Assembly: GCF_002954225.1 (NCBI RefSeq)
Contig: NZ_PPTH01000014.1
Coordinates: forward strand, 62,001 to 126,000
DNA length: 64,000 bases
Source of the DNA: Arthrobacter ruber
GTDB lineage: Bacteria > Actinomycetota > Actinomycetes > Actinomycetales > Micrococcaceae
Reading direction: 5' to 3'
The notes beneath the pieces were generated by a model, which was given only the letters and a program-made list of their open reading frames with translations, was not told where the DNA came from and did no database searches. Every line of letters begins with the position of its first letter. Positions within the stretch are counted from its first letter, which is position 1. This document shows positions 1 to 64,000 of the stretch, piece by piece. The position numbers were made by a program, and so were the translations under genes.

Positions 1-256
1 CGGCGGAGCCACGGTGGCCGCGGAGCACCTGGAACACCAGGCCCGCCCCGACTGCCACGAGCAGTGCGGACACGGCGAAGGGGAAGGCACGGGGCCCGAT
101 GTCACTGGCCGACGGCGGGGTCTGGATCCCCGCGCCGGCCACGAAGCCGACGACGCCGATGCTCACGATGAGCAGTGCGAAGACCAGCTCACCGATCGGC
201 TTGCCGGGAGCGGCGGCCGTGCCGCTCCCGGGGCTGTTCTGGACCGAGGTACTCAT
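1..256 (-). CDS. tctB: Tripartite tricarboxylate transporter small membrane subunit TctB (partial)
   Basis: Reading the minus strand from the ATG at 256 gives about 85 residues that run off the left edge. There is a short Ser/Gly/Ala-rich cytoplasmic start, a hydrophobic segment (ELVFALLIVSIGVVGFVAG), a loop containing SASDIGPRAFP and a second hydrophobic segment. The DIGPRxFP loop between the first two helices is characteristic of TctB, the small membrane subunit of solute-binding-protein-dependent tripartite tricarboxylate transporters. It begins two bases after the tctC stop, so the two genes are translationally linked; tctA should follow outside the window. The substrate (citrate or another carboxylate) cannot be read from the sequence. 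Confidence 0.85.
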   Translation of the reverse strand, partial: MSTSVQNSPGSGTAAAPGKPIGELVFALLIVSIGVVGFVAGAGIQTPPSASDIGPRAFPFAVSALLVAVGAGLVFQVLRGHRGSA

Positions 257-258
257 GG

Positions 259-1266
259 CTAGAGCAGGCCGATGTCGGTGAGGGTCGTCTTGACGCTGGC
301 GATGTCCTCGTCGAGGAAGCTCTGGAACTCCTCGCCGGTCAGGAAAGCGTCCGACCAGTTGTTCTCCTCGAGGGTGGCCTTCCAGGTGTCGGTCGCGTGC
401 AGGTCGGTCACGAGCTGCGTGAGCTTGTCGGCCTGGGCGTCGTCGATGTTCCCGGGGGCGACGACGCCGCGCCAGTTGGTCAGCACGAGGTCCACGCCCT
501 CCTCGGTGAGGGTCGGGGTGTCGGGCAGCTGCGGGGCGGCTTCCTCACCGGACACCGCGAGCGCCCGGAGCTTGCCGGCATCGACCTGCTCCGCGTACTC
601 GCCGACGCCGGAGATGCCGGCGTTGACCTTGTTGCCGAGCAGTGCGGCGAGCGATTCGCCACCACCGGAGTAGGGGATGTAGTTGAGGCTGTCCGGGGAG
701 ATACCGGCCTCCTTCAGGACCGAGCCGGCCAGGATGTGGTCGGCGCCGCCGGCCGAGCCGCCCGTGATGGAGACGCCCTTGCCCTTGGCCTCGATGTCGT
801 CGAGCAGGTCCTGGATGGTCTGGTACGGCGAATCCGCGGGGACCACGATCACGAGGGGCTCCTCGGTGAGGCGGGCGATCGGGGTGGTGTCCTCGATGCG
901 GGTGGCGGCGTTGTTGGTCTCCACGGCGCCGACCATCACGTAGCCCATGACCATCAGTGTGTTCGGGTCCGTCTCGGTGGCGAGCTGGGCGAGGCCGTTG
1001 GTGCCGCCGGCACCTCCGACGTTGACCACGGAGGCGTTGCCCACGAGGTCGTTCTCCTTGAGGTCCGTCTCGATGGCCCGGCCGGTCTGGTCCCAGCCTC
1101 CACCGGGATCGGCGGGGACCACGATGTTGAGTTTCTCGATCGTTCCTTCCGCGTCACCCGCGGTGGTGCTCTCCGTCATCGAGCCGCAGGCCGAGAGGGC
1201 CAGTGCGGAGACGAGGGCGAGTGAGGTGAGGGCCGAGCGGCGCGTCGTCGTGCGTTCGATCTTCAT
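259..1266 (-). CDS. tctC: TctC/Bug-family solute-binding lipoprotein
   Basis: 335 residues. A basic start and hydrophobic stretch end in the lipobox LSAC with Cys27 as the lipidation site, so the protein is expected to be anchored outside the membrane. After a Thr/Gly linker comes the Bug fold, recognisable from [19 protein letters not shown] near the start of the mature domain and from [13 protein letters not shown] and [13 protein letters not shown], which line the carboxylate-binding cleft in this family. It captures a di- or tricarboxylate for the TctAB membrane complex. It is the first gene of the tctCBA operon and is transcribed away from a CitA/CitB-type sensor pair, which is the usual regulatory arrangement for this transporter. 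Confidence 0.92.
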
Positions 1267-1437
1267 GGGTGTCTCTTCCTTGAGATGTGATGTGTGTCAC
1301 CACTGCTGTCCTCAGGCTAGGAAGGGGACTGACCGGCGGTAAAGCATGCGGTCGTAGTGCTCGTATTGGTCTTTGTGGTCTCGGGGTACGGTTTGTCCGC
1401 TCCGGTGTGATGCGCCCGGGCGTGTCACACTAAGGGA
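1267..1437. promoter_or_regulatory. Divergent regulatory region between tctC and the sensor kinase gene
   Basis: This 171-base gap must carry the promoters of both the tctCBA operon (minus) and the two-component system (plus). It contains the related elements TGTGTGTCAC near 1290 and GTGTCACACT near 1422, the second partly palindromic (GTGTCACAC). The sequence TAAGGGA abuts the ATG at 1438, so translation may instead start at the second ATG at 1450, which has better spacing. No convincing -35/-10 pair was identified. Binding of the adjacent response regulator here is inference. Confidence 0.4.
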
Positions 1438-3039
1438 ATGATCAGGTCGATGTCGCTTCGATCACAGCTGTTCCTGCTGCAGCTGGCCATCGTTCTGATC
1501 ATCGTTGCCGTCGCCGGCTCGACGGCCGTCGCGATGCAGCGCCAGCAGATCCGGGAGCAGTACGAGGACCGCATGGTCGGTGTCGCCCAGTCGGTGGCCC
1601 AGCTGCCCTCCGTGATCGACGCCTTCGACGAGACGGATCCCAGCAAGACCATCCAGCCCATCGCCGACCTCATCCGCCAGTCCACCGGCGTGACCTATGT
1701 CGTCGTCACCGACGAGGACGGCATCCGCTACTCCCATCCGAATCCCGAGCTCATCGGCGAGATCGTGTCCACCGACCCGTCCATCCCGCTCTCCGGGAAG
1801 ACGTTCGTGGGCACCCAGACCGGCACGCTCGGTAAGTCCTGGCGCGTGAAGGTGCCCATTCTCGACGCCGACGGCAGCATCATCGGCACGGCGTCCGTCG
1901 GCACCCTCGAGTCGGAGCTCGACGCCGACCTCTACGAGGACCTGCCCCGCCTGCTGGCCTGGTTGATCGTGGCCGCGCTCGTCGGGTCCGCGGGGGCCAT
2001 CTGGATCTCCCGGCTCGTCTGGCGGCGCATCTACCGCCTCGAGCCCGAGGAGATCGCATCCCTCCTCGAGACACGCGACGCGATGATCCACGGCATCAGC
2101 GAGGGCATGGTCGCCGTCGACGAGCACCACCGGATCGCGTTGCTCAACGACGAGGCGAAGAGGCTGCTGGAGCTCGACGACGACGCCACGGGCCGGCTCG
2201 CGGCCGACGTCATGGAACCCGCCCTGGCGCAGCTCCTCACCGACCCCGCCGACACGGACGAGACAGTCCTGTCGGGCGAGCGGGTGCTCCTCGCCCGCAC
2301 TTCCGGCGCCCTCGTCGACGACAAACGCGTGGGCCGCGTGATGATCCTCCGCGACCGTACCGAGCTCTACCAGCTGCTGACCGACCTCGACGGCGAACGG
2401 GATGCCACCCAGGCGCTGCGGGCGCAGGCGCACGAGTTCGCCAACCGGATGCACACCATCTCCGGGCTGCTGGAGCTCGGCCGCACGCAGCAGGCCGTGG
2501 ACTTCATCTCGCGGTCCGGGCACGGCGGCTCGCTCGTGTCGGGCAGCATCGCGCCCGGCATCCAGGACCCTGACGCCGCGAGCCTGCTCATGACCAAGAG
2601 CACCATCGCCGCCGAGAAGGGCATCACCCTGACCATCGACGAGACCTCGGCGCTCGAGCCCGACGGCACCACCGACGTCGTCACCGTACTCGGCATCCTT
2701 CTCGACAACGCGATGGAGGCCGTGACCGGTAGCGGACGGCCGGACGGGCAGGTCGTGGTGCACCTCGCGGCGGACGACGACGCCGTCCGCATCACCGTCG
2801 CCGACAACGGCCCCGGCGTCGCACCGGAGGACGTCGACGGCATCTTCTCCTCCGGCTACTCGACCAAGGACGGCGGCCACACCGGGACGCGCGGGTTCGG
2901 CCTCGCGCTCGTGGACCGCATCGCCCGCCGCCGCAGCGGGCAGGTCGTCGTCGACGACTCCGAGCTCGGCGGCGCCGAGTTCACCGTCTGGCTCGCGCCG
3001 TCGCTCGCCGGCACCCGTCCTCCGCTGCGCGTGCCATGA
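1438..3039 (+). CDS. CitA/DcuS-type sensor histidine kinase for carboxylates
   Basis: 533 residues. A transmembrane helix (about 9-30) is followed by an extracytoplasmic PDC/CACHE-like sensor domain (about 35-172, with the typical VVVTDEDGIRYSHPNP segment), a second helix (about 175-195), a PAS-like region (about 210-310) and a transmitter. The dimerisation helix reads HEFANRMHTISGLLELG, the form specific to the CitA/DcuS/DpiB kinases, with His as phosphoacceptor. The ATP-binding domain has LDNAMEAV (N box), DNGPGV (G1) and GFGLALV (G2). Its stop overlaps the start of the response regulator by 4 bases. Opposite orientation to tctCB suggests that it senses the transported acid. Confidence 0.9.
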   Translation: MIRSMSLRSQLFLLQLAIVLIIVAVAGSTAVAMQRQQIREQYEDRMVGVAQSVAQLPSVIDAFDETDPSKTIQPIADLIRQSTGVTYVVVTDEDGIRYSHPNPELIGEIVSTDPSIPLSGKTFVGTQTGTLGKSWRVKVPILDADGSIIGTASVGTLESELDADLYEDLPRLLAWLIVAALVGSAGAIWISRLVWRRIYRLEPEEIASLLETRDAMIHGISEGMVAVDEHHRIALLNDEAKRLLELDDDATGRLAADVMEPALAQLLTDPADTDETVLSGERVLLARTSGALVDDKRVGRVMILRDRTELYQLLTDLDGERDATQALRAQAHEFANRMHTISGLLELGRTQQAVDFISRSGHGGSLVSGSIAPGIQDPDAASLLMTKSTIAAEKGITLTIDETSALEPDGTTDVVTVLGILLDNAMEAVTGSGRPDGQVVVHLAADDDAVRITVADNGPGVAPEDVDGIFSSGYSTKDGGHTGTRGFGLALVDRIARRRSGQVVVDDSELGGAEFTVWLAPSLAGTRPPLRVP

Positions 3040-3788
3040 GCGCCCCTGCTTTGATCCCCACGCTGGTGGTCGACGACGACCGCGAGGTGGCCGGCATCCA
3101 CACCGGCTTCCTGCTCGCGCACGGTGCGTTCGACGTCGTCGGCGCCGCACACACCGGAGCCCGTGCGCTCGAGCTCGCCGAGGCGCTGCGCCCGCGCCTC
3201 GTGCTGCTGGACATCCACCTGCCCGACATGACCGGCATCGACGTGCTGCGGACGCTGCGGAACCGACCCGGCGAGCCGCTCGACGTCATCGCGATCACCG
3301 CGGCCCGCGAGCTCGACACCGTACGGGCGGCCGTGGCCGGCGGGGTGCTGCACTACCTCGTGAAGCCGTTCAGCGCAGCGGTGCTGGGCCAGCGGCTGGA
3401 CTCCTACGTCGCGTACCGCCGCGAGCTCGACACCCACGCGGCCGACGGCTCCGCGGCGCTCGATCAGGGCCGCATCGACCAGCTGCTGCGGACGACGGCG
3501 GGGTCCGGTGCGGGCGGCGCGGGTGCGCCGTCCGGCACGGCGACCATCGTGACGCCGAAGGGCCTCTCGGCGCCGACCCTGGAGGCCGTCATGCTGGACC
3601 TGCGCGGTCATGGCCGTGGGACGTCGGCGTCCGATGTCGCCGAGCGGCTCGGTATGGCCCGCGTGAGCGCCCGGCGGTACCTCGAGTTCCTGGTCTCGCG
3701 GGGGCAGGCACGGATCGTCCCGCAGTACGGGTCGGCGGGCCGTCCCGAGAAGTTCTACGTCTGGACGGACGGCGCCTCCCGCGGCTGA
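3036..3788 (+). CDS. CitB/DcuR-type response regulator
   Basis: 250 residues, start ATG within an ATGA overlap with the kinase. The receiver domain (1-120) has the acidic pair in VVDDDREVAG, the phosphoacceptor Asp in VLLDIHLPDMTGIDVL and the conserved Lys in YLVKPFS. The output part (about 165-245) has a helix-turn-helix in GRGTSASDVAERLGMARVSA followed by RRYLEFLVSRGQARIVPQYG, as in the CitB/MalR/DcuR group. It probably activates tctCBA in response to the sensor. A low-complexity Gly/Ala linker lies at about 150-165. Confidence 0.9.
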   Translation: MSAPALIPTLVVDDDREVAGIHTGFLLAHGAFDVVGAAHTGARALELAEALRPRLVLLDIHLPDMTGIDVLRTLRNRPGEPLDVIAITAARELDTVRAAVAGGVLHYLVKPFSAAVLGQRLDSYVAYRRELDTHAADGSAALDQGRIDQLLRTTAGSGAGGAGAPSGTATIVTPKGLSAPTLEAVMLDLRGHGRGTSASDVAERLGMARVSARRYLEFLVSRGQARIVPQYGSAGRPEKFYVWTDGASRG

Positions 3789-3814
3789 GCGGGGACAGGC
3801 GGGCCGGGCCGGCG

Positions 3815-4948
3815 CTAGCGGCCTCCGACGACCACCGGTGAACAGCGCACCGCATCGCAGACCTGGTAGCGCACGGACGCCGATTTCGCCGTGGTCGAGG
3901 TTCCTCCCGTGTTCGGGACCGTGCTCCGGACCCCGTTGGTCAGCAGCGTCACGGAGGAGCCTGCGGCCCCCGACCAGCTGAGTGTCGTGGTGATGGTGCC
4001 GCGGGTCTTGGTGCTGGACGCGGCGAGCGTGATGGTCGCCGGAGCGGGGGTGGGCGCCGGCGCCACGACCGGCGGTGTCACGACCGGCGGTGCCGCGCGC
4101 GGAACGAAGGAGAAGTCGCGGACGACCACCTTCTCGGGAACGACGCGGGCGGGGTCCCCGCCGCCTCCGTCGGTCACCCAGAGGTTGAAGTGGACGGTCT
4201 CGCGGGCCGGTTCCGGGACCTTCTCACCCGCCAGGACCGTGCGCTTGAGGAGCTGGCCGGTGTAGCCCTCTCCCGCGAAGGTCTCGAAGGTGATCCTGTC
4301 CGGCTCCCACACCATCCTGTGCGTCAGGACCGGATGATCCGTGACCGCGAAGATCGCGGTGTCGTTCCCCACGCCCGGGCCCTTGCTCGCATCGAACCAG
4401 TAGCCGTGCCCCTGCGTGATCGGCCACACCTGACCGAAGCTGCTGCCACCACCCCACGAACTCGCCTCGCACAGGTCGATCTCGTTGAATCCGGGGGCGG
4501 CCGCGGGGTCGTAGGTGAAGAGGCACCCCCACACCACCTCCTTCTGCAGGGTGCTGAGGTCCTTCTCGATGGTGGTGCTGTAGGTGCCGTACCCGAAACC
4601 GTGGCGCGTCGTGTTGAACTCGGCCCCGATCGCCGAGCCACCGGTCGGGTTGGAGAGCGTCATGGTGACATGCCCGTTCGCATCGGGGTTGCTGACGTTC
4701 GCCGCGTCGAACTGCTTGTTGTAGTTGGGGGCACCGGTCCACCAGCGCTTCTCCCAGTTGAAGCCCTTCCAGGCGAAGTCGCCGACCGGCCCGGGGTCCA
4801 CGACGGCAGGCCTCGTCTCGCCGGCTTCGGCGGAGGTGGAGGCGGATACCGACACCGCCAGCAGGAGCGCGGTGAGCACGGAGGCGACGAGCGACGAGCG
4901 GCCGTCCGTCCGTCGGCGGGTCCGTGAGGTGACGGGCAGGAGGTTCAT
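3815..4948 (-). CDS. Secreted GH16-like glycoside hydrolase with C-terminal Ig-like domain
   Basis: 377 residues from the ATG at 4948; the open frame extends upstream to 5119 but the extra part is Arg-rich and precedes a normal signal peptide (twin-Arg-like basic start, hydrophobic core, cleavage after ASTSAEA). The central jelly-roll-like domain (about 52-275) contains the GH16 signature ExDxxE as NEIDLCEA (Glu156, Asp158, Glu161), which supplies nucleophile, helper and acid/base in that family. A Pro/Ala linker precedes a C-terminal beta domain (about 300-377) with two Cys in RYQVCDAVRCS. Substrate unknown; beta-glucans or galactans are usual. It converges on the response regulator gene. 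Confidence 0.75.
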   Translation of the reverse strand: MNLLPVTSRTRRRTDGRSSLVASVLTALLLAVSVSASTSAEAGETRPAVVDPGPVGDFAWKGFNWEKRWWTGAPNYNKQFDAANVSNPDANGHVTMTLSNPTGGSAIGAEFNTTRHGFGYGTYSTTIEKDLSTLQKEVVWGCLFTYDPAAAPGFNEIDLCEASSWGGGSSFGQVWPITQGHGYWFDASKGPGVGNDTAIFAVTDHPVLTHRMVWEPDRITFETFAGEGYTGQLLKRTVLAGEKVPEPARETVHFNLWVTDGGGGDPARVVPEKVVVRDFSFVPRAAPPVVTPPVVAPAPTPAPATITLAASSTKTRGTITTTLSWSGAAGSSVTLLTNGVRSTVPNTGGTSTTAKSASVRYQVCDAVRCSPVVVGGR

Positions 4949-5191
4949 GCGGGGAGCCTTCGCTGTTCGGTAGCCCGGCGGACCGCGTGGGTCCCGTGGC
5001 TTTGCGTCGCCGGTTCGCACCGGGTTTGCCCTTGTCGCTGAGCGGTCGTGCCAGCGGCGCCGCCGGACGCGCTGCACGATGTCCGCCGGCCCCTCCATCG
5101 TCCTGCAGACGTGCGCCAAGGACCCCGTCCTTCAGCGCAGATCTTGCTCAGATTTGGCGCAGGTCCCTACGAACACGCCCCGGGGTCCGGG

Positions 5192-5674
5192 CTAGCCGGC
5201 TCCACGCCAGATGCGCCGCCAGAAGGAGGGCCGAGGCTGCTCGGGCGGTGCGGCGTCCTCGGCCGCACGGCGCGCCGCAGCCCTGCGTTCGCGCCAGAGC
5301 TCCACCTCGGCGTCCACGTCGCGGAGCTTCGTGATGACGGGCGGGCCCCCGAGGAGCTGACGCCTCGCGTCGATCACTCGGTAGTTGAAGTCCTCGAGCA
5401 CCTCGCGGACCTGCTTCTCGGTGTACTGGCGGTCGAGGCGGTCGTCGAGTTCCGCGTCCTCCGTGCGCAGCAGGATGGCGCGGGGGCCGAGGCCCGTGAT
5501 GTTCTCGCGTTGGATCAGGCCCTTGACCCACCAGTCGGGGTCGTGGGCCTCCCCCAGCCCCGGGATGGGCTTGCCGGCGAGCGCCAGGTCGTCGAAGTCA
5601 CCGCGTGCCACGGCCTGGTCCACGATGAGCCGCGCCCGCTTGACCTCGTCCTCGCCCGCGCGCAGCGGCGCCAT
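5192..5674 (-). CDS. DUF1992 (DnaJ-C28-like) conserved protein, start uncertain
   Basis: 160 residues from the only in-frame ATG at 5674. The stretch VDQAVARGDFDDLALAGKPI followed by DPDWWVKGLIQREN is the core of the DUF1992 family, which is widespread and of unknown function (in eukaryotes it is found in DNAJC28). Coding-like sequence continues upstream in the same frame (ENEERLRKAAQYRAARSG...) to about 5815, but no ATG, GTG or TTG occurs there; the frame is open back to the alpha-glucosidase stop. The true protein may therefore be longer and start at a rare codon, for example ATC near 5828. Confidence 0.8.
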   Translation of the reverse strand: MAPLRAGEDEVKRARLIVDQAVARGDFDDLALAGKPIPGLGEAHDPDWWVKGLIQRENITGLGPRAILLRTEDAELDDRLDRQYTEKQVREVLEDFNYRVIDARRQLLGGPPVITKLRDVDAEVELWRERRAAARRAAEDAAPPEQPRPSFWRRIWRGAG

Positions 5675-5921
5675 CTCGCCGTTGGCCGCGTCGCCGTCGT
5701 TCTGGCGTTCGAGCTCGGCGAGCGCGTCGTCCGCATCCCGGGCCCCGCTGCGGGCAGCGCGGTACTGGGCCGCCTTGCGCAGCCTCTCCTCGTTCTCCTG
5801 GGAACCGCTGATGCCGCTACCCTTCGCCTGGTCGTGCCGTCCTCCCCAGTATTCCGAGGTCCCTGCCGGGCCCGCAACCGATTCTCCTGCGGACGAACGG
5901 CCCTTCCACCCGGCAGGGACG

Positions 5922-5957
5922 ACGACGGCGGGCCACTTCCGAACGGGCCCGCCGTCG
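5922..5957 (-). terminator. Rho-independent-like hairpin after the alpha-glucosidase gene
   Basis: A perfect 13-base-pair stem (ACGACGGCGGGCC at 5922-5934 pairing with 5945-5957) closes a 10-base loop. It lies 12 bases beyond the stop of the alpha-glucosidase gene. There is no clear U tract, as is common in high-GC actinobacteria. Confidence 0.7.
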
Positions 5958-5968
5958 TTGGACTCCTG

Positions 5969-7672
5969 CTACACGAGCCAGGCGGTGGTGTCGCCCGGCA
6001 GCCTGCCGTCCTCGAGCGGTGAGCTGCTCAGCAGCACGGTGCCGGCGGGCAGGTCCACCGTGGCCGGGCCGAAATTGGTGACGCTGTGCCAGCCGCCGGG
6101 ACGCGTGAAGTGCAGGACGTCGGCCGAAGGCTCGTCGACCCACTCGAAGTCCTCCTCGCCCTGCAGCTCGCGGCGCAGTTCGAGTGCACGGCGGTAGAAG
6201 CCGAGGTGGGAGGAGGGGTCCGCTTCCTGCACCTCGACGGCGTAGTCCCCGAACCACGCGGGCTGCGGCAGGTGCGCTCCGCCGAAGCCGAAACCGAAGG
6301 ATTCGCCGTCGCGCGTCCACGGCAGCGGCACGCGGCACCCGTCACGCCCCACGTCCACGCCCCTGTTGCGGAAGAACGTGGGGTCCTGGCGGTCCTCCTC
6401 GGCGATGTCGGCCACCTCGTGCAGGCCGAGCTCCTCCCCCTGGTACAGGTAGGCGGAGCCGGGCAGGGCGAGCATGAGCTGCGAGACGGCACGCGCACGG
6501 CGCTCCCCGAGCGCGCGGTCGAGCTCCGGCTCGGTGCCGCCGCTCATGAGCCACGCGCCGCCGTCCTGGCCGTCGTCGCTGTCGGCTCCGACGGGAGGCA
6601 GCCCGTAACGCGTCGCGTGCCGGACGACGTCGTGGTTGGAGAACACCCAGGTGGACGACGCCCCCGAGGACGTCGCCTCGACGAGGTTCTTCGTGATGAT
6701 CTCCCGGAACTGGCGGGGGTTCCAGTCGGCCTTGAGGAGGTCGAAGTTGAACGCCTGGCCGAGGCCGTCGGGGCTGGCGTAGCGCGCCCGGCGGTCGGCG
6801 TGCACCCAGGCCTCGGCGACGGCGGTGCGCGGCGGCGTGTACTCGTTGAAGACCGTGCGCCATTCGGCGAAGACCTCGTGCACCTCGTCGCGGTCCCAGA
6901 AGGGGTGCTCCCCCAGATTGTTCCCGCCCTGGGGGCCGAGCTCGGCCTTGGACGGCAGCGGCTCGGTCAGGTCCTTGGTGAGGGCGTGCGCCACGTCCAC
7001 GCGGAAGCCGTCCACGCCGCGGTCGGACCAGAAGCGCAGGGTCTTCAGGAAGTCGTCGCGGACCTCGCGGTTGTCCCAGTTCAGGTCAGGCTGCTCGCGG
7101 GCGAAGATGTGCATGTACCACTGGCCGTCCTCCGTGCGCTCCCAGGCGGGGCCGCCGAACACCGAGTCCCAGTCCGAGGGCGGCCGGGAGCCGTCGGGGC
7201 CGAGCCCGTCGCGGAAGATGTAGCGGTCGCGGGCGGCGGATCCCTTCGGCGAGGCCAGCGCCTCCTGGAACCACTCATGGAGGTTCGAGGTGTGGTTGGG
7301 CACGATGTCGGCAATGAGCTTGATGCGGGCCTCGTGCAGCGCAGCGATCATCTCGTCGAAGTCGGCGAGGGTGCCGAGCTTTGGGTCCACGTCGCGGTAG
7401 TCGTCGACGTCGTACCCGCCGTCGGCGAGCGCGGACGGGTAGAACGGGCTGAGCCAGACGGCGTCCACGCCGAGGGACTTCAGGTACGGGATCCGGGACG
7501 TGATGCCCTTCAGGTCACCGATGCCGTCGCCGTTCGAGTCGGCGAAGCTCCGCGGGTAGATCTGGTAGACGGAGGCCTGGCGCCACCAGTTCGGATCCTC
7601 CATCGTCGCGGCGAGCGCCGCGGCGGGGGCGTCGACGGCGGATTCGAGGTCGGGGTTGACGGTGGAAGTCAC
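5969..7672 (-). CDS. Alpha-glucosidase, GH13 family
   Basis: 567 residues from the GTG at 7672, preceded by AAAAGGAC; an upstream ATG at 7756 lies inside the promoter/operator and is rejected. The sequence opens with WWRQASVYQIYPRSFADSNG, the hallmark of GH13 alpha-glucosidases and oligo-1,6-glucosidases. Catalytic residues are visible: Asp nucleophile in GFRVDVAHAL, Glu acid/base in AVAEAWV, and the transition-state Asp in FSNHDVVRHATR; DIVPNHTS is conserved region I. No signal peptide, so it acts on imported maltose or oligosaccharides. It is divergent from a ROK regulator and has a palindromic operator over its promoter. Confidence 0.92.
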   Translation of the reverse strand: MTSTVNPDLESAVDAPAAALAATMEDPNWWRQASVYQIYPRSFADSNGDGIGDLKGITSRIPYLKSLGVDAVWLSPFYPSALADGGYDVDDYRDVDPKLGTLADFDEMIAALHEARIKLIADIVPNHTSNLHEWFQEALASPKGSAARDRYIFRDGLGPDGSRPPSDWDSVFGGPAWERTEDGQWYMHIFAREQPDLNWDNREVRDDFLKTLRFWSDRGVDGFRVDVAHALTKDLTEPLPSKAELGPQGGNNLGEHPFWDRDEVHEVFAEWRTVFNEYTPPRTAVAEAWVHADRRARYASPDGLGQAFNFDLLKADWNPRQFREIITKNLVEATSSGASSTWVFSNHDVVRHATRYGLPPVGADSDDGQDGGAWLMSGGTEPELDRALGERRARAVSQLMLALPGSAYLYQGEELGLHEVADIAEEDRQDPTFFRNRGVDVGRDGCRVPLPWTRDGESFGFGFGGAHLPQPAWFGDYAVEVQEADPSSHLGFYRRALELRRELQGEEDFEWVDEPSADVLHFTRPGGWHSVTNFGPATVDLPAGTVLLSSSPLEDGRLPGDTTAWLV

Positions 7673-7758
7673 GGGACGGGGTCCTTTTCGGGGATCGGTG
7701 AGGCGGACGTCGAGCAACCAGCCATCGCCGGAAGGAAGCCAACGGGATCGCTCCAATA

Positions 7759-7775
7759 ATTTTTACGGTAGAAAT
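7759..7775. promoter_or_regulatory. 17-bp palindromic operator between alpha-glucosidase and ROK genes
   Basis: ATTTTTACGGTAGAAAT is a dyad around the central G at 7767 with seven of eight arm positions complementary. It is an AT-rich island in very GC-rich DNA and covers the -10 hexamer of the alpha-glucosidase promoter. The obvious ligand is the divergent ROK repressor; ROK regulators such as NagC/Mlc bind AT-flanked sites of this kind. Binding is inferred. Confidence 0.6.
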
Positions 7776-7789
7776 AAGAACGGCGTCAA
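7760..7789 (-). promoter_or_regulatory. Probable promoter of the alpha-glucosidase gene
   Basis: On the minus strand, TTGACG (7789-7784) is followed after 18 bases by TAAAAA (7765-7760). This gives a leader of roughly 80 bases before the GTG at 7672. The -10 is overlapped by the palindrome at 7759-7775. Confidence 0.55.
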
Positions 7790-7894
7790 CCGCCGGACTC
7801 CCGCCCGGAACAGCTCGGTTCCGCATTGACATCACCTCGACGTAGGGTTCTCAGCACCACCCCACACAACATGCCTGCCTGCGAACGGAATGCC

Positions 7895-9034
7895 ATGGAC
7901 GCGGTCACCTCGCTCGCCCCCTCCAGCCCGGCCCGAGCACTCGCACGCGAGGTCCTGATCCGCGGGCCGATCTCGCGCGGCGACCTCGCGGCACGCCTCG
8001 GGCTCTCGGTGGCGAGCCTCACACGCCTCAGCCGGCCGCTCCTCGACTCCGGCGTCCTCCGCGAAGCGGACGAAGCCGCGAGCACCTCGATCGGACGCCC
8101 CATCCGCCCCCTCGAGGTCAGCCCCGAGAGCCACCGGTTCGTGGGCGTGAAGCTTACCGGGGACAGCGCCGCGGCTGTCGCCACCGACCTCAGGTCCGAT
8201 GTCATCGGCTCGAGCGAGCGCCCCCTGCGGAGCCACGGTGTCGAGGACGTGGTGGGGACCATCGCCGACGCCGTCGCGGACCTCGGCGCGCCCGGCGACT
8301 TCAGCGGTATCGGCGTCAGCATCGGTGGCAAGGTGGGGCCCGGCGACATGGTGCTGCGTGCACCCTTCCTCGGGTGGCGCGACGTCCCCCTCGCCGCCCT
8401 CCTGCAGGAGCGGACCGGCCTGCCCGTCGCCGTCGAGAACGACGTCGTGGCCCTCACCGTGGCTGAACAGTGGTTCGGCGCGGGGCGCGGCGAGAAGGAC
8501 TTCGCCGTCCTGACCGTGGGGGCCGGGGTGGGCTACGGGCTGGTCGTCAATGACGCCGTCATCGCGCCGCCCGACGCCGGCCTGGGCCTCGTGGGCCACT
8601 TCCCTCTCGAGGCCTCCGGGCCACGCTGCAGCGAGGGGCACCGCGGTTGCGCCTCCGCCGTGCTCACCATTCCCGGCATCTGCTCCCGGTTCGCCGCCTC
8701 CACGGGGCAGCAGGCGCCCTACGCGGCGATCCTCGCACTCGCGGCGGAGCGCCACCCCGCCGCCTCGGAGATCGTCGACACCGCCGGCGCAGCCCTCGGC
8801 ACGCTGGTCTCGGCGGTCGCGAACCTGACGATGGTGGAGCTCGTCATCCTGTCGGGCGAGGGCATGGACCTCGCGGACGTGGCAGCCGCTTCCCTGCACG
8901 GGTCCATCACCCGCCATCGCGATCCCGAAGCCACGGCCGTCCGGCTGAGCCGGCAGCCCTCGGATTTCGCACAGTGGGCGAGGGGAGCCGCTGCCGTCGC
9001 CATCCAGCGCACCATTCTCGGGACGCTGCGCTGA
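7895..9034 (+). CDS. ROK family transcriptional regulator
   Basis: 379 residues from ATG 7895 (ATG 7871 in frame is an alternative; neither has a strong ribosome site, and an ATT further upstream is unlikely). The N-terminal winged helix-turn-helix is seen in GPISRGDLAARLGLSVASLTRL. The ROK sugar-binding domain follows, with GIGVSIGGKVGP (phosphate-binding-like loop), the ENDV segment and the zinc-type motif in degenerate form (RCSEGHRGCASA, Cys and His retained). It lacks a clear kinase active site, so it is a regulator rather than a sugar kinase. The divergent alpha-glucosidase gene is its likely target, with a glucoside or maltose-type sugar as inducer. Confidence 0.85.
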   Translation: MDAVTSLAPSSPARALAREVLIRGPISRGDLAARLGLSVASLTRLSRPLLDSGVLREADEAASTSIGRPIRPLEVSPESHRFVGVKLTGDSAAAVATDLRSDVIGSSERPLRSHGVEDVVGTIADAVADLGAPGDFSGIGVSIGGKVGPGDMVLRAPFLGWRDVPLAALLQERTGLPVAVENDVVALTVAEQWFGAGRGEKDFAVLTVGAGVGYGLVVNDAVIAPPDAGLGLVGHFPLEASGPRCSEGHRGCASAVLTIPGICSRFAASTGQQAPYAAILALAAERHPAASEIVDTAGAALGTLVSAVANLTMVELVILSGEGMDLADVAAASLHGSITRHRDPEATAVRLSRQPSDFAQWARGAAAVAIQRTILGTLR

Positions 9035-9089
9035 CGTGCACGGCCGCTGGTCACGGAATTATTACGGCGCGCCGGTCCTTGCACCCGGT

Positions 9090-9755
9090 ATGACTACTCT
9101 CGCGATCATCGGAGCAGGACGCGGCCTCGGTGCCGCCGTGGCACGGCGGTTCGGAGCCGAAGGGTTCTCCGTGGCCCTGCTCTCCCGCAACCAGGGCAAG
9201 CTCGACGCCCTCGCGGACGACCTCGGCAAGGAGGGGATCCACGCCCGGGGCTTCGCGGCCGACGTCCGGAACCCCGACTCCATCGCCGCAGCCCTCGAGT
9301 CCGCGACCGAGACCCTCGGCCCCATCGAGGTGCTGCAATACAGTCCGCTGCCCCAGAAGGACTTCATGCGTCCGGTCCTCGAGACGACGCCCGCGGACCT
9401 CAGGGGTCCCATCGCGTTCTCCATCTACGGGTCCGTCGCCGCCGTCCACCAGGTACTGCCCGGCATGCGGGCCCTCGGCGCGAACCGCGGCACGATCCTC
9501 TTCGTCAACGGCGGGTCCGCGGTGAAGCCCGGACGTTCCGTCACGGGAACCTCGGTGGCGTTCGCAGGCCAGGCCGCCTACGCGCAGCTCCTCCACGAGG
9601 TGCTCGGCGAGGAGGGCATCCAGGTGTCCCAGCTCATCATCGGCGGGCGGATCGTCGAGGGGGACCCCGAGAAGGATCCGAACCTCCTCGCGAACCTCCT
9701 CTGGGAGCTCCACGCGAAGCGGGACACCTTCCGCCACCAGGTCAGCGAAGACTGA
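9090..9755 (+). CDS. SDR-fold protein lacking the usual catalytic Tyr-x-x-x-Lys
   Basis: 221 residues from ATG 9090. The N-terminal Rossmann motif is clear (LAIIGAGRGLGAAVARRFG, then SRNQGKLDAL and AADVRNPDSI). The later part has LFVNGGSAVKPG in the place of the catalytic Ser strand, but the following helix reads AGQAAYAQLLHEVLGEEG, with no YxxxK. It may be a non-catalytic or atypical short-chain dehydrogenase. It lies 23 bases upstream of the beta-hydroxyacid dehydrogenase gene, with GGAGG between them, so the two are probably co-transcribed. Substrate unknown. Confidence 0.75.
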   Translation: MTTLAIIGAGRGLGAAVARRFGAEGFSVALLSRNQGKLDALADDLGKEGIHARGFAADVRNPDSIAAALESATETLGPIEVLQYSPLPQKDFMRPVLETTPADLRGPIAFSIYGSVAAVHQVLPGMRALGANRGTILFVNGGSAVKPGRSVTGTSVAFAGQAAYAQLLHEVLGEEGIQVSQLIIGGRIVEGDPEKDPNLLANLLWELHAKRDTFRHQVSED

Positions 9756-9778
9756 CCACCCCGACCTCCGGAGGATTC

Positions 9779-10642
9779 ATGAAGATCGCACTGCTCGGCG
9801 TCGGACGCATGGGCCACGAGCTCGGCGTGCACCTGCTCGCGGCCGGTCACGAGCTGACCGCCTGGAACCGGACCCCTGCGGCCGTGGAGCGGCTCCGCGA
9901 CGCCGGAGCCACGCAGGCCGACTCCCCCGAGGACGCCGTCCGGGACGCCGACGTGGTGATGACGGTCCTCTTCGGCCCGGACACGGTCCGCGAGGTGGTG
10001 CTCTCCGGGCTGGAGATCCCCGCCGAAGCCGTCTGGTTCGACGTCACCACGGTCTCCCCCGAGGACGCCCGCGAGTTCGCGGACTACGCCGTCGCCGCGG
10101 GCGTCCGCTACGTCCACGGGCCGGTCGTCGGGAGCCTCGCACCGGCCAGGGCGGGCCGGCTGGGCGTCCTGCTCGGCGGCGCACCGGAGGACGTCGACGT
10201 CGTCGAGCCGCTGGCCGCGCTGTGGGCCGACGCCGAGCGGCTCCGCCGCGTCGCCACGCCCTCGGACGCGGCGACGGGCAAGTTGCTCGCCAATCTCGCT
10301 CTCGGCGTCACCCTGCAGGGCCTCGTGGAGGCGCTGCGCCTGGGCCGTGCGAACGGTGTGGACGCCGCAGGCGTGCTGGACCTGCTCGAGGGCACGGGCC
10401 TCGGCGTCATCGCCGGCATGAAGGGACCCGTCATCACCGGCGGGACCTTCGGGGACACCCAGTTCTCCGCCGACCTGCTGGCCAAGGATGCGCGGCTCAT
10501 GCTGCGCTCCACCCCCGACCCCCTGCCCGCGGTCACCGCCGTCCTGCAATCGCTCACCGACGCGCAGCGCGCCGGCTCGGGCGACGACGACATCGCCGTG
10601 ATCGCGAAGCCCGAGCTCGGCCCGCGCCCGCGGAACGGGTAG
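9779..10642 (+). CDS. NAD(P)-dependent beta-hydroxyacid dehydrogenase family protein
   Basis: 287 residues. The Rossmann start KIALLGVGRMGHELGVHLLAAGHELTAWNR, the substrate-binding region (HGPVVGSLAPARAGRLGVLLGG) and the catalytic Lys (Lys168 in ATGKLLANLALG) match the 3-hydroxyisobutyrate dehydrogenase/6-phosphogluconate dehydrogenase-like group. The usual DAPVSGG is altered to HGPVVGS, so substrate specificity probably differs from that of mmsB further right. Good ribosome site (GGAGGATTC before ATG). Converges on mmsA with only five bases between the stops. Confidence 0.85.
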   Translation: MKIALLGVGRMGHELGVHLLAAGHELTAWNRTPAAVERLRDAGATQADSPEDAVRDADVVMTVLFGPDTVREVVLSGLEIPAEAVWFDVTTVSPEDAREFADYAVAAGVRYVHGPVVGSLAPARAGRLGVLLGGAPEDVDVVEPLAALWADAERLRRVATPSDAATGKLLANLALGVTLQGLVEALRLGRANGVDAAGVLDLLEGTGLGVIAGMKGPVITGGTFGDTQFSADLLAKDARLMLRSTPDPLPAVTAVLQSLTDAQRAGSGDDDIAVIAKPELGPRPRNG

Positions 10643-10647
10643 CCGGC

Positions 10648-12132
10648 TCAGTCCACCTGGGGGAAGCCGAGGTCGATCTTCGACGTCGACGGATCGGGCC
10701 ACCGTGTGGTGACGACCTTGCCGCGCGTGTAGAACCGGATGCTGTCCGGCCCGTACATGTGGGTGTCGCCGAACAGCGAGTCCTTCCAGCCGCCGAACGA
10801 GTACGTACCCACCGGCACGGGGATCGGCACGTTCACGCCGACCATCCCGGCCTCCGCCTCGACCTCGAACTGGCGGGCCGCACCGCCGTCGCGCGTGAAG
10901 ATGGCGACGCCGTTGCCGTACTGGTTCTCGTTGACGAGCCGCACCGCGTCGGCGTACGTGTCCACGCGGACCACGGACAGCACGGGGCCGAAGATCTCGT
11001 CGTCGTACACCTTCATGCCCGGCTTCACGTGATCCACGAGCGAGACGCCGATGAAGAAGCCGCCGGAGTCGAACTGCTGCTGCGTCCCGTCCACGACGAC
11101 GGTGGCGCCCTCCGCGGGCGCGTTCGTCACGTAGGACGCCACGCGGTCGCGGTGCTCGGCCGTGATGAGCGGGCCCATCTCGGACGCCGGATCCGTCCCC
11201 GGGCCGATTCTCAGGCTCTCCATGCGCGAGCGCACGGCCTCCACGAGGTCGTCGGCGATGTCGCCGACGGCCACCATGACGCTGATCGCCATGCAACGCT
11301 CCCCCGCCGACCCGTACGCGGCGGAGATGGCGGCGTCAGCGGCCATGTCGAGGTCGGCGTCGGGCAGGACCACCATGTGGTTCTTCGCGCCGCCGAGCGC
11401 CTGGACGCGCTTGCCGTTCGCGGCGGCCCGCGCGTAGATCGTCTTCGCGATCGGTGTCGAGCCGACGAAGCTGACCGCTTTCACGCCGGGGTGGTCGAGG
11501 ATGCCCTCCACCGCCTCACGATCGCCGTGCACCACGTTCAGGACGCCGTCGGGCAGGCCCGCCTCCGTGAAGAGTTCGGCGATGAACACGGACGACGACG
11601 GATCCTTCTCGCTCGGCTTCAGCAGCACGGTGTTGCCGCACGCGATGGCACTGCCGATCATCCACAGCGGCACCATCGCGGGGAAGTTGAACGGCGTGAT
11701 GCAGGCGACCACCCCCACCGGCTGGCGGATGGAGTGGACGTCGACGCCGGAGGACACCTGCTCGGAGCGCTCACCCTTGAGCATGTGGGAGAGACCGGTG
11801 GCGAACTCTATGTTCTCGAGGCCGCGGGAGATCTCGCCCTCCGCGTCCGAGAGGACCTTGCCGTGCTCGCTCGTGAGGATGGCTGCCAGCTCGGACTTCC
11901 GTTCGGTGAGCAGCTGCCGGACGCGGTAGAACACGGCCGCGCGCTTGGCGAGGCTCGCCGAACGCCAGCCGGGAAGTGCCGCCTGGGCCGCGGCGACGGC
12001 CTCGTCGATGCGCGACGCCGATGCCAGGGCCACCTCCTTCTCCTGCTCGCCGGTGGCCGGGTTGAAGACCGGGCCGAAGCGCTCGGCCTCGGCCACGCGC
12101 CGTCCGTCGATGTAGTGCGGTATCTGCTGCAT
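10648..12132 (-). CDS. mmsA: Methylmalonate-semialdehyde dehydrogenase (CoA-acylating)
   Basis: 494 residues, full length for the family. It oxidises methylmalonate semialdehyde (and malonate semialdehyde) to propionyl-CoA (acetyl-CoA) in valine and inositol catabolism. Visible features: opening HYIDGRRV, the MmsA-specific NFPAMVPLWM, the NAD-binding SFVGSTPIA, the catalytic Cys in YGSAGERCMAISVMV and the C-terminal FGGWKDSLFGD. It follows mmsB by 26 bases on the same strand, so the two enzymes that act in sequence are encoded together. The ribosome site is GAAACGAAGGAT before ATG. Confidence 0.95.
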   Translation of the reverse strand: MQQIPHYIDGRRVAEAERFGPVFNPATGEQEKEVALASASRIDEAVAAAQAALPGWRSASLAKRAAVFYRVRQLLTERKSELAAILTSEHGKVLSDAEGEISRGLENIEFATGLSHMLKGERSEQVSSGVDVHSIRQPVGVVACITPFNFPAMVPLWMIGSAIACGNTVLLKPSEKDPSSSVFIAELFTEAGLPDGVLNVVHGDREAVEGILDHPGVKAVSFVGSTPIAKTIYARAAANGKRVQALGGAKNHMVVLPDADLDMAADAAISAAYGSAGERCMAISVMVAVGDIADDLVEAVRSRMESLRIGPGTDPASEMGPLITAEHRDRVASYVTNAPAEGATVVVDGTQQQFDSGGFFIGVSLVDHVKPGMKVYDDEIFGPVLSVVRVDTYADAVRLVNENQYGNGVAIFTRDGGAARQFEVEAEAGMVGVNVPIPVPVGTYSFGGWKDSLFGDTHMYGPDSIRFYTRGKVVTTRWPDPSTSKIDLGFPQVD

Positions 12133-12158
12133 GGGGATCCTTCGTTTCCTGGTGGGAG

Positions 12159-13058
12159 CTACTGGAGGGAGCCGTCGACGAGCTTGATGATCATGGAGCA
12201 GTCCTTGCCGCCCTCACCCTCGTCGATGAGGCGCTGGAAGAGCTGCTGCACGTGCGTGCCGATCTCGAGCGGGGTCCCGGTGTCCCGGGCGGCGGCGATG
12301 GCGAGACCGATGTCCTTGTTGGCCAGCTCGGTGGTGAAGGTCGGCGCGAAGTCGTTGTTCGACGCCGCGGTCTCGACCACGCCCGGCACCGGGTACCAGG
12401 TGCGCAGGGCCCAGCTGTCGCCTGAGGACACCGAGGCGATGTCCCAGAACACCTGCTTGTCGAGGCCGAGGCGGTCCGCGAGGACCGCACCCTCCGCCGT
12501 GGAGGCGAGGTTGATGAACAGCATGAGGTTGTTGCAGATCTTGGCGGCCTGCCCCGTCGTCGCCCCGCCGGTGGGGATGATGTTCCTCGCCATGGGCTCG
12601 ATGAACGCGGTCGCGTCCTTCACGGCGCCTTCCTCGCCCCCGATCATGAAGGTGAGCGTGCCTGCTTTCGCTCCGCTGATCCCGCCGGATACCGGGGCGT
12701 CCACGAAGCGGAAGCCCTTCTCCGCGGCAGCCTCGTGCAGCGCTGCTGCCGACTCGATGTCGATCGTGGACGAGTCGACGAGGAGCGTCGAGGTGTCGGC
12801 GTGCGCGAGGACGCCGTCCTCGCCGAGGTAGACCGCTCGGGCGTGCTCGCCCTTGGGCAGCATCGTGAAGACGACGTCGGCCCCCTTCACCGCGTCCTCG
12901 ATGCCGGCCACCGAGGTGACGCCGCCCGCCTCGGCCGCGGCCACGGCGCCGGGGTTGAGGTCGAAGCCCCTCACCGTGTGGCCGGCCTGCACGAGGTTGG
13001 CCGTCATGGGGCCACCCATGTTCCCGAGTCCTATCCAGCCGATCGTTGCCATGGTCAA
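12159..13058 (-). CDS. mmsB: 3-hydroxyisobutyrate dehydrogenase
   Basis: 299 residues. It oxidises 3-hydroxyisobutyrate to methylmalonate semialdehyde, the substrate of the next gene's product. Motifs in order: IGWIGLGNMGGPMTANLVQAGH (NAD binding), FVDAPVSGGISGAKAGTLTF (substrate binding) and GQAAKICNNLML with the catalytic Lys. GGAGCTTGACC precedes the ATG. First gene of the mmsBA operon, divergent from a LysR regulator. Confidence 0.95.
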   Translation of the reverse strand: MTMATIGWIGLGNMGGPMTANLVQAGHTVRGFDLNPGAVAAAEAGGVTSVAGIEDAVKGADVVFTMLPKGEHARAVYLGEDGVLAHADTSTLLVDSSTIDIESAAALHEAAAEKGFRFVDAPVSGGISGAKAGTLTFMIGGEEGAVKDATAFIEPMARNIIPTGGATTGQAAKICNNLMLFINLASTAEGAVLADRLGLDKQVFWDIASVSSGDSWALRTWYPVPGVVETAASNNDFAPTFTTELANKDIGLAIAAARDTGTPLEIGTHVQQLFQRLIDEGEGGKDCSMIIKLVDGSLQ

Positions 13059-13121
13059 GCTCCTTTGCTCGTGGGTGTCATCCGGTCAACCTTCTCCCGC
13101 TGCTACAGTGCGATCAAGGGA

Positions 13122-13149
13122 AGAAATCACAGATCTCATGAACATTTCT
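13122..13149. promoter_or_regulatory. Weak dyad in the mmsB-lysR divergent region
   Basis: AGAAAT (13122-13127) and ATTTCT (13144-13149) form 6-base inverted arms 16 bases apart in the 114-base gap between mmsB and the LysR gene. LysR-type proteins bind dyads in such gaps, so this is a candidate, but the match is short. Confidence 0.3.
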
Positions 13150-13172
13150 GCACAGTCGCAGGGAAGGATGCC

Positions 13173-14078
13173 GTGGTCGACCCCAAGCGCCTGCCGAGCC
13201 CCGACGATCTCCTCATCCTCCTGACGGTCGCCCGCCTGGGCCGCTTCAATGCCGTCGCGGAGTCGCTCGGGACCACGCACACCACCATCTCCCGGCGCAT
13301 CCTCGCCCTCGACCGGCAGCTCGGCGGGCGGACGCTCGAACGCACGCCGCAGGGGTGGGAGCTGACGGCGCTCGGGACCGACGCCGTGGCCGCCGCGGAG
13401 GCGATCGAGGCGAGCCTGGGGGAGCTCGACGCCCGGCTCTCGAACAGTGACGCCCTCACGGGCCTGGTGCGCATCAGCACCCCCGACGGCTTCGGCGCGC
13501 GCTTCGTGACGCCGGCGATGGTCCGTGTGCAGCGGCAGAACCCGAGGCTCGACGTCGAGATCCTCAGCGCCACGAGGAAGGCCAGCCGGAACCGTTCCGG
13601 CGTGGACCTCGAGGTGGTCGTGGGCCGCACGGGGACCGTGAACGCCGAGCCGATCTTCCTCACCAACTACTTCCTGCGCCTCTACGCGGGCTCCGCCTAC
13701 GCGGACCGGCGCGGGCTGCCCGAGCGGCTGGAGGACATCCGGCACCACGGTTTCGTCTCCTACGTGGAGTCCGCGCTGCAGGTCCCGGAGCTGGGCCACC
13801 GCTCGTCGCAGCTGCCCCTGCCGGCGACGTCCTTCCAGTCCACCAGCATCTTCGCCCAGATCGAGGCGGTGCACGCGGGCGCGGGCCTCGGACTGCTGCC
13901 GAGCTTCATGGTGCCCGCGGGATGCGGACTCCTGCCCGTCCTGCACGACGACTTCCACCGGCAGCTGCCCATCTGGGCCGTCGCCCGCCCCGAATCGCTC
14001 CGGTCGGCCGCCGTGCAGGGCGCGGTCGCGGCCATCCGGCAGGAGATCGCGGACCGCGCCCATGAGCTCGACGCCTGA
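13173..14078 (+). CDS. LysR family transcriptional regulator
   Basis: 301 residues from GTG 13173, preceded by GGGAAGGATGCC. The N-terminal helix-turn-helix (LLTVARLGRFNAVAESLG then TTHTTISRRILALDRQLGG) is of LysR type, followed by a LysR substrate-binding domain (ALTGLVRISTPDGFGARFVTP ... SFQSTSIFAQIEAVHAGAGL). The frame stays open far upstream, but that part is antisense to mmsB. Divergent orientation makes mmsBA the likely target; the inducer is probably a valine-pathway intermediate (inference). It converges on the MHS transporter. Confidence 0.88.
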   Translation: MVDPKRLPSPDDLLILLTVARLGRFNAVAESLGTTHTTISRRILALDRQLGGRTLERTPQGWELTALGTDAVAAAEAIEASLGELDARLSNSDALTGLVRISTPDGFGARFVTPAMVRVQRQNPRLDVEILSATRKASRNRSGVDLEVVVGRTGTVNAEPIFLTNYFLRLYAGSAYADRRGLPERLEDIRHHGFVSYVESALQVPELGHRSSQLPLPATSFQSTSIFAQIEAVHAGAGLGLLPSFMVPAGCGLLPVLHDDFHRQLPIWAVARPESLRSAAVQGAVAAIRQEIADRAHELDA

Positions 14079-14092
14079 TACCGACGCCGCGG

Positions 14093-15475
14093 CTACTTCT
14101 TCGAGTTGGCGAGGAGATCCGCCGTCCCGCGGGCGTCCGCCTCGTCGACGTCCTGGAGCGAGATCCCGCGCGTCTCCTTGAGCACGAGCACCGCGACGAC
14201 GGTCACGCAGCAGGCGAGCAGGAGGTAGACGGCCACCGGCGTGGAGGAGCCGTAATCGCGCAGCAGCGTCGTCGCGATGATCGGCGCGAGCGATCCGGCG
14301 ACGATCGAGGTGACCTGGTAGCCCAGCGAGACGCCCGAGTACCGCATGCGGGTGGGGAACATCTCCGCCATGATGGCCGGCTGCCCCGCGTACATGAGCG
14401 CGTGGAAGAACAGGCCGATCGTGACGGCGAGCAGGATGATGAGGTCGTTCCCGGTGTCCATCATCGGGAAGGCGAAGAAGCCCCACGTTCCACCCAGCAC
14501 CGCGCCGGCGAGGTACACGGGCTTCCGGCCGAACCGATCCGAGTAGCGTCCCACGATCGGCACGGCGCAGAAGTGCAGGAAGTGCGCCACGAGCAGGAGC
14601 AGGAGGATCCGGGTGCGGTCCTCCCCCACGACGGTGCTGAGGTAGGTGATGCTGAAGGTGACCACCAGGTAGTACAGGATGTTCTCCGCGAAGCGCAGGC
14701 CCATGGCGGTGAACACGCCCCGGGGGTAGCGCTTGAACACCTCGACGACGCCGTAGCCCTTGGCCTCCTCGACGACCTCCTTGCGTGCTTCGAGGAAGAT
14801 CGGGGCGTCGTTGACCTTGGTGCGGATGTAGTAGCCGACGATCACGATCACGGCCGAGAGCCAGAACGCCACGCGCCAGCCCCAGCCGAGGAAGGACGCT
14901 TCGTCGAGGACGGCCGAGAGGCCGAACAGCACGCCCGTGGCGAGCAGGTTGCCCATGGGGACGGCCGACTGCGGCCAGCTTGCCCAGAAGCCGCGGCTCC
15001 TGCTGGGGCTGTGCTCGGCGACCAGCAGGACGGCCCCGCCCCACTCGCCGCCGACGGCGAAGCCCTGGATGAAGCGCAGCACCACGAGGAGGCCGGGCGC
15101 CCAGTAGCCCACCTGATCGAAGGTGGGCAGGCAGCCCATGAGGAACGTCGAGACGCCCACGAGGATGATGCTCAGCTGCAGGAGCTGCTTGCGCCCGTAC
15201 TTGTCACCGAAGTGGCCGAAGACGATGCCGCCGATGGGCCGCGCCACGAAGCCGACGGCGTAGGTCAGGAACCCGGCGATGATGGCGTCCAGCTCGGAGT
15301 CCGCGCTGGGGAAGAAGACGGTCGCGAAGACGAGGGTGGCGGCCGCCGCGTAGAGGAAGAACTCGTACCACTCGACCACGGTGCCGGCCATCGACGCGAC
15401 GACGACCTTCTTCAGTCCCGACTGTTCGACGTCGGGTTCCTGCCGCGACGGTGGTGTGTGCTGCGCTGAACTCAT
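14093..15475 (-). CDS. MHS-family (metabolite:H+ symporter) MFS transporter
   Basis: 460 residues from ATG 15475 with an excellent GAAGGAG site; an in-frame extension to 15601 is rejected. The opening SMAGTVVEWYEFFLYAAAA and the loop GHFGDKYGRKQLL are diagnostic of the ProP/KgtP/ShiA group of proton symporters; GYYIRTKVNDAPIFLEA follows the sixth helix and GRYSDRFGRKP is the repeated MFS motif. About twelve membrane helices. Substrates in this group are organic acids, osmolytes or aromatic acids; none can be assigned here. A promoter and a dyad operator lie upstream. Confidence 0.9.
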   Translation of the reverse strand: MSSAQHTPPSRQEPDVEQSGLKKVVVASMAGTVVEWYEFFLYAAAATLVFATVFFPSADSELDAIIAGFLTYAVGFVARPIGGIVFGHFGDKYGRKQLLQLSIILVGVSTFLMGCLPTFDQVGYWAPGLLVVLRFIQGFAVGGEWGGAVLLVAEHSPSRSRGFWASWPQSAVPMGNLLATGVLFGLSAVLDEASFLGWGWRVAFWLSAVIVIVGYYIRTKVNDAPIFLEARKEVVEEAKGYGVVEVFKRYPRGVFTAMGLRFAENILYYLVVTFSITYLSTVVGEDRTRILLLLLVAHFLHFCAVPIVGRYSDRFGRKPVYLAGAVLGGTWGFFAFPMMDTGNDLIILLAVTIGLFFHALMYAGQPAIMAEMFPTRMRYSGVSLGYQVTSIVAGSLAPIIATTLLRDYGSSTPVAVYLLLACCVTVVAVLVLKETRGISLQDVDEADARGTADLLANSKK

Positions 15476-15572
15476 GCGGGCTACTCCTTCGGTGTCCTCG
15501 TTGACACGGTGTGCCGTGACCGGCTCCGCTGACAGGTGCGGCCTGTGACACAGGGCACACCGGGGCGTTATG

Positions 15573-15601
15573 AGTATCGCGTTCGCGGGCAGGGTGATCA
15601 A
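15573..15601 (-). promoter_or_regulatory. Probable promoter of the MHS transporter gene
   Basis: Minus strand TTGATC (15601-15596), 17-base spacer, GATACT (15578-15573). The leader to the ATG at 15475 is about 90 bases. Confidence 0.5.
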
Positions 15602-15611
15602 CGCCGATTAG

Positions 15612-15628
15612 TGCAGAGCACTTCTGCA
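15612..15628. promoter_or_regulatory. TGCAGA-N5-TCTGCA dyad upstream of the MHS promoter
   Basis: Perfect 6-base inverted arms separated by five bases, centred about 19 bases upstream of the -35 element. The position fits an activator site for the transporter or a site shared with the divergent gene at 15707. The protein that binds it is unknown. Confidence 0.45.
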
Positions 15629-15706
15629 TTTACGCACACCTCTCCCCGGCTCCCGGTAGGCGGTAGCGGCTGTTTGAGCGCCGACCCGCTGGGTACGGTA
15701 CGAAGT

Positions 15707-16156
15707 ATGGCTACCATCGACACCCCCGGTCCCGACGCAACCCACCAGCGCCCCGAGGGCGTCTCCGACACCACGGTCGAGGCGCTCGGTAAGCTCTCCG
15801 AGGCCCTCGAGGTCGTGGAGAACGCCCGCGGCTTCCTCTACAACTTCCACCGCCTCACCGGCACGGCGGACCTCAACCTGTCCGAGGCCGAGGAGCTGTT
15901 CCGGAAGGCCGGTCACACCGAGCTCGCGGACAAGCTCGCGCGCGAGATCATCGGCCGCAACGTGATCGAGGGCCGCTGGACCTTCCAGATCATGGAGGAC
16001 TACGACGATCACTACTACGCCGAGTTCAAGGCCTTCGAGAAGGAGGCCCGCGACACCCTCGTGGAGGGCAAGCGCCACCTGTTCGAGGCGGAGATGAAGG
16101 AGGAACGCCGGACCAAGGGCAAGGAGCACCACGAGGCGCTGCCACCCGAGGCCTGA
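15707..16156 (+). CDS. Conserved hypothetical cytosolic protein
   Basis: 149 residues from ATG 15707. Not recognised. It is entirely soluble, very acidic and basic by turns, and predicted helical: VEALGKLSEALEVVENARGF, LYNFHRLTGTADLNLSEAEELF and a C-terminal Glu/Lys/Arg-rich helix ending in KGKEHHEALPPEA. An acidic YDDHYY cluster sits mid-protein. The downstream MFS gene starts four bases after the stop, suggesting co-transcription. Its codon use resembles that of the neighbours, so it is a real gene. Confidence 0.75.
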   Translation: MATIDTPGPDATHQRPEGVSDTTVEALGKLSEALEVVENARGFLYNFHRLTGTADLNLSEAEELFRKAGHTELADKLAREIIGRNVIEGRWTFQIMEDYDDHYYAEFKAFEKEARDTLVEGKRHLFEAEMKEERRTKGKEHHEALPPEA

Positions 16157-16160
16157 CTCG

Positions 16161-17378
16161 GTGACCCGTCCCGCGGCCGAGGCGCCCTATCCGGCGCAGC
16201 GGCTCGGCCGCGCCCGTCTCGCCGTCAGCGTGCTCTTCCTGACCAACGGGGCGATGTTCGCGAACCTCCTCCCGCACTACCCCGCCATCAAGGACGGACT
16301 GGAACTGAGCAACGCCGCGTTCGGCGTCGCGGTGGCGGCGTTCCCCCTCGGCGCCATCGTGGCGGGCCTCGCCTCGGGTGCCCTGGTCCGCCGCTTCAGG
16401 TCCTCGCGCGTGGCGACGGCGGGCACGTGGCTCATCGGCCTGTCGATCCTGCTGGCCGGCATCGCGCCGTCGTGGGCGGTCCTCACTGCCACCCTGTTCC
16501 TCGCCGGGGCGATGGACGCCATCACCGACGTGGCGCAGAACTCGCACGGCCCGCGCGTCCAGAAGCTGTACCGCCGCTCCATCCTCAACTCGTTCCACGC
16601 GGTCTGGAGCATCGGCGCGGTGCTGGGCGGTCTGATGGGTGCGGCGGCCGCAGGGCTCGCCGTTCCGCGCGGGCTGCACCTGACGGTCTCGTTCGTGCTC
16701 TTCAGCATCCTCACGCTCGCCTGCTACCACCTCCTCCTCCCCGGCCCCGAACCGTCGGAGCCGGCGGGCGACGCATCCGTGGAGCCGGGCAGCGGCAGGG
16801 CACGACGCCGGACGGTGACGGTCGGCATCCTTGCCGCCCTGGTGGTGGTGGGGATCGCCGGGGCACTCGTGGAGGACGCCGGGAGCACCTGGGCGGCCGT
16901 CTACCTCACCGGTTCCCTCGGCGCCGCGCCCACCGTCGCAGGGCTCGGGTTCGTGGCGCTCGTCGGGCTCCAGTTCGTGGGGCGCCTGTTCGGGGACCGC
17001 CTTGTGGACCGGTTCGGCCAGCGCGCCGTCGCCCAGGCCGGTGGTGCCCTGGCGGCAATCGGCATGGGCACGGCCCTGCTCTTCCCGTCCATCCCGCTGA
17101 CCATCGTCGGCTTCGGACTGGCCGGCCTGGGCGTCGCGACCCTCGTCCCCGCGGCCATGCACTCGGCGGATGAACTGCCCGGGCTCCGGCCCGGCACGGG
17201 CCTCACCGTGATCAGCTGGCTACTGCGCCTGGGATTTCTGCTCTCGCCCCCGATCGTCGGCGCCGTCGCGGACGCGTCGTCGCTGCGCGTGGGCCTGATC
17301 GTGGTCCCGCTGGCGGGCATCCTGACCCTGTTGGCCTCGCCCGTGCTCCCCCGGCGGGTCCCGCCCCGCCGCCTCTGA
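16161..17378 (+). CDS. MFS transporter (YbjJ/Fuc-like)
   Basis: 405 residues, start GTG 16161. Hydrophobic helices are spaced as in a twelve-helix MFS protein. The first half has SVLFLTNGAMFANLLPHYPAIK and the loop GALVRRFRSSR; DAITDVAQNSHG resembles helix 4 of the YbjJ/FucP-like carriers and LVDRFGQRAVAQAGG is the second-half copy of the MFS loop. A hydrophilic Pro/Glu-rich linker lies at about 195-215. Substrate unknown. Likely co-transcribed with the preceding small gene. Confidence 0.85.
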   Translation: MTRPAAEAPYPAQRLGRARLAVSVLFLTNGAMFANLLPHYPAIKDGLELSNAAFGVAVAAFPLGAIVAGLASGALVRRFRSSRVATAGTWLIGLSILLAGIAPSWAVLTATLFLAGAMDAITDVAQNSHGPRVQKLYRRSILNSFHAVWSIGAVLGGLMGAAAAGLAVPRGLHLTVSFVLFSILTLACYHLLLPGPEPSEPAGDASVEPGSGRARRRTVTVGILAALVVVGIAGALVEDAGSTWAAVYLTGSLGAAPTVAGLGFVALVGLQFVGRLFGDRLVDRFGQRAVAQAGGALAAIGMGTALLFPSIPLTIVGFGLAGLGVATLVPAAMHSADELPGLRPGTGLTVISWLLRLGFLLSPPIVGAVADASSLRVGLIVVPLAGILTLLASPVLPRRVPPRRL

Positions 17379-17466
17379 TGCGCAGTACGGGATATGCCGT
17401 GCGTCATAGTGTCCGGAGCATCTGTTAGACAATAAGGAGCACGCACGCTCGGGGGATGGGGAACAA

Positions 17467-18699
17467 ATGCGATTCGGTGATTTGCTGCGCCAGGCCCGCA
17501 GCGCCAAGGGGCTCACACAGGCCGAACTGGGCGCCGGGGTGTACTCCACCCATTTCATCTCCCTGCTGGAGCGTGGATTCCGCCAGCCCACCCCGGAGAT
17601 GGTGCAGCACTTCGCCACGCTCCTGGGAATGGACGTGCAGACCCTGAACTGGTGGGTGGAGCCGCCGTCCGCCGAGGACCAGCCGGCGCTCACCACGGCG
17701 ATGTTCGCTGCCAACTACGCCCGCGACATGCAGGACGACGCCCTGGCCGCCTCCGAGGCGGAGTACGCCGCGAGCGTCGCCTACGAGCAGCGGAACGGGC
17801 CGGCCTGGTGGGACATGTCGATGCTGCGGGCGCAGTCGCTCATCGCGCTCCGGCGGCTGGAGGAGGCGGAGGGCGTCCTGCTGCAGATGGACAACCGGTC
17901 GCTGATGGCGCCCACCCCCGAACTGCGCTCCGTGGTGCAGGGACGGCTGTCCACCATCGCCCGCAATTCAGGGCGCCTGCTCGAGGCCCTCGACCTCGCC
18001 CAGGCATCGGTTGCATCCGCGGCCGAACTGCCCGACCAGGCTCCGGCGCGCCTGCAGGCGGCCTTCATCCTCATCGCCGCCCTGGCGGTCAAGGGTGACC
18101 TGGACGAGGCCTGGGAGGTGGCGACCAGCCTCAACATCGCGGATGCAGCACCCACCGTGCCGTCGCTCCTGATCGCGCGCGGAGCATGGGCGATCGGCAA
18201 CGTCGCGTTCCGCCGCGGTGACGTGGAGGTGGGACAGGAACAGTACGCCCTCGCCGCACGGCTCCTGCTGCCGCAGTCGGACCTCGAGACGTGGGCGGAG
18301 TTCCACAAGTCGAGCGCCGAGTTCAAGCTCAAGGCCGGCATCGTGGACCCCTCCGTCCGGGAGTCGCTGACCCACGCGGACCTGGGATTCAGGCTGGTCG
18401 GCAGCCCTGTCCACCGCCTGGAGCTCAGCCTCGTGCAGGCCCGCCTCGCCCTGCTGACCGCTGAGCCGGGGACGGCGAAGGAGCTGCTGGACATCGTCGA
18501 CGAACAGCGTGCCCTGCTCGGTTTCGAGGCGACGACCGATCTGGAGGAATGCCTCGGCCAGTACCACGCTGCCAGCGGCTCCCCCACCCAGGCCGCCCGC
18601 CACCTGACGGCGGCCGCCCACCTCTACGCGGAGGCGGGCGCCGACGAGAAGGAGCGCGAACTGCTGGAGCAGGCGCGGGCGCTGCGGAACCGGGCGTGA
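17467..18699 (+). CDS. XRE-type regulator with TPR-like helical repeats
   Basis: 410 residues. The helix-turn-helix covers residues 1-60 (RFGDLLRQARSAKGLTQAEL, then SLLERGFRQPTPEMVQHFA). The remaining 340 residues are Ala/Leu-rich paired helices (for example AASEAEYAASVAYEQRNG and LDEAWEVATSLNIADAAP) that look like tetratricopeptide repeats. This plan is that of peptide-responsive or SARP-like regulators, where the repeats bind a peptide or partner. No pheromone gene was recognised nearby. ATG 17467 is preceded by GGGGGATGGGGAACAA. Confidence 0.82.
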   Translation: MRFGDLLRQARSAKGLTQAELGAGVYSTHFISLLERGFRQPTPEMVQHFATLLGMDVQTLNWWVEPPSAEDQPALTTAMFAANYARDMQDDALAASEAEYAASVAYEQRNGPAWWDMSMLRAQSLIALRRLEEAEGVLLQMDNRSLMAPTPELRSVVQGRLSTIARNSGRLLEALDLAQASVASAAELPDQAPARLQAAFILIAALAVKGDLDEAWEVATSLNIADAAPTVPSLLIARGAWAIGNVAFRRGDVEVGQEQYALAARLLLPQSDLETWAEFHKSSAEFKLKAGIVDPSVRESLTHADLGFRLVGSPVHRLELSLVQARLALLTAEPGTAKELLDIVDEQRALLGFEATTDLEECLGQYHAASGSPTQAARHLTAAAHLYAEAGADEKERELLEQARALRNRA

Positions 18700-18804
18700 T
18701 GGAGCAAACAGCCTCTCCTGCACCTCGTGCACCGGGCATGGACTTTTTCGGTCCTCCCCATGGACACCCTGCGAAGCCCGTCCTACTCTCTTAACCGCCG
18801 TCAG

Positions 18805-18852
18805 CCGCGGGGACCCGCGGGTTGTGCGGGTGATACGGCGGCGGAGCCGCCG
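18805..18852. terminator. Tandem GC-rich hairpins
   Basis: Two adjacent inverted repeats: CCGCGGG/CCCGCGG (18805-18820) and CGGCGGC/GCCGCCG (18836-18852). They lie in the 211-base gap after the XRE gene and could terminate it or structure the leader of the next gene. No U tracts. Confidence 0.4.
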
Positions 18853-18910
18853 CTCGGTGCTGGAGCCGGTCAGAGCGTCTCGACACTTCCTCGCACCGAA
18901 GGACAGGCCC

Positions 18911-20098
18911 ATGAGAGGTACCCGTACATCCATCGTGGCGGCGGCACTCGCCGTCACCCTCACGTCCACCGCAGGCGCCGCGATCGCGACTTCACCAGAC
19001 CCTTATCACGACGGCGGACGATCAGTCACTGCAGGTGAATCCAGCGAACTCGCGACCGGCCTCCTCGGGCCGCTCCGCGTGGCTGTCGGCCGCGGCAACA
19101 CCGCCTACGTGTCGCAGAATCTGGGCGGCAAGCTCACCAGGGTGGATCGCAGCGGCGAGATCACCACCCTGCTGGACAGACCGGGCATCGAGATCGGTGG
19201 GGTCTCCACCCGACACGGCGAGGTGTATTTCACCGAGAGTTCCGGCGGACCGCAGGACCCCGAAGCTCCATACGTCGCCAACGTGAGCGTCCTCGAGGAC
19301 GGGGAGACGCGCGTGCTCGCGGACCTCGCCGCGCTCGAGACCGAATACAACTACGACGCCGGCAACGAGTACGGCTTCCAGGGCCTCCCCGCCGAATGCG
19401 CGAGTCGGATCCCGGCCGACCTTGCCCCCATCGCCCTGCCGCACGGGGGCGAGGCCTACTCACACCCCTACGCCACGGCGGTATCGGATTCCGGACGCTA
19501 CGTGTACGTCGCGGATGCCGGAGCTAACGCCATCTTCACCGTGGACACGCGCCGCGGCAGTGTGGACGCGACGGTGCTCGAGCCGGTTCCCACCTTGGTG
19601 ACCGCCGAACTCGTCGCCTCCCTCGCGGAACAGGGCTTCGCCCTGCCCGAATGTGTCGTCGGCGCGACGTTCAACGCGGAGCCCGTCCCCACGGACATCG
19701 AGTTCGGCCCCGCCGGCCTGCTGTACCTGACGTCACTGCCGGGCACTCCGGAGGCCCCGGGGTCGGGTTCCGTGCGCAGCTTCGATCCGCGATCGGGCGA
19801 CGTCGACGTCGTCGTCGCCGGGCTGAACACACCCACCGGTCTGGCGTTCGACCGGCGCGGGAATCTCTTCATCGCCGAACTGTTCGCGAACCGCATCCTG
19901 GTGGTGCCGGCGGGGACCGACGAGGCAGTGCCTTTCACGGAGGCTGTGCTACCTGCGGATGTCGAGGTGGACGGCAAGTACCTCTATGCAACCACCAACG
20001 CGCTGCCCTGTAGCCCCGAGGTGGTCACGGATCCCCCGTGCGACCCGGCACCGCAGGGTGCGCTGGAGCGCACCCGCCTGGAGTACGGCCGCAAGTAG
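18911..20098 (+). CDS. Secreted ScyD/ScyE-like beta-propeller protein
   Basis: 395 residues from ATG 18911 (GGACAGG upstream). Sec signal peptide (SIVAAALAVTLTSTAGAAIA). The mature protein is built of repeated beta-propeller blades with NHL/SMP-like phrases: LGPLRVAVGRGNTAYVSQNL, YVADAGANAIFTVDTRRG, PTDIEFGPAGLLYLTSLPG and TPTGLAFDRRGNLFIAELFA. This matches the ScyD/ScyE family, common as secreted proteins in actinobacteria despite the cyanobacterial scytonemin name. Function unknown here; two cysteine pairs near the C-terminus (PCSPEVVTDPPCD) may form disulfides. Confidence 0.8.
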   Translation: MRGTRTSIVAAALAVTLTSTAGAAIATSPDPYHDGGRSVTAGESSELATGLLGPLRVAVGRGNTAYVSQNLGGKLTRVDRSGEITTLLDRPGIEIGGVSTRHGEVYFTESSGGPQDPEAPYVANVSVLEDGETRVLADLAALETEYNYDAGNEYGFQGLPAECASRIPADLAPIALPHGGEAYSHPYATAVSDSGRYVYVADAGANAIFTVDTRRGSVDATVLEPVPTLVTAELVASLAEQGFALPECVVGATFNAEPVPTDIEFGPAGLLYLTSLPGTPEAPGSGSVRSFDPRSGDVDVVVAGLNTPTGLAFDRRGNLFIAELFANRILVVPAGTDEAVPFTEAVLPADVEVDGKYLYATTNALPCSPEVVTDPPCDPAPQGALERTRLEYGRK

Positions 20099-20108
20099 CA
20101 CCACCGAC

Positions 20109-20138
20109 GACGGCGCGTCCCGCTCGGGGCGCGCCGTC
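20109..20138 (+). terminator. Hairpin terminator after the ScyD-like gene
   Basis: GACGGCGCG (20109-20117) pairs with CGCGCCGTC (20130-20138) around a 12-base loop, eleven bases past the stop codon. Confidence 0.65.
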
Positions 20139-20210
20139 GCCATGGGTGCCATGAATGCTCGGGAAATCAGTGCTCCGTCGGTCGGTGCTGGGTCGGTCAG
20201 CGCTGGTTGG

Positions 20211-20690
20211 TCAGTGCTGAGGCCGGAAGCGCCGGATGCTGTAGACGATGAACCCGGCCGCCAGCACCCCGGAGAGGATGAGGCTCGAACCGACGCTCCA
20301 CCCGCCGGGCAGCCACCAGCGCTCGTCGAGCGGCCACCAGGACGGCATGGGCGGATTCACTCCCCACAGCACCCCGAGCAGGATCAGCACGAGGGCGCCC
20401 GTGAAGCTGAGCGCGATGGCCGTCCTGGTCCTCACACCCTGTGCCGCCGCCGCGAAGGCCTTCTGCTTGACGGGCTGCAGCCAGCGCCGCGCCCACTCGT
20501 ACTGCTGCGCGAGCACGGCGAGCCCCGCGACGAGGGCCAGGAGCCCGGGGCCTGGCAGCACGAGGGCCGCCAACCCGATCAGCACCAGCAGCCAGCCAAC
20601 CACCAGCCCGACGATGCGGCTGACGCCGTGGGGCCTCGTCCGCCCCGCGAATCGGGCGCCCCGGGGACGGCGGCGCTCGGGTCCTGCCAT
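20211..20690 (-). CDS. PGPGW-motif transmembrane protein (TIGR02611-like)
   Basis: 159 residues from ATG 20690 (overlapping GTG 20693 and TTG 20696 are alternatives). A basic N-terminus precedes helices VGLVVGWLLVLIGLAALVLP, then PGPGLLALVAGLAVLAQQYEWARRW, which is the PGPGW family signature. Two more hydrophobic segments follow (TGALVLILLGVLWG and SSLILSGVLAAGFIVY). The family is a small inner-membrane protein of unknown role. It is transcribed away from the GlsB-like gene. Confidence 0.82.
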   Translation of the reverse strand: MAGPERRRPRGARFAGRTRPHGVSRIVGLVVGWLLVLIGLAALVLPGPGLLALVAGLAVLAQQYEWARRWLQPVKQKAFAAAAQGVRTRTAIALSFTGALVLILLGVLWGVNPPMPSWWPLDERWWLPGGWSVGSSLILSGVLAAGFIVYSIRRFRPQH

Positions 20691-20837
20691 CACCAATTAC
20701 TCAGTAGGCTTCGCATTCCTCTATCCTTGATGCAAGAGCCGTCCTTGGCAACGCCCGGCAGACCCGGGCCACACCCTTGCCACCACCAGGACCCCAGGCT
20801 TCCCGCGCACAGCGGGCCGAGTACAAGGAGATTCATC

Positions 20838-21098
20838 ATGATCGGTTTCATCGTCGCGGGGCTCATCATCGGCGCCCTTGCACGCCTCATCAAGCCCGGC
20901 AAGCAGAACCTGGGGCTGGTGGCCACGCTGCTGCTCGGCCTCGTCGGGTCCGTCATCGGCGGCTCGATCGCGAGCCTGCTCGGCACGGGCGACATCTTCG
21001 AGCTCAACGTCTTCGGTTTCATCGTGTCGGTCATCGCCGCCGTGCTGCTGATCGGTGTGGCCGAGTCGGTTGCCGGCCGCCGCCGCGTCACGCGCTAG
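20838..21098 (+). CDS. GlsB/YeaQ/YmgE family stress-associated membrane protein
   Basis: 86 residues, almost all in three hydrophobic helices. MIGFIVAGLIIGALARLIKP followed by GLVGSVIGGSIA is the typical start of this family (Pfam Transgly_assoc). Function not established; members are often induced by stress. AAGGAG at optimal spacing before ATG 20838 fixes the start. Confidence 0.9.
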   Translation: MIGFIVAGLIIGALARLIKPGKQNLGLVATLLLGLVGSVIGGSIASLLGTGDIFELNVFGFIVSVIAAVLLIGVAESVAGRRRVTR

Positions 21099-21116
21099 GA
21101 GCTCTCCACTCCACGG

Positions 21117-21140
21117 GAAGGGCGGCTTCGGCCGCCCTTC
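21117..21140 (+). terminator. Terminator with TTCG tetraloop
   Basis: AAGGGCGGC (21118-21126), loop TTCG, GCCGCCCTT (21131-21139), followed by CTCTCG. A stable stem with the classic loop, 19 bases after the GlsB-like stop. Confidence 0.8.
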
Positions 21141-21263
21141 TCTCGTATCCGGGGCACGTCCCGGCCGCCCCGCTCGTTCTCCGATGTACCCGTGCCCAAC
21201 TCCCAGCCTGCAGGTGTAGCGTTGGCGCCAGATGGGGCACAGATCCGTTCGGAAGGCTCAATC

Positions 21264-22499
21264 ATGAACAAGAACTGGCGCTGGCTTCCTGCCGGCATCG
21301 TTCCGGTCGTCATCGTCACCGCCGCCGTCAGCGGCTCCGCTGTCGCCGAAGCCCAACCGCAGCTGCCCGCGAAGACCGCGCAGGAGCTCCTCGAGTTCGT
21401 CGCCACCAGCACCGACGACGCCTACTCCGGCACCGTTGAGCAGTCCTCCGACCTCGGCCTCCCGGATCTCGGGGCGGTCGACGCCCCGGGCCGCACCTCC
21501 AGCTCCGACCCGACCTCCATGGCCCTCGAACTCCTGACCGGGGAGCACACGGCCCAGGTGTACGTGGACGGGACGGACAGGGCACGCGTCCAGGTGCTCG
21601 ACCAGCTGGCGCAGCGCGACGTCGTCGTCAACGGGAACGATGTCTGGTACTACGACTCCGAGTCCAACGAGGCCGCCCACGCCGTGCTGCCGGACAAGGC
21701 GGCGGCGAAGGCCGAACTCGAGGCGAAGCTGCAGGAGAAGTCGGCCGAGTACCCCGAGCTGCAGGATCTTCCCCGGACGCCTGCCGAGGTCGCCGAGGTG
21801 GTCCTCGCCACGATCGATCCCGGCACCGACATCAGGGTGGACGGCACCAGCCGCGTGGCCGGTCGCAGCGCCTACGAGCTCGTCCTCACCCCCGAGGACG
21901 AGGCGACCCTCGTCGGCTCCATCACCGTCAGCGTCGATTCCGAGACCGGCGTCCCGCTGAACGTCACCGTGCTCGCCAAGGGCCAGGAGGAGCCGGCGTT
22001 CTCCGCAGGCTTCAGCTCCGTGGACTTCGGCGCCCCCGACGCCGACATCTTCGAGTTCACTCCGCCGGCAGGTGCCACCGTCACGGAAGCACCGACCGCC
22101 GACGAGGCGAGGGCCGAGCTGGAGGCCAGGGCCGAGCTGGAGGCCGGGCAGGCGCCGGCCGATGCACCCGCCCAGATGCCCGCAGAGGAGCAGCAGCCCA
22201 CCGTCATCGGTGAGGGCTGGAGCACCATCGTCGAGCTTCCCGCCGGGACCGCCGGCGGACTGGGTCTCGACCTCGGCACCGGTGACACCGCGGGCATGGG
22301 CGAGATCATGGAGATCAAGCCCGGCATGGATCCCGACGAGGTGGCAGGCGCTCAGGCCCTCCTGGAGCAGGCACTCACCCAGGTGGACGGCGGCCGCGCA
22401 CTGCAGACCTCGCTCGTCTCGGTGCTGATCACCGACGACGGCCGCATCCTCGCAGGCGCCGTCGGCGTCGACCAGCTCGTCGCCGCCTCCCAGCGGTGA
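21264..22499 (+). CDS. LolA-like exported protein
   Basis: 411 residues. N-terminal membrane/signal segment (WRWLPAGIVPVVIVTAAVSG...AVAEA). The following domain (about 35-275) resembles the LolA/LolB-like half-barrel found in actinobacterial exported proteins (TAQELLEFVATSTDDAYSGT, NGNDVWYYDSESNEA, GRSAYELVLTP, VDFGAPDADIFEFTPPAGA). A Glu/Ala-rich linker carries a short duplication (RAELEA twice), then a small alpha/beta domain ends the protein. Monoderm bacteria lack the Lol pathway, so it may move lipids within the envelope. Its stop overlaps the ABC ATPase start by four bases, suggesting a joint role. Confidence 0.72.
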   Translation: MNKNWRWLPAGIVPVVIVTAAVSGSAVAEAQPQLPAKTAQELLEFVATSTDDAYSGTVEQSSDLGLPDLGAVDAPGRTSSSDPTSMALELLTGEHTAQVYVDGTDRARVQVLDQLAQRDVVVNGNDVWYYDSESNEAAHAVLPDKAAAKAELEAKLQEKSAEYPELQDLPRTPAEVAEVVLATIDPGTDIRVDGTSRVAGRSAYELVLTPEDEATLVGSITVSVDSETGVPLNVTVLAKGQEEPAFSAGFSSVDFGAPDADIFEFTPPAGATVTEAPTADEARAELEARAELEAGQAPADAPAQMPAEEQQPTVIGEGWSTIVELPAGTAGGLGLDLGTGDTAGMGEIMEIKPGMDPDEVAGAQALLEQALTQVDGGRALQTSLVSVLITDDGRILAGAVGVDQLVAASQR

Positions 22500-23494
22500 C
22501 CGCGGGAGTGCCCGTGCGGTCCGCCCACGACGAGCGGACCGCGCGGGAGGGCGCCACGGGATTGGCGATCGAGACGCGCGGACTCACCAAGGTCTTCGGT
22601 AGGCAGCGGGCCGTCGACGGCGTGGACCTCGCCGTCCCCCGCGGGACGGTATTCGGCTTCCTGGGCCCCAACGGCTCGGGCAAGACCACCACCATCCGCA
22701 TGCTCCTCGGTCTCGCCGCGGCATCGAGCGGCGAGATCCGGCTGCTCGACGGCGCCATGCCGAAGGACGCCCGCGCCGTCCTCCCGCGGGTGGGAGCCCT
22801 CGTGGAGGGACCCGCGATCTATCCGTTCCTCTCGGGGCGCGCGAACCTCCAGCGGTTCGATGCCGCCGACCGCCACACCTCCCCCTCCACCCGGAACGCG
22901 CGCGTGGATGCAGCCCTGGAGCGTGTGGGCCTCGGCCACGCGGCGAAGAAGCGGGCCCACGCGTACTCGCTCGGCATGAAGCAGCGCCTGGGCATCGCCA
23001 ACGCCCTGCTCGCACCACGCGACCTGCTGATCCTCGACGAGCCCACCAACGGGCTCGATCCCCAGGGCACGCGGGAGGTGCGCAACCTCATCCGGTCCCT
23101 GTCCGACGACGGCACCACCATCTTCGTCTCCAGCCACCTGCTCGCCGAGGTGGAGCAGATGTGCACCATGATCGCCGTCATGAGCGCCGGTCGGCTCGTA
23201 GCGCAGGGCACGCTCGACGACCTCCGGTCCCAGGGCACCGCCCGGGTTCGCATCACCACGCCCGATCCCGCCGACGCGCGCCGCATCCTCAGCGGACTCG
23301 GGCTCGTCCCCGAGCCCCACGGGCGAGACGACGTCGTGACCGCCGAGCTCTCCGTGCCCGGGCTGCAGTCGGAAGCGGTGAACGCCGCCCTCGTCCGCGC
23401 GGACGTGCGCGTGCGGGGTCTCGAGGTGAGCGGCGCGTCCCTCGAGGACCGCTTCGTCGCACTGACGGGAGAGGGGTTCGACGTTGCCGGCTGA
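22496..23494 (+). CDS. ABC transporter ATP-binding protein (export type)
   Basis: 332 residues from GTG 22496. Walker A is GPNGSGKTT, the signature region is YSLGMKQRLGIANAL (a common variant of LSGGQ in this drug/export subfamily), Walker B is LLILDEPTNGLDP and the switch His is in SSHLLAE. A C-terminal extension of about 90 residues follows, as in CcmA/NatA-type exporters. Translationally coupled to the LolA-like gene before it and to the permease after it. Confidence 0.92.
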   Translation: MTAGVPVRSAHDERTAREGATGLAIETRGLTKVFGRQRAVDGVDLAVPRGTVFGFLGPNGSGKTTTIRMLLGLAAASSGEIRLLDGAMPKDARAVLPRVGALVEGPAIYPFLSGRANLQRFDAADRHTSPSTRNARVDAALERVGLGHAAKKRAHAYSLGMKQRLGIANALLAPRDLLILDEPTNGLDPQGTREVRNLIRSLSDDGTTIFVSSHLLAEVEQMCTMIAVMSAGRLVAQGTLDDLRSQGTARVRITTPDPADARRILSGLGLVPEPHGRDDVVTAELSVPGLQSEAVNAALVRADVRVRGLEVSGASLEDRFVALTGEGFDVAG

Positions 23495-24347
23495 CATGGC
23501 GCAGGTGCGGCCCGCCCGCGGGCGTCGGTCCCTCGGATTGACGCTGGTGGTCTCGGAGATCACGGTCCTGTTCCGCAGGCTCCGCACGTGGGCGATGATC
23601 GGTGCATTGGCGTTGATCCCGATCCTCATCGCCGTCGTCGTCCGCGTCTCCTCCGACGGCGCGGCGAGCGGCCGCGGCCCGGCCTTCCTCAACAGCATCA
23701 CGCAGAACGGCCTGTTCGTCTCGCTGACGGCGCTCACCGTCGCGATCCCCCTGTTCCTGCCGCTGACCATCGGCGTCGTGGCCGGTGACACGATCGCCGG
23801 CGAGGCCAATCTCGGCACGCTGCGCTACTTGCTCGTGGCGCCTGCGGGGCGCCTCCGACTGCTGCTCGTGAAGTACGCGGGGGCGGCCCTGTTCTGCTTC
23901 GTGGCGACCCTGACCGTCGTCGTGACCGGTGCGATCATCGGGGCGCTCCTGTTCCCGGTGGGTCCGGTGACTCTGCTCTCCGGGGACACCGTGGGTATCC
24001 CCGGGTACTTCGTGCGGCTGCTGCTGCTCGCCCTGTACGTGACGGTGTCGCTCATGGGCCTCAGCGCCATCGGCCTGTTCATCTCGACGCTGACCACCAT
24101 CCCCGTCGGGGCAATGGCGGCGACGGCCGCGCTGGCTGCCGTCGCGCAGATCCTCGGCGCCCTCCCTCAGCTCGAATGGCTGCACCCGTGGCTGTTCACC
24201 AACTACTGGCTGGGGTTCGGCGACCTGCTGCGGGAGCCGATCGTGTGGACCTCCTTCGCGGACAACGCCCTGCTGCAGTTCGGCTACATCGCCGTGTTCG
24301 GGACGCTGGCGTACGGGCGGTTCAGCACCAAGGACATCCTGAGCTAG
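23484..24347 (+). CDS. ABC-2-type permease
   Basis: 287 residues with TTG 23484 (GGAGAGGGG upstream, overlapping the ATPase gene by 11 bases) or ATG 23496 as start. Six hydrophobic segments, including MIGALALIPILIAVVVRV and the pair LTALTVAIPLFLPLTIGVV/AGDTIAGEANLGTLRYLLVAP, the latter being the conserved cytoplasmic coupling loop of ABC-2 permeases. With the upstream ATPase it forms a complete exporter; the exported compound is unknown. Confidence 0.88.
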   Translation: MPADMAQVRPARGRRSLGLTLVVSEITVLFRRLRTWAMIGALALIPILIAVVVRVSSDGAASGRGPAFLNSITQNGLFVSLTALTVAIPLFLPLTIGVVAGDTIAGEANLGTLRYLLVAPAGRLRLLLVKYAGAALFCFVATLTVVVTGAIIGALLFPVGPVTLLSGDTVGIPGYFVRLLLLALYVTVSLMGLSAIGLFISTLTTIPVGAMAATAALAAVAQILGALPQLEWLHPWLFTNYWLGFGDLLREPIVWTSFADNALLQFGYIAVFGTLAYGRFSTKDILS

Positions 24348-24367
24348 CCCGGAATGGCTCTGCGTTC

Positions 24368-24386
24368 TTAACTTAGGCTACCCTTG
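24368..24386. promoter_or_regulatory. DtxR/IdeR-type iron box
   Basis: TTAACTTAGGCTACCCTTG matches the 19-base palindromic iron box TTAGGTTAGGCTAACCTAA at 14 positions by my count, including the uninterrupted core TTAGGCTA. It lies 54 bases upstream of the fbpA ATG. This implies repression of the four-gene operon by an iron-loaded DtxR/IdeR regulator, which is not itself in the window. Confidence 0.75.
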
Positions 24387-24440
24387 GTCGTCGAGCCCTT
24401 CGCGTTCGACGGACATCCCCACGGCCCGAGAAGAGACCTG

Positions 24441-25463
24441 ATGCACCTGCGCCCCCTGACGACCACCCTCGTTGGACTGACTGCACTGACATCGGTACTC
24501 ACCGGGTGCAGCGCCATCGGCGGTTCGTCCGCGGACCTCCAGATCTATTCGGCGCGCCACTACGATCTCGAGGGTGCCTTCGGACAGTTCACGGAGGAGA
24601 CCGGCATCACCGTCGAGTTCATCAGCGGCGACGACGCCGAACTCCTCGAGCGCCTCAAGGCGGAGGGTGAGGACACCCCGGCGGACGTGTTCATGACCGT
24701 CGACGCGGGCAACCTCTGGAACGGCGCGCGCCAGGACGAACTGGCCCCCACCAGTTCCGCCGTGCTCGACGAGGCCGTCCCCGAGGACCTCCGCGACGCG
24801 GACGGCCGCTGGTACGGACTGGCCCTGCGCGCACGCACGGTCACCTACAACCCCGACGCCGTGGATCCCGCCGAGTTCGACGCGGTCGACACCTACGCGG
24901 GCCTCGCCGATCCGACGTGGAAGGGCCGCCTGTGCATGCGGGACGCCACCTCCGCCTACACGCAGTCCCTCGTGGCAAGCCTGATCGACCTCCACGGCCG
25001 GGAGCGGGCCCTCGAGATCGTGCGCGGCTGGGTGGCCAACGAGGTCTCCATCCTGAGCAACGACGTCCTCCTCCTGGAGGCCATCGACGCCGGGACATGC
25101 GATGTCGGCATCAACAACCACTACTACCTCGCCCGGACCCTGGCGGAGAACCCCGACCTGAAGGTGGACCTGTACTGGGCGAGCCAGGAGGGTGCCGGGA
25201 CGCACGTCAACATCTCCGGTGCCGGCGTGGTGCAGGGATCGGACAACCCGGAGGACGCGCAGAAGCTCCTCGAATGGCTCGCCACCGACGGACAGAACGC
25301 CTTCGTCGACGCCAACCACGAATTCCCCGTCAACCCTGCCGTCGAACCCGAGCCGGTCATCGCCGCCTTCGGCGACTTCGAGCGCATGCCGCTGAACGCC
25401 GAGGCCTACGGGACACTGAACGCCGACGCCGTCGACCTGCTCGCCGAGGCCGGATACAAGTGA
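24441..25463 (+). CDS. fbpA: Iron(III) ABC transporter substrate-binding lipoprotein
   Basis: 340 residues from ATG 24441. Lipobox LTGC with Cys23. The mature protein starts LQIYSARHYDLEGAFGQF, the typical start of FbpA/FutA ferric-binding proteins; DVFMTVDAGNL, GRLCMRDATSAYTQSLVASL and the Tyr pair in INNHYYLART supply the metal site in this family (tyrosines in the C-lobe). It captures ferric iron outside the cell for FbpB/FbpC. First gene of an operon with 4-base overlaps throughout and an iron box upstream. Confidence 0.92.
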   Translation: MHLRPLTTTLVGLTALTSVLTGCSAIGGSSADLQIYSARHYDLEGAFGQFTEETGITVEFISGDDAELLERLKAEGEDTPADVFMTVDAGNLWNGARQDELAPTSSAVLDEAVPEDLRDADGRWYGLALRARTVTYNPDAVDPAEFDAVDTYAGLADPTWKGRLCMRDATSAYTQSLVASLIDLHGRERALEIVRGWVANEVSILSNDVLLLEAIDAGTCDVGINNHYYLARTLAENPDLKVDLYWASQEGAGTHVNISGAGVVQGSDNPEDAQKLLEWLATDGQNAFVDANHEFPVNPAVEPEPVIAAFGDFERMPLNAEAYGTLNADAVDLLAEAGYK

Positions 25464-27154
25464 CCGACACGGCGGCGCTCGCCGAACCGCGGCCGCCCCG
25501 CCGACGCCCCCGGACCCACGGAGTCGGGCGTCCCGCGTGGTCGGCACTGGTCGTCACGGTGGCCGCCGTCGTCGCCACCCCCGTCCTGGCGGTCGTCGTC
25601 GACGGCCTCGGCAACAGCGCCGCCCTCCCGCGGGACCTCGGGCAGATGATCCTCACCACCCTCGCCCTGATGCTCGGCGTCGGTGCGGGGTCGCTGGTGG
25701 TGGGCGGAGGCCTGGCCTGGCTGGTGACCGCCTACCGCTTCCCGCTGCGTAATCTCCTGGTGTGGCTGCTCGTCCTGCCACTGGCGATGCCCGCCTATGT
25801 CCTCGGGTTCGTCTTCCTCTCGGTCTTCGACGTCGCCGGGCCCGTCCAGTCCTTCCTGCGCGCCGTGTTCGGGGCCGACGTGTGGGTTCCCGAGGTACGG
25901 TCGCTGCCCGCCGCGATCATCGTCATGTCGCTCTCGCTCTACCCCTACGTCTACCTCATGGCCCGTTCGGCCCTGATCGAGCAGTCCTCGGGGACCTACG
26001 ACGCGGCACGCACCCTCGGAGCGAACCGGGGCCGGGCGCTTCGGCGGGTGGTGCTGCCGCTCGCCCGGCCGTCCCTGGCCGCAGGGCTGGCCCTGGTGAT
26101 GATGGAGACACTGACCGATTTCGCCACGGTGCAGTACTTCAACGTGCAGACCGTCTCCGTGGGGGTCTACCTCGTCTGGAAGGGCACGTTCGACTTCCAT
26201 GCCGCGACCCGGCTCGCCGTCCTCGTCCTGCTGTTCGCCGTGGCCGTGCTGGTCGCGGAGAGGGCCCTGCGCGGGCGGGCGCGCTACCACCAGCAGGGCG
26301 GCCGGCGGCAGGGCTTCGAGCCGGAGCGGCTGCGGGGAGCACGCGCCTGGGCCGCGACGGCCCTGTGCCTGGCGGCCCTGTCCGCCGGGTTCCTGATCCC
26401 CGTCGCACAGCTCCTGGTGTGGGCGGTCGGGCAGGTCATCTCGGATGCGTCGTTCCTCGCCGACCCCAGGTTCGCGGAGTACCTGGCCAACAGCCTGCTG
26501 GTGGCAGGAGTCACCTCCCTGGTGTGCGTCGGCCTCTCCCTGTGCGTCGGTCACGCCATCCGGCTCGGCGGCGGCCGGCTCGTCTCCGGGGCGGCGCAGC
26601 TGACGACATTCGGGTACGCGGTACCCGGCGCCGTGGTGGGCATCGGGGTCCTGCTGTCCTTCGCCGCCCTCGACGCCGGACTGGAGCGCGCAGGCGTCCC
26701 CGGGGGTACCGGGCTGATCGTGACGGGTTCGGTGGTCGGCATCCTCTACGCCTATGTCATCCGCTTCCTCGCCCCCGCCTACCAGTCGGTCAGTGCGAGC
26801 CTCGAGAAGATCTCCCCCACCCTCACGGCTTCCGCCCTGAGCCTGGGTGCCGGACCGCGCCGCATGCTCGGCCGGGTGCATCTGCCCCTCGCCCGGCCCG
26901 GGGTCGCCGTGGCCCTGATGCTGGTGGTCATCGACGCCGTCAAGGAACTGCCGATCGTCCTGCTCCTGCGGCCCTTCGGCTTCACCACGGCGTCCGTGTG
27001 GGTGTACGAGCTCGCGCGGGAGAACTTCTGGGAGAAGGCATCCCTCCCGGCCCTGGTCATCGTGGCTGTCGCCATCATCCCCGTCTTCGTGCTCGTCGGT
27101 CAGACCCGACGGCGCGAGGCCCATCGAACGGTTCCCGGAAAGGCAGGACAGTGA
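25460..27154 (+). CDS. fbpB: Iron(III) ABC transporter permease, fused two-domain type
   Basis: 564 residues from GTG 25460 (GTGA overlap with fbpA). Two tandem six-helix permease domains, each with an EAA-type coupling loop: ARTLGANRGRALRRVVLPLA in the first and ALSLGAGPRRMLGRVHLPLA in the second. This duplicated layout is standard for FbpB/SfuB/FutB ferric permeases. The N-terminal 25 residues are Pro/Arg-rich and cytoplasmic. Partner of FbpA and FbpC. Confidence 0.93.
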   Translation: MTDTAALAEPRPPRRRPRTHGVGRPAWSALVVTVAAVVATPVLAVVVDGLGNSAALPRDLGQMILTTLALMLGVGAGSLVVGGGLAWLVTAYRFPLRNLLVWLLVLPLAMPAYVLGFVFLSVFDVAGPVQSFLRAVFGADVWVPEVRSLPAAIIVMSLSLYPYVYLMARSALIEQSSGTYDAARTLGANRGRALRRVVLPLARPSLAAGLALVMMETLTDFATVQYFNVQTVSVGVYLVWKGTFDFHAATRLAVLVLLFAVAVLVAERALRGRARYHQQGGRRQGFEPERLRGARAWAATALCLAALSAGFLIPVAQLLVWAVGQVISDASFLADPRFAEYLANSLLVAGVTSLVCVGLSLCVGHAIRLGGGRLVSGAAQLTTFGYAVPGAVVGIGVLLSFAALDAGLERAGVPGGTGLIVTGSVVGILYAYVIRFLAPAYQSVSASLEKISPTLTASALSLGAGPRRMLGRVHLPLARPGVAVALMLVVIDAVKELPIVLLLRPFGFTTASVWVYELARENFWEKASLPALVIVAVAIIPVFVLVGQTRRREAHRTVPGKAGQ

Positions 27155-28293
27155 CGGCCCAGACCAAGAGTGCGCCGGCCGGTCGCGACGCAGTGGGCGC
27201 CCCTCCGGCGCTCACCCTCGAGGGAGTGACCAAGCGGTACGGATCGGCCCGGGGCGTGGAGGGGATGGACCTGGTCGTTCCCCCGGGGGAACTCCTGACG
27301 CTGATCGGCCCGTCGGGCTGCGGCAAGTCGACGACGCTGCGGCTCGTCGCCGGGCTGGAACGGCCCGACGCCGGGACGATCACCGTCGCCGGGCGGGTCG
27401 TCGCGGACACCCGCCGCTTCGTCGAACCGGAGCGCCGGCGGGTGGGGCTCGTCTTCCAGGACCATGCCCTCTTCCCGCACCTCACTGTCGGGAAGAACGT
27501 CGAGTTCGGCCTCCACGACCTGCGCAGCGGTGAGCGCCGGTCCCGCGCCGGCGAACTCCTGGACCTCGTCCAGCTGGCCCATCTCGCCGACCGCTATCCG
27601 CACGAGCTGTCGGGAGGCGAGCAGCAGCGCGTCGCCCTGGCGCGCGCACTGGCCCCGCGGCCCGCCGTCGTCCTCCTCGACGAGCCGTTCTCCAGCCTGG
27701 ACGAGTCGCTGCGCGCCCAGGTCCGCCGGGACACCGTGGCGACGCTGCGCGAGACCGGCACCACCGGGGTGCTCGTCACCCATGACCAGACCGAGGCCCT
27801 GTCCGTGGGCACCCGCGTGGTCGTCATGAACAACGGCCTGATCGAACAGGCCGACTCTCCCGAGAAGGTCTTCGAACAACCGTCCACCCGGTTCGTCGCC
27901 TCCTTCATGGGTGACGCCGACTTCCTCCCCGCGCACGTGCACCGCGCCCTGCTGACCTGCGAGATCGGGATCGTCTCCACGGTCCCCGGCTGGGCGGACA
28001 GCGACGCGGACGTCGACGTCGTCCTGCGGCCCCACGAGGTGGCCCTGAGCCCGTCAGCGGACGCCACCGCGCGGGTGTCCGCGGTGGAGTACCACGGGGC
28101 GTTCGTCCTGCACCACGTCCGGCTCGCCTCGGGACGGACCCTGCGCTCCTGGCAGCCCCACGACGTGCGCCACCCCGTCGGCACACCCGTCACGGTGACC
28201 GTGGCCGCCGGCACCTCGCCCACGCTGCTCGTGGGTGACCGGGCCGTCACCACGCCGCCCGGGAACGCCCCGAGGATCGCGGTGGCACCGTGA
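27151..28293 (+). CDS. fbpC: Iron(III) ABC transporter ATP-binding protein
   Basis: 380 residues from GTG 27151. Walker A GPSGCGKST, Q loop VFQDHALFPHL, signature LSGGEQQRVALARAL, Walker B VVLLDEPFSSLD, switch VTHDQTEAL. The C-terminal 110 residues form the regulatory TOBE-like region (VDVVLRPHEVALSP, RVSAVEYHGAFVLHHV). Energises iron uptake by FbpAB. Overlaps fbpB and the next gene by four bases on each side, which strongly ties the next gene to iron. Confidence 0.93.
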   Translation: MTAQTKSAPAGRDAVGAPPALTLEGVTKRYGSARGVEGMDLVVPPGELLTLIGPSGCGKSTTLRLVAGLERPDAGTITVAGRVVADTRRFVEPERRRVGLVFQDHALFPHLTVGKNVEFGLHDLRSGERRSRAGELLDLVQLAHLADRYPHELSGGEQQRVALARALAPRPAVVLLDEPFSSLDESLRAQVRRDTVATLRETGTTGVLVTHDQTEALSVGTRVVVMNNGLIEQADSPEKVFEQPSTRFVASFMGDADFLPAHVHRALLTCEIGIVSTVPGWADSDADVDVVLRPHEVALSPSADATARVSAVEYHGAFVLHHVRLASGRTLRSWQPHDVRHPVGTPVTVTVAAGTSPTLLVGDRAVTTPPGNAPRIAVAP

Positions 28294-30803
28294 GCCTCAA
28301 CCCGGACCTCTCCGAGGCCACGTTCACCGACCTCGCCCGCCACGGGGACCGGCCCGCGGTCCTCACCGCCGACGGCGCCCTCTCGTACCGCGAGCTAGCA
28401 GCGCGGGTCGACGACGTCGCGGCGCGCCTCGGCACTGAGCGACGCCTCGTCCTGCTCGCGGCACGCAACGACGTGGAGACCCTCGTGGCCTACCTGGCGG
28501 CGATCACGGCCGGCCACCCGCTGCTCGTGGTGCCGGCGGACAAGCCCGCTGCGCTCGAGTCCCTCGTCTCCGGGTACGAGCCCGATGTGGTGCTCCGGAC
28601 CGGGAACGGCTCGCTCGCCATCGACGAGCGGTGGCCCGGCACCCGGCACGAGTTGCACCCCGATCTCGCGCTGCTGCTCAGCACCTCGGGGTCCACGGGC
28701 TCCCCGAAACTGGTCCGGCTGTCGCGGGCCAACCTCGAGGAGAACGCACGGTCGATCGCCGGGTACCTGAGCATCGGCCCCGACGACCGGGCCGCCACCA
28801 CCCTGCCGTTCTCCTACTGCTACGGCCTGTCGGTGGTCAACAGCCACCTGGCCCGCGGGGCCGGTCTCGTCCTCACGGACCTGTCCGTCGTCGACCCCTG
28901 TTTCTGGGACCTCTTCCGCGAGCGCGGCGCCACCTCCTTCGCCGCCGTGCCGTACAGCTTCGACCTGCTCGAGCGGGTGGGCTTCGCGGACATGGACCTG
29001 CCGACCCTGCGCTACGTCACCCAGGCGGGCGGGCGGCTCGCTCCGGAGAAGGTGCGGACCTGGGCGGAGACCGGCCAGCGGCGGGGCTGGGACCTCTTCG
29101 TCATGTACGGGGCCACGGAGGCCACCGCACGGATGGCCTACCTGCCCCCCGACCTGGCGGCGGAGCACCCGGGAACCATCGGGGTGCCGGTCCCCGGCGG
29201 CTCCTTCCGGATCGATCCCGTCGACGGCCTTCCCGCCGGGGAACTGGTCTACACCGGCCCGAACGTGATGCTGGGCTATGCCGAAGGGCCGGACGACCTC
29301 GCGCTCGGACGCGAGCTGCAGGAACTCCGGACGGGGGACCTCGCCCGCCGGCACCCGAACGGCCTCTACGAGGTGGTCGGCCGGCGCAGCCGGTTCGTCA
29401 AGATCGCCGGGCTGCGGGTGGACCTCGGGCAGGTCGAACGGATCCTCGCCGATCTGGGCGCCACCGCCGCCGCCACCGGTTCCGACGACGACGGCCTGGT
29501 CATCGCTGTCGAGGGTGACCACGACGCGGACCTGCTGTCCAAGGTGCTTGCCACCGATCTGGGACTGCCCCGGGCCGCGGTCGCGCTGCATCCGGTGGAG
29601 CGCCTGCCCCGGCTGCCCACGGGCAAGATCGACTATCCCGCCGTCCGGAACCTGGCGGCCGCGCAGGTCGTACCTCCCGCCGACGGAGGACGGCAGCAGG
29701 AGGGTCCCGCCGACGTGCCGCGGATCTTCGGGGAATGCCTCGACCGTGCGGATGTGCGTGCGACGGACACCTTCGTCTCGCTCTCCGGTGACTCGCTCTC
29801 CTACGTGGCACTGTCCGTCCGGCTCGAGGCCGCCCTCGGGCCGCTGCCCGCCAACTGGCATCTCCTGCCCGTCGGCGAACTGTCCGGCCGCAGCAGGCCA
29901 CGGCGTCGGCGGCTCATCTCCTTCCTGGAACCGTCGATCGTGCTGCGGGCCGTCGCGATCATCTGCATCGTCGCCGCCCATGTGGAGCTGTTCACGTTCC
30001 ATACCGCGCACCTGCTGTTCGTCGTCGCCGGTTTCAACTTCGCCCGCTTCCAGCTGACCGGGAACCGTCCCGAGCGGCTGCGGCGCCATGCTCGGAGCCT
30101 GGCGAGGATCGTCGTCCCGTCGGTCGCCTTCATCGCGGTGGCCTATGTCCTCACCGACAACTACAGCGTCGCCAACATCTTCCTGCTCAACGGCATGGTG
30201 GGGCCGCAGGAGGTGACCAGCGAGTGGCACTTCTGGTTCGTCGAGATGCTGGTCTACGTACTCGTCGCGGTCATGCTCCTGCTGGCCGTCCCCTGGGTGG
30301 ACCGGCTCGAGCGCCGCGTGCCGTTCGCGTTCGCCCTGGGTGTCCTGGCTGTCACGCTGCTCAGCCGGTACGACATCGTCGACCCCGGCCTGCCCAAGCC
30401 CCTGCCCGTCTTCTGGCTCTTCGTGCTCGGCTGGGCGGTCGCACGGGCCGGCGACACCCGGCGTCGCCTGCTGGTGTCGGCCCTTGCCGCGCTGACGGTG
30501 CCGGGTTCCTTCGACGAGCCGCTCCGTGAGGTGACCATCGTGCTGGGCCTGCTGCTCATCACGTGGGTGCCGGCGCTGCCCGTGCCGTCGATCCTGCGCC
30601 GCGTCACGGGCTGGCTCGCCGCGGCGTCGCTGTACATCTACCTCACGCACTGGCTCGTCTACCCGATGCTGATGCCCTTCGGCCAGGTCGTCGCAGTCGT
30701 CGGATGCCTGCCGGTCGGGGTCGGTTACTGGGCGCTGTGCCGGTGGGCGCCCGTCGCGTTCGTACGGTGGAGGCGGCGCAGGGCCCCGATTCTCGCGTCG
30801 TAG
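28290..30803 (+). CDS. Trifunctional fusion: adenylation domain, carrier domain, membrane acyltransferase-3
   Basis: 837 residues, GTG 28290 overlapping fbpC. Residues 1-455 are an acyl/aminoacyl-adenylating enzyme: phosphate loop STSGSTGSPK (131-140), FVMYGATEATARM, ELRTGDLARRHPNGLYEVVGR and the C-terminal Lys in LPTGKIDYPA. Residues about 465-535 look like a short carrier protein with the phosphopantetheine-type site SGDSLSYV (Ser502). Residues about 547-830 are a ten-or-so helix acyltransferase-3 domain (VLRAVAIICIVAAHVELF with the conserved Arg and His, LFVVAGFNFARF, EWHFWFVEMLVYVL, YIYLTHWLVYP). The enzyme should activate an acid, load it on its own carrier and pass it to an acceptor at or across the membrane, like DltA-DltC-DltB in one chain. 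Acid and acceptor are unknown; iron control suggests a siderophore or iron-linked surface molecule. Confidence 0.85.
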   Translation: MSLNPDLSEATFTDLARHGDRPAVLTADGALSYRELAARVDDVAARLGTERRLVLLAARNDVETLVAYLAAITAGHPLLVVPADKPAALESLVSGYEPDVVLRTGNGSLAIDERWPGTRHELHPDLALLLSTSGSTGSPKLVRLSRANLEENARSIAGYLSIGPDDRAATTLPFSYCYGLSVVNSHLARGAGLVLTDLSVVDPCFWDLFRERGATSFAAVPYSFDLLERVGFADMDLPTLRYVTQAGGRLAPEKVRTWAETGQRRGWDLFVMYGATEATARMAYLPPDLAAEHPGTIGVPVPGGSFRIDPVDGLPAGELVYTGPNVMLGYAEGPDDLALGRELQELRTGDLARRHPNGLYEVVGRRSRFVKIAGLRVDLGQVERILADLGATAAATGSDDDGLVIAVEGDHDADLLSKVLATDLGLPRAAVALHPVERLPRLPTGKIDYPAVRNLAAAQVVPPADGGRQQEGPADVPRIFGECLDRADVRATDTFVSLSGDSLSYVALSVRLEAALGPLPANWHLLPVGELSGRSRPRRRRLISFLEPSIVLRAVAIICIVAAHVELFTFHTAHLLFVVAGFNFARFQLTGNRPERLRRHARSLARIVVPSVAFIAVAYVLTDNYSVANIFLLNGMVGPQEVTSEWHFWFVEMLVYVLVAVMLLLAVPWVDRLERRVPFAFALGVLAVTLLSRYDIVDPGLPKPLPVFWLFVLGWAVARAGDTRRRLLVSALAALTVPGSFDEPLREVTIVLGLLLITWVPALPVPSILRRVTGWLAAASLYIYLTHWLVYPMLMPFGQVVAVVGCLPVGVGYWALCRWAPVAFVRWRRRRAPILAS

Positions 30804-30816
30804 GTCCTGCCGGGGG

Positions 30817-31380
30817 TCACCGGGATCGCGCGGGCTGCGCCGCGGGCCACAGCACGTCCAGTGAATGGAGCGCGTGCCTCCGCGCGATGGCGACGACGGC
30901 GGACGCGCACGTCTCGGCATCGCTCCCCGCGTCGTGGTGCCTGAACGCGCCCAAACCGAGGGCCTTCGCGACATCCGGCAGCTTGTGGGACTCGAGGCCG
31001 AGGAGGCGCCGTGCCAGATGGACGGAGCAATGGAACGCTGTCTCGGGCACGGGAAGACCCGACTCCGTGCAGGCACCCCGCAGCACGGACCGGTCGAAGG
31101 AGGCGTTGTGCGCCACGAACGAGTCGGTGGCGGCGAACGCCTGGATACGCCGCAGGCTCTCGGGCCACCGGGGAGCCGTCCGGACGTCGGCAGGGCGGAT
31201 TCCGTGGACCTCGATGTTCCGCGGCGCGAACTCCCCCACCGCATGAGGTGGCCTGATCAGCCACGACGCCGAGTCGACGACGACGCCGTGCCGCACCTTC
31301 GCGAGGCCGACGGCGCAGACCGAACCGCGCTTGCTGTTCGCGGTCTCGAAGTCGATAGCCGTGAAGTTGAGACCGTGCAC
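30817..31380 (-). CDS. DnaQ-like 3'-5' exonuclease
   Basis: 187 residues from GTG 31380, preceded by AGGGGGAAC; longer in-frame starts give an Arg-rich non-conserved extension. Exo I motif is FTAIDFETANSKRGSVCAVG (Asp and Glu), Exo II is FVAHNASFDRSVL (Asp), and Exo III is FRHHDAGSDAETCA (HxAxxD form, here H-D-A-G-S-D, with the catalytic His and Asp). This is the polymerase-III-epsilon-like exonuclease family found as stand-alone proteins in actinobacteria, likely in DNA repair or RNA trimming. Converges on the iron operon with a 13-base gap, and no terminator was seen. Confidence 0.88.
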   Translation of the reverse strand: MHGLNFTAIDFETANSKRGSVCAVGLAKVRHGVVVDSASWLIRPPHAVGEFAPRNIEVHGIRPADVRTAPRWPESLRRIQAFAATDSFVAHNASFDRSVLRGACTESGLPVPETAFHCSVHLARRLLGLESHKLPDVAKALGLGAFRHHDAGSDAETCASAVVAIARRHALHSLDVLWPAAQPARSR

Positions 31381-31619
31381 TGTTCCCCCTGAAGACCCCA
31401 CCGCTGGTTCCGCGGCCTCCGACAGCCTACCGGCCGCAGATCGCACGATCCCGCAGCGCCGCCGTCCGCGAGGTGCGGAAACACTGACGGAATCCTGCCT
31501 CGAACCCGTGCGGTCGGCGGACCGGCAGCGGCCCCGCGGCCGATAGATTCGTGGTACCCGGCGAGGCTCAGCTCGCGCGGGACGCGCAAGGGGACTCTCA
31601 TGATCATCGGACACCGGCG

Positions 31620-32447
31620 ATGACCGCCGCCGTACCACTCGACGGCGAAGCCGCGTACGTGGAGCCCGAGACCCTGGGGCTGCTCAAGCGCCGCATACCC
31701 GGGCAGTCCGTGATGGAGGAGCTCCTCGACACCCACGCCCGGAGCACAGGGCGCGGGCTTCTCGCGCGCGTCCTGGGGGTCCACCCGCTGAGTTCCGAGA
31801 GCCGTCCCTGGTACTGGGGCGCGCTGGGCGAGCGCGCCACCGGTCGCACGCTGGCCTCGCTGGGACCGGAGTGGACGGTCCTGCACGCCGTCCCCGTGGG
31901 TGAGAAGTCGGCCGACATCGACCACGTGGTGATCGGCCCCACGGGCATCTTCACGATCAACGCGAAACGCCACCCCGGCCAGAACATCTGGACGGCGAAG
32001 GGCACCTTCATGGTCGCCGGGACCCGCTACCCGTACGTCCGCAATTCCGAGCACGAGGCGACCCGGGCAGGAAAGCTGCTCTCGGCCGCGGTCCGTCAGA
32101 ATGTCGTGGCTACAGCCGGAATCGTCGTCGTCGGCGCGCGTCAGGTGACGGTCAAGGAGAAGCACCGGACGGTCTCGGTGCTAAGCCAGGCTCAATTGCT
32201 GCGCTGGATCACCCGGCGGCCGGTCGTCTACTCCCCCGAGCAGGTGGCCCTCCTGTCGGCGGCCGCTGCGCAGCCCTCCACCTGGCGGCGCACCACGCCC
32301 CTCCTCCGTGATGCGGCGGAAATCATGGGCCCGTTCGAGGCACTGCACCAGCTCGTGGAGCAGGCACGACGACGGCGGATCGGCTGGCTCCTGGCCGCTC
32401 CGGTCGCCTTCCTCGCGTCGGTTGCCGGCGTGCTGCCGTCCTTCTGA
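31620..32447 (+). CDS. NERD-domain protein with C-terminal membrane anchor
   Basis: 275 residues from ATG 31620. The NERD (nuclease-related) domain occupies about 65-190: ALGERATGRTLASLGPEWTV then KSADIDHVVIGPTGIFTINA, where Asp and the following acidic/Lys positions (NAKRHPGQN) replace the usual (D)-(E)xK; the Glu of E-x-K is Asn-Ala-Lys here, so catalysis is uncertain. A C-terminal hydrophobic helix (IGWLLAAPVAFLASVAGVLP) would place it on the membrane. It is followed after 25 bases by a second NERD-like gene. Role unknown. Confidence 0.78.
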   Translation: MTAAVPLDGEAAYVEPETLGLLKRRIPGQSVMEELLDTHARSTGRGLLARVLGVHPLSSESRPWYWGALGERATGRTLASLGPEWTVLHAVPVGEKSADIDHVVIGPTGIFTINAKRHPGQNIWTAKGTFMVAGTRYPYVRNSEHEATRAGKLLSAAVRQNVVATAGIVVVGARQVTVKEKHRTVSVLSQAQLLRWITRRPVVYSPEQVALLSAAAAQPSTWRRTTPLLRDAAEIMGPFEALHQLVEQARRRRIGWLLAAPVAFLASVAGVLPSF

Positions 32448-32472
32448 CGCTTCGCGACCCGAGAGTTCCTCC

Positions 32473-33636
32473 GTGCTCCATTTCCCTTCGAAGAACACCG
32501 CCGCCCACAGGCCGGCCCAAACCGATGTGGCTCGCCTGCATCAGCTCCTGGGCGACCACGTATGGGCCTTCAGCAACTGCCGCGTGGACGCGCCGGGCCT
32601 GCAGGTGGCCGAGGTCGACTGGCTCTTCTACAACTCGCTGAAGGGCACCTTCATCCTGAGCGAGTGGAAAAGGTACCCCGCCGCAGTGGTACAGGTGATG
32701 GACGAGGGGAAGCCCTGGCTCCTAGCGAGTGGGTCCACCGTTTCCAACCCCGTGGAACAGGTGGGCAGGCAGCTTCAAGCTGTGCGCCGGGCGCTGCAGC
32801 TCAACATTTGCAGGAAGTACTTTCCGGCTGCCGAGCAGCATTCGATCAACCTGTATCCCAGCGTCTACTCACCGCAGATCAATGGGGAAACCCGGCGGGA
32901 ACGGCTGCGGTACGGGGTGGTGCACGGATCGCTCGAGGAGGTCGCCCAGATGGTGGAGCGCAGAGCCGTAACCACTCCCCTGGTCGTTCCCGACGGCAGC
33001 GCACGCATCGACCTGGTGGAAGCGCTGGCCGAACTCTTCCGTTGCTCGATCAGCTCGGCGGCGCGCCGGAAGATCCACCCTCCGGTGCCTACACGGCCCG
33101 ATCCTGCTGTCCGCATGGCAGCGATCCATCGTGAGCTGGCCGCGCTCCACGTCGAACTGGCCACACTGCTCGACAGCCCTGGGACCCAGGCAGTCCCGGG
33201 CCCCGCCGTGCCGGTGACCGTTCCTCCGGTTCCCGCTGCCGTGCCCGCCCCATCCGTGTTGGTCCCCGCTCCGGCGCCAGCACCGCCGTTGCCATTGCTG
33301 TCACCCGCCTCGACACCCGCCCGCGCGGTCACCGCTGCCCCGAGGACCGCGCATCTGCAGCACCACGTCACCACGCATGTCCCGTTGTCGAAGGCGAAGG
33401 CCCAGCACGTTTGCGCCGCGTTCCTCGCCGCCCTGCAGGACGGCCAGTTCCGGCACAGCGGTGTCCACATCGGGTTGTTCGGCAGCCTGGTCGGACAGCG
33501 CCTCAAGGGCGGCCCGGCACTCGCCAGTCTCGCTCCCGGCAGCCTCCGGACGTGGTGCCTCGCGCAGGCGGCAGCTGCCGGCGTAGCAGCGTCCATCGAC
33601 GCGATTGATCCTTCGATCGTCCGGCTCACGGGATAG
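32473..33636 (+). CDS. NERD-like protein with Pro/Ala-rich linker and a C-terminal helical domain
   Basis: 387 residues taking GTG 32473. An N-terminal nuclease-related domain shows FSNCRVDAPGLQVAEVDWLF and GTFILSEWKRYP, giving D...ExK (Glu-Trp-Lys), the intact NERD/restriction-fold catalytic pattern missing from its neighbour. A central segment (about 235-305) is low-complexity Pro/Ala/Val. The last 75 residues (HVPLSKAKAQHVCAAFLAAL... IGLFGSLVGQRLKGG...LRTWCLAQAA) form a compact helical domain somewhat like OST-HTH/LOTUS domains, which bind RNA; this match is tentative. GC is slightly lower than in flanking genes. Confidence 0.7.
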   Translation: MLHFPSKNTAAHRPAQTDVARLHQLLGDHVWAFSNCRVDAPGLQVAEVDWLFYNSLKGTFILSEWKRYPAAVVQVMDEGKPWLLASGSTVSNPVEQVGRQLQAVRRALQLNICRKYFPAAEQHSINLYPSVYSPQINGETRRERLRYGVVHGSLEEVAQMVERRAVTTPLVVPDGSARIDLVEALAELFRCSISSAARRKIHPPVPTRPDPAVRMAAIHRELAALHVELATLLDSPGTQAVPGPAVPVTVPPVPAAVPAPSVLVPAPAPAPPLPLLSPASTPARAVTAAPRTAHLQHHVTTHVPLSKAKAQHVCAAFLAALQDGQFRHSGVHIGLFGSLVGQRLKGGPALASLAPGSLRTWCLAQAAAAGVAASIDAIDPSIVRLTG

Positions 33637-33666
33637 CAGAGGGCACTCGCTGCGACCGATCTCGAC

Positions 33667-35076
33667 CTACAGATCCGGTGCCTGCTTCGCCCAGCCCGTC
33701 GCCTGCTCGAACGCATACGCCACCTGCAGCAGCTCCACGTCGCTGCCGTGCGGCATCGCCAACTGCAGGCCGACCGGCAGCCCGCCCTCGCTGAAGCCCG
33801 CCGGCACCGAGACCGCCGGCAGTCCCGTCGCCGAGATCAGGGTCGCGGAGCGCATCCAGTCGACGTACGTGTCGAACTCGACGCCGTTAACGGAAGTCGG
33901 ATACCGCTCGGTGGCGTCGAACGGCAGCACCTGAGCGGTAGGGCTCGCGAAGACGTCGTAATTCCCGAAGTAGCGGCGCACGCTGGCATCGAGCCGCGTC
34001 CGGGCCAGGGCAGCGTCGACCATATCCTGCGCGGCCAGCTGCTGGCCCTGCTCCACGTTCCACCGGATCTCCTGCTTGATCATCTCGCCGTGCTTCTTCA
34101 CCACGCCGCCGAGGCCGAGCACGAAGTCGAAGGCGCGGGTCGTCCGGAAGACCAGATCGGCCTCGCGCAGGTCGGGCGAAGCTTCCTCGACCACGGCACC
34201 GAGGTCGGTGAAGACCTGCAGCTGCCCCTCGAGCACCCGCAGCACCTCACGGTCCACGGGCACGCCGAGGCCGAAGTCGGCCGACCAGCCGATCCGTAGC
34301 CCGGTCAGGTCGCGCTCCAGCGGCGCTGCGAACGAGCCCGCCACCGGATAGGCGTAGGGCACGGCAGGATCCGCCCCGGCAATCGCGGTCATACCCAGGG
34401 CGATGTCCCCGACCTCGCGCGCCATCAGCCCGGCGCGGTTCAGCCACGCCCAGGCATTGCGGGTCGGCAGGGAGGGGACGACCCCGATCGACGGACGGTA
34501 TCCGGCCACGTTGCAAAACGACGCCGGGTTGCGGAGCGAACCACCCATGTCGCTGCCGTCGCCGAGCGGCTGGATCCGCGCCGCGATCGAGGCGGCCACT
34601 CCCCCGCTGCTGCCGCCCGCGCTCCGGGTGGTGTCGTACGGATTGACCGTCGTCCCGAACACCTCGTTGAAGGTGTGGGCGCCGGCGGCGAACTCCGGCA
34701 CGTTCGTCTTGCCGGTCGTCACGACGCCGGCGCTCTTCAGGCGGCTGATGATCAGATCGTCGAATGTCGGGACGAAGTCCCGGAAGGCCATCGACCCCTG
34801 TGTGGTGCGCAGGCCCTTCGTGTTGTGCGTGTCCTTGTGCGTCATCGGCAGCCCGTGCAGCGGCGGCAACTGCGCACCCGATGCCGTCAGTTCGTCCGCT
34901 GCGGCTGCGAGCGCGGCGGCGCGTTCCCGATCCTCCGTGACGACGGCGTTGATCGCACCGTTGACGGCGTCGATCCTCTCGAAGTGCGCCTCGAGCGCTT
35001 CCCGGGCGGACACCTCACGACGGCGGATGGCGCCGGTCAGCTCGACGGCGGACAGTTCGTGGAGCGCACCGGTCAC
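33667..35076 (-). CDS. Amidase (amidase signature family)
   Basis: 469 residues, start GTG 35076. The amidase signature Ser-cisSer-Lys triad is visible: Lys in LPMTHKDTHNTKG, the Gly/Ser loop RSAGGSSGGVAASIAA, and the nucleophile region GDGSDMGGSLRNPA. It hydrolyses an amide to acid and ammonia; the substrate is unknown and could be an aryl amide or a peptide amide. The start overlaps the stop of the M20 gene by four bases, so amide and acyl-amino-acid hydrolysis are coupled. Confidence 0.9.
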   Translation of the reverse strand: MTGALHELSAVELTGAIRRREVSAREALEAHFERIDAVNGAINAVVTEDRERAAALAAAADELTASGAQLPPLHGLPMTHKDTHNTKGLRTTQGSMAFRDFVPTFDDLIISRLKSAGVVTTGKTNVPEFAAGAHTFNEVFGTTVNPYDTTRSAGGSSGGVAASIAARIQPLGDGSDMGGSLRNPASFCNVAGYRPSIGVVPSLPTRNAWAWLNRAGLMAREVGDIALGMTAIAGADPAVPYAYPVAGSFAAPLERDLTGLRIGWSADFGLGVPVDREVLRVLEGQLQVFTDLGAVVEEASPDLREADLVFRTTRAFDFVLGLGGVVKKHGEMIKQEIRWNVEQGQQLAAQDMVDAALARTRLDASVRRYFGNYDVFASPTAQVLPFDATERYPTSVNGVEFDTYVDWMRSATLISATGLPAVSVPAGFSEGGLPVGLQLAMPHGSDVELLQVAYAFEQATGWAKQAPDL

Positions 35077-36308
35077 GCGCCGGTCCCCACCCTGGACAGC
35101 AGAGCTGCCAGCGCCGCCCGAACGCCGGTGGTCAGCGTCGGCTCGATCGCCGGCGCGAAGAACGGCGAGTGGTTGCCCGGCACCTGGCCGTCGCCGTCGA
35201 GCAGTTCCTGCGGGTGCCCACCGAAGAACCAGTAGACGCTCGGGACGCCGATCGCCGCAGCCAGGAGACCGAAGTCCTCGCTGCCCATCACCGGCGGCGC
35301 CTCGATGACGGCGTCCTCACCGAGCACCCCGCCCAGTACGGTGATGAGGTCCTCTGTGGAGGAGGGGTCGTTGTAGCACTGGGGGAAGCTCGTGATCTCC
35401 TCGATGACCGGCTCCGGCGCGCCCGACGCCGCGGCCTCCGCACTGATGATGCGCCGCAGCGAAGCGAGCACGCGCTCGCGCACATCGACGTCGAACGTGC
35501 GGACATTGAGGGTGAACTCGGCCGATGCCGGGATGATGTTCTCCTTCAGCCCGCCGTGGAAGGTGCCGATCGTGACAACGGCTGACTTCATCGGATGCAC
35601 CTCGCGGGAGACGACCGTCTGGAGCCGCACGACCATGTGCGCGCCGAGCACGATCGGGTCGATCGACTGCTCGGGCTGCGATCCGTGCGCCTGTTTCCCG
35701 AGCACCGTGACCTTCCACGAGTCGGCCATGGCCATCGCCGTGCCCGTGGTGATGTTCACGGTGCCGGCGAGGCCCGGCCAGACGTGCTGCCCGTAGACGA
35801 TGTCCGGCCGCGGTGCCTTGTCCCACAGGCCGTCCTCGACCATGGCCTCTGCGCCCTCGCCGATCTCCTCACCGGGCTGGAAGACGAACACCACGGTGCC
35901 AGACCAGGCGTCGCGGTTCTCCGTCAGGAGCTGAGCGGTGGTGAGTGCCACCGTCACGTGGGTGTCGTGGCCGCATCCGTGCATCACGGGAACCTCCGTG
36001 CCGTCGGCGAGGGCGCCCGTCGTCGTGCTCGCGTAGTCCAGTCCGGTGTCCTCCTGGATGGGCAACCCGTCCGTGTCGGCGCGGAAGGCGACCACCGGTC
36101 CATCGCCGTTGCGCAGGACCCCGACGACGCCGGTTCCACCGCACATGAACGCATCCAGCCCGAGGTGCCCCAGCCTCTCGAGGATGAACGCGGCCGTGTG
36201 CGTCTCCTGCATGGACAGCTCTGGGTGGGCGTGCAGGTGCCGGTACAGCTCGTGCATGGCGGTGGTGTGCGCGTCGGTGAGCTCGAAGACGGCGTTGTCG
36301 ATGGTCAT
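35073..36308 (-). CDS. M20-family amidohydrolase (hippurate hydrolase/IAA-amino acid hydrolase-like)
   Basis: 411 residues from ATG 36308 (GAAGGACACC upstream). Metal ligands: MHGCGHDTHVTVAL, the Glu pair in FVFQPGEEIGEGA, and GQHVWP; SEDFGLL lies near the C-terminal His motif. The family hydrolyses N-acyl or N-aroyl amino acids, for example hippurate. With the overlapping amidase it may handle aromatic or plant-hormone-type amide conjugates (inference). Confidence 0.9.
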   Translation of the reverse strand: MTIDNAVFELTDAHTTAMHELYRHLHAHPELSMQETHTAAFILERLGHLGLDAFMCGGTGVVGVLRNGDGPVVAFRADTDGLPIQEDTGLDYASTTTGALADGTEVPVMHGCGHDTHVTVALTTAQLLTENRDAWSGTVVFVFQPGEEIGEGAEAMVEDGLWDKAPRPDIVYGQHVWPGLAGTVNITTGTAMAMADSWKVTVLGKQAHGSQPEQSIDPIVLGAHMVVRLQTVVSREVHPMKSAVVTIGTFHGGLKENIIPASAEFTLNVRTFDVDVRERVLASLRRIISAEAAASGAPEPVIEEITSFPQCYNDPSSTEDLITVLGGVLGEDAVIEAPPVMGSEDFGLLAAAIGVPSVYWFFGGHPQELLDGDGQVPGNHSPFFAPAIEPTLTTGVRAALAALLSRVGTGA

Positions 36309-36487
36309 GGTGTCCTTCCGGAGGGTTCGATATCGGAGCTTAGTCGACGAGGGCCTGCACATCGGTTGGCGTCGTCGAGCGCGGGAACCCTACGCGGTGA
36401 CGGTCGTACGACGGCGCGGTCGATGCCCGATGATGCCGGAAGCGGTGGAGCGGAATTTATCCCTGCCCGCCCGGGTTGAGTAGGGTA

Positions 36488-36501
36488 CATGCATATGCAT
36501 G
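36488..36501. promoter_or_regulatory. 14-bp perfect palindrome before the FMN reductase gene
   Basis: CATGCATATGCATG is a perfect palindrome, AT-rich against its background, ending about 8 bases before the AAGAAGGAG ribosome site of the gene at 36521. At this position a repressor would block transcription or elongation. MarR- and TetR-type proteins use comparable sites; no such regulator lies beside it. Confidence 0.5.
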
Positions 36502-36520
36502 AAGAAGAAGGAGCATCATC

Positions 36521-37180
36521 ATGAAGATCACCGTTGTCAGCGCGGGCCTCGGGGTCCCGTCCTCCAGTCGGATGCTCGCCGACCAGCTCTCGCACGCGGT
36601 TAGTGAGGAACTGACCGCCCGTGGGAAGTCAGTGGCCGTCAGTACTGTCGAGGTGCGGGACTACGCCGTCGATATCGCGAACAACCTCGTCACCGGTTTC
36701 GCTCCGCCGTCCCTGGCCTCGATGCTGCGGGAGATCACGGAAGCCGACGCACTGGTGGTGGTGACCCCGGTCTTCTCCGGGTCCTACAGTGGACTGCTCA
36801 AGTCGCTCTTCGACGTCATCGACAACACCGCGTTGCGGGGGATGCCCGTCATCCTCGGAGCGACAGGAGGAAGCGCTCGCCACTCGCTCATGCTCGACCA
36901 CGCGATGCGTCCGCTCTTCTCCTACCTGCGGGCGCGTGTGGTTCCCACCGCGGTTTATGCGTCTCCGCAGGACTGGGGTGCGGGCGACGACGACGAGCCG
37001 GTCCTAAACGAGAGGGTTCGCCGGGCTGCGCGGGAACTGGCTGAGATGACCGGGACATACTCAACACCCCGATCGCCCGAAGAGCCTCTCGCTTCACTGC
37101 CGTTCGAAGACCTCCTGGCCAACATCACGAAACCGGCCGGACAGCGCACGCAAGCACCGGAGCACTCCTCGAACCGCTGA
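36521..37180 (+). CDS. NADPH-dependent FMN reductase, CE1759 family
   Basis: 219 residues. Flavodoxin-like fold: KITVVSAGLGVPSSSRMLADQL is the FMN phosphate loop, TPVFSGSYSGLLKSLFDVID and PVILGATGGSARH are the FMN-binding loops. It supplies reduced FMN to a partner monooxygenase; the CE1758 luciferase-like gene 77 bases downstream is that partner. The C-terminal 40 residues are hydrophilic. AAGAAGGAG sets the ATG. Confidence 0.9.
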   Translation: MKITVVSAGLGVPSSSRMLADQLSHAVSEELTARGKSVAVSTVEVRDYAVDIANNLVTGFAPPSLASMLREITEADALVVVTPVFSGSYSGLLKSLFDVIDNTALRGMPVILGATGGSARHSLMLDHAMRPLFSYLRARVVPTAVYASPQDWGAGDDDEPVLNERVRRAARELAEMTGTYSTPRSPEEPLASLPFEDLLANITKPAGQRTQAPEHSSNR

Positions 37181-37257
37181 CCATCCCGCCCTCCGGCGTC
37201 GACCACAGGCTCCCCGAGCCGGCCCAGCAACAAGCATCCAACCCACAGGAAGTAACC

Positions 37258-38343
37258 ATGGAAATCGGCGTTTTCACCGTCAGTGACATCACGCGGAACC
37301 CTCTCACCGGCGAGATCCCCACCGAGAACCAACGCATCAAAGCAGCCGTCGCCATCGCCAAGAAGGCCGAAGAGATCGGGATGGATGTCTACGCCACCGG
37401 CGAGCACCACAACCCACCCTTCTACGCCAGCTCCCCCACGACGATCCTCGGATACATCGCCGCCCAGACCGAGCGGATCACCCTCTCGACCTCCACCACG
37501 CTGATCACCACCAACGACCCGGTGAAGATCGCCGAGGACTTCGCCACGTTGCAGCACCTCGCCGACGGTCGGGTCGACCTGATCCTCGGACGCGGCAACA
37601 CCGGGCCGGTGTACCCGTGGTTCGGGAAAAACCAGCAGGACAGTGTCGAGCTGACCATCGAGAACTACCACCTGCTGCGCCAGCTCTGGGACAACGACGT
37701 CGTGAACTGGGAGGGGAAGTTCCGCACTCCGCTGCGCAACTTCACCTCCACCCCGCGCCCGCTCGACGGCGTCGCCCCCTTCGTCTGGCACGGCGCCATC
37801 CGCACCCCGCAGATCGCCGAGATCGCCGCCTACTTCGGTGATGGTTTCTTCGCGAACAACATCTTCTGGCCCAAGGAGCACTACCAGCAGCTCATCGGTC
37901 TCTACCGCGAACGCTACGCCCACTACGGCCACGGAGCGGCGGACCAGGCGATCGTCGGCCTGGGCGGTCAGTTCTTCATGGCGAAGAAGTCACAGGATGC
38001 CGTCAACGAGTTCCGACCGTTCTTCGACAATGCACCCGTGTACGGCCACGGACCGTCGATGGAGGACTTCATGGCGCAGACGCCGCTGACAGTCGGCAGC
38101 CCGCAGGAGGTCATCGAGAAGACGCTGTCCTTCCAGGAGTTCTTCGGCGACTACCAGCGCCAACTGTTCCTGATCGATCACGCGGGCCTGCCACTGAAGA
38201 CCGTGCTGAACCAGCTGGACCTCTTCGGCGAACTGGTCCTGCCCGAGCTGCGCGCTGAGTTCGCGAAACGCCGCCCGGCTCACGTTCCTGACAGGCCGGT
38301 CCACACCACCCGCAAGGCCAGCCCGGTCCCGGCTCCGGCCTGA
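37258..38343 (+). CDS. LLM-class FMN-dependent monooxygenase, CE1758 family
   Basis: 361 residues from ATG 37258 with AGGAAG upstream. Luciferase-like barrel: GEHHNPPFYASSPTTILGYI, RVDLILGRGNTGPVYPWFG and VWHGAIRTPQIAEIAAYFGDGF are characteristic of bacterial luciferase-like oxidoreductases; GSPQEVIEKTL precedes the C-terminal barrel strand. It uses FMNH2 from the upstream reductase to oxygenate an unknown substrate. A strong terminator follows. Confidence 0.92.
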   Translation: MEIGVFTVSDITRNPLTGEIPTENQRIKAAVAIAKKAEEIGMDVYATGEHHNPPFYASSPTTILGYIAAQTERITLSTSTTLITTNDPVKIAEDFATLQHLADGRVDLILGRGNTGPVYPWFGKNQQDSVELTIENYHLLRQLWDNDVVNWEGKFRTPLRNFTSTPRPLDGVAPFVWHGAIRTPQIAEIAAYFGDGFFANNIFWPKEHYQQLIGLYRERYAHYGHGAADQAIVGLGGQFFMAKKSQDAVNEFRPFFDNAPVYGHGPSMEDFMAQTPLTVGSPQEVIEKTLSFQEFFGDYQRQLFLIDHAGLPLKTVLNQLDLFGELVLPELRAEFAKRRPAHVPDRPVHTTRKASPVPAPA

Positions 38344-38385
38344 CTTCCCGTCGGAGGGCCCCTCGGGACCCGACGGGGGTGACGG

Positions 38386-38429
38386 ACGAGAAGGAGGCGC
38401 CGGTCGACCGACCGGCGCCTCCTTCTCGT
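38386..38429 (+). terminator. Strong 19-bp hairpin terminator
   Basis: ACGAGAAGGAGGCGCCGGT (38386-38404) pairs perfectly with 38411-38429 around a 6-base loop, 42 bases past the LLM stop. One of the longest perfect stems in the window. Confidence 0.85.
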
Positions 38430-38547
38430 GCCCCGCCTCGAGCCTTCGCGGGCTGTTCATCTCGGGGCTTCGCTGACTCCACCCGCCAGTGGCCCGGCAT
38501 CGACAGCGTGGAACCGACACCAACGCTGCCCGACGAGGAGATCTCCC

Positions 38548-39675
38548 GTGAAAGCAATCGTCCGCGCCATCACCCTGCTGCTGTCCGCAGTCCTCGTGAC
38601 CGGTGCTGCGAAGCCCGCCGTCGAGGACTTCCCCGCCACGGTCGACGGCGGCGCCTGGCCCGCCGGCCATGTGCAGGGCATCGCCGTCGACACGGAGAAC
38701 GAGGTGGTCTACTACTCCTTCACCTCGATGCTCGTGAAGACCGACCTCGACGGCACCGTGCTCGGCACCGTCACCGGTTTCACCGGGCACCTCGGCGACC
38801 TCGACTTCAACGAGAAGGACGGTCGTGTCTACGGGTCGCTCGAGTACAAGGAGGCCGAGTCCTTCTACATCGCCATCTTCGACGTGGACCGGATCACCGG
38901 GATGGACATGGACGCCGAGACGGACGGCATCGTCACCGCCGTCTACCTCGACGAGGTGGTGCAGGACTTCACCGCGGACATGGACGGTGACGGCGTGTTC
39001 GACGGCAATATCGCCGACACCCCGGACCACCGCTACGGCAGCAGCGGCATCGACGGCGTCTCCTTCGGCCCCGCGTTCGGCCGCAAGAACGGTAAGGAGT
39101 TCCTCACGGTCGCCTACGGCGTCTACTCGAACACCGAGCGCACCGACAACGACCACCAGGTGCTGCTGCAGTACGACGTCGCCGGTTGGAAGAAATACGA
39201 GCGGCCCCTCACCCAGGTGGCCCCGCACACCAGTGGCCCCGTCACCACCGACGGCAAGTACTTCGTCCGTACCGGCAACACCACCTACGGCGTGCAGAAC
39301 TTGAACTACGACGCCTTCACCCACACCTGGCTCCTCGGCGTCTACAAGGGCGTGAAAGAGCAGTTCCCCAACTACTCGCTCTTCGCCGTCGACGGCGCCT
39401 CCCGCCCCACGCGCGGCGTCCTCGGGGGCCAGCCCACCTACGAGGAAGGTCTGCTCCTGCCCCTCCTCCAGCAGGGCCTCCACCACGAGCCCACGGGCAT
39501 CCGTGGCTGGAACTTCACCGCAGACGTCGGCATGGAGTCGCTCGGCAACGGCTACTTCTACATCGCCACGCAGGGCCGCGTCGTCGAAGACGGCATCACC
39601 CGGCAGACTGCGGTGCTCGACCTCTACCGCTGGACCGGAGCGGCAGAGTCGCCCTTCGAGCTCGTACGAAGGTAG
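38548..39675 (+). CDS. Secreted protein of unknown function, probable beta-propeller
   Basis: 375 residues from GTG 38548 (GAGGAG upstream). Signal peptide of about 20 residues (IVRAITLLLSAVLVTGAAKP). Repeated beta-strand phrases such as VQGIAVDTENEVVYYSFTSM, GHLGDLDFNEKDGRVYGSLE and GVSFGPAFGRKNGKEFLTVA suggest a propeller. DMDGDGVFDGN is an EF-hand/calcium-like Asp cluster. Many Asp, Tyr and Thr residues fit an extracellular protein. I do not recognise the family. Confidence 0.75.
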   Translation: MKAIVRAITLLLSAVLVTGAAKPAVEDFPATVDGGAWPAGHVQGIAVDTENEVVYYSFTSMLVKTDLDGTVLGTVTGFTGHLGDLDFNEKDGRVYGSLEYKEAESFYIAIFDVDRITGMDMDAETDGIVTAVYLDEVVQDFTADMDGDGVFDGNIADTPDHRYGSSGIDGVSFGPAFGRKNGKEFLTVAYGVYSNTERTDNDHQVLLQYDVAGWKKYERPLTQVAPHTSGPVTTDGKYFVRTGNTTYGVQNLNYDAFTHTWLLGVYKGVKEQFPNYSLFAVDGASRPTRGVLGGQPTYEEGLLLPLLQQGLHHEPTGIRGWNFTADVGMESLGNGYFYIATQGRVVEDGITRQTAVLDLYRWTGAAESPFELVRR

Positions 39676-39755
39676 CGTCAGGCAGGCTCACCGACCGGCC
39701 GGCACGGGCAGCACGACCGCTAAGCACCAAGGGCCCGCAGGATGCACAAATCCGG

Positions 39756-40916
39756 CTAGACGCGACCCGCCACACGGGCCCGCGTCCGTTTCGTCGCCTT
39801 CGCGATCAGTCCTTCGAGAGGCCCCTGATCATGCCAGCGGCGCCACTGGAACGCGAACACTGTGGCAACGGCGATCTGGATGACCAGTGAACCACCGGAT
39901 TGGTTCGCCAGGAATCCCGTGGAAAGGACGAGCAGATGAGCCGAGTACAACGTCAAGGTCATACTGCCAAGTGCTGCAAGCGGAGCGAACTCCGCAGCAG
40001 CCACGCGGGAGAGCAGCAGCACCAGGCCCAGGACCGCCATGGACGTCCCCACGGTGTTCAGCTTCTCCAACACCGTGGTGGAGTGCGGCGCGAGGATCGC
40101 CTGCCACCACAGCGACGTTGCCGGTAGTTGGCTTTCGGGCCCCCAGACCAGGATGTGCCGGATCGCTTCAGCATCAAGCTCCGGTGAGGCTTCCTGGAGC
40201 CGGGCAAAACCTCCGAACGGGCCCAGAAGCAGAGCTGACAGCACCCATGTGCTGACGGCCAGGATCAACCCGGCAGCGGTCACCCGGATCTGGATCACGC
40301 GAGATCCGAGATTCAGGCGACCTATGGCAAGCCCGGCGCAGATGTAGGCCATGTAGGGCACCGCGGGGTACACACCTGTCAGGAGCAGTTCGGTCACAAG
40401 CATCAGTGGGTCGGCGAAGAGGGAGGTGAACGTGGGCTCGAAATCAGGCAGGGGCAACGAGGCCCGGAGCACCGGGACCACCAGAGGACCGACCACCGCC
40501 ACCGCTGCCGCGACAAGTGCCAGTGCCCGAGTGGATAGTGCCAGCAGGGGGACTGCCAGCAGGAACATCACCCCGTAGTAGGCCAGGATGATGGAGACCG
40601 GCGGGTCGGCGTAACCAAGGGCGAGCCCCAGGGCCATGATGAGGGCCGCACGGACCGCCAGTGATGCGCGGGCCGCCTTGAGCGCCCTGCCCTTCACCGG
40701 ATTCCGACCACCAGAGGCGAAAGCAAGCGATACACCAGCCAGCAGGGCGAACAGCGCAGCGGAATGACCGGCGAAGACCGTCCACAGCACGGTGGGCTCG
40801 AAATCATCGTCTGTGGGCGGAAGAACGTGAACGATCATGAGGCCGATGAGCGCCAGACCACGCGCCGCATCCACGCCCGTCAGTCGGACTTTCGCCCCAG
40901 CGTCAGAAGGCCGCAT
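39756..40916 (-). CDS. HGSNAT/DUF418-like multi-pass membrane acyltransferase
   Basis: 386 residues with about ten hydrophobic helices. The start RLTGVDAARGLALIGLMIVH, with Arg and His in the first helix, matches the HGSNAT/DUF1624/OafA-like acetyltransferase fold; the C-terminus RRWHDQGPLEGLIAKATKR is like the DUF418 tail. Such proteins use acetyl-CoA inside to acylate glycans outside. The upstream gene (80 bases away, same strand) is another predicted acyltransferase. GC is somewhat lower than average. Confidence 0.78.
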   Translation of the reverse strand: MRPSDAGAKVRLTGVDAARGLALIGLMIVHVLPPTDDDFEPTVLWTVFAGHSAALFALLAGVSLAFASGGRNPVKGRALKAARASLAVRAALIMALGLALGYADPPVSIILAYYGVMFLLAVPLLALSTRALALVAAAVAVVGPLVVPVLRASLPLPDFEPTFTSLFADPLMLVTELLLTGVYPAVPYMAYICAGLAIGRLNLGSRVIQIRVTAAGLILAVSTWVLSALLLGPFGGFARLQEASPELDAEAIRHILVWGPESQLPATSLWWQAILAPHSTTVLEKLNTVGTSMAVLGLVLLLSRVAAAEFAPLAALGSMTLTLYSAHLLVLSTGFLANQSGGSLVIQIAVATVFAFQWRRWHDQGPLEGLIAKATKRTRARVAGRV

Positions 40917-40996
40917 CTGTTCTCCTCACTAGCTCCAACCGGCTCCAGGGAACTGGGTGTGCCCCTGGGGACCACCGACACGTCCGGTCCGGCTCC

Positions 40997-42004
40997 TCAG
41001 ACCCTGTTGGGGGGAAGGCTGCCCGCTCTACCCCTCACCTGCCGGCGTCCAGCGATCACCAGCTTCTTGGCGCGGTAGAACAGCTGGGGGGACAGGGCCA
41101 TCAGGCGTTGCTTGACGGCGCGCTGCGCCGTGTCACGAACACGCCGCGCCAACGGGGGCGTCCCGTAGCTCTCCACGAGCTGCAGATGGGTGGCGTAGTA
41201 CCACTTGTAGGACTCGGTGCCCAGCAGCAGATCGAAACTGCGGTGCCCCAACCGGTAGCTGTGCTCCAGCAGACGCATCCGCAGCTCCCTGCCGACGCCG
41301 TACACGGCAACCGCGGGATCGTAGGCCGAGAGCACGTCCAGGTAATCGTCCTCCCACACGAACCCCGCATGCACCGCCACGCACCGGCCCTCCAGCCGCA
41401 GCGTCGAGACGACGAGATGTCCGTCCCGGTACAGGGCCTTGAGCATCAGCAGGGCCCGGGGGTCCTCGAGCGTCTCGTGGCCGCCCTCGTACTGGCCGAT
41501 CTTCCACCCGATGCACGAATCCAGTGCCGCCGGATCCCGGTCATCGAAGGTGAACACCGGGTCGCCGAACGCATCGGTCATCCTCCGGAGTTTCTTGCGT
41601 TGCGCTGCCAACAGGTTCCTGCTCCTCCCGCTGAGAAGGGCGAGGTAGTCCTCCCAGGTGCTGAAGCGTTCCCAGACGATCAGCGGTGCCGGCTCCTGGG
41701 CGAACAGGGGAAGAGAAGATTCGGGATCACGGTCCTGCAGGGCGATCACCGAGGTCACGAGCCTGGGCAGGTAGGAGACGGTGCCCTGCGAGGGACTCCC
41801 GGCGGGGTCCTGGGCCGGGACTTCGGCGGGAAGGGGTTTGACGTAGTCGTAGAACGGCCCATCGGTGACGGGCCTGCCCCCGTCGATCTCGACCAGCCGC
41901 ACCTGCTGCCCCTCAAGGGCGTACGTCTTGAACGCGTAAGTGCTCGCTCGATGGTAGTCCCGGGCAAGCGCCGTCAGGAAAATGTCGGATGCGAAGAAGT
42001 CCAT
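40997..42004 (-). CDS. GNAT-fold (BioF2-like/CelD) acyltransferase
   Basis: 335 residues from ATG 42004. The second half carries a GNAT-type domain of the BioF2-like/Acetyltransf_6 kind: WEDYLALLSGRSRNLLAAQR marks its entry, followed by LVVSTLRLEGRCVAVHAGFV and LLEHSYRLGHRSFDLLLGTE, then SYKWYYATHLQLVESYG. Such enzymes modify polysaccharides or cell-wall precursors (BcsL/CelD, FemAB-like). Paired with the membrane acyltransferase downstream, which suggests a two-step surface modification. A longer in-frame start exists to 42301 but is not coding-like. Confidence 0.75.
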   Translation of the reverse strand: MDFFASDIFLTALARDYHRASTYAFKTYALEGQQVRLVEIDGGRPVTDGPFYDYVKPLPAEVPAQDPAGSPSQGTVSYLPRLVTSVIALQDRDPESSLPLFAQEPAPLIVWERFSTWEDYLALLSGRSRNLLAAQRKKLRRMTDAFGDPVFTFDDRDPAALDSCIGWKIGQYEGGHETLEDPRALLMLKALYRDGHLVVSTLRLEGRCVAVHAGFVWEDDYLDVLSAYDPAVAVYGVGRELRMRLLEHSYRLGHRSFDLLLGTESYKWYYATHLQLVESYGTPPLARRVRDTAQRAVKQRLMALSPQLFYRAKKLVIAGRRQVRGRAGSLPPNRV

Positions 42005-42351
42005 GCCTATCGTCCTACCGTCGCCGTCGTTCTGGCCCTCGGATTCGGCTTCTGAGCTGACCAGCGCGCTCAGTATATGGGCCTCCTTCCACACTGCGGA
42101 GACCGATCTGCAGGAACATTCGACCGAACCGATCATTCGCGTAATTCGCCTGTCAGGAGCGAGTAGCCCGTGCTTGGACCGCTCCTCGAAACCTCCCTCT
42201 CCGAGTGCTCCTACGCGGTGATTCGGAAACCCGGATCCTGTTCGCCGGGAGGTACCAGTCGCGGGCTGATGGCGTTCGCACCCGGCGGGACGACGAACCA
42301 TGCCTCCTCCCGATGTCCAGGGCGGCCGAAGGGACCGGCCCGGCTCGGGTA
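42005..42351. other. 347-base intergenic region with a minus-strand -10 element
   Basis: No gene seen. On the minus strand TATACT (42077-42072) is a near-consensus -10 for the GNAT-type gene, with about 60 bases of leader; no good -35 is present. The rest is moderately GC-rich without repeats or coding pattern. Confidence 0.45.
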
Positions 42352-43866
42352 TCAGCGCTGAACGATGTCGGCGTCACCGTCGAGGGTGAAGTGCGTCCAG
42401 CGACCGCCGAGCATCGTTGCCGCAACATCGAACGACCGCAGCTGATCATCGGTGGCGACGAGCGGATCCGTGTCCGTCACGACGAGGTCGGCAACGGACC
42501 CCATCCGGAGCGTCGTGCGCCCGTTGGTCGACGCCGCAAGAGCGACCGACGCCAGCACGCGTTGCTCGGCGTGCCAGGGTTCCCGACCGTCCCGTGCACG
42601 GGAGATGGCGGCGGCCATCGAGACCCATGGGTCGAGTGGCGCGACCGGCGCATCCGAACCGAGCGTGATCCTCGCACCCGCGGTCACCAGGCTCGCGAAG
42701 GCGAAGGCCCGGTGCGTCCGCCCTGCCCAGAAACGGTCCGCGACGTCGCGATCGTCCATCGCGTGCTCCGGCTGGACACTGGCGACGACGCCGAGACGTG
42801 CGAACCGCTCGAAATCGGCCTCATGGACGAGCTGGGCGTGCTCGATACTGCCGCCGCAGCCCACCTCCTCGAACGCATCGAGCGCGAGGGTGTTGGCCGC
42901 GTCGCCGATCGCATGGACCGCCGGCACGAGGCCTGCCGACGACGCGCGGCGGAGGTGCCCGACGAGCTGATCCGGATCGACCGTCAGGATGCCCTGCCCC
43001 TCGTGGGCGTCCTCGAGTCCGGGGTACGGATCGTGGCAGTACGCCGTCCGGGTGTTCAGCGACCCGTCCGTGATGATCTTGAACGGACCCATCGTCACCA
43101 GGCCGTCGGTACCCTCGATGACGTCCCCGCTGCGCAGGCCCCTCGCTATGACGGCCTCGAGATCGTGCGGGTACACGCCGGCGCGGACCCTCAGGCCGCG
43201 CGTACCGCCGGTGACGCGTCGCGCCCACCGGTCGAGTGAGAGCGTCATCTCGAGGTCGACGATACCGACGACACCACGGGCGGCCGCGGCATCGACCGCT
43301 TCTGCCACCCATCCGTCGAGCTGCTCCTCAGGTACCGCACTGACCCGCACGTTGACGTCGAACGCGGCCTGCTCACGCAGCAACCCCGTCGGGTGGCCTG
43401 CGTGCCCGTGCTGCAGGAGGGCGCTCGTGTTGAGCCAGGCCGCGTGCAGGTCCTTGCTGACGAGGACGACGGGCACATCGGCACTGATGGCGTCGAGCAG
43501 TTCCCGCGTCGGGGCGTCCGGCCACAGGCCGTCCTGGAAGCCGTAGCCGATCAGCGGCTGACCCGTCTCAGGCGGCTTCGCCTGCAGGCGCTGTTCGACG
43601 AGGAACGTGACCCCGGCAGCCGAGGTGGCCGAGGACAGGTCGAGGCGCTGGCGCGTGAGGGCCCACTGGTCCATATGGACGTGGGAGTCCCAGAGCCCCG
43701 GCGCCACCCATCGCCCACCCAGATCGAGCTGCCGGGCTCCTCCGGCATCGAGACCTGCACCGACCGCCGTGACGATCCCGTCCTCCACGAGGACATCGAG
43801 TGGCTCAGCCGATCCCCCGACGAGCCGCGCGGAGCGGAGCAGGACATCGCCCATCTCGCCCGTCAT
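42352..43866 (-). CDS. YtcJ-like amidohydrolase (Amidohydrolase_3)
   Basis: 504 residues, ATG 43866 (ATG 43854 in frame). Metal-binding HVHMD in WDSHVHMDQWAL, GLVTMGPFKIITDGSLNTRT (the YtcJ family signature with Lys), HAIGDAANTLALDAFE, SIEHAQLVHE and GSDAPVAPLDPW. Family members hydrolyse N-acyl, formamide or imidazolone-type substrates. It overlaps the stop of the upstream paiB-like gene by four bases. Note the HxHxD motif lacks nothing essential, so activity is likely. Confidence 0.9.
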   Translation of the reverse strand: MTGEMGDVLLRSARLVGGSAEPLDVLVEDGIVTAVGAGLDAGGARQLDLGGRWVAPGLWDSHVHMDQWALTRQRLDLSSATSAAGVTFLVEQRLQAKPPETGQPLIGYGFQDGLWPDAPTRELLDAISADVPVVLVSKDLHAAWLNTSALLQHGHAGHPTGLLREQAAFDVNVRVSAVPEEQLDGWVAEAVDAAAARGVVGIVDLEMTLSLDRWARRVTGGTRGLRVRAGVYPHDLEAVIARGLRSGDVIEGTDGLVTMGPFKIITDGSLNTRTAYCHDPYPGLEDAHEGQGILTVDPDQLVGHLRRASSAGLVPAVHAIGDAANTLALDAFEEVGCGGSIEHAQLVHEADFERFARLGVVASVQPEHAMDDRDVADRFWAGRTHRAFAFASLVTAGARITLGSDAPVAPLDPWVSMAAAISRARDGREPWHAEQRVLASVALAASTNGRTTLRMGSVADLVVTDTDPLVATDDQLRSFDVAATMLGGRWTHFTLDGDADIVQR

Positions 43867-44480
43867 GCGTCGTGTACCCGCCGCATCTCCCGGGCGAGGG
43901 CAGGATTCGCGTAGTGCTCACCGTGCTCGAGTTCGTCCACGATCCTGTCGACCACTGCGGGGGCCTTGTTCTGGCTGAGCTTGAGTCGCGCATCGAAGCG
44001 GGTGACGCGCAGGCGGATGCCCACCGTTCCCCGGGCCACGCGGCGTGATCCTTCGGGGTCCAGGGTCAGGGAGCTCGGCTCCGGCATGACGTGTTCGAAA
44101 TGATCCACCAGCTTCCCGAGCACCCGGAAGTTCTCCTCGTCGGACAGGATCTCCGGCCTCCCATACAGGTGCGCGGTGACGTGGTTCCACGTCGGGATGA
44201 TCTGGTCGTCGGGGTACCAGCCGGGCGAAATGTAGCCGTGCGGCCCCTGCACGATCAGCAGCACCTCGTGGTCACCGAGTTCGTGCAGCTGCTCGTCGGG
44301 GCGGCCGACATGGCTGACGATACTGATGCTGTCGTCGGGCGTCTCTTCGAGCACCACCGGATAGTGGGATGCCACGAGTCCACCGGCGGGTGAGGACACG
44401 ATCGTCGCCCAAGGATTCTCGCGGATGAGTCTCTTGACCTCGCCGACGTCGGACAGGACGAAATGTGGCGTGTGGCGCAT
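43863..44480 (-). CDS. PaiB-like FMN-binding protein
   Basis: 205 residues from ATG 44480 (GTG 44504 is an alternative). PaiB family: RHTPHFVLSD, then LVASHYPVVLE, VSHVGRPDEQ, YISPGWYPDDQIIPTWNHVT (the strongest signature) and a C-terminal LSQNKAPAVVDRIV, like the LSQNK of the flavin-reductase-like split barrel. Named after a Bacillus negative regulator of sporulation and protease genes, but most members look like flavin-binding enzymes. Forms an overlapping pair with the amidohydrolase gene. Confidence 0.9.
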   Translation of the reverse strand: MRHTPHFVLSDVGEVKRLIRENPWATIVSSPAGGLVASHYPVVLEETPDDSISIVSHVGRPDEQLHELGDHEVLLIVQGPHGYISPGWYPDDQIIPTWNHVTAHLYGRPEILSDEENFRVLGKLVDHFEHVMPEPSSLTLDPEGSRRVARGTVGIRLRVTRFDARLKLSQNKAPAVVDRIVDELEHGEHYANPALAREMRRVHDA

Positions 44481-44568
44481 GCCAGCCACTCTGTCATACC
44501 CCACTGGCTCGATGAGAGAGGGACGTCCGCGCGGAGCCCTGGAGCACGTGAGGCTTCAGCAGATACGA

Positions 44569-44657
44569 CGGCGGCGGGGCAGCCACCTGCGTGACTGCCC
44601 CGCCGTCGCCTGGGCGATACCGGCTAGGAAGGCCGGTCCTTCCGGGCCGGCCTTCCT
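44569..44657 (-). terminator. Two tandem hairpins after hxlA
   Basis: First encountered on the minus strand is AGGAAGGCCGG/CCGGCCTTCCT (44626-44636 with 44647-44657). Next is a 14-base stem with one mismatch (44569-44582 with 44595-44608). Together they should end the hxl operon before the paiB-like gene; neither has a U tract. Confidence 0.7.
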
Positions 44658-44686
44658 GGTCGTGCGCTGTTGCCCGGCGGGTAATG

Positions 44687-45310
44687 TCAGCCGATGGCGT
44701 CGCGCAGGTCCTTCGCGGCCTGGGCGGGATCGTCAGCACTGTAGATGCCACCGCCGACCACGGCGACGTCGGCGCCCGATGCCTGCACGTCCTTGAGGGA
44801 GGCGAGCTTCACGCCGCCGGCGACCGAGAAGGCGACACCCGACTCCTTGCCGGCGGTGAGCAGGGTGTTGAGGTCGTAGCCCTCCTGCGCCTGCTCGTCG
44901 AGGCCGGCGTGGAACTCGACGAACTCGGCGCCCAGGGCGGTGACCTCCTTGGCGCGTGCTGCCTTGTCGTCGACCCCGATGAGGTCGACGACGACGCCCT
45001 TGCCGTGGGCCTTCCCGGCCTTGATGGCCCCGGAGATGGTGGAATCATCCGCGACGCCGAGCACGGTCACGAGATCCGCGCCGGCCTTGAAGGCGACGTC
45101 GGCTTCGAGCTCGCCGGCATCCATGGTCTTGAGGTCGGCGAAGACGATCTTGTCCGGGTGGGCTTCCTTGATGGCAGTCACGGCGGACAGACCCGCGTTC
45201 TTGACCAGCGGAGTGCCGAGTTCGATGATGTCGACGTACTCGGCGACCTTCCCGGAGAGCTCGAGGGCGTCTTCGACGGTCAGTACGTCCATGGCGAGTT
45301 GCAGTTTCAC
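44687..45310 (-). CDS. hxlA: 3-hexulose-6-phosphate synthase
   Basis: 207 residues from GTG 45310 (AAAGGACACC upstream). KLQLAMDVLTVEDALELSGK, DIIELGTPLVKNAG, FADLKTMDAGELEA and VDLIGVDDKAARAK match HPS of the orotidine-decarboxylase superfamily, with the Asp-x-Lys-x-x-Asp metal/substrate motif in DLKTMD. It condenses formaldehyde with ribulose 5-phosphate. In a non-methylotroph this is formaldehyde detoxification, or pentose supply in reverse. Follows hxlB by 46 bases. Confidence 0.95.
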   Translation of the reverse strand: MKLQLAMDVLTVEDALELSGKVAEYVDIIELGTPLVKNAGLSAVTAIKEAHPDKIVFADLKTMDAGELEADVAFKAGADLVTVLGVADDSTISGAIKAGKAHGKGVVVDLIGVDDKAARAKEVTALGAEFVEFHAGLDEQAQEGYDLNTLLTAGKESGVAFSVAGGVKLASLKDVQASGADVAVVGGGIYSADDPAQAAKDLRDAIG

Positions 45311-45356
45311 GAGGTGTCCTTTGCTGGGTGGAATCGGTGGATGGGTGCGGCGCGCG

Positions 45357-45932
45357 CTATTCGAGATTCGCGTGTCGCGGCCACAGGTCTTCGGCGGGGG
45401 TGCCGTCGGTCTGCCAGAGGGTATGGAAGACGGCGTCGAGCACCAGGAGCAGGGACTGCTCGAAAAGGCTCCCCGAGTACTGGCGCGATGCCGTCCCGCG
45501 GTGGTCGGTCTTCTGGGCTGCGGGGATGACGACCACGCAGTCCGCGAGGTTCGCGAGCTTCGAGGTGCCATCAGTGGTCAGGGCCGCCACGCGCGCTCCG
45601 ACATCGGCTGCTGTCCCGGCTGCGGCGACCGCGCCCGTCGTCGTGCCTGAACCGGACGCGACGAGGAGCAGGTCGCCGTCGCCGATGGCTGGCGTCGTCG
45701 TCTCACCCACGACGTGGACTGTCAGGCCCAGGTGCATGAGGCGCATGGCGTGCATGCGCAGGGCGAGCCCGCTGCGTCCTCCCCCGGTGACGAACACGCG
45801 TCCGGCCTGCTGGAGCTCCGTGACGAGTGCGGCGAGCTGGTCGTCCTGCAGGCCTTCCGCTGCGCCGACCAGTTCCTGGTGGAGCAGGTGCAGGCTGGCG
45901 GGCACCGAGGGGTCCTCGGGTGCTTCGGTCAT
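45357..45932 (-). CDS. hxlB: 6-phospho-3-hexuloisomerase
   Basis: 191 residues. SIS-domain protein: RVFVTGGGRSGLALRMHAMR and LLLVASGSGTTTGAVAAA are the phosphosugar-binding loops; RGTASRQYSGSLFEQSLLLV is the C-terminal PHI signature. It converts hexulose 6-phosphate to fructose 6-phosphate, the step after HxlA. GGCAGGAGCACCTG precedes the ATG. First gene of the operon; the isomerase-before-synthase order is the less common one. Confidence 0.94.
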   Translation of the reverse strand: MTEAPEDPSVPASLHLLHQELVGAAEGLQDDQLAALVTELQQAGRVFVTGGGRSGLALRMHAMRLMHLGLTVHVVGETTTPAIGDGDLLLVASGSGTTTGAVAAAGTAADVGARVAALTTDGTSKLANLADCVVVIPAAQKTDHRGTASRQYSGSLFEQSLLLVLDAVFHTLWQTDGTPAEDLWPRHANLE

Positions 45933-46017
45933 CAGGTGCTCCTGCCGTTCGGGGTTGGTCCGGACTCCAGTCCATCACCCCCGGGATGCCCGTCAGGGCA
46001 CGAGCCCTACCCCGCTG

Positions 46018-46027
46018 AACCTAGGTT
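46018..46027. promoter_or_regulatory. AACCTAGGTT palindrome upstream of hxlB
   Basis: A 10-base perfect palindrome about 85 bases before the hxlB ATG, in the 134-base gap after the XRE gene. A candidate operator for formaldehyde-responsive control; the binding protein is not known. Confidence 0.35.
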
Positions 46028-46066
46028 GCGCAGGGCTAGCCGGATCCGTGAACCATGCCACAGGTG

Positions 46067-46927
46067 TCAGGCGTGAGCCGGGGACGACGTCGTCGATCGG
46101 GCCAGGCGCGCGAGCGCGGCTTCGCTGCTGGAGCCCGGCGCCCCGTAGTAGGTGCAGACGCTCTGGTCCGCCTCACCCGGGACGAGGAGCGTCTGGTAGT
46201 GCAGCACGAACTCGCCGACTACCGGGTGGTTGAAGCGGATCTCGCCCTGGTCCTTCTCGTGGACGTTCTGGTCGTCCCAGAAGCGGGTGAAGTCGGGGCA
46301 GCCCTCACGGAGGTCGGTAATGAGTTCGGCGAGCCGCCGGTCGTCCGGGAAGCGTCCGACGTCGAGGTGGAGCATCGCGGTGGTCTGCTCGCTGACCTGT
46401 TCCCAGTCCTGGTAGAGCTCCCGGGCCTTCGGATCCAGCAGGATGAAGCGCGCGTAGTTGCGATGGGTGGCCGGCAGCGCCTCGAAGTCCGTCATGAGCG
46501 CCCGTGCCAGGCGGTTGCTGGCGAGCACGTCCGTGCGACGGCCGAGGATGATCGCGGGAACCGACTCCATGACGGACAGCAGGTCGTAGAGTCCGGGCCG
46601 TACGCGCTGCGGCTCGTACGTGGGCGTGTGGTGGGGCGTCGGGGTGCCGCAGAGGTTCAGGAGGTGGTTCCGTTCCACCGTGTCGAGCCGGAGGGCCTGG
46701 GCGATGGAGTCGATGATCTCGAGGGACACCGCGCCGCCGCGGCCCTGCTCGATCCGCATGTAGTAGTCGGGGCTCATCCCCGCGAGCCGCGCCACCTCCT
46801 CCCGGCGGAGACCGGGCACGCGGCGCACCCTACCGTCGAACGGCGCACCGAGGTCGGCGGGTGAAAGCCGTGCGCGTCGCGAGCGCAGGAATGCTGAGAT
46901 CTCTGCGGCCCGGTCCATGGTTTCCAT
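46067..46927 (-). CDS. XRE regulator with MmyB-like ligand-binding domain
   Basis: 286 residues from ATG 46927 (ATG 46918 in frame). Helix-turn-helix in RRVPGLRREEVARLAGMSPDYYMRIEQGRG (about residues 35-65), followed by LNLCGTPTP and the MmyB PAS-like domain (PAIILGRRTDVLASNRLARAL, FILLDPKARELYQDWE, GEIRFNHPVVGEFVLHYQTL). This domain binds fatty-acid-like ligands in the founding structure. Same strand as the hxl genes; control of neighbouring genes is possible but unproven. Confidence 0.9.
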   Translation of the reverse strand: METMDRAAEISAFLRSRRARLSPADLGAPFDGRVRRVPGLRREEVARLAGMSPDYYMRIEQGRGGAVSLEIIDSIAQALRLDTVERNHLLNLCGTPTPHHTPTYEPQRVRPGLYDLLSVMESVPAIILGRRTDVLASNRLARALMTDFEALPATHRNYARFILLDPKARELYQDWEQVSEQTTAMLHLDVGRFPDDRRLAELITDLREGCPDFTRFWDDQNVHEKDQGEIRFNHPVVGEFVLHYQTLLVPGEADQSVCTYYGAPGSSSEAALARLARSTTSSPAHA

Positions 46928-47067
46928 TCTGCCGTACCTGATCGCGCTCTACAGGGCGGCCCGGGGTGGACGCCGGCGGAATCAGGTTCAGCAACTGCTG
47001 GCGTTCAGGCGAGGTCGAAGTCTTTCACCCGCTTCGCGCACAGCACCTCCGTGTCGTGTGCGCTCCG

Positions 47068-48336
47068 TCAGCCTTCGCAGCCCACTCCGTCGCCGTCGCC
47101 GTCGAACTTCGCCTGGAACCCGGGCGTGCCCGCGTAGATTGGTGCTGCTCCCGCAGCACGCACCGCGGCGCAGTTCGCGTAGGACGCCCCGGGAGCTACC
47201 GGCGCCACCGCAGCCGGTGCGACCGGAGCTGGTGCTGGTGCAACCGGAGCGGGAGCGACGACGGGCGGTGCGACCGGTTCCGGCACGACAGGAGCCGGAG
47301 CCGGAGCAGGCGGGGCAGGAGCGACAGGCACGACCGGCGCCGCCTCCTCGACCGGTTCAGCCGGCGCCGCGACGGAGGGGGCCATCTGGTTGGTCGGGGC
47401 GAGAATGCCGTTGCAGTCGGACAGGATGGTTGCCATGGCGTCGTGCTCGGCCTGCGTGACCCACAGGGTGTAGGTGGCCTTGACCGAGATCTGCCGCGCA
47501 ACGTAGTCACAGCGGTAACCCTTGTTCGGCGGCAGCCAGGTGGCGGCGTCGCCGTCGCCCTTCTGCTGGTTGGTAGGCCCGTCGGTGGACTGCAGGTTCA
47601 GCGGATCGTTGGCGAATGCGATGCGCTGGTCACGGGTCAACTGCTGGGCACCCTTCTGCCATGCGTCGGAGAGTGCGACGACGTGGTCGATCTGGACGTC
47701 GCTGCTCGTCGCCTGGCCGCGCAGGAACGGGATGACCGTGCCGGTGTACGGGTCGTCGAGCACTCCCGACTGCACCTTGCAGGGCACGGAGTTGGCGTGG
47801 ACGATCTCCGTCAGGTCGCGGTTCAGCATGTCGTTCCGGGTATCGCACCCGTTGCGGTCGACGTCGACCCAGGCCTGCCCGAACTGCTCGCGGTCGTATC
47901 CGGTCTTCGGCGCGCGGCCCTTGATGGGCAGCGTCTCCAGCACGGCGAGCGCTGTTGTGTTGAAGGCCGGCTGGTCCGACGGCGCTCGGGGCGTGCCTGT
48001 CACCTCGGTGGAGGTCTCGGAGTCGAGCGGCGCGACGTCCGACGGCGTGGGGCTCGAGGTCGGGCTCGGCGTCGGTGTCGGCGTGGGCTCGGCCGACTCG
48101 GCGGTCTGCTCAGCGACCGCTGTCGGCACCGTGTCCGATGCCGGTGCGATCGCGCATCCGGCGAGCATGGCGACGACGGCGGCACCTACGGTGATCGCGC
48201 CGGCCCTGCGGCCTCCGAAGCGTGCCCATGACGGTCTGTTGGTCTGGAGCGTGTAGAGACCGGTGAAGAGCGCGAACGTGGCGGCCATGATGAGCCCACC
48301 GCCGATACCGCCGGTAATGAGGCCGATGACGACCAA
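47068..48336 (-). CDS. Membrane-anchored GmrSD-type HNH nuclease with excalibur domain
   Basis: 422 residues from TTG 48336. Two hydrophobic segments (LITGGIGGGLIMAATFALFT, then ITVGAAVVAMLAGC) and a Thr/Ser/Pro linker lead to an HNH (DUF1524) domain: YDREQFGQAWVDVDRNGCDTRNDML, VQIDHVVALSDAW with the HNH His, and FANDPLNLQ, TNQQKGDGDAATW. A Pro/Ala/Val-rich region follows, then a C-terminal excalibur motif (FDGDGDGVGCEG). This is a surface nuclease of the type common in Gram-positives. Coding-like sequence extends upstream of TTG (SSPIKPNVRTSTAIVAGSAL) without ATG/GTG, so the true start may be earlier. Confidence 0.85.
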   Translation of the reverse strand: MVVIGLITGGIGGGLIMAATFALFTGLYTLQTNRPSWARFGGRRAGAITVGAAVVAMLAGCAIAPASDTVPTAVAEQTAESAEPTPTPTPSPTSSPTPSDVAPLDSETSTEVTGTPRAPSDQPAFNTTALAVLETLPIKGRAPKTGYDREQFGQAWVDVDRNGCDTRNDMLNRDLTEIVHANSVPCKVQSGVLDDPYTGTVIPFLRGQATSSDVQIDHVVALSDAWQKGAQQLTRDQRIAFANDPLNLQSTDGPTNQQKGDGDAATWLPPNKGYRCDYVARQISVKATYTLWVTQAEHDAMATILSDCNGILAPTNQMAPSVAAPAEPVEEAAPVVPVAPAPPAPAPAPVVPEPVAPPVVAPAPVAPAPAPVAPAAVAPVAPGASYANCAAVRAAGAAPIYAGTPGFQAKFDGDGDGVGCEG

Positions 48337-48867
48337 GAACAGGGCAGATCCGGCGACGATGGCCGTCGAGGTGCGTACGTTCGGTTTGATCGGCGATGAC
48401 GTGTTTCGGCCAGGCGGGCGCGGAGAAGAACTGATTGAAACTCCCGGGAGTGGCGACTACGTCGGATGGTCAGACGTACATCGTGATGAGACAGATGCTC
48501 GAAGAATACAGGGCGCGTCAGTAGCATGCCGCCAAGAGCCCTGCGATACCAAGTCTCGTATGTGGAGATCTTTTGAGAAGGACCGCGGACTGGTCTGGCA
48601 AGCGGTGGTTCCGCCGACCAACGGCCTCCAAGCTCAGTTTTAGCGCAGGCTATTCCGGATTCACCTATCTGACGCCCAAGTGAACGGGTCTGGCCAAGAC
48701 CTCAATCGGCTGCAGGTCATAGGAAATTGAGAATCTGCAGCTTCGAGCAGTCCGAGTCCCAGTTCGCGACACGGTGAGTGAAGGTATAAATATGTGCTAG
48801 TAATGAGATGTTATTCGCCTCGGCAACAACTCGTTGCGGGCACCTCGCATCATCTCAAGGGGAACAA
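48337..48867. other. 531-base low-GC gap between divergent excalibur genes
   Basis: No convincing gene. The left 120 bases hold a reading frame continuous with the HNH gene. A 12-base perfect palindrome ACTCCCGGGAGT sits at 48440-48451. The right part is relatively AT-rich; TATAAA at 48785-48790, with TTCGCG 16 bases before it, is a weak promoter candidate for the excalibur gene at 48868. The rest shows no repeats or homology that I recognise. Confidence 0.5.
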
Positions 48868-49290
48868 TTGAAGAAGAGCACCGCCTCACTCACGCTCGCT
48901 GCTGTCGCCGGTCTGACCGTGCTGTCCGCGACGCCCGCCGTGGCCGCACCATTCCAGAACTGCGAACAGGCCCGAGCCGCTGGTCAGGTCAACATCCCGA
49001 TCGGTTCGCCGTTCTACAACCCGAGTTCCGACCGGGACAACGACGGCATCGCCTGCGAGGAGGGCGATCCCGCAAGCGTCCCGGTCGCCATCGACCCGGC
49101 CCCGACCACGACCGTTGCTCCTGTGACGCAGGGGCCCCAGGTTGCACAGATGCCCGTCGGCGGCGCCTCGACTGGCGTTGCTCAGGACACCACCGACAAC
49201 ACCGCTGCTCTCGCCCTCGGCGCCGGCTTCGTTCTTGCAGCAGTAGCCGGCGGCGCCTTCGTGGTCCGTCGTCGCACCGTCCAGGCATAG
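48868..49290 (+). CDS. Secreted excalibur protein with C-terminal sorting-like tail
   Basis: 140 residues from TTG 48868, with an excellent AAGGGGAAC site. Signal peptide (LTLAAVAGLTVLSATPAVA), then an excalibur calcium-binding motif (FQNCEQARAAG...YNPSSDRDNDGIACEEGD). The tail has MPVGGASTGVAQ, a hydrophobic helix (LALGAGFVLAAVAGGAFVV) and RRRTVQA, the order of a cell-wall sorting signal, but without LPXTG. A sortase gene starts 39 bases downstream. I infer that this protein is its substrate. Confidence 0.85.
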   Translation: MKKSTASLTLAAVAGLTVLSATPAVAAPFQNCEQARAAGQVNIPIGSPFYNPSSDRDNDGIACEEGDPASVPVAIDPAPTTTVAPVTQGPQVAQMPVGGASTGVAQDTTDNTAALALGAGFVLAAVAGGAFVVRRRTVQA

Positions 49291-49329
49291 TCGACCTCGC
49301 ACACTGAACCGATCAGAATCTCCGGACAC

Positions 49330-49980
49330 ATGATGGGTTCCCTTCGGGATCGCCGCAGAAGCGTTGTCGCTTCTGCGGCGATCCTCGTCGCTCTGCTCAC
49401 CGGTTGTGCTGGACCAGCAGCCGATGTCTCGAGCGCTCAACCCCTCCCTTCGGCGAGTGCATCAGCCACCCGGAGCGCAGCAGCTCCTCCGGCGGAAGTT
49501 CCAGCCGTCGGGCTAGAGGTCCTACCCGCCTCCACGCCGGTGTCCCTCAGCATCCCGTCGACCGATACGAGCACGGAACTCATATCGCTCGGGCTGCAGA
49601 ACGACCGCACGCTCGAAGTCCCTCCTGAGGACCCGGGAGCGCCTGCCGGTTGGTACAACCTCTCCCCGACGCCGGGGGAACGTGGACCGGCAGTGCTACT
49701 GGGCCACGTGAACGCAACCGGCGGTGGCCCCGGCGTTTTTGCCAAGTTGCGTGAGTTGAAGGTCGGCGACACCATCGAAGTCACACGCGAGGACGGTTCC
49801 ACCGCCACCTTCGAATTCCAGCGCGGCGAACAGTATGAAAAGGACACCTTTCCCACGCAGGAGGTCTATGGCAACACCGAGGGTGCCGAACTCCGCATGA
49901 TCACCTGCGACGGCTTCGATCTGGAGACCGGCTTGTTCGACGACAATTACGTCGTCTACGCGAGCCTCCGCACGACGTAG
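49330..49980 (+). CDS. Class F sortase
   Basis: 216 residues, start ATG 49330 or 49333. Lipoprotein-like signal (LVALLTGCAG) rather than a plain anchor. Catalytic residues: His in PAVLLGHVNATGGGPGVF, Cys in LRMITCDGFD (TLxTC-type) and a C-terminal Arg in VYASLRTT. GNATGGGPG-like loops and VGDTIEVTREDGS are typical of class F sortases of actinobacteria. It would link a protein to the wall. Adjacent to its likely substrate at 48868. Confidence 0.9.
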   Translation: MMGSLRDRRRSVVASAAILVALLTGCAGPAADVSSAQPLPSASASATRSAAAPPAEVPAVGLEVLPASTPVSLSIPSTDTSTELISLGLQNDRTLEVPPEDPGAPAGWYNLSPTPGERGPAVLLGHVNATGGGPGVFAKLRELKVGDTIEVTREDGSTATFEFQRGEQYEKDTFPTQEVYGNTEGAELRMITCDGFDLETGLFDDNYVVYASLRTT

Positions 49981-50167
49981 GTCTTTTCTCAAGGCGGGGA
50001 GCATTCCGCACAGGTTCGTCATCTCAGATGCAGCTGCCTTGTGGCAGGTGCCTCCCAACAGGGCACTACACACTCAGCATGACAATTGGCATTCGCGGTG
50101 TTGATCGCCGCAGTGCAGTTCGCCTCACCGCTACACCATTCACACTCATATCTGCAGAAGAAGACCG

Positions 50168-51382
50168 ATGAATCATGCTCGTTTCCGCCGGTTCGCACCG
50201 GCGACTCTCCTGACGGTCGCGGTTCTCACCTCGACACTCACCGCTTGCACCGGCTCCAATGCTTCTGGTGAGACGGCGGTCGACTTCCAGCCCGGCACTG
50301 TGGTGCGAGTGATCGACGGCGATACCCTTGTCATCAACTTCGATGGCGACGACCAGACCGTCCGCCTGCTGAACGTGGACACACCGGAGACGAAGCATCC
50401 GGATAAGCCCGTCGAGTGTCTTGGCCCTGAGGCCACTCAAAAGCTCGAGTCGCTGACCCCGCCCGGAACGAAGGTTGCCTTGGACTTCGACGTCGAGCGG
50501 ACCGACAGGTACGACCGCGTGCTGGCCGCCGTGTTCATCGAGGACCAGACCCTGGTCAATGCGGAGCTGGCCCGCGTGGGTCTGGGTGTTCCTGTGCTGA
50601 TAGAGCCGAACAGGAAGTACTACGACGAGGTGCAGGCCGCGTACAACGAGGCGACCGAGCAGGCCGTCGGTCTGCTGGACGTCGCTGCAGGCTGCACCCT
50701 CCCGGCGGAAGTGACCGACGCTGTGAACGCACTTACCGAGGTAACTGAGGCTCCAGTCGGCGAAACAGAAGCAGCTGTTGCTGCAACCGCCGCAGGTATC
50801 CTCGCCGCCCTTACGACGGCGAAGGCTGTCCGGGAAACGCTGAACGCCGGCAAGGACACCGTTCGCGTGCTCGCTGTCGGAGCCGATCGTGCCGCGGCGA
50901 TCACACGTGACCTCGACACTCGAATCAGCAAGGCCGAGCAGTCTCTGAACGCAGCTGACACCAAGGCTGCCGCTCTCAAACAAGCAAGGGAAGCAGCCCG
51001 AGTCGCCGCCGCTGAAGCAGAAGCAGCCAGGGTGGCAGAAGCTGCGCGGGTCGAGGCTGAACGGGTCCAGGCAGAAGCCGCTGAGGCCGCACGCGTCGAG
51101 GCCGAACGGATGCAGGCGGAAGCCGCTGAAGCAGCACGCATCGAAGCCGAACGACTTCAGGCAGAAGCCAATGCTCAGGCTGAGGCTGGCCGGCTTGCCG
51201 CTGAAGTGGCAGCTGCCGCCGAGCGGGAGCGGATCCGGAACCTCCCGCCCGCACCAGCACCTTACGTTCCACCCGCTCAGCAGTATGTCCCTCCCGCTCC
51301 CCCTGCGGCTGGAAATCCTTACCCCGGCTACAACGGGCCTCGTTGCTACGCACCTGGTGGAAAGACCTGGCGTCCCTGCTGA
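50168..51382 (+). CDS. Thermonuclease-like lipoprotein with 15-residue repeats
   Basis: 404 residues. Lipobox LTAC (Cys27). Staphylococcal-nuclease domain (about 42-175): GTVVRVIDGDTLVINFDGD, VRLLNVDTPETKHP (Arg, Asp and Thr), CLGPEATQKLE (Glu) and RYDRVLAAVF (Arg), so the active site is intact. A long Ala/Glu-rich helical coiled-coil region (about 185-360) contains three near-perfect 15-residue repeats, ending in Pro-rich PPAPAPYVPPAQQYVPP and a tail CYAPGGKTWRPC. Probably a surface-tethered DNA-degrading enzyme for nutrient or defence use. Confidence 0.9.
   Translation: MNHARFRRFAPATLLTVAVLTSTLTACTGSNASGETAVDFQPGTVVRVIDGDTLVINFDGDDQTVRLLNVDTPETKHPDKPVECLGPEATQKLESLTPPGTKVALDFDVERTDRYDRVLAAVFIEDQTLVNAELARVGLGVPVLIEPNRKYYDEVQAAYNEATEQAVGLLDVAAGCTLPAEVTDAVNALTEVTEAPVGETEAAVAATAAGILAALTTAKAVRETLNAGKDTVRVLAVGADRAAAITRDLDTRISKAEQSLNAADTKAAALKQAREAARVAAAEAEAARVAEAARVEAERVQAEAAEAARVEAERMQAEAAEAARIEAERLQAEANAQAEAGRLAAEVAAAAERERIRNLPPAPAPYVPPAQQYVPPAPPAAGNPYPGYNGPRCYAPGGKTWRPC
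51041..51175 (+). repeat. Three in-frame 45-bp tandem repeats in the thermonuclease gene
   Basis: Units at 51041-51085, 51086-51130 and 51131-51175 encode AARVEAERVQAEAAE, AARVEAERMQAEAAE and AARIEAERLQAEANA. They extend a coiled coil. DNA identity between units is high, so copy number may vary between strains. Confidence 0.85.
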
Positions 51383-51388
51383 GCATCA

Positions 51389-51432
51389 CATCAGAGCATT
51401 CGTCGTCCACTTGGACGACGAATGCTCTGATG
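51389..51432. terminator. 20-bp perfect hairpin between convergent genes
   Basis: CATCAGAGCATTCGTCGTCC (51389-51408), loop ACTT, exact complement 51413-51432. It lies seven bases beyond the thermonuclease stop and 95 bases beyond the Fic stop, so it can end transcription in both directions. Confidence 0.8.
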
Positions 51433-51526
51433 AGAGCACTTGGATGGCTCGGCCAATCAACTCCATGAATGGCCTGATGCAACGCGCTATCCGTAGAAAT
51501 GCCAGCGGCGTGCTCGATCCCTCGCC

Positions 51527-52744
51527 CTACCCTGGCCGCGGTCGTCGTGCACGCTGGGCAAAAGCTTCGAGGGCAGCGAGCACGCGCTCGCTCTCGAAAG
51601 TTCGATTGCGTCTGCCTTGCCCGCTTGGCGCAAGGATGCCGTCAACGACAAGTCGGTTCAGTCCGTTCTGCGCGTTCTGCGCGGTGATGCCCAGCAGCGT
51701 AGCAGCAGTCCTCGCATCGATAACGGGATGTTGCAGCAGCAAATCGATAGTGCGCCTGCCCGCAGATCCGCCGCGCGCCGATGTTCTCCCGACGGCCCAG
51801 CTTCTGAACTCTTCGAGGTCACGCACCAACTGCCTGCCGCTTACCAAAGCCGATGTGAACGCGGAGGAAAAAGCCTCGATGATGGGCTCCACTGAGCCGT
51901 TCCGGTATGCGGTCAGAGCATCAAAGTAGCCCTCCGTGTTCTGAAGCAAGCCAGCTGACACGGGGACGGTCAGGTTCCGCATGATACCCAAACGATGCAG
52001 CATTGCATGAGTGAGTGCCCGGCCTGTTCGACCGTTGCCGTCCGGAAAGGGGTGAATGGTTTCGAATTGAGCATGGGCGAGGGCGATCTGCGGCATGACC
52101 GGCAGATCGACGCGTTGGGCGAAGGCCACGAGGTCCGTCATCAGCTCCGGCACTCGATCCGGGTGCGGCGGAACGAATGCCGCGGAGTGCGGACTGTTGG
52201 CGACACCTCCGCCGATCCATACCTGCTGGTGCCTCCATTGGCCCGTGTACTCAGGATGAGTGTCCACCAAGAGTGCCTTCTGCATGGCGATAATTGCGTC
52301 CGCCCCGAGATCGGCGGACAAAGCGATGGCGGCTTCCATAGCCCGAGTATTCGCAACGACGAGACGCGCATTTGGTCCGCTCCGGAAGCCGAGCTCTGCC
52401 AGGGCAATGTTTTTCGGCTGAGCAGTGAGGCGCTCGATCTCGGAACTGGAGGCACTTTCGCTGCGCAGAAGAATGGCGGCAAAAGGTGCGGTGGTCGCCC
52501 CGTACTCTCCGTCGAAGCGGACGAGTTCCGTCACCGCATCCTCGCCAGCGACAACCGTTTCAGGCGACAACGGCGGCAGCGCACGATCCGCAATCAGGGG
52601 TGGTACAGCCGCGTCGTAAGGACCCCTCGCCCGCAGTCGAGCCCGATGGGACTCGCCCCGGTCTGGCACCGCCTCCCATGGTCGCTGCTCCCATGCAACC
52701 GAGGGCCATCGGTCCTGCCGTGGGGCCCCGCTTTTCGATGCCAT
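51527..52744 (-). CDS. Fic-family protein (AMP-transferase type)
   Basis: 405 residues. The Fic active site HPFPDGNGRTGR is complete (His231 to Arg242). An N-terminal inhibitory helix carries the class II motif S-x-x-x-E in ESASSSEIERL (Ser100, Glu104), but the residue after Glu is Arg rather than the usual Gly or Asn. A flap region (HPEYTGQWRHQQVWIGGG) and a C-terminal winged helix (HPVIDARTAATLLGITAQNAQNGL) complete the usual Fic/DUF4172-HTH form. No antitoxin gene adjoins it; inhibition is intramolecular. A palindrome overlaps its promoter region. Confidence 0.92.
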   Translation of the reverse strand: MASKSGAPRQDRWPSVAWEQRPWEAVPDRGESHRARLRARGPYDAAVPPLIADRALPPLSPETVVAGEDAVTELVRFDGEYGATTAPFAAILLRSESASSSEIERLTAQPKNIALAELGFRSGPNARLVVANTRAMEAAIALSADLGADAIIAMQKALLVDTHPEYTGQWRHQQVWIGGGVANSPHSAAFVPPHPDRVPELMTDLVAFAQRVDLPVMPQIALAHAQFETIHPFPDGNGRTGRALTHAMLHRLGIMRNLTVPVSAGLLQNTEGYFDALTAYRNGSVEPIIEAFSSAFTSALVSGRQLVRDLEEFRSWAVGRTSARGGSAGRRTIDLLLQHPVIDARTAATLLGITAQNAQNGLNRLVVDGILAPSGQGRRNRTFESERVLAALEAFAQRARRPRPG

Positions 52745-52758
52745 GTAGCCACGCTATC

Positions 52759-52780
52759 ATCGGTTAGTAGCGTAACCGAT
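52759..52780. promoter_or_regulatory. ATCGGTTA-N6-TAACCGAT operator in front of the Fic gene
   Basis: Perfect 8-base arms separated by six bases, 15 bases upstream of the Fic ATG on the minus strand. The C-terminal winged helix of Fic proteins of this type could bind it for autoregulation, which is inference. Confidence 0.55.
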
Positions 52781-52874
52781 GGTGTAGGGGACAGTAGTTA
52801 TCGATTGACGCTGAAGATCAGTCATCCAAAGAACAAGTAGCTAATCCTAGGAAGATCTCGATCGACCCCGCGCA

Positions 52875-52912
52875 ACGGCGGGCCGGCCACCCGAAGGTGA
52901 CCGCTCCGCCGT
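52875..52912 (-). terminator. Hairpin after dhaK
   Basis: On the minus strand, ACGGCGG...CCGCCGT encloses an inner stem with a TTCG-type loop (52892-52895). It begins 15 bases after the dhaK stop. Confidence 0.6.
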
Positions 52913-52926
52913 CGTATGCGGTGAAA

Positions 52927-53922
52927 CTAGAACACGCGGATAGGGATTTCCGCCGGATCCATCAGCAGCGACTCGATCTCGTCATCGAGCTTCACCAGCG
53001 TGACGGATGCGCCGGCCATGTCCAGGGACGTGCAGTACTCCCCCACATAGCTGCGGCCCACACTGATCCCCTGCTCCGCGAGCCGCTTATGCGCCTGCCC
53101 GTACAGCAGGTACAGCTCGCTGATCGGGGTTCCGCCCAGGCCGTTGACCATGAGGGCCACGCGGTCGCCGTCGCCGAACGGCAGGTCCTTCACCACCGGT
53201 GCCAGAAGCTCCTCCACGATCTCGTTCGCCGGCATCATCTTCGCGCGACGCCGCCCGGGCTCCCCGTGGATACCGACTCCCATCTCGATCTCGTCCTCGC
53301 CGAGCTCGAACAAAGGACTGCCCTTCGCCGGCGGAGTGCATGCTGTCAGGGCGACGCCCATCGTCCGGGTCACCGAGTTCACCTTCTCGCCGATGCGGAT
53401 GACCTCGTCGAGGTCCGCCCCGCGCTCGGCGGCAGCGGCCACGGCCTTGATGACGAAGAAGTTGCCGGCAACACCGCGGCGCCCGATCGTGTAGGTAGAG
53501 TCCTCCACGGAGACGTCGTCGTTGATGAACAACGTCTTCACCTCGATGCCCTCGGCGGAGGACATCTCCTGCGCCATCTCGAACACCATCTTGTCGCCCG
53601 TGTAGTTGTTCACCAGCAGCAGCACGCCCTTGGGCGAGGCCATGAGCTTGGTTGTCTCGTACACGTAGTCGAAGGGAGGCGCGGCGAAGACGTCACCCGG
53701 GCAGGCGGCGTCGAGCATGCCCTTACCCACGATCATCACGTGCGCCGGCTCGTGCCCGGACCCGGAGCCCTGGACGATCGACACCTTGTTCTGGTCCGGA
53801 CCGTCGGCGCGCATGATCAGGTTGTACTCGGGCATGTACTTGAGGGTGTCCGGGTTAGCGAGCGCGAGGCCCTCGAGCATCTCCGGGACGAACTGCTGCG
53901 GATCGTTGACGAACTTCTTCAT
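52927..53922 (-). CDS. dhaK: Dihydroxyacetone kinase subunit DhaK
   Basis: 331 residues, full length. KKFVNDPQQFVPEMLEGLAL is the family start; GSGSGHEPAHVMIVGKGMLD and GIHGEPGRRRAKMM, with the His that covalently binds the substrate carbonyl, give the substrate pocket. It binds dihydroxyacetone (or another short ketose) and, with DhaL, transfers phosphate to it. GTTGGAGCCCCC precedes ATG 53922. It is the last gene of an aldolase-HAD-dhaL-dhaK operon and comes 49 bases after dhaL, the reverse of the usual dhaKL order. No DhaM in the window. Confidence 0.93.
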   Translation of the reverse strand: MKKFVNDPQQFVPEMLEGLALANPDTLKYMPEYNLIMRADGPDQNKVSIVQGSGSGHEPAHVMIVGKGMLDAACPGDVFAAPPFDYVYETTKLMASPKGVLLLVNNYTGDKMVFEMAQEMSSAEGIEVKTLFINDDVSVEDSTYTIGRRGVAGNFFVIKAVAAAAERGADLDEVIRIGEKVNSVTRTMGVALTACTPPAKGSPLFELGEDEIEMGVGIHGEPGRRRAKMMPANEIVEELLAPVVKDLPFGDGDRVALMVNGLGGTPISELYLLYGQAHKRLAEQGISVGRSYVGEYCTSLDMAGASVTLVKLDDEIESLLMDPAEIPIRVF

Positions 53923-53971
53923 GGGGGCTCCACGTCGTTGTGAGTAGGGATGAGTTGAAGGAGAAAGAGAG

Positions 53972-54604
53972 TCAGGGCCAGTCGGCGACGATGCGCTCCG
54001 CGATGATGGCGACCGCTACAGCGCCGGCATCTGGCGAACCGATGCTGCGTTCCCCGCTGTAGCTGGCGCGGCCGCGTCGAGCCTCGAGGGTCGACGTCGC
54101 ATCCGCGCACTCGCGGACCTTCGCCGCGAATGCCTGCCGGCACTCCTCCGGCGACGCGCCGGCTGCCAGCTGCCGTTCGAGTTCATCGGTCGCCGGGATC
54201 AGCGCGTCGAGCAGGGTCTTGTCGCCGAGGTCGGCGTTGCCGCGGGCCTTGATGCCGTCGGTGGCTCCGCGCAGCATGGCGACGACGGCGGTTCCGTCGA
54301 TCGTGTCCACCGCCTTCGCTGCGGCAGATGCCCGCAGGAATGCCGTCCCCCACAGCGGACCGGAGGTCCCGCCGATCCTGCTGGAGATGGCGAGCGCGAT
54401 CTGCTGCAGGAAGGTGGCGACGTCGTCGCGCTTGAAGGAGTCCCAGTCCGCCAGGACCTTCTCGAAGCCGCGGGCCAGGGAGTAACCGAGGTCGCCGTCG
54501 CCGACCACGGCGTCGAGATCGCCGAACTCCTTCTCCTTGTCCACAGCCGTCTGCGCCAGGGAGTGGACGACGTACTCGACGTCGGCGAGGTCGGTGGCGC
54601 TCAT
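53972..54604 (-). CDS. dhaL: Dihydroxyacetone kinase subunit DhaL
   Basis: 210 residues from ATG 54604. LDAVVGDGDLGYSLARGFEK is the nucleotide/magnesium loop (the usual GDGDHG has Leu for His), with IGGTSGPLWGTAFL and GNADLGDKTLLDALIPATDE conserved. C-terminus YSGERSIGSPDAGA. The Leu change is also seen in ATP-dependent or non-PTS relatives, so ATP rather than DhaM phosphate may be the donor (inference). Starts four bases inside the HAD gene (ATGA). Confidence 0.9.
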   Translation of the reverse strand: MSATDLADVEYVVHSLAQTAVDKEKEFGDLDAVVGDGDLGYSLARGFEKVLADWDSFKRDDVATFLQQIALAISSRIGGTSGPLWGTAFLRASAAAKAVDTIDGTAVVAMLRGATDGIKARGNADLGDKTLLDALIPATDELERQLAAGASPEECRQAFAAKVRECADATSTLEARRGRASYSGERSIGSPDAGAVAVAIIAERIVADWP

Positions 54605-55407
54605 GGGTTCTCCGTTTCGATGGTCGCGGAAGTGGGGGCAGGTGCGGAGAGCAGCGTCTGCAGGGTCGCTAGGGTGACGACGCCGGACGGGCGAGCGCCG
54701 TGCGGGTCGGCGAGGACCTCCGTCTGCTCGCCGTCGGCATCCCCGAGGGAGCTGACCACGAGGGACGCCCCGGTGAAGTCCTCCTCGCGGGTGAAGCCGC
54801 TGACCGTCACCACGGTCCGGAGTCCGGCTCCGACGGCGGCACGGAGTCCGTTGCCGCTGTCCTCGACGACCATCGCGTCGTCGGCCGACACCCCGAGCTC
54901 CGAAAGCGCGAGCAGGTAGATGTCCGGGGCAGGCTTCTTGGCAGGCACCACGTCCCCGGCGAACAACGAGAAGTGTGCGGCCAACTCCTCCCCGACGGCG
55001 TGCGTCAGGACCGCCCGGACAGCGGGTTCGGCGGAGGTGGAGGCGACGGCGAGTGTCCACCCGGCGTCGTGCGCCTCCTGCACGATCCGCGCGATACCCG
55101 GCCGCGCGGGCATGACCCCGCTCTCCACGAGACCCTTGTAGACCTCGGTTTTCCGCTTGTGCCAGGAGAGGATCGCAGCGTCGACGGCGTCGTCGTCCTG
55201 CAGGCCGAGAGAGGCGGCCAGGTCGGGTGTCAGGATGCTGCGCATGCGCTCCTTACCGCCGCCGATCTTCACCTTCTCGGCGTACTCCCCGACGCTCCAC
55301 TGCACGGGTACGCCGAAGTCGGTGAAGGTCTGGTTGAAGGCGGGAAGGTGACCGTACTGCTCGGTATCGGCGAGCACGCCGTCGCAGTCGAAGATCAGGG
55401 CCGGCAT
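54601..55407 (-). CDS. HAD-superfamily phosphatase (CbbY-like)
   Basis: 268 residues from ATG 55407. Motif I FDCDGVLADTEQYGH with two Asp, motif II ASTSAEPAV, motif III Lys in VPAKKPAPDIYL and motif IV VEDSGNGLRAA. A four-helix cap lies at about 15-90. Members act on small sugar phosphates or as phosphomutases. Between aldolase and dhaL, it probably removes phosphate from a pathway intermediate. The C-terminal 35 residues are acidic and Pro/Ala-rich. Overlaps dhaL and lies two bases after the aldolase stop. Confidence 0.85.
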   Translation of the reverse strand: MPALIFDCDGVLADTEQYGHLPAFNQTFTDFGVPVQWSVGEYAEKVKIGGGKERMRSILTPDLAASLGLQDDDAVDAAILSWHKRKTEVYKGLVESGVMPARPGIARIVQEAHDAGWTLAVASTSAEPAVRAVLTHAVGEELAAHFSLFAGDVVPAKKPAPDIYLLALSELGVSADDAMVVEDSGNGLRAAVGAGLRTVVTVSGFTREEDFTGASLVVSSLGDADGEQTEVLADPHGARPSGVVTLATLQTLLSAPAPTSATIETENP

Positions 55408-55409
55408 GG

Positions 55410-56273
55410 TCAGCGGCCGCCCTTGCCCGCGCTGCCGAACTGTCCGCAGAGGTCGGTGACCATCGCGACGATGTCGGCCCGCGTGTGCTTGAACAGCGAC
55501 GGCGGATCCCACTTGCTGTTCTGTTCGGCCTGCTTGAGGAACGCCAGGCTGGACTGCATGTACGTCTCCTTGAGGGCCGTGGAGATGTTGACCTTCGCGC
55601 AGCCGCGGGCGATGAGGTCGGCGAACTGCTCGGGGCTGAGGCCACTGCCGCCATGGAGGGCGATGGGAACGTTCCGTGCCTCCACGATCTGCGTGACGCG
55701 TTCGACGTCGAGCACGGGTGCGGCCTTGTAGCTGCCGTGGGCGTTGCCGATCGAGGGGGCGAAGACGTCGATCCCGGTGGCATCGATGAACGCGAGCGCC
55801 ACTTCGAGGCTCTGCTGCTTGGAAACCTCGTCGGACCCGTGGTCATCCTCGACGCCAGTGATGGCCTCGATCTCGCCCTCCACCTGCGCGCCGTAGCTGC
55901 GGGCCTCGGCGACGACCTCGACGGTCTGGCGCTGGTTCTCCTCGACCGGGAGGTTGGACGCGTCGAAGAGCACCGAGTTCCAGCCGGCCTTCAGGCATTC
56001 GGTGACGACGTCGCGATCCGGGCAGTGATCGAGGTGCATGGTGACGGGCACCTCGATGCCGCGCGTCATGGACTGCCACATGTCGAACAGCACGCGGGAG
56101 CCGATGCTGCGCACGGTCTTCACCGAGGTCTGCAGGATCACCGGGGAGTTGGCCTCCACGGCGCCGGCGAGCACGCCCTCCATGGTCAGGTCATTGAAGA
56201 TATTGATGGCGGGCACCCCGTAGCGTGCCTCGAATGCCGGGTCGACGATGTCCTTCAGCGGTACAACGGCCAT
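55410..56273 (-). CDS. Class II ketose-bisphosphate aldolase
   Basis: 287 residues. Zinc-dependent class II aldolase: AINIFNDLTMEGVLAGAVEA, VTMHLDHCPDRDVVTECLKA with the Asp/His pair, NSVLFDASNLPVEEN, VEGEIEAITGVEDDHGS, and the DHAP-binding SIGNAHGSYK and ALHGGSGLSPEQF. It cleaves a ketose (bis)phosphate to DHAP and an aldehyde, so it feeds the same triose pool as dhaKL. GAGGAATCACC precedes the ATG. First gene of the four-gene operon. Confidence 0.9.
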   Translation of the reverse strand: MAVVPLKDIVDPAFEARYGVPAINIFNDLTMEGVLAGAVEANSPVILQTSVKTVRSIGSRVLFDMWQSMTRGIEVPVTMHLDHCPDRDVVTECLKAGWNSVLFDASNLPVEENQRQTVEVVAEARSYGAQVEGEIEAITGVEDDHGSDEVSKQQSLEVALAFIDATGIDVFAPSIGNAHGSYKAAPVLDVERVTQIVEARNVPIALHGGSGLSPEQFADLIARGCAKVNISTALKETYMQSSLAFLKQAEQNSKWDPPSLFKHTRADIVAMVTDLCGQFGSAGKGGR

Positions 56274-56446
56274 GGTGATTCCTCCTGGTCAGGCTGACCC
56301 CCACGCTAGGTGGGTGAGGCGGCGCTGGGTATGGGGGTTCTCCCGCCCTCCCCCTGGGGGTAATCACCACCTCGTCAGCAGCAGACGCGCGTGGTTGAGT
56401 GGGCCGCGGCCGCCCGGCCACCCACTTCGACGACGAAGGACACCCC
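56274..56446. promoter_or_regulatory. Divergent promoter region, aldolase operon and GlcG-like gene
   Basis: The 173-base gap holds the promoters of both units. It has no strong hexamer pair by eye and a run of C and G near 56330-56360 (GGGGTTCTCCCGCC...CCCCTGGGGG). Confidence 0.4.
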
Positions 56447-56866
56447 ATGCCCCAGGGATCAGTGCTCGAGACCATCACCGCCGAGGAAGCCCGCCGTGTC
56501 ATCGACGCCGCCGCGGCGAAGGCCACGGAGATCGGCCAGCCGATGGACATTGCCGTCGTCGACGCCGGCGGAAATTTGAAGGCGCACGTGCGGATGGACG
56601 GTGCGAACATCGGCAGCATCACCATCGCCATCAACAAGGCCTACACGTCCATCGCGTTCCAGTGCGAGACCGGCGACCTGCAGGGTGTCACCCGGCAGGA
56701 CGGCCCCATCTACGGGCTGAGCGACGCCCACGGCGGCCGACTCGCGGTGTTCCCCGGCGGCATCCCGCTGGTGCGCGACGGGAACATCATGGGCGCCATC
56801 GGCGTCTCCACGGGCACCATCGAGCAGGACCAGGAAGTGGCCTCAGCGGGCGCGGCCGCCTACTGA
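56447..56866 (+). CDS. GlcG/HbpS-like protein (DUF336 fold)
   Basis: 139 residues from ATG 56447 (GAAGGACACC upstream). ETITAEEARRVIDAAAAKAT, PMDIAVVDAGGNLKAHVRMD, RQDGPIYGLSDAHGGRLAVF and FPGGIPLVRDGNIMGAIGVS define the family. Members include the haem-binding HbpS and the C-terminal domain of PduO and are often next to aldehyde or diol pathways. No signal peptide. Divergent from the aldolase-dha operon, which suggests a common role. Confidence 0.9.
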   Translation: MPQGSVLETITAEEARRVIDAAAAKATEIGQPMDIAVVDAGGNLKAHVRMDGANIGSITIAINKAYTSIAFQCETGDLQGVTRQDGPIYGLSDAHGGRLAVFPGGIPLVRDGNIMGAIGVSTGTIEQDQEVASAGAAAY

Positions 56867-56893
56867 GGCGCGTCCTGCTGCAGGGACAACGCG

Positions 56894-57394
56894 CTAGGAC
56901 CGGTCATCCTCACGCGACGTGCCGGACTCGGCGATCCGCTTGATGGCAGCGAGCGTCTGCGGGATGCCGTCGAGCGCCTGCCGGGTTCGGTCGATGATCT
57001 GCGCGGGCGCGTCATCCCCGAACTTTTCCTCGAACATGGCGATGCCGCCCGGCAGGAAATCCCAGGATTCCGTCAGAGTGGTCCCGGTGCCGGCCGGCGT
57101 CAGCGTGTAGCCCCAGCGGACTCGATCGCCACCGACCACCCAGGCGAACTCACGGCCGCGTTCTGCGGCCACGACCTGGGACCGGGTCTCCCAGGTACGG
57201 TGCGGAAGCTCGTTGCGCCCTGTGAACCAGGCGCCGACCTGGCCCGCGTCGGCGTCGTTCTCCCACCAGCACCGCGTGCACACCGGGCTCCACTCACCGG
57301 TGCGGGTGATGTCGGAGACCAGGTCGTAGATGCTGTCTGCCGATGCCTGGATGGTGACGGACTCCTGGTGGTGGCGGATCTCTGTCTGGCTCAT
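56894..57394 (-). CDS. SRPBCC-fold protein
   Basis: 166 residues from ATG 57394. Polyketide cyclase/START-like fold: SVTIQASADSIYDLVSDITR, TGEWSPVCTRCWWEND, and VRWGYTLTPAGTGTTLTESWDFLPGG. Binds a hydrophobic ligand; function unknown. Ends 28 bases from the GlcG-like gene, to which it is convergent, and is divergent from the alpha/beta hydrolase gene. Confidence 0.85.
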   Translation of the reverse strand: MSQTEIRHHQESVTIQASADSIYDLVSDITRTGEWSPVCTRCWWENDADAGQVGAWFTGRNELPHRTWETRSQVVAAERGREFAWVVGGDRVRWGYTLTPAGTGTTLTESWDFLPGGIAMFEEKFGDDAPAQIIDRTRQALDGIPQTLAAIKRIAESGTSREDDRS

Positions 57395-57496
57395 GCGCCC
57401 ATTCTCACAGAGAGGATCCCCTCGGCCTGCGGGATCGGCTGCAGCGATCTGTGCCCACATAGACTGAATTCTCGAGCCCGCTACGAAAGGCCCCAC

Positions 57497-58288
57497 ATGT
57501 TGAACGCCGAACGAACCGGCACCGGAAGGCCACTCGTCCTCGTGCACGGGCTCGGCTCGAGCGTCCGCACCTGGGATCCCGTCCTCCCCCTGCTGCAGGA
57601 ACAGCGCGAGGTCATCGCGATCGATCTCCCCGGATTCGGCGGCAGCGAGCCGCTCGCGGGCGAGGTGACCATCGCGACCCTCACGGACGCCGTCGAGCAG
57701 TTCCTCGAGCAGGAGAACCTGCGCGACGCGGACATCGTCGGAAGCTCGATGGGTGCGCGGATCGTGGTCGAGCTGGCGCGGCGGGGTCACGCCGGCAACG
57801 TCGTCGCTCTCGATCCCGGAGGATTCTGGAACGACACGCAGGTGCGCATCTTCAACGCCAGCATCACCGCGTCCATTGCGCTGGTACGGCGCCTCCAGCC
57901 CGTCCTGCCGTTCCTCGTCCAGCAGGCTGCGGGCCGGACAACGCTGCTCGCCCAGTTCTCCGCGGCCCCCTGGAAGCTCGATCCGGACCTCGTCCTGACG
58001 GAGCTCCGCGGATTCGCCACCTCGCCCAGTCTGGACGAAGCGCGTCAGTCGCTCGCGCACGGACCACGCCAGGCAGGCGCGCCACAGGGGACGATCAAGG
58101 GCATGCTGGCGTTCGGCTGGGGCAGGTCTGACAGGGTCACCCCGCTCAGTGAGGCCGCCGTCGCCATGTCTCTCTACCCGGACGCCACCCTGCACGTCTT
58201 CGAGGACTGCGGACACTTCCCGCACTGGGACCAGCCGCAAGAGACAGCCCGGTTCATCCTCGACGCCACTGCCGCTGGGTCTTCGTAA
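57497..58288 (+). CDS. Alpha/beta-fold hydrolase
   Basis: 263 residues from ATG 57497 (GAAAGG upstream). LVLVHGLGSSVRTWDPVLPL (oxyanion region), AIDLPGFGGSEP, nucleophile Ser in IVGSSMGARIV (GxSxG), and the catalytic His in EDCGHFPHWDQPQ. The acid is probably the Asp in GWGRSDRVTP. Substrate unknown; typical for esterases and lactonases. Converges on the sensor kinase gene. Confidence 0.88.
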   Translation: MLNAERTGTGRPLVLVHGLGSSVRTWDPVLPLLQEQREVIAIDLPGFGGSEPLAGEVTIATLTDAVEQFLEQENLRDADIVGSSMGARIVVELARRGHAGNVVALDPGGFWNDTQVRIFNASITASIALVRRLQPVLPFLVQQAAGRTTLLAQFSAAPWKLDPDLVLTELRGFATSPSLDEARQSLAHGPRQAGAPQGTIKGMLAFGWGRSDRVTPLSEAAVAMSLYPDATLHVFEDCGHFPHWDQPQETARFILDATAAGSS

Positions 58289-58363
58289 CCATCCTCCGAG
58301 CCGCACACCAAGCAAGCGTGCTGGCGGCGCCTCAGTACATAGGCTGAGGACGGACGCTGCCGC

Positions 58364-60196
58364 CTACCTGGAGTTCGCGATTGCCTGACCCTGGTGCTGC
58401 AGACCCACCAGCATGGTGCGGTTACGTGCCCCGGTCTTCCGCAACATGGCACTCACGTGCTTCTCGACCGTCTTCACCGAGATGGCGAGCCGGGTGGCAA
58501 TCTGCTTGTCCGCCAGCCCCTCGGCGAGCAGGTCACGCACCTCGAGTTCGCGGGCCGTCAGTGATATCGCCTCACCTGTATCCGCCGCACGAATCTCGGT
58601 GAGCCGCGTGAACATCGCCCCGTCCAGCAGGGCGTCGCCGCGGGCGGCGGCGACGACGACGCGCGCCACCTCCGCGGGCGTCGAGGACAACGAGAGGAAG
58701 CCCCGCACGCCCGAGGACGCGGCGGCCGCCAGCAGTTCGTCCGCGAAATGGTCGACGACGGCAACCACCGGCCGCTCGACGGTGTCCGTTTCTGTCACCC
58801 GGGCTTCGGCATACCGGGACAGCAGGTGCTCGTCGAGGACGATCATGTCCGGCTGCAGGAGGGACACCGACTCGGTGAGGTCCTCGAGCGTCCCGAACTC
58901 GCCGAGGACCTGCACCGATGGCTCAGATGTCTCGAGCAGCCGGACGAGCCCGGCCCGGAGCAGGGGCTGGGTGCAGGCGACGAGGACCTTCCACCGTTCG
59001 CGGGAGGCGTCGCCGTTCGAGGAGTAAGGCACCTGCGCCCGGATGCTCGTCCCCCAGCCCAGCGTCGACTCCACGTGGAGTTCGCCCCGCAGGTAGTGGG
59101 CCCGGGCTGCCATGCCGTGCAGGCCGAGCCGACTGCCCTTCAAATCGGTGCTCTCCTGGGCCTCGAACCCGCGGCCGTTGTCCTCGACGACGGCTGTAAT
59201 ACCGGCCGTGTCGTAGAAGATGCCCACCCGGCACGCGGTCGCGCAGGCATGCGCCACCGCGTTGGCCACCGCTTCCTGGATGATCATGAAGAGCTGATGC
59301 GCGACGACGGGTGCCAGTTCGTGAGGATCGCCCGTCACGAGGAGCGTCACGTCCATCGGACCGTTTGCGCTCACCCGGTCGAGTTCCTGGCGAACCGCTT
59401 CCTCGAGCGAGCGGTCGGCCAGGGTGGAGGGACCGAGTCCCAGCACAGTCCGGCGGGTCTCGAAGAGCGCCTCGTGGGCGAGCACCCGGGCGGAGTCAAT
59501 GTGCTGAGTGGAGGGCGAGCCGCCCGGCGTCGCCTTGTCCGCGCGGTCGAGGTGCAGCAGGAGCGAGCCCAGGGACCGGCCGATCGTTTCGTGGACCTCC
59601 TGTACGGCACGCTCACGTTCTCCTGCGACGGCAGCCTCGCGTTCCTTCGCAGCGGCGGCCTGGTGGAGCCGGGAGTTCATGATGGCGATGGCGGCGTGGT
59701 TGGCGAACAGTTCCACGAGGGATGCGTCGCCGGGGCTGAAGACGCGGCCGGGACCGTCACTGAAGATGGCGAACGTGCCGATGATCGTGCCGGCCCAAGT
59801 GATGGGGACGCCGATGACGGCGCTCCCCCACCGAGGGTCCGCCGGGTCGATGTGGCCCGCGGTTACAGACGCGTAGCGGTCGAGGATGACGGTGCCGCGG
59901 GTCTTGACGATCTGCCCGGTCAGGCCTTCGGTCAGGGGGAAGGTCTGGCCCTCGCGGCAGCCGACGCCCTGGTCCACTTCCTTGCGGTAGTAGCCCTCGG
60001 CCTCGTGGACGATCGAGATGGAGCCGCTCTCGCACCCAAGGAGGGCAGCGGCATGCCCGAGGACGCGTTCGAGGAGCGGGACTAGCTCAAACTGTCCGGC
60101 GAGGTCGCCGGCAAGTTCGGTGATGCGATCGAGCTCGGAAAGTGGGGTCTCACTCGGGCGATTCTGGCTCTGGTTCGGCGTGGCAAGCTGCGGCAT
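58364..60196 (-). CDS. Single-chain GAF sensor kinase fused to a degenerate receiver and LuxR-type DNA-binding domain
   Basis: 610 residues from ATG 60196 (GGAGACAGG upstream). GAF domain about 30-180; kinase with His202 in VQEVHETIGRSLG (HisKA_3 type), HATPase boxes AVANAVAHA (310-316), VEDNGRGF (337-344) and GLHGMAARA (358-366). A receiver follows (about 402-515): the phosphoacceptor is retained (Asp455 in IVLDEH), but the usual acidic pair is Ala407-Cys408 in VLVACTQ and the conserved Lys is missing in GFLSLSS. LuxR-type helix-turn-helix at 545-600 (LTARELEVRDLLAEGLADKQ, ISVKTVEKHVSAMLRKTGA). No membrane segment: cytosolic. Normal NarL-type pairs are two proteins. Confidence 0.88.
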   Translation of the reverse strand: MPQLATPNQSQNRPSETPLSELDRITELAGDLAGQFELVPLLERVLGHAAALLGCESGSISIVHEAEGYYRKEVDQGVGCREGQTFPLTEGLTGQIVKTRGTVILDRYASVTAGHIDPADPRWGSAVIGVPITWAGTIIGTFAIFSDGPGRVFSPGDASLVELFANHAAIAIMNSRLHQAAAAKEREAAVAGERERAVQEVHETIGRSLGSLLLHLDRADKATPGGSPSTQHIDSARVLAHEALFETRRTVLGLGPSTLADRSLEEAVRQELDRVSANGPMDVTLLVTGDPHELAPVVAHQLFMIIQEAVANAVAHACATACRVGIFYDTAGITAVVEDNGRGFEAQESTDLKGSRLGLHGMAARAHYLRGELHVESTLGWGTSIRAQVPYSSNGDASRERWKVLVACTQPLLRAGLVRLLETSEPSVQVLGEFGTLEDLTESVSLLQPDMIVLDEHLLSRYAEARVTETDTVERPVVAVVDHFADELLAAAASSGVRGFLSLSSTPAEVARVVVAAARGDALLDGAMFTRLTEIRAADTGEAISLTARELEVRDLLAEGLADKQIATRLAISVKTVEKHVSAMLRKTGARNRTMLVGLQHQGQAIANSR

Positions 60197-60341
60197 GTAC
60201 GGCACCTGTCTCCTGCAACCGGGCGCAACGCTGCGCACGGGCCTTCAGGATAGCGGGCGTGCACAAAGTGCCGCAGGTGGTCCTACAGGAGATCAGCCGA
60301 TGCGCGTTCGCTCGCCACTACAGCGGATTCGCCGGTTTCCT

Positions 60342-60749
60342 TCACGATAAAAAGTGCGTCAGCTCCTGCAGCACCTCATCCGGGTGTTTGAGTTCACACT
60401 CCCACACGACGTGGATCTTCCAGCCAAGTTCTCCAAGCTTCTGGATTTGCTCTGCGTCCCGCTCAACGTTCCGCTGTCGCTTCGCGGACCAGAACTCCGC
60501 GTTCGTCTTCGGAGTGTATTGGCCTGCCCGGCACACGTGATGGTGCCAGAAGCAGCCGTGAACGAAGATGACCTTCCGACGTCCCGGAAAGACAAGGTCT
60601 GGCTTGCCTGGCAGCCGCTTGTCGTGGAGCAGGTACCGATAGCCTTCTCGATGCACCATCCTGCGAACCTGCATCTCCGGCTTCGTGTTCGCGGCACGGA
60701 TCTTCGACATGTTCGCGCTCCGCTGCTTAGGCGTCAGGCGATCTGTCAT
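60342..60749 (-). CDS. vsr: Very short patch repair endonuclease
   Basis: 135 residues from ATG 60749. SANMSKIRAANTKPEMQVRR is the family start; Asp51 in PGKPDLVFPGRRK and the His cluster in FVHGCFWHHHVCR (His64, His69) sit at the same positions as the catalytic Asp51, His64 and His69 of E. coli Vsr. It nicks at T:G mismatches that arise by deamination of 5-methylcytosine. The divergent cytosine-5 methyltransferase gene, 186 bases away, would create those mismatches. A TACAAT hexamer immediately before the start suggests a very short leader. Confidence 0.95.
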   Translation of the reverse strand: MTDRLTPKQRSANMSKIRAANTKPEMQVRRMVHREGYRYLLHDKRLPGKPDLVFPGRRKVIFVHGCFWHHHVCRAGQYTPKTNAEFWSAKRQRNVERDAEQIQKLGELGWKIHVVWECELKHPDEVLQELTHFLS

Positions 60750-60935
60750 AGAGACATTGTAGAAATGAACTTGCTGCAACGCGTCGGCAAGGCACCTAGC
60801 GCAGAGCCCTGATCGCTGCTAACGGCAACTGGCTGTACGGCTTCGGCGCTACCCGGACCATCCACATACCCGCCCACGGCCATCGACGGGCGCACCACCC
60901 TGGTATCCTGGAGTGTCACAACATGGAAGGCTGCA

Positions 60936-62384
60936 GTGTATCCCCTGATCGACCTCTTCGCCGGCCCAGGCGGCCTCAACGAAGGTTTCTCCAACGTCCG
61001 TAACTCAGACGGGTCCTACGCGTTTTCGAACGCCGCGTCCTTCGAGATGGACGCCTATGCCTGCGAGACTCTCCGTCTCCGTGAAACCTACCGGCATCTC
61101 AGCCGAGCAGGCGAAAGTTTGGAGGGCTACTTTGACTACATCTTGGGACGTAAAACTTGGGCGCAGATCTACACCGGAACCTTCCAAGAGGCCTATATGG
61201 CGTCAGGAGACAAAGTTCACCGGGAAGTTCTCGGCGAGGACTCAAGAACCCAAGTAGATTCGCTGATCCGGGAAAGACTCTTGGGAAACAGGTCGGATGC
61301 ACCGTGGGTGCTAATTGGGGGCCCACCATGCCAGGCATACTCTCTTGCCGGCAGGTCCCGCCGCACAGGAGACGCGAACTTCGCATCAGATCACAAGCAC
61401 TTCCTGTACCGCGAGTATCTTCACATACTTGACGAGTTCAAGCCGACGATTTTCGTTATGGAGAACGTGAAGGGCCTGCTTTCGTCCAAAAATGGTGACG
61501 ACAGCATGTTCCAAACGATATTGGCGGACCTCCGTGCACTGCCTAGCGGCGTGAGGTACGAAATTCGATCGTTGGTGGTCGACAAAGAACCGGAGAGTCT
61601 TAAGCCCTCGGACTTCATCATCAAAGCTGAGGACTACGGAGTTCCGCAGAAGCGGCACCGTGTCATCCTCCTCGGTGTCCGCTCGGACGTAGCGCCACTA
61701 GTCCCGCGCCAGGTCCTTGTCCCAGGCGACAGCCCGGTCACGGTTCGTGCGGCTCTGGAGGACCTGCCGTCCGTCCGGGCGCAGACGTCAAAGCGAGTAC
61801 CTAAGGCCGCCGTTGATTGGCTGGTGGCAGAGCAGTCTGCACTGCAAGCGCTCCCCGAGGCGGAGCTCGGCCCGGATCCCGCGGAAGGCGTCGAGCACGG
61901 TGCTGCGACGCAGACGTACCGTTCCTGGATTAGCGACCATATGGTCGACGTTCCGAGTCAGCACCAGCCCCGACCTCACATGGTGTCCGACCTCGCTCGC
62001 TACCGGGTGATGGCAACGATTGCAGAACGAACCGGGAAAAGTCCGAAGTACACCGACCTGCCTGCGGTCCTCCACCCTGAACATAGCAATGTGTCGAGGG
62101 AGGGCACCCCTTTCACCGATCGCTTCCGCGTGCAGGTGTGGGACGCGCCCTCCACAACGATTGTGTCTCACATCTCAAAGGACGGCCATTACTACATTCA
62201 CCCAGCTCGCGATCAAGCCCGCAGCTTCACAGTCCGCGAGGCTGCGCGTCTCCAGACATTCCCCGATAACTACTTCTTTGAGGGCCCGAGGACACAGCAG
62301 TTCCACCAAGTAGGCAATGCCGTACCGCCGCTGTTAGCTAAACAAATTGGCGAAGTCGTAAATGAGATGCTGGCTGATCTGTGA
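60936..62384 (+). CDS. DNA (cytosine-5) methyltransferase
   Basis: 482 residues from GTG 60936. Motif I LIDLFAGPGGLNEGF, motif IV GGPPCQAYSLAGR (Cys132 catalytic), motif VI VMENVKG (Glu, Asn, Val), motif VIII QKRHRVILLG, motif X QVGNAVPP. The target-recognition region (about 290-390) lies between VIII and X; the recognition site cannot be read from the sequence. An insertion at about 60-110 lengthens the protein relative to M.HhaI. It protects host DNA for a restriction partner or marks it for regulation. The restriction genes are probably to the right. Confidence 0.95.
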   Translation: MYPLIDLFAGPGGLNEGFSNVRNSDGSYAFSNAASFEMDAYACETLRLRETYRHLSRAGESLEGYFDYILGRKTWAQIYTGTFQEAYMASGDKVHREVLGEDSRTQVDSLIRERLLGNRSDAPWVLIGGPPCQAYSLAGRSRRTGDANFASDHKHFLYREYLHILDEFKPTIFVMENVKGLLSSKNGDDSMFQTILADLRALPSGVRYEIRSLVVDKEPESLKPSDFIIKAEDYGVPQKRHRVILLGVRSDVAPLVPRQVLVPGDSPVTVRAALEDLPSVRAQTSKRVPKAAVDWLVAEQSALQALPEAELGPDPAEGVEHGAATQTYRSWISDHMVDVPSQHQPRPHMVSDLARYRVMATIAERTGKSPKYTDLPAVLHPEHSNVSREGTPFTDRFRVQVWDAPSTTIVSHISKDGHYYIHPARDQARSFTVREAARLQTFPDNYFFEGPRTQQFHQVGNAVPPLLAKQIGEVVNEMLADL

Positions 62385-62450
62385 CCGCCACCGCGAGTAG
62401 AACTACAGCCGCTCCGCTGGCGGGAACCTGTTAGGACGGTCACCACAGCG

Positions 62451-63188
62451 CTAAGGTCGAACTTGTTCAACAAGCTCGTCAAATAAAGCATCCAATTCAT
62501 GCTTGGACAACGCATCAAGCGCTGTATGCGATCGAACAGCAAGCATCTTCAGCGCAAGCTGCCGAACCAAGATAGAGCGCGAAATCGGCGCATTGCTTTG
62601 CTCCACTCGCCATATGGCATCCTGCAGAGCTCGTGCTACACGTTGATCGCCGAATAAATTCGTTCGTTCCTCAATCTGGAAATAGTCATCCTCGCGCAAG
62701 GGCGCACACCCTTCAGGGGCAAAAGTCAGATTGGGGCCAAAGGTATATGCCCGCCACCACAACCTGCGTACAACATTTCTTCTGTGACCGCGGAGCCTGT
62801 CATTATGTCGCGAAGGAAAGCGCCAAGGACCCAATTCCGGAACAAGTATCAAAGAGACAAACGACCATACGCCATCGTTTGCCGCATCCCCGGGCACAAT
62901 ACGCATCTTTTCTAGCAAGGCCGTTCCCAGAACCCTGTCAAAGCTTTGCTGAGCTTCCTGGCCCATTGCCCCGGGATACCCATAATCGACACAAATGCCC
63001 CTTATAAGGTCTTGTAGCTCGACCAGCGCTTCCTCTCGCACCGGGGTTCCTCCTACAGCAGAGAAAGTGGCTCGGCCGTGCTTGCTCGCTCCTAATTGAT
63101 GCAGCGCAGCCAGCTGACCACCTTTCACTATGTTTAACGCCTCAAGCTCGGGCGCTCCAGTTAGGCGTGGATAAAGATATGTATACAT
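62451..63188 (-). CDS. DUF6339-like protein of the methyltransferase island
   Basis: 245 residues from ATG 63188 (TTTAGGAATC before it, seven bases after the preceding gene's stop); TTG starts at 63218 and 63230 would lengthen it. The start YTYLYPRLTGAPELEALNIV and the central SFVSLILVPELGPWRFPSR, then RGHRRNVVRRLWWRAYTFG, are like DUF6339 proteins, which I know only from such islands. No catalytic motif seen. The last third is helical (FDELVEQVRP end). Lower GC than the rest of the window. Confidence 0.55.
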   Translation of the reverse strand: MYTYLYPRLTGAPELEALNIVKGGQLAALHQLGASKHGRATFSAVGGTPVREEALVELQDLIRGICVDYGYPGAMGQEAQQSFDRVLGTALLEKMRIVPGDAANDGVWSFVSLILVPELGPWRFPSRHNDRLRGHRRNVVRRLWWRAYTFGPNLTFAPEGCAPLREDDYFQIEERTNLFGDQRVARALQDAIWRVEQSNAPISRSILVRQLALKMLAVRSHTALDALSKHELDALFDELVEQVRP

Positions 63189-63195
63189 CCGATTC

Positions 63196-63987
63196 CTAAA
63201 GTCCTCTAGCGTGAGCAATGTAGGCGTCAAAGAAACTTGGATTAGCTCGAACCAAATTGCTCAGGTGCTTCGGATTCTCGCCGGTTGGCCATAGCATCGT
63301 GATGAGGTTTGCGAGAACGGCCCCTACCGTCCCCTCGTCCCATGCTCTTTCGCCCGACGTGAGGACATCATTATGCAAAGCCGCCATGGCAAGTTGCCGC
63401 GCAACATCCACCTCCAGCTGACGTGCCAACTGCAGCGTCGCTCCGTCCCGTGACCCTTCCAATAGCTTGCGCACACCTTTATGGTTCTCATTAAGGAATA
63501 CACGGACGCTTCCTAGGAATGAAGCATCCAGATCGTCATCCTCTACCTCCACAGCCCATGGAGCATTACGGATTTCGTACCTTGTTCGCGAAAAGTCCTC
63601 ACAGTAGGTGGGGAATTGGGAGCCCTGTCCCTCGAGATACACAGACTTAGCGTCTCGCCATAGAATCTGCCCAACTTTGCTCGGCGCTGATTCGCTGATA
63701 GAACTACTCGAATAGAAAACGACGGTCGATGTAAGTGTCAGTCGACCGCCCATATCGTAGCCTTCAAGCACTGTCTCCAACTGGTGAAGACTCGGTTCGT
63801 TTCTACTACCTGCCGCCCAGATGTCGCTCCATATCGGGCGTACGACTTTTGTAGTCGACGAGCGAGCGGTAACAATTAAGCCCAAACGAGCATTCAGACC
63901 AAGCTGGCATTGAGCGACTATCGATCTATCAGAGATCTCAAAAGACCTCGAGAGGAACAACTTCGTCTGGTAGTCCCAACCTGACAT
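63196..63987 (-). CDS. Unrecognised protein of the defence island
   Basis: 263 residues from ATG 63987, whose SD-like AGGAG directly abuts it; the frame is open to the window edge, so the start may be further left on the minus strand or at an inner codon (TTG 63960). Sequence is soluble, beginning GWDYQTKLFLSRSFEISDRS and ending NPSFFDAYIAHARGL. It has no motif I recognise. It is translated just upstream of the DUF6339-like gene and has the same low GC (27 of 60 bases G or C at 63661-63720 by hand count). Confidence 0.6.
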   Translation of the reverse strand: MSGWDYQTKLFLSRSFEISDRSIVAQCQLGLNARLGLIVTARSSTTKVVRPIWSDIWAAGSRNEPSLHQLETVLEGYDMGGRLTLTSTVVFYSSSSISESAPSKVGQILWRDAKSVYLEGQGSQFPTYCEDFSRTRYEIRNAPWAVEVEDDDLDASFLGSVRVFLNENHKGVRKLLEGSRDGATLQLARQLEVDVARQLAMAALHNDVLTSGERAWDEGTVGAVLANLITMLWPTGENPKHLSNLVRANPSFFDAYIAHARGL

Positions 63988-64000
63988 CTCCTGCGGTAAT
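63938..64000 (-). CDS. C-terminal end of an upstream gene (partial)
   Basis: A frame entering from the right edge reads ITAGDVRLGLPDEVVPLEVF and stops at TGA 63938-63940, overlapping the start of the previous gene by about 50 bases. This would be the end of the next gene in the operon. It is only 20 residues, so the call rests mainly on overlap and codon plausibility. Confidence 0.3.
   Translation of the reverse strand: MTAGDVRLGLPDEVVPLEVF

Follow-up and report, generated by a model that had tools for sequence, protein, structure and literature searches.

A one-chain adenylation-carrier-membrane acyltransferase encoded behind ferric-uptake genes in Arthrobacter ruber may belong to iron capture

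Why should an operon for ferric iron uptake end in a gene for a membrane acyltransferase? Neither FbpABC nor EfeUOB is known to include such an enzyme. In a 64,000-nt stretch of Arthrobacter ruber DNA (the window), four plus-strand genes follow one another: fbpA (24441..25463), encoding a ferric-iron-binding lipoprotein; fbpB (25460..27154), an ABC permease with its two domains fused; fbpC (27151..28293), an ABC ATPase with a TOBE domain; and a gene for an 837-aa adenylation-carrier-AT3 protein (28290..30803), here named AcpAT. An earlier, sequence-only reading had claimed a chain of four genes overlapping by four bases, and the coordinates bear this out at all three junctions, where the frames are open (fbpA end 25463/fbpB start 25460; fbpB end 27154/fbpC start 27151; fbpC end 28293/AcpAT start 28290). 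The fbpA start is likely ATG 24441 rather than TTG 24384, since a purine-rich leader precedes the former, translation from it yields a lipoprotein signal that ends in LTGC, and the putative iron box of the operon then lies upstream.

The first three genes are predicted to encode a complete ferric transporter, as that reading had proposed. FbpA proteins bind iron through adjacent tyrosines, and the corresponding HYY motif is kept in 9/9 aligned sequences. With 290 bits, the binding protein of an Fe(3+) ABC transporter tops the solved relatives of FbpA, and iron is named in 25 of the 30 solved relatives among the matches listed. A 2-aminoethylphosphonate transporter was rejected in view of these ferric-binding matches and of the NCBIfam Phn models, whose matches to FbpA, FbpB, and FbpC all fall below cut-off.

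The adenylation domain of AcpAT (aa ~15-447; 28332..29630) matches the Pfam AMP-binding family over aa 15-330 (150.5 bits, cut-off 29.9) and carries the A10 lysine as K446. When the whole protein is the query, LgrA ranks first among solved relatives; for the adenylation core, the best solved sequence relative is VinN (PDB 3wvn, 87 bits). The pocket residues include C177, Y178, and R281, with C177 at the position of the amino-binding Asp in 26/27 aligned relatives; one LgrA alignment places that Asp opposite G179, which is also not Asp. Arg281 aligns with VinN R331, which is said to bind a carboxylate. It is not wholly unique to AcpAT, as one acyl-CoA ligase paralogue (L002) has an Arg opposite it, across a 5-residue gap, and another (L003) has a Pro. 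The accessible part of a review names K330 and R331 of the VinN loop as key residues and D230 as the binder of the amino group. AcpAT thus shares with VinN-type carrier-protein ligases, which act on 3-methylaspartate, the Arg at the R331 position, but has Cys for D230, a loop one residue longer, and fused carrier and membrane domains. D-alanine was rejected as cargo given a predicted pocket without the amino-binding Asp, and aryl acids (DHB, salicylate) were set aside as first choice, the aryl-acid ligase motif given in that part of the review being absent by eye. An NRPS siderophore module was likewise rejected, as AcpAT has no match to the condensation domain PF00668, a family found in 0/38 genomes compared.

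The carrier domain (aa ~473-520; 29706..29849) scores below the Pfam cut-off in AcpAT itself (16.1 vs 20.8 bits). Its GDS motif with the phosphopantetheine Ser502 (codon 29793-29795) is kept in 27/27 aligned relatives, and precomputed PF00550 matches are present in relatives such as P0012 and P0021, which upholds the carrier assignment. A dedicated second (Sfp-like) phosphopantetheinyl transferase was considered and dropped, because at least two PF01648 matches occur in 11/21 genomes with AcpAT vs 10/17 without, showing no association.

The membrane domain (aa 540-830; 29907..30779) matches Acyl_transf_3 (PF01757) over aa 551-798 (46 bits, cut-off 31). The R-x10-H motif, given as an AT3 motif in the available text of PMC9833829, lies in helix 1 as R553/H564, and SxxxY in helix 9 as S780/Y784, each in 27/27 aligned relatives. 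RXXR in helix 3 is replaced by SxxR (S603 and R606, each in 25/27); in the literature as available, this motif is highly, not absolutely, conserved. The OafB motif FxxxxxL is also not kept, ending in N583. By eye, the two other AT3 proteins of the genome lack an exact RXXR there as well. Foldseek with the AT3 domain returned no significant row, and VIA alignment over Foldseek's list matched the domain to HGSNAT, of the TmAT fold; absence of a family from such VIA lists does not exclude that family. The three domains and their intact active-site residues stay together in sets of 27 and 11 aligned members, reaching from Actinomycetota to alphaproteobacteria. Profile matches and conservation therefore agree on the order adenylation-carrier-AT3, on which the sequence-only reading had chosen to stand or fall. 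How the domains are arranged in space is not settled by the full-length model because its pTM is 0.50.

That reading had also seen in AcpAT the logic of Dlt within one protein, with a different acyltransferase. The latter point stands: the membrane transferase of Dlt is the MBOAT protein DltB, structurally distinct from TmAT in the accessible text of PMC12423673, whereas AcpAT falls in PF01757/TmAT and not among the MBOAT proteins. Domain order and carrier serine are supported, and delivery of a carrier-bound acyl group across the membrane, as in Dlt, would run through that conserved serine. DltABC(D), which D-alanylates teichoic acids, consists of separate proteins and AcpAT of one chain. The parallel is not supported for the cargo, since the Dlt ligase has an amino-binding Asp for D-alanine and the AcpAT pocket appears to have none. 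The iron box further distinguishes AcpAT from Dlt. From the AT3/TmAT enzymes OafB, OatA, TmaT, and HGSNAT, with which it has PF01757, R-x10-H, SxxxY, and the HGSNAT-matching fold in common, AcpAT differs by its added N-terminal adenylation and carrier domains as well as by the two motifs not kept. The AT3 fusion partners named in the available portions of PMC9558356, PMC9833829, and PMC12423673 are SGNH, alanine/serine racemase, and NRF.

Is the operon controlled by iron? The candidate DtxR/IdeR-like box (24368..24386, no strand assigned) lies 54 nt 5' of the fbpA ATG. At 14/19 against the DtxR/IdeR consensus, it is the top 19-mer of the window, the runner-up reaching 12/19, and a shorter box core gives 1 match vs 0.01 expected. 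At whole-genome scale a single box is weak evidence: a loosened pattern allowing 3 mismatches gives 15 matches vs 10 in a reversed control. The case for the box rests on its conservation across loci. The genome encodes DtxR-type regulators, with PF01325 above cut-off at 2 places. Preceded by a palindromic box in a genome that has such a regulator gene, the operon looks like a putative member of a DtxR/IdeR-type regulon, and the box claimed in the sequence-only reading survives comparison among loci. Siderophore-import-like genes elsewhere in the genome also lie behind similar boxes (by eye).

To follow the gene beyond the window, 71 loci (the window, L004-L053, and L101-L120) were examined and 66 retained, after removal of four truncated loci (L027, L038, L053, and L112) and one duplicate (L119); L029 and L051 were kept despite broken AcpAT frames, and L054, whose 25% identity spans only a part of the adenylation domain, had been excluded beforehand. 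A locus was counted as beside fbpABC when tblastn gave >90 bits to all three genes within 6.5 kb. Complete fbpABC is absent at 31/66 loci, which are not independent, as the contig scan used six query peptides and favours close relatives, and six loci (L115-L120) were hand-picked from the genus. With a threshold of 14/19 and a 250-nt interval, both chosen after boxes had already been seen, a box of at least 14/19 precedes fbpA in 28/35 operon loci, 21 of the 31 loci without complete fbpABC have a box of their own, and 17/66 lack one ahead of the lead gene (among them L010, where it lies farther upstream). A phylum-wide sample, the fairest of our samples and more even than the 66 loci, contains AcpAT in 15/396 genomes and 13/237 genera. 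Among its 14 loci outside the genome of the window, five are beside fbpABC (L104-L107 and L109) and nine are not (one of them the truncated L112); without L112, a lead-gene box of at least 14/19 is present in 7/13, and in addition a box at L109 precedes AcpAT and not fbpA. The sequence-only reading had named two observations against itself, occurrence mostly without fbpC and lack of iron response. The first is partly true, as the 31/66 and 9/14 loci lacking complete fbpABC indicate; the second is not borne out by the motifs, judging from the predicted boxes at fbpABC-less loci.

The link with iron extends past the operon itself. This type of FbpA occurs in 18/21 genomes with AcpAT vs 0/17 without (Fisher 4e-8, a value that ignores common descent). 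At L042, EfeO/EfeB genes are divergent from AcpAT. The gene is repeatedly paired with ferric uptake genes of differing types. In alphaproteobacterial relatives of the same architecture, sampled as five regions of the many plasmid records listed, neither an iron-uptake gene nearby nor a box of DtxR-like or ICE-like type was seen, so AcpAT chemistry is not iron-specific as such. No phage carriage was detected in a phage collection at E 1e-30, and a literature search for the architecture or its iron link, with most subscription papers outside its reach, found no description. Because an iron-type box stands at most relatives examined, even away from the fbpABC operon, AcpAT may be an undescribed part of iron capture behind an apparent iron-starvation switch.

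Starting from the architecture and its conservation, from the box that accompanies the gene at most of the actinobacterial loci we examined, and from its recurrent association with iron-uptake genes, we lean toward AcpAT being a single-chain machine for transmembrane acyl transfer, induced by iron starvation. The adenylation domain, by its family, would activate a carboxylic acid that lacks an amino group where one is usually found. This acid would probably have a further carboxylate or a hydroxy/keto function, held by Arg281. The acyl-AMP would be loaded onto the phosphopantetheine arm of the protein's own carrier, at the conserved Ser502, and the arm, on the cytoplasmic side, would hand its acyl group to the AT3 domain, which has the fold and catalytic motif of its family and would transfer the group to an acceptor outside the membrane. 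Fed directly in this way, the domain would use the carrier in place of the free acyl-CoA usual for AT3 enzymes, a step that we infer against the published view, in which the donors are acyl-CoA and not ACP (accessible text of PMC9558356). The product may be a ligand outside the cytoplasm, either attached to a glycan or lipid of the envelope or secreted as a small molecule. It would assist FbpABC, or Efe-type uptake in other strains, by holding ferric iron or delivering it to the importer. The earlier idea of an exported, iron-linked acylation is supported; that AcpAT builds or modifies an iron-linked molecule stays conjectural, no recurring acceptor gene having been found alongside the stand-alone AcpAT genes looked at. 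A succinylated lipomannan of Micrococcaceae was considered as the acceptor but is not claimed, as neither the literature search nor the available text of PMC3229680 gave support for Micrococcus.

The same want of a dedicated acceptor gene, together with alphaproteobacterial relatives free of iron neighbours and the many AT3 enzymes whose acceptors are envelope glycans (accessible text of PMC9558356), would suit a protein whose envelope target is a lipoglycan, a glycolipid, or a polymer of the wall and whose role is a general, Dlt-like adaptation to low iron, altering surface charge or permeability and not catching iron. We consider this rather unlikely, as the varied ferric-uptake pairing and the FbpA contrast exceed the needs of a general stress gene. 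It is improbable that AcpAT modifies a siderophore, its own or a neighbour's, on the outer face of the membrane so that FbpABC strips or retains the iron. The siderophore-import-like genes behind similar boxes (by eye) and the AT3 acylation of small molecules such as antibiotics (PMC9558356, available text) fit that picture, but with PF00668 absent and PF04183 in 5/38 genomes, one of the five with AcpAT, hardly any siderophore of its own would be made by these two routes. A trade-off between AcpAT and siderophores was rejected, PF04183 being present in 1/21 genomes with AcpAT vs 4/17 without (Fisher p 0.15, not significant). We give very little credence to two independent activities fused in one chain, in which the adenylation-carrier part makes a thioester for use elsewhere and the AT3 domain draws on ordinary acyl-CoA; convenience fusions are possible and the published donors agree, but the three domains remain joined, active sites intact, throughout both aligned sets.

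A bolder extension of transmembrane acyl transfer, which we put forward as speculation, is that AcpAT by itself does all the biosynthesis in an undescribed route of iron acquisition free of siderophores: it would charge itself with a di- or hydroxy-carboxylate and plant this outside the membrane, to the benefit of whatever ferric importer a strain has. The result could be an iron-holding surface or a small exported chelator, "Dlt in reverse," in which negative metal ligands are added under iron starvation. Usual accounts of iron uptake invoke siderophores or bare ferric transporters. Here an exporting-acyltransferase family is tied to iron starvation by motif and neighbourhood across actinobacteria, in the setting of a genus in which, of two families of siderophore synthetase searched for, one is absent (PF00668) and the other rare (PF04183). 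AcpAT is one gene, so a direct test is possible. If true, the proposal would fill in the first step that accounts of FbpABC-type uptake by Gram-positive soil bacteria have lacked, and it would break with the published view of AT3 enzymes as drawing on free acyl-CoA, a tethered carrier serving as donor instead.

The fourth gene of the iron-box operon, which we call AcpAT (adenylation-carrier protein-acyltransferase; 28290-30803, 837 aa), follows fbpA (24441-25463), fbpB (25460-27154), and fbpC (27151-28293), and the four are chained by three 4-base overlaps, as the sequence-only reading had it. The DtxR/IdeR-like box that it placed ahead of fbpA, at the head of the operon span (24368-30803), also held up, scoring 14/19 as the top 19-mer in the whole window. 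The ferric uptake identity was confirmed for FbpA, which carries a lipoprotein signal, has ferric-binding proteins as its nearest solved relatives, and shows an HYY motif in 9/9 aligned sequences. Immediately upstream of the box lies an ABC ATPase and permease pair (22496-24347), probably a separate transcription unit; the pair accompanies the operon in close relatives (permease 90–94% identical in L004, L005, L007, L008, L030, and L052) and was not seen next to it in more distant loci. An ORF convergent with AcpAT (30817-31638, minus strand), exonuclease-like by eye, comes after it and is retained at that position in L004, L005, L055, and L056.

The proposed tie to fbpABC is partial: across 66 non-redundant AcpAT loci, a complete fbpABC adjoins AcpAT in 35 and is absent alongside in 31. 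Of these 31 loci, 21 have a box (at least 14/19) upstream of AcpAT itself, and 28/35 operon-type loci have one upstream of fbpA. As controls, 100 scrambled palindromic motifs reached a mean of 0.13 and a maximum of 3 of 66 loci, random intervals held a box in 4/1021, and regions upstream of other ORFs in 7/306, all 7 of which face the lead gene's promoter by their coordinates. Strain VKM Ac-2550 has two copies, operon-type (L049) and stand-alone (L043), with a box at each, and in L010, scored boxless, a 16/19 box heads a three-gene run with AcpAT last, the preceding gene having a marginal PF10634 match (21.4 bits versus a cut-off of 21). Iron control of AcpAT is predicted from these motif matches. 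Three stand-alone copies in the genus (L115-L117) have a box of 12–13/19 at most; a similar convergent gene follows each (DUF1684 in L116, the one tested).

Among 38 genus genomes, AcpAT occurs in 21 (in pieces in G015) and window-type FbpA in 18 (a partial match in G030), every one among those 21. A phylum sample yielded AcpAT in 15/396 genomes, 13/237 genera, and nine families, counting that of the window; in the 14 genomes other than the window's own, it lies beside fbpABC in 5. Named records with FbpABC beside AcpAT include Streptomyces (divergent), Pseudofrankia, Nocardioides, Actinotalea, Brevibacterium (divergent), and Phytoactinopolyspora, where the ATPase gene is on the opposite strand. 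FbpA identity to the window's protein is 27–31% in L028, L034, L041, L109, L122, and L123, 55% in L107, and 76% in L046. Other partners occur: in L042, AcpAT lies opposite EfeO and an EfeB-type peroxidase, both exceeding NCBIfam cut-offs, with one shared 16/19 box between, and in L020 it faces an imelysin belonging to the same cluster. In L107 and L109, from two genomes belonging to a single deep family (f29), AcpAT is just 41–42% identical to the window's protein yet again lies beside fbpABC, in differing gene orders. Copies in Arthrobacter sp. H41 (L029, 7001-10513) and G015 (C1:26775-30281) repeat the region around residues 245-539 with broken frames, either an assembly error or a real duplication.

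Plasmid records gave 101 AcpAT matches, 74 covering at least 80%, and nine regions were examined in detail, five of them alphaproteobacterial. AcpAT adjoins genes annotated as iron ABC transporter in Rhodococcus opacus B4 and Mycolicibacterium chubuense, stands alone with a 15/19 box in Pseudarthrobacter defluvii, and is matched in the A domain only in Deinococcus. The five alphaproteobacterial proteins (Sinorhizobium, Rhizobium, Leisingera, Shinella, and NT-25) have the full architecture at 35–39% identity; no iron-uptake gene next to AcpAT and no DtxR- or ICE-like box was found in their regions, so either the chemistry is wider than iron or iron control there runs through other sites.

Against solved proteins, the A-domain core matched VinN best (3wvn, 87 bits), then LgrA and oxalate-CoA ligase, and the whole protein matched LgrA first. 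VinN loads 3-methylaspartate (PMC11284099); a review assigns binding of the amino group to D230 and singles out K330 and R331 as important positions of the loop (PMC11253843). Subtracting 16 (a hand count) from the printed alignment's chain numbers recovers VinN D230, F231, S299, K330, and R331, opposite which AcpAT has C177, Y178, A246, A280, and R281. VinN R331 is presumably a carboxylate binder. In the pocket comparison that the sequence-only reading proposed, the amino-binding Asp is absent, C177 (or G179 in one LgrA alignment) standing there. C177 is Cys in 26/27 aligned AcpAT, and R281 is Arg in 27/27 and in 11/11 of a second set, alphaproteobacteria included; in two acyl-CoA-ligase-like paralogues from the same genome, the opposite residue is Pro (L003) or Arg across a 5-residue gap (L002). 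Judged by this pocket, the cargo is likely an acid that lacks an amino group where VinN's D230 would bind it, and a second carboxylate is plausible.

No acceptor gene recurs next to the stand-alone AcpAT copies inspected. Condensation domains were found in 0/38 genus genomes, with a model that does give hits in 4/14 control genomes, including E. coli and B. subtilis. NIS synthetase was found in 5/38, one of them with AcpAT and none being the window's genome; an own siderophore of the NRPS-condensation or NIS type is thus an unlikely acceptor in 20/21 AcpAT strains. Despite finding neither in the window's genome, we saw by eye that it retains importer-like genes behind similar boxes: L072, L078, L080, and L081 have iron-box matches ahead of ABC ATPase-, siderophore-binding lipoprotein-, and permease-like genes. 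One of the two best box matches in the genome, with 2 mismatches, precedes a 213-aa protein, VOC-like by eye (L068, 828-1469, minus strand).

Under iron starvation, AcpAT would most likely activate a small non-amino acid, load it onto its own carrier, and hand the acyl group, by way of the AT3 pore, to an acceptor on the outside. The suggestion of Dlt logic in one protein stands for the working logic, but the membrane domain and pocket both differ from Dlt's on testing, and AcpAT is therefore not a Dlt system. Counting against the proposed mechanism, besides the alphaproteobacterial regions and the lack of a recurring acceptor gene, published AT3 donors are acyl-CoA, not ACP (PMC9558356). The fusions named in excerpts of three AT3 papers are SGNH, racemase, and NRF, an adenylation-carrier fusion not being among them. 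No published description of AcpAT was found in the literature searched, most subscription journals lying outside its coverage. By its membrane domain AcpAT belongs to AT3/TmAT, with an apparently new kind of donor supply.
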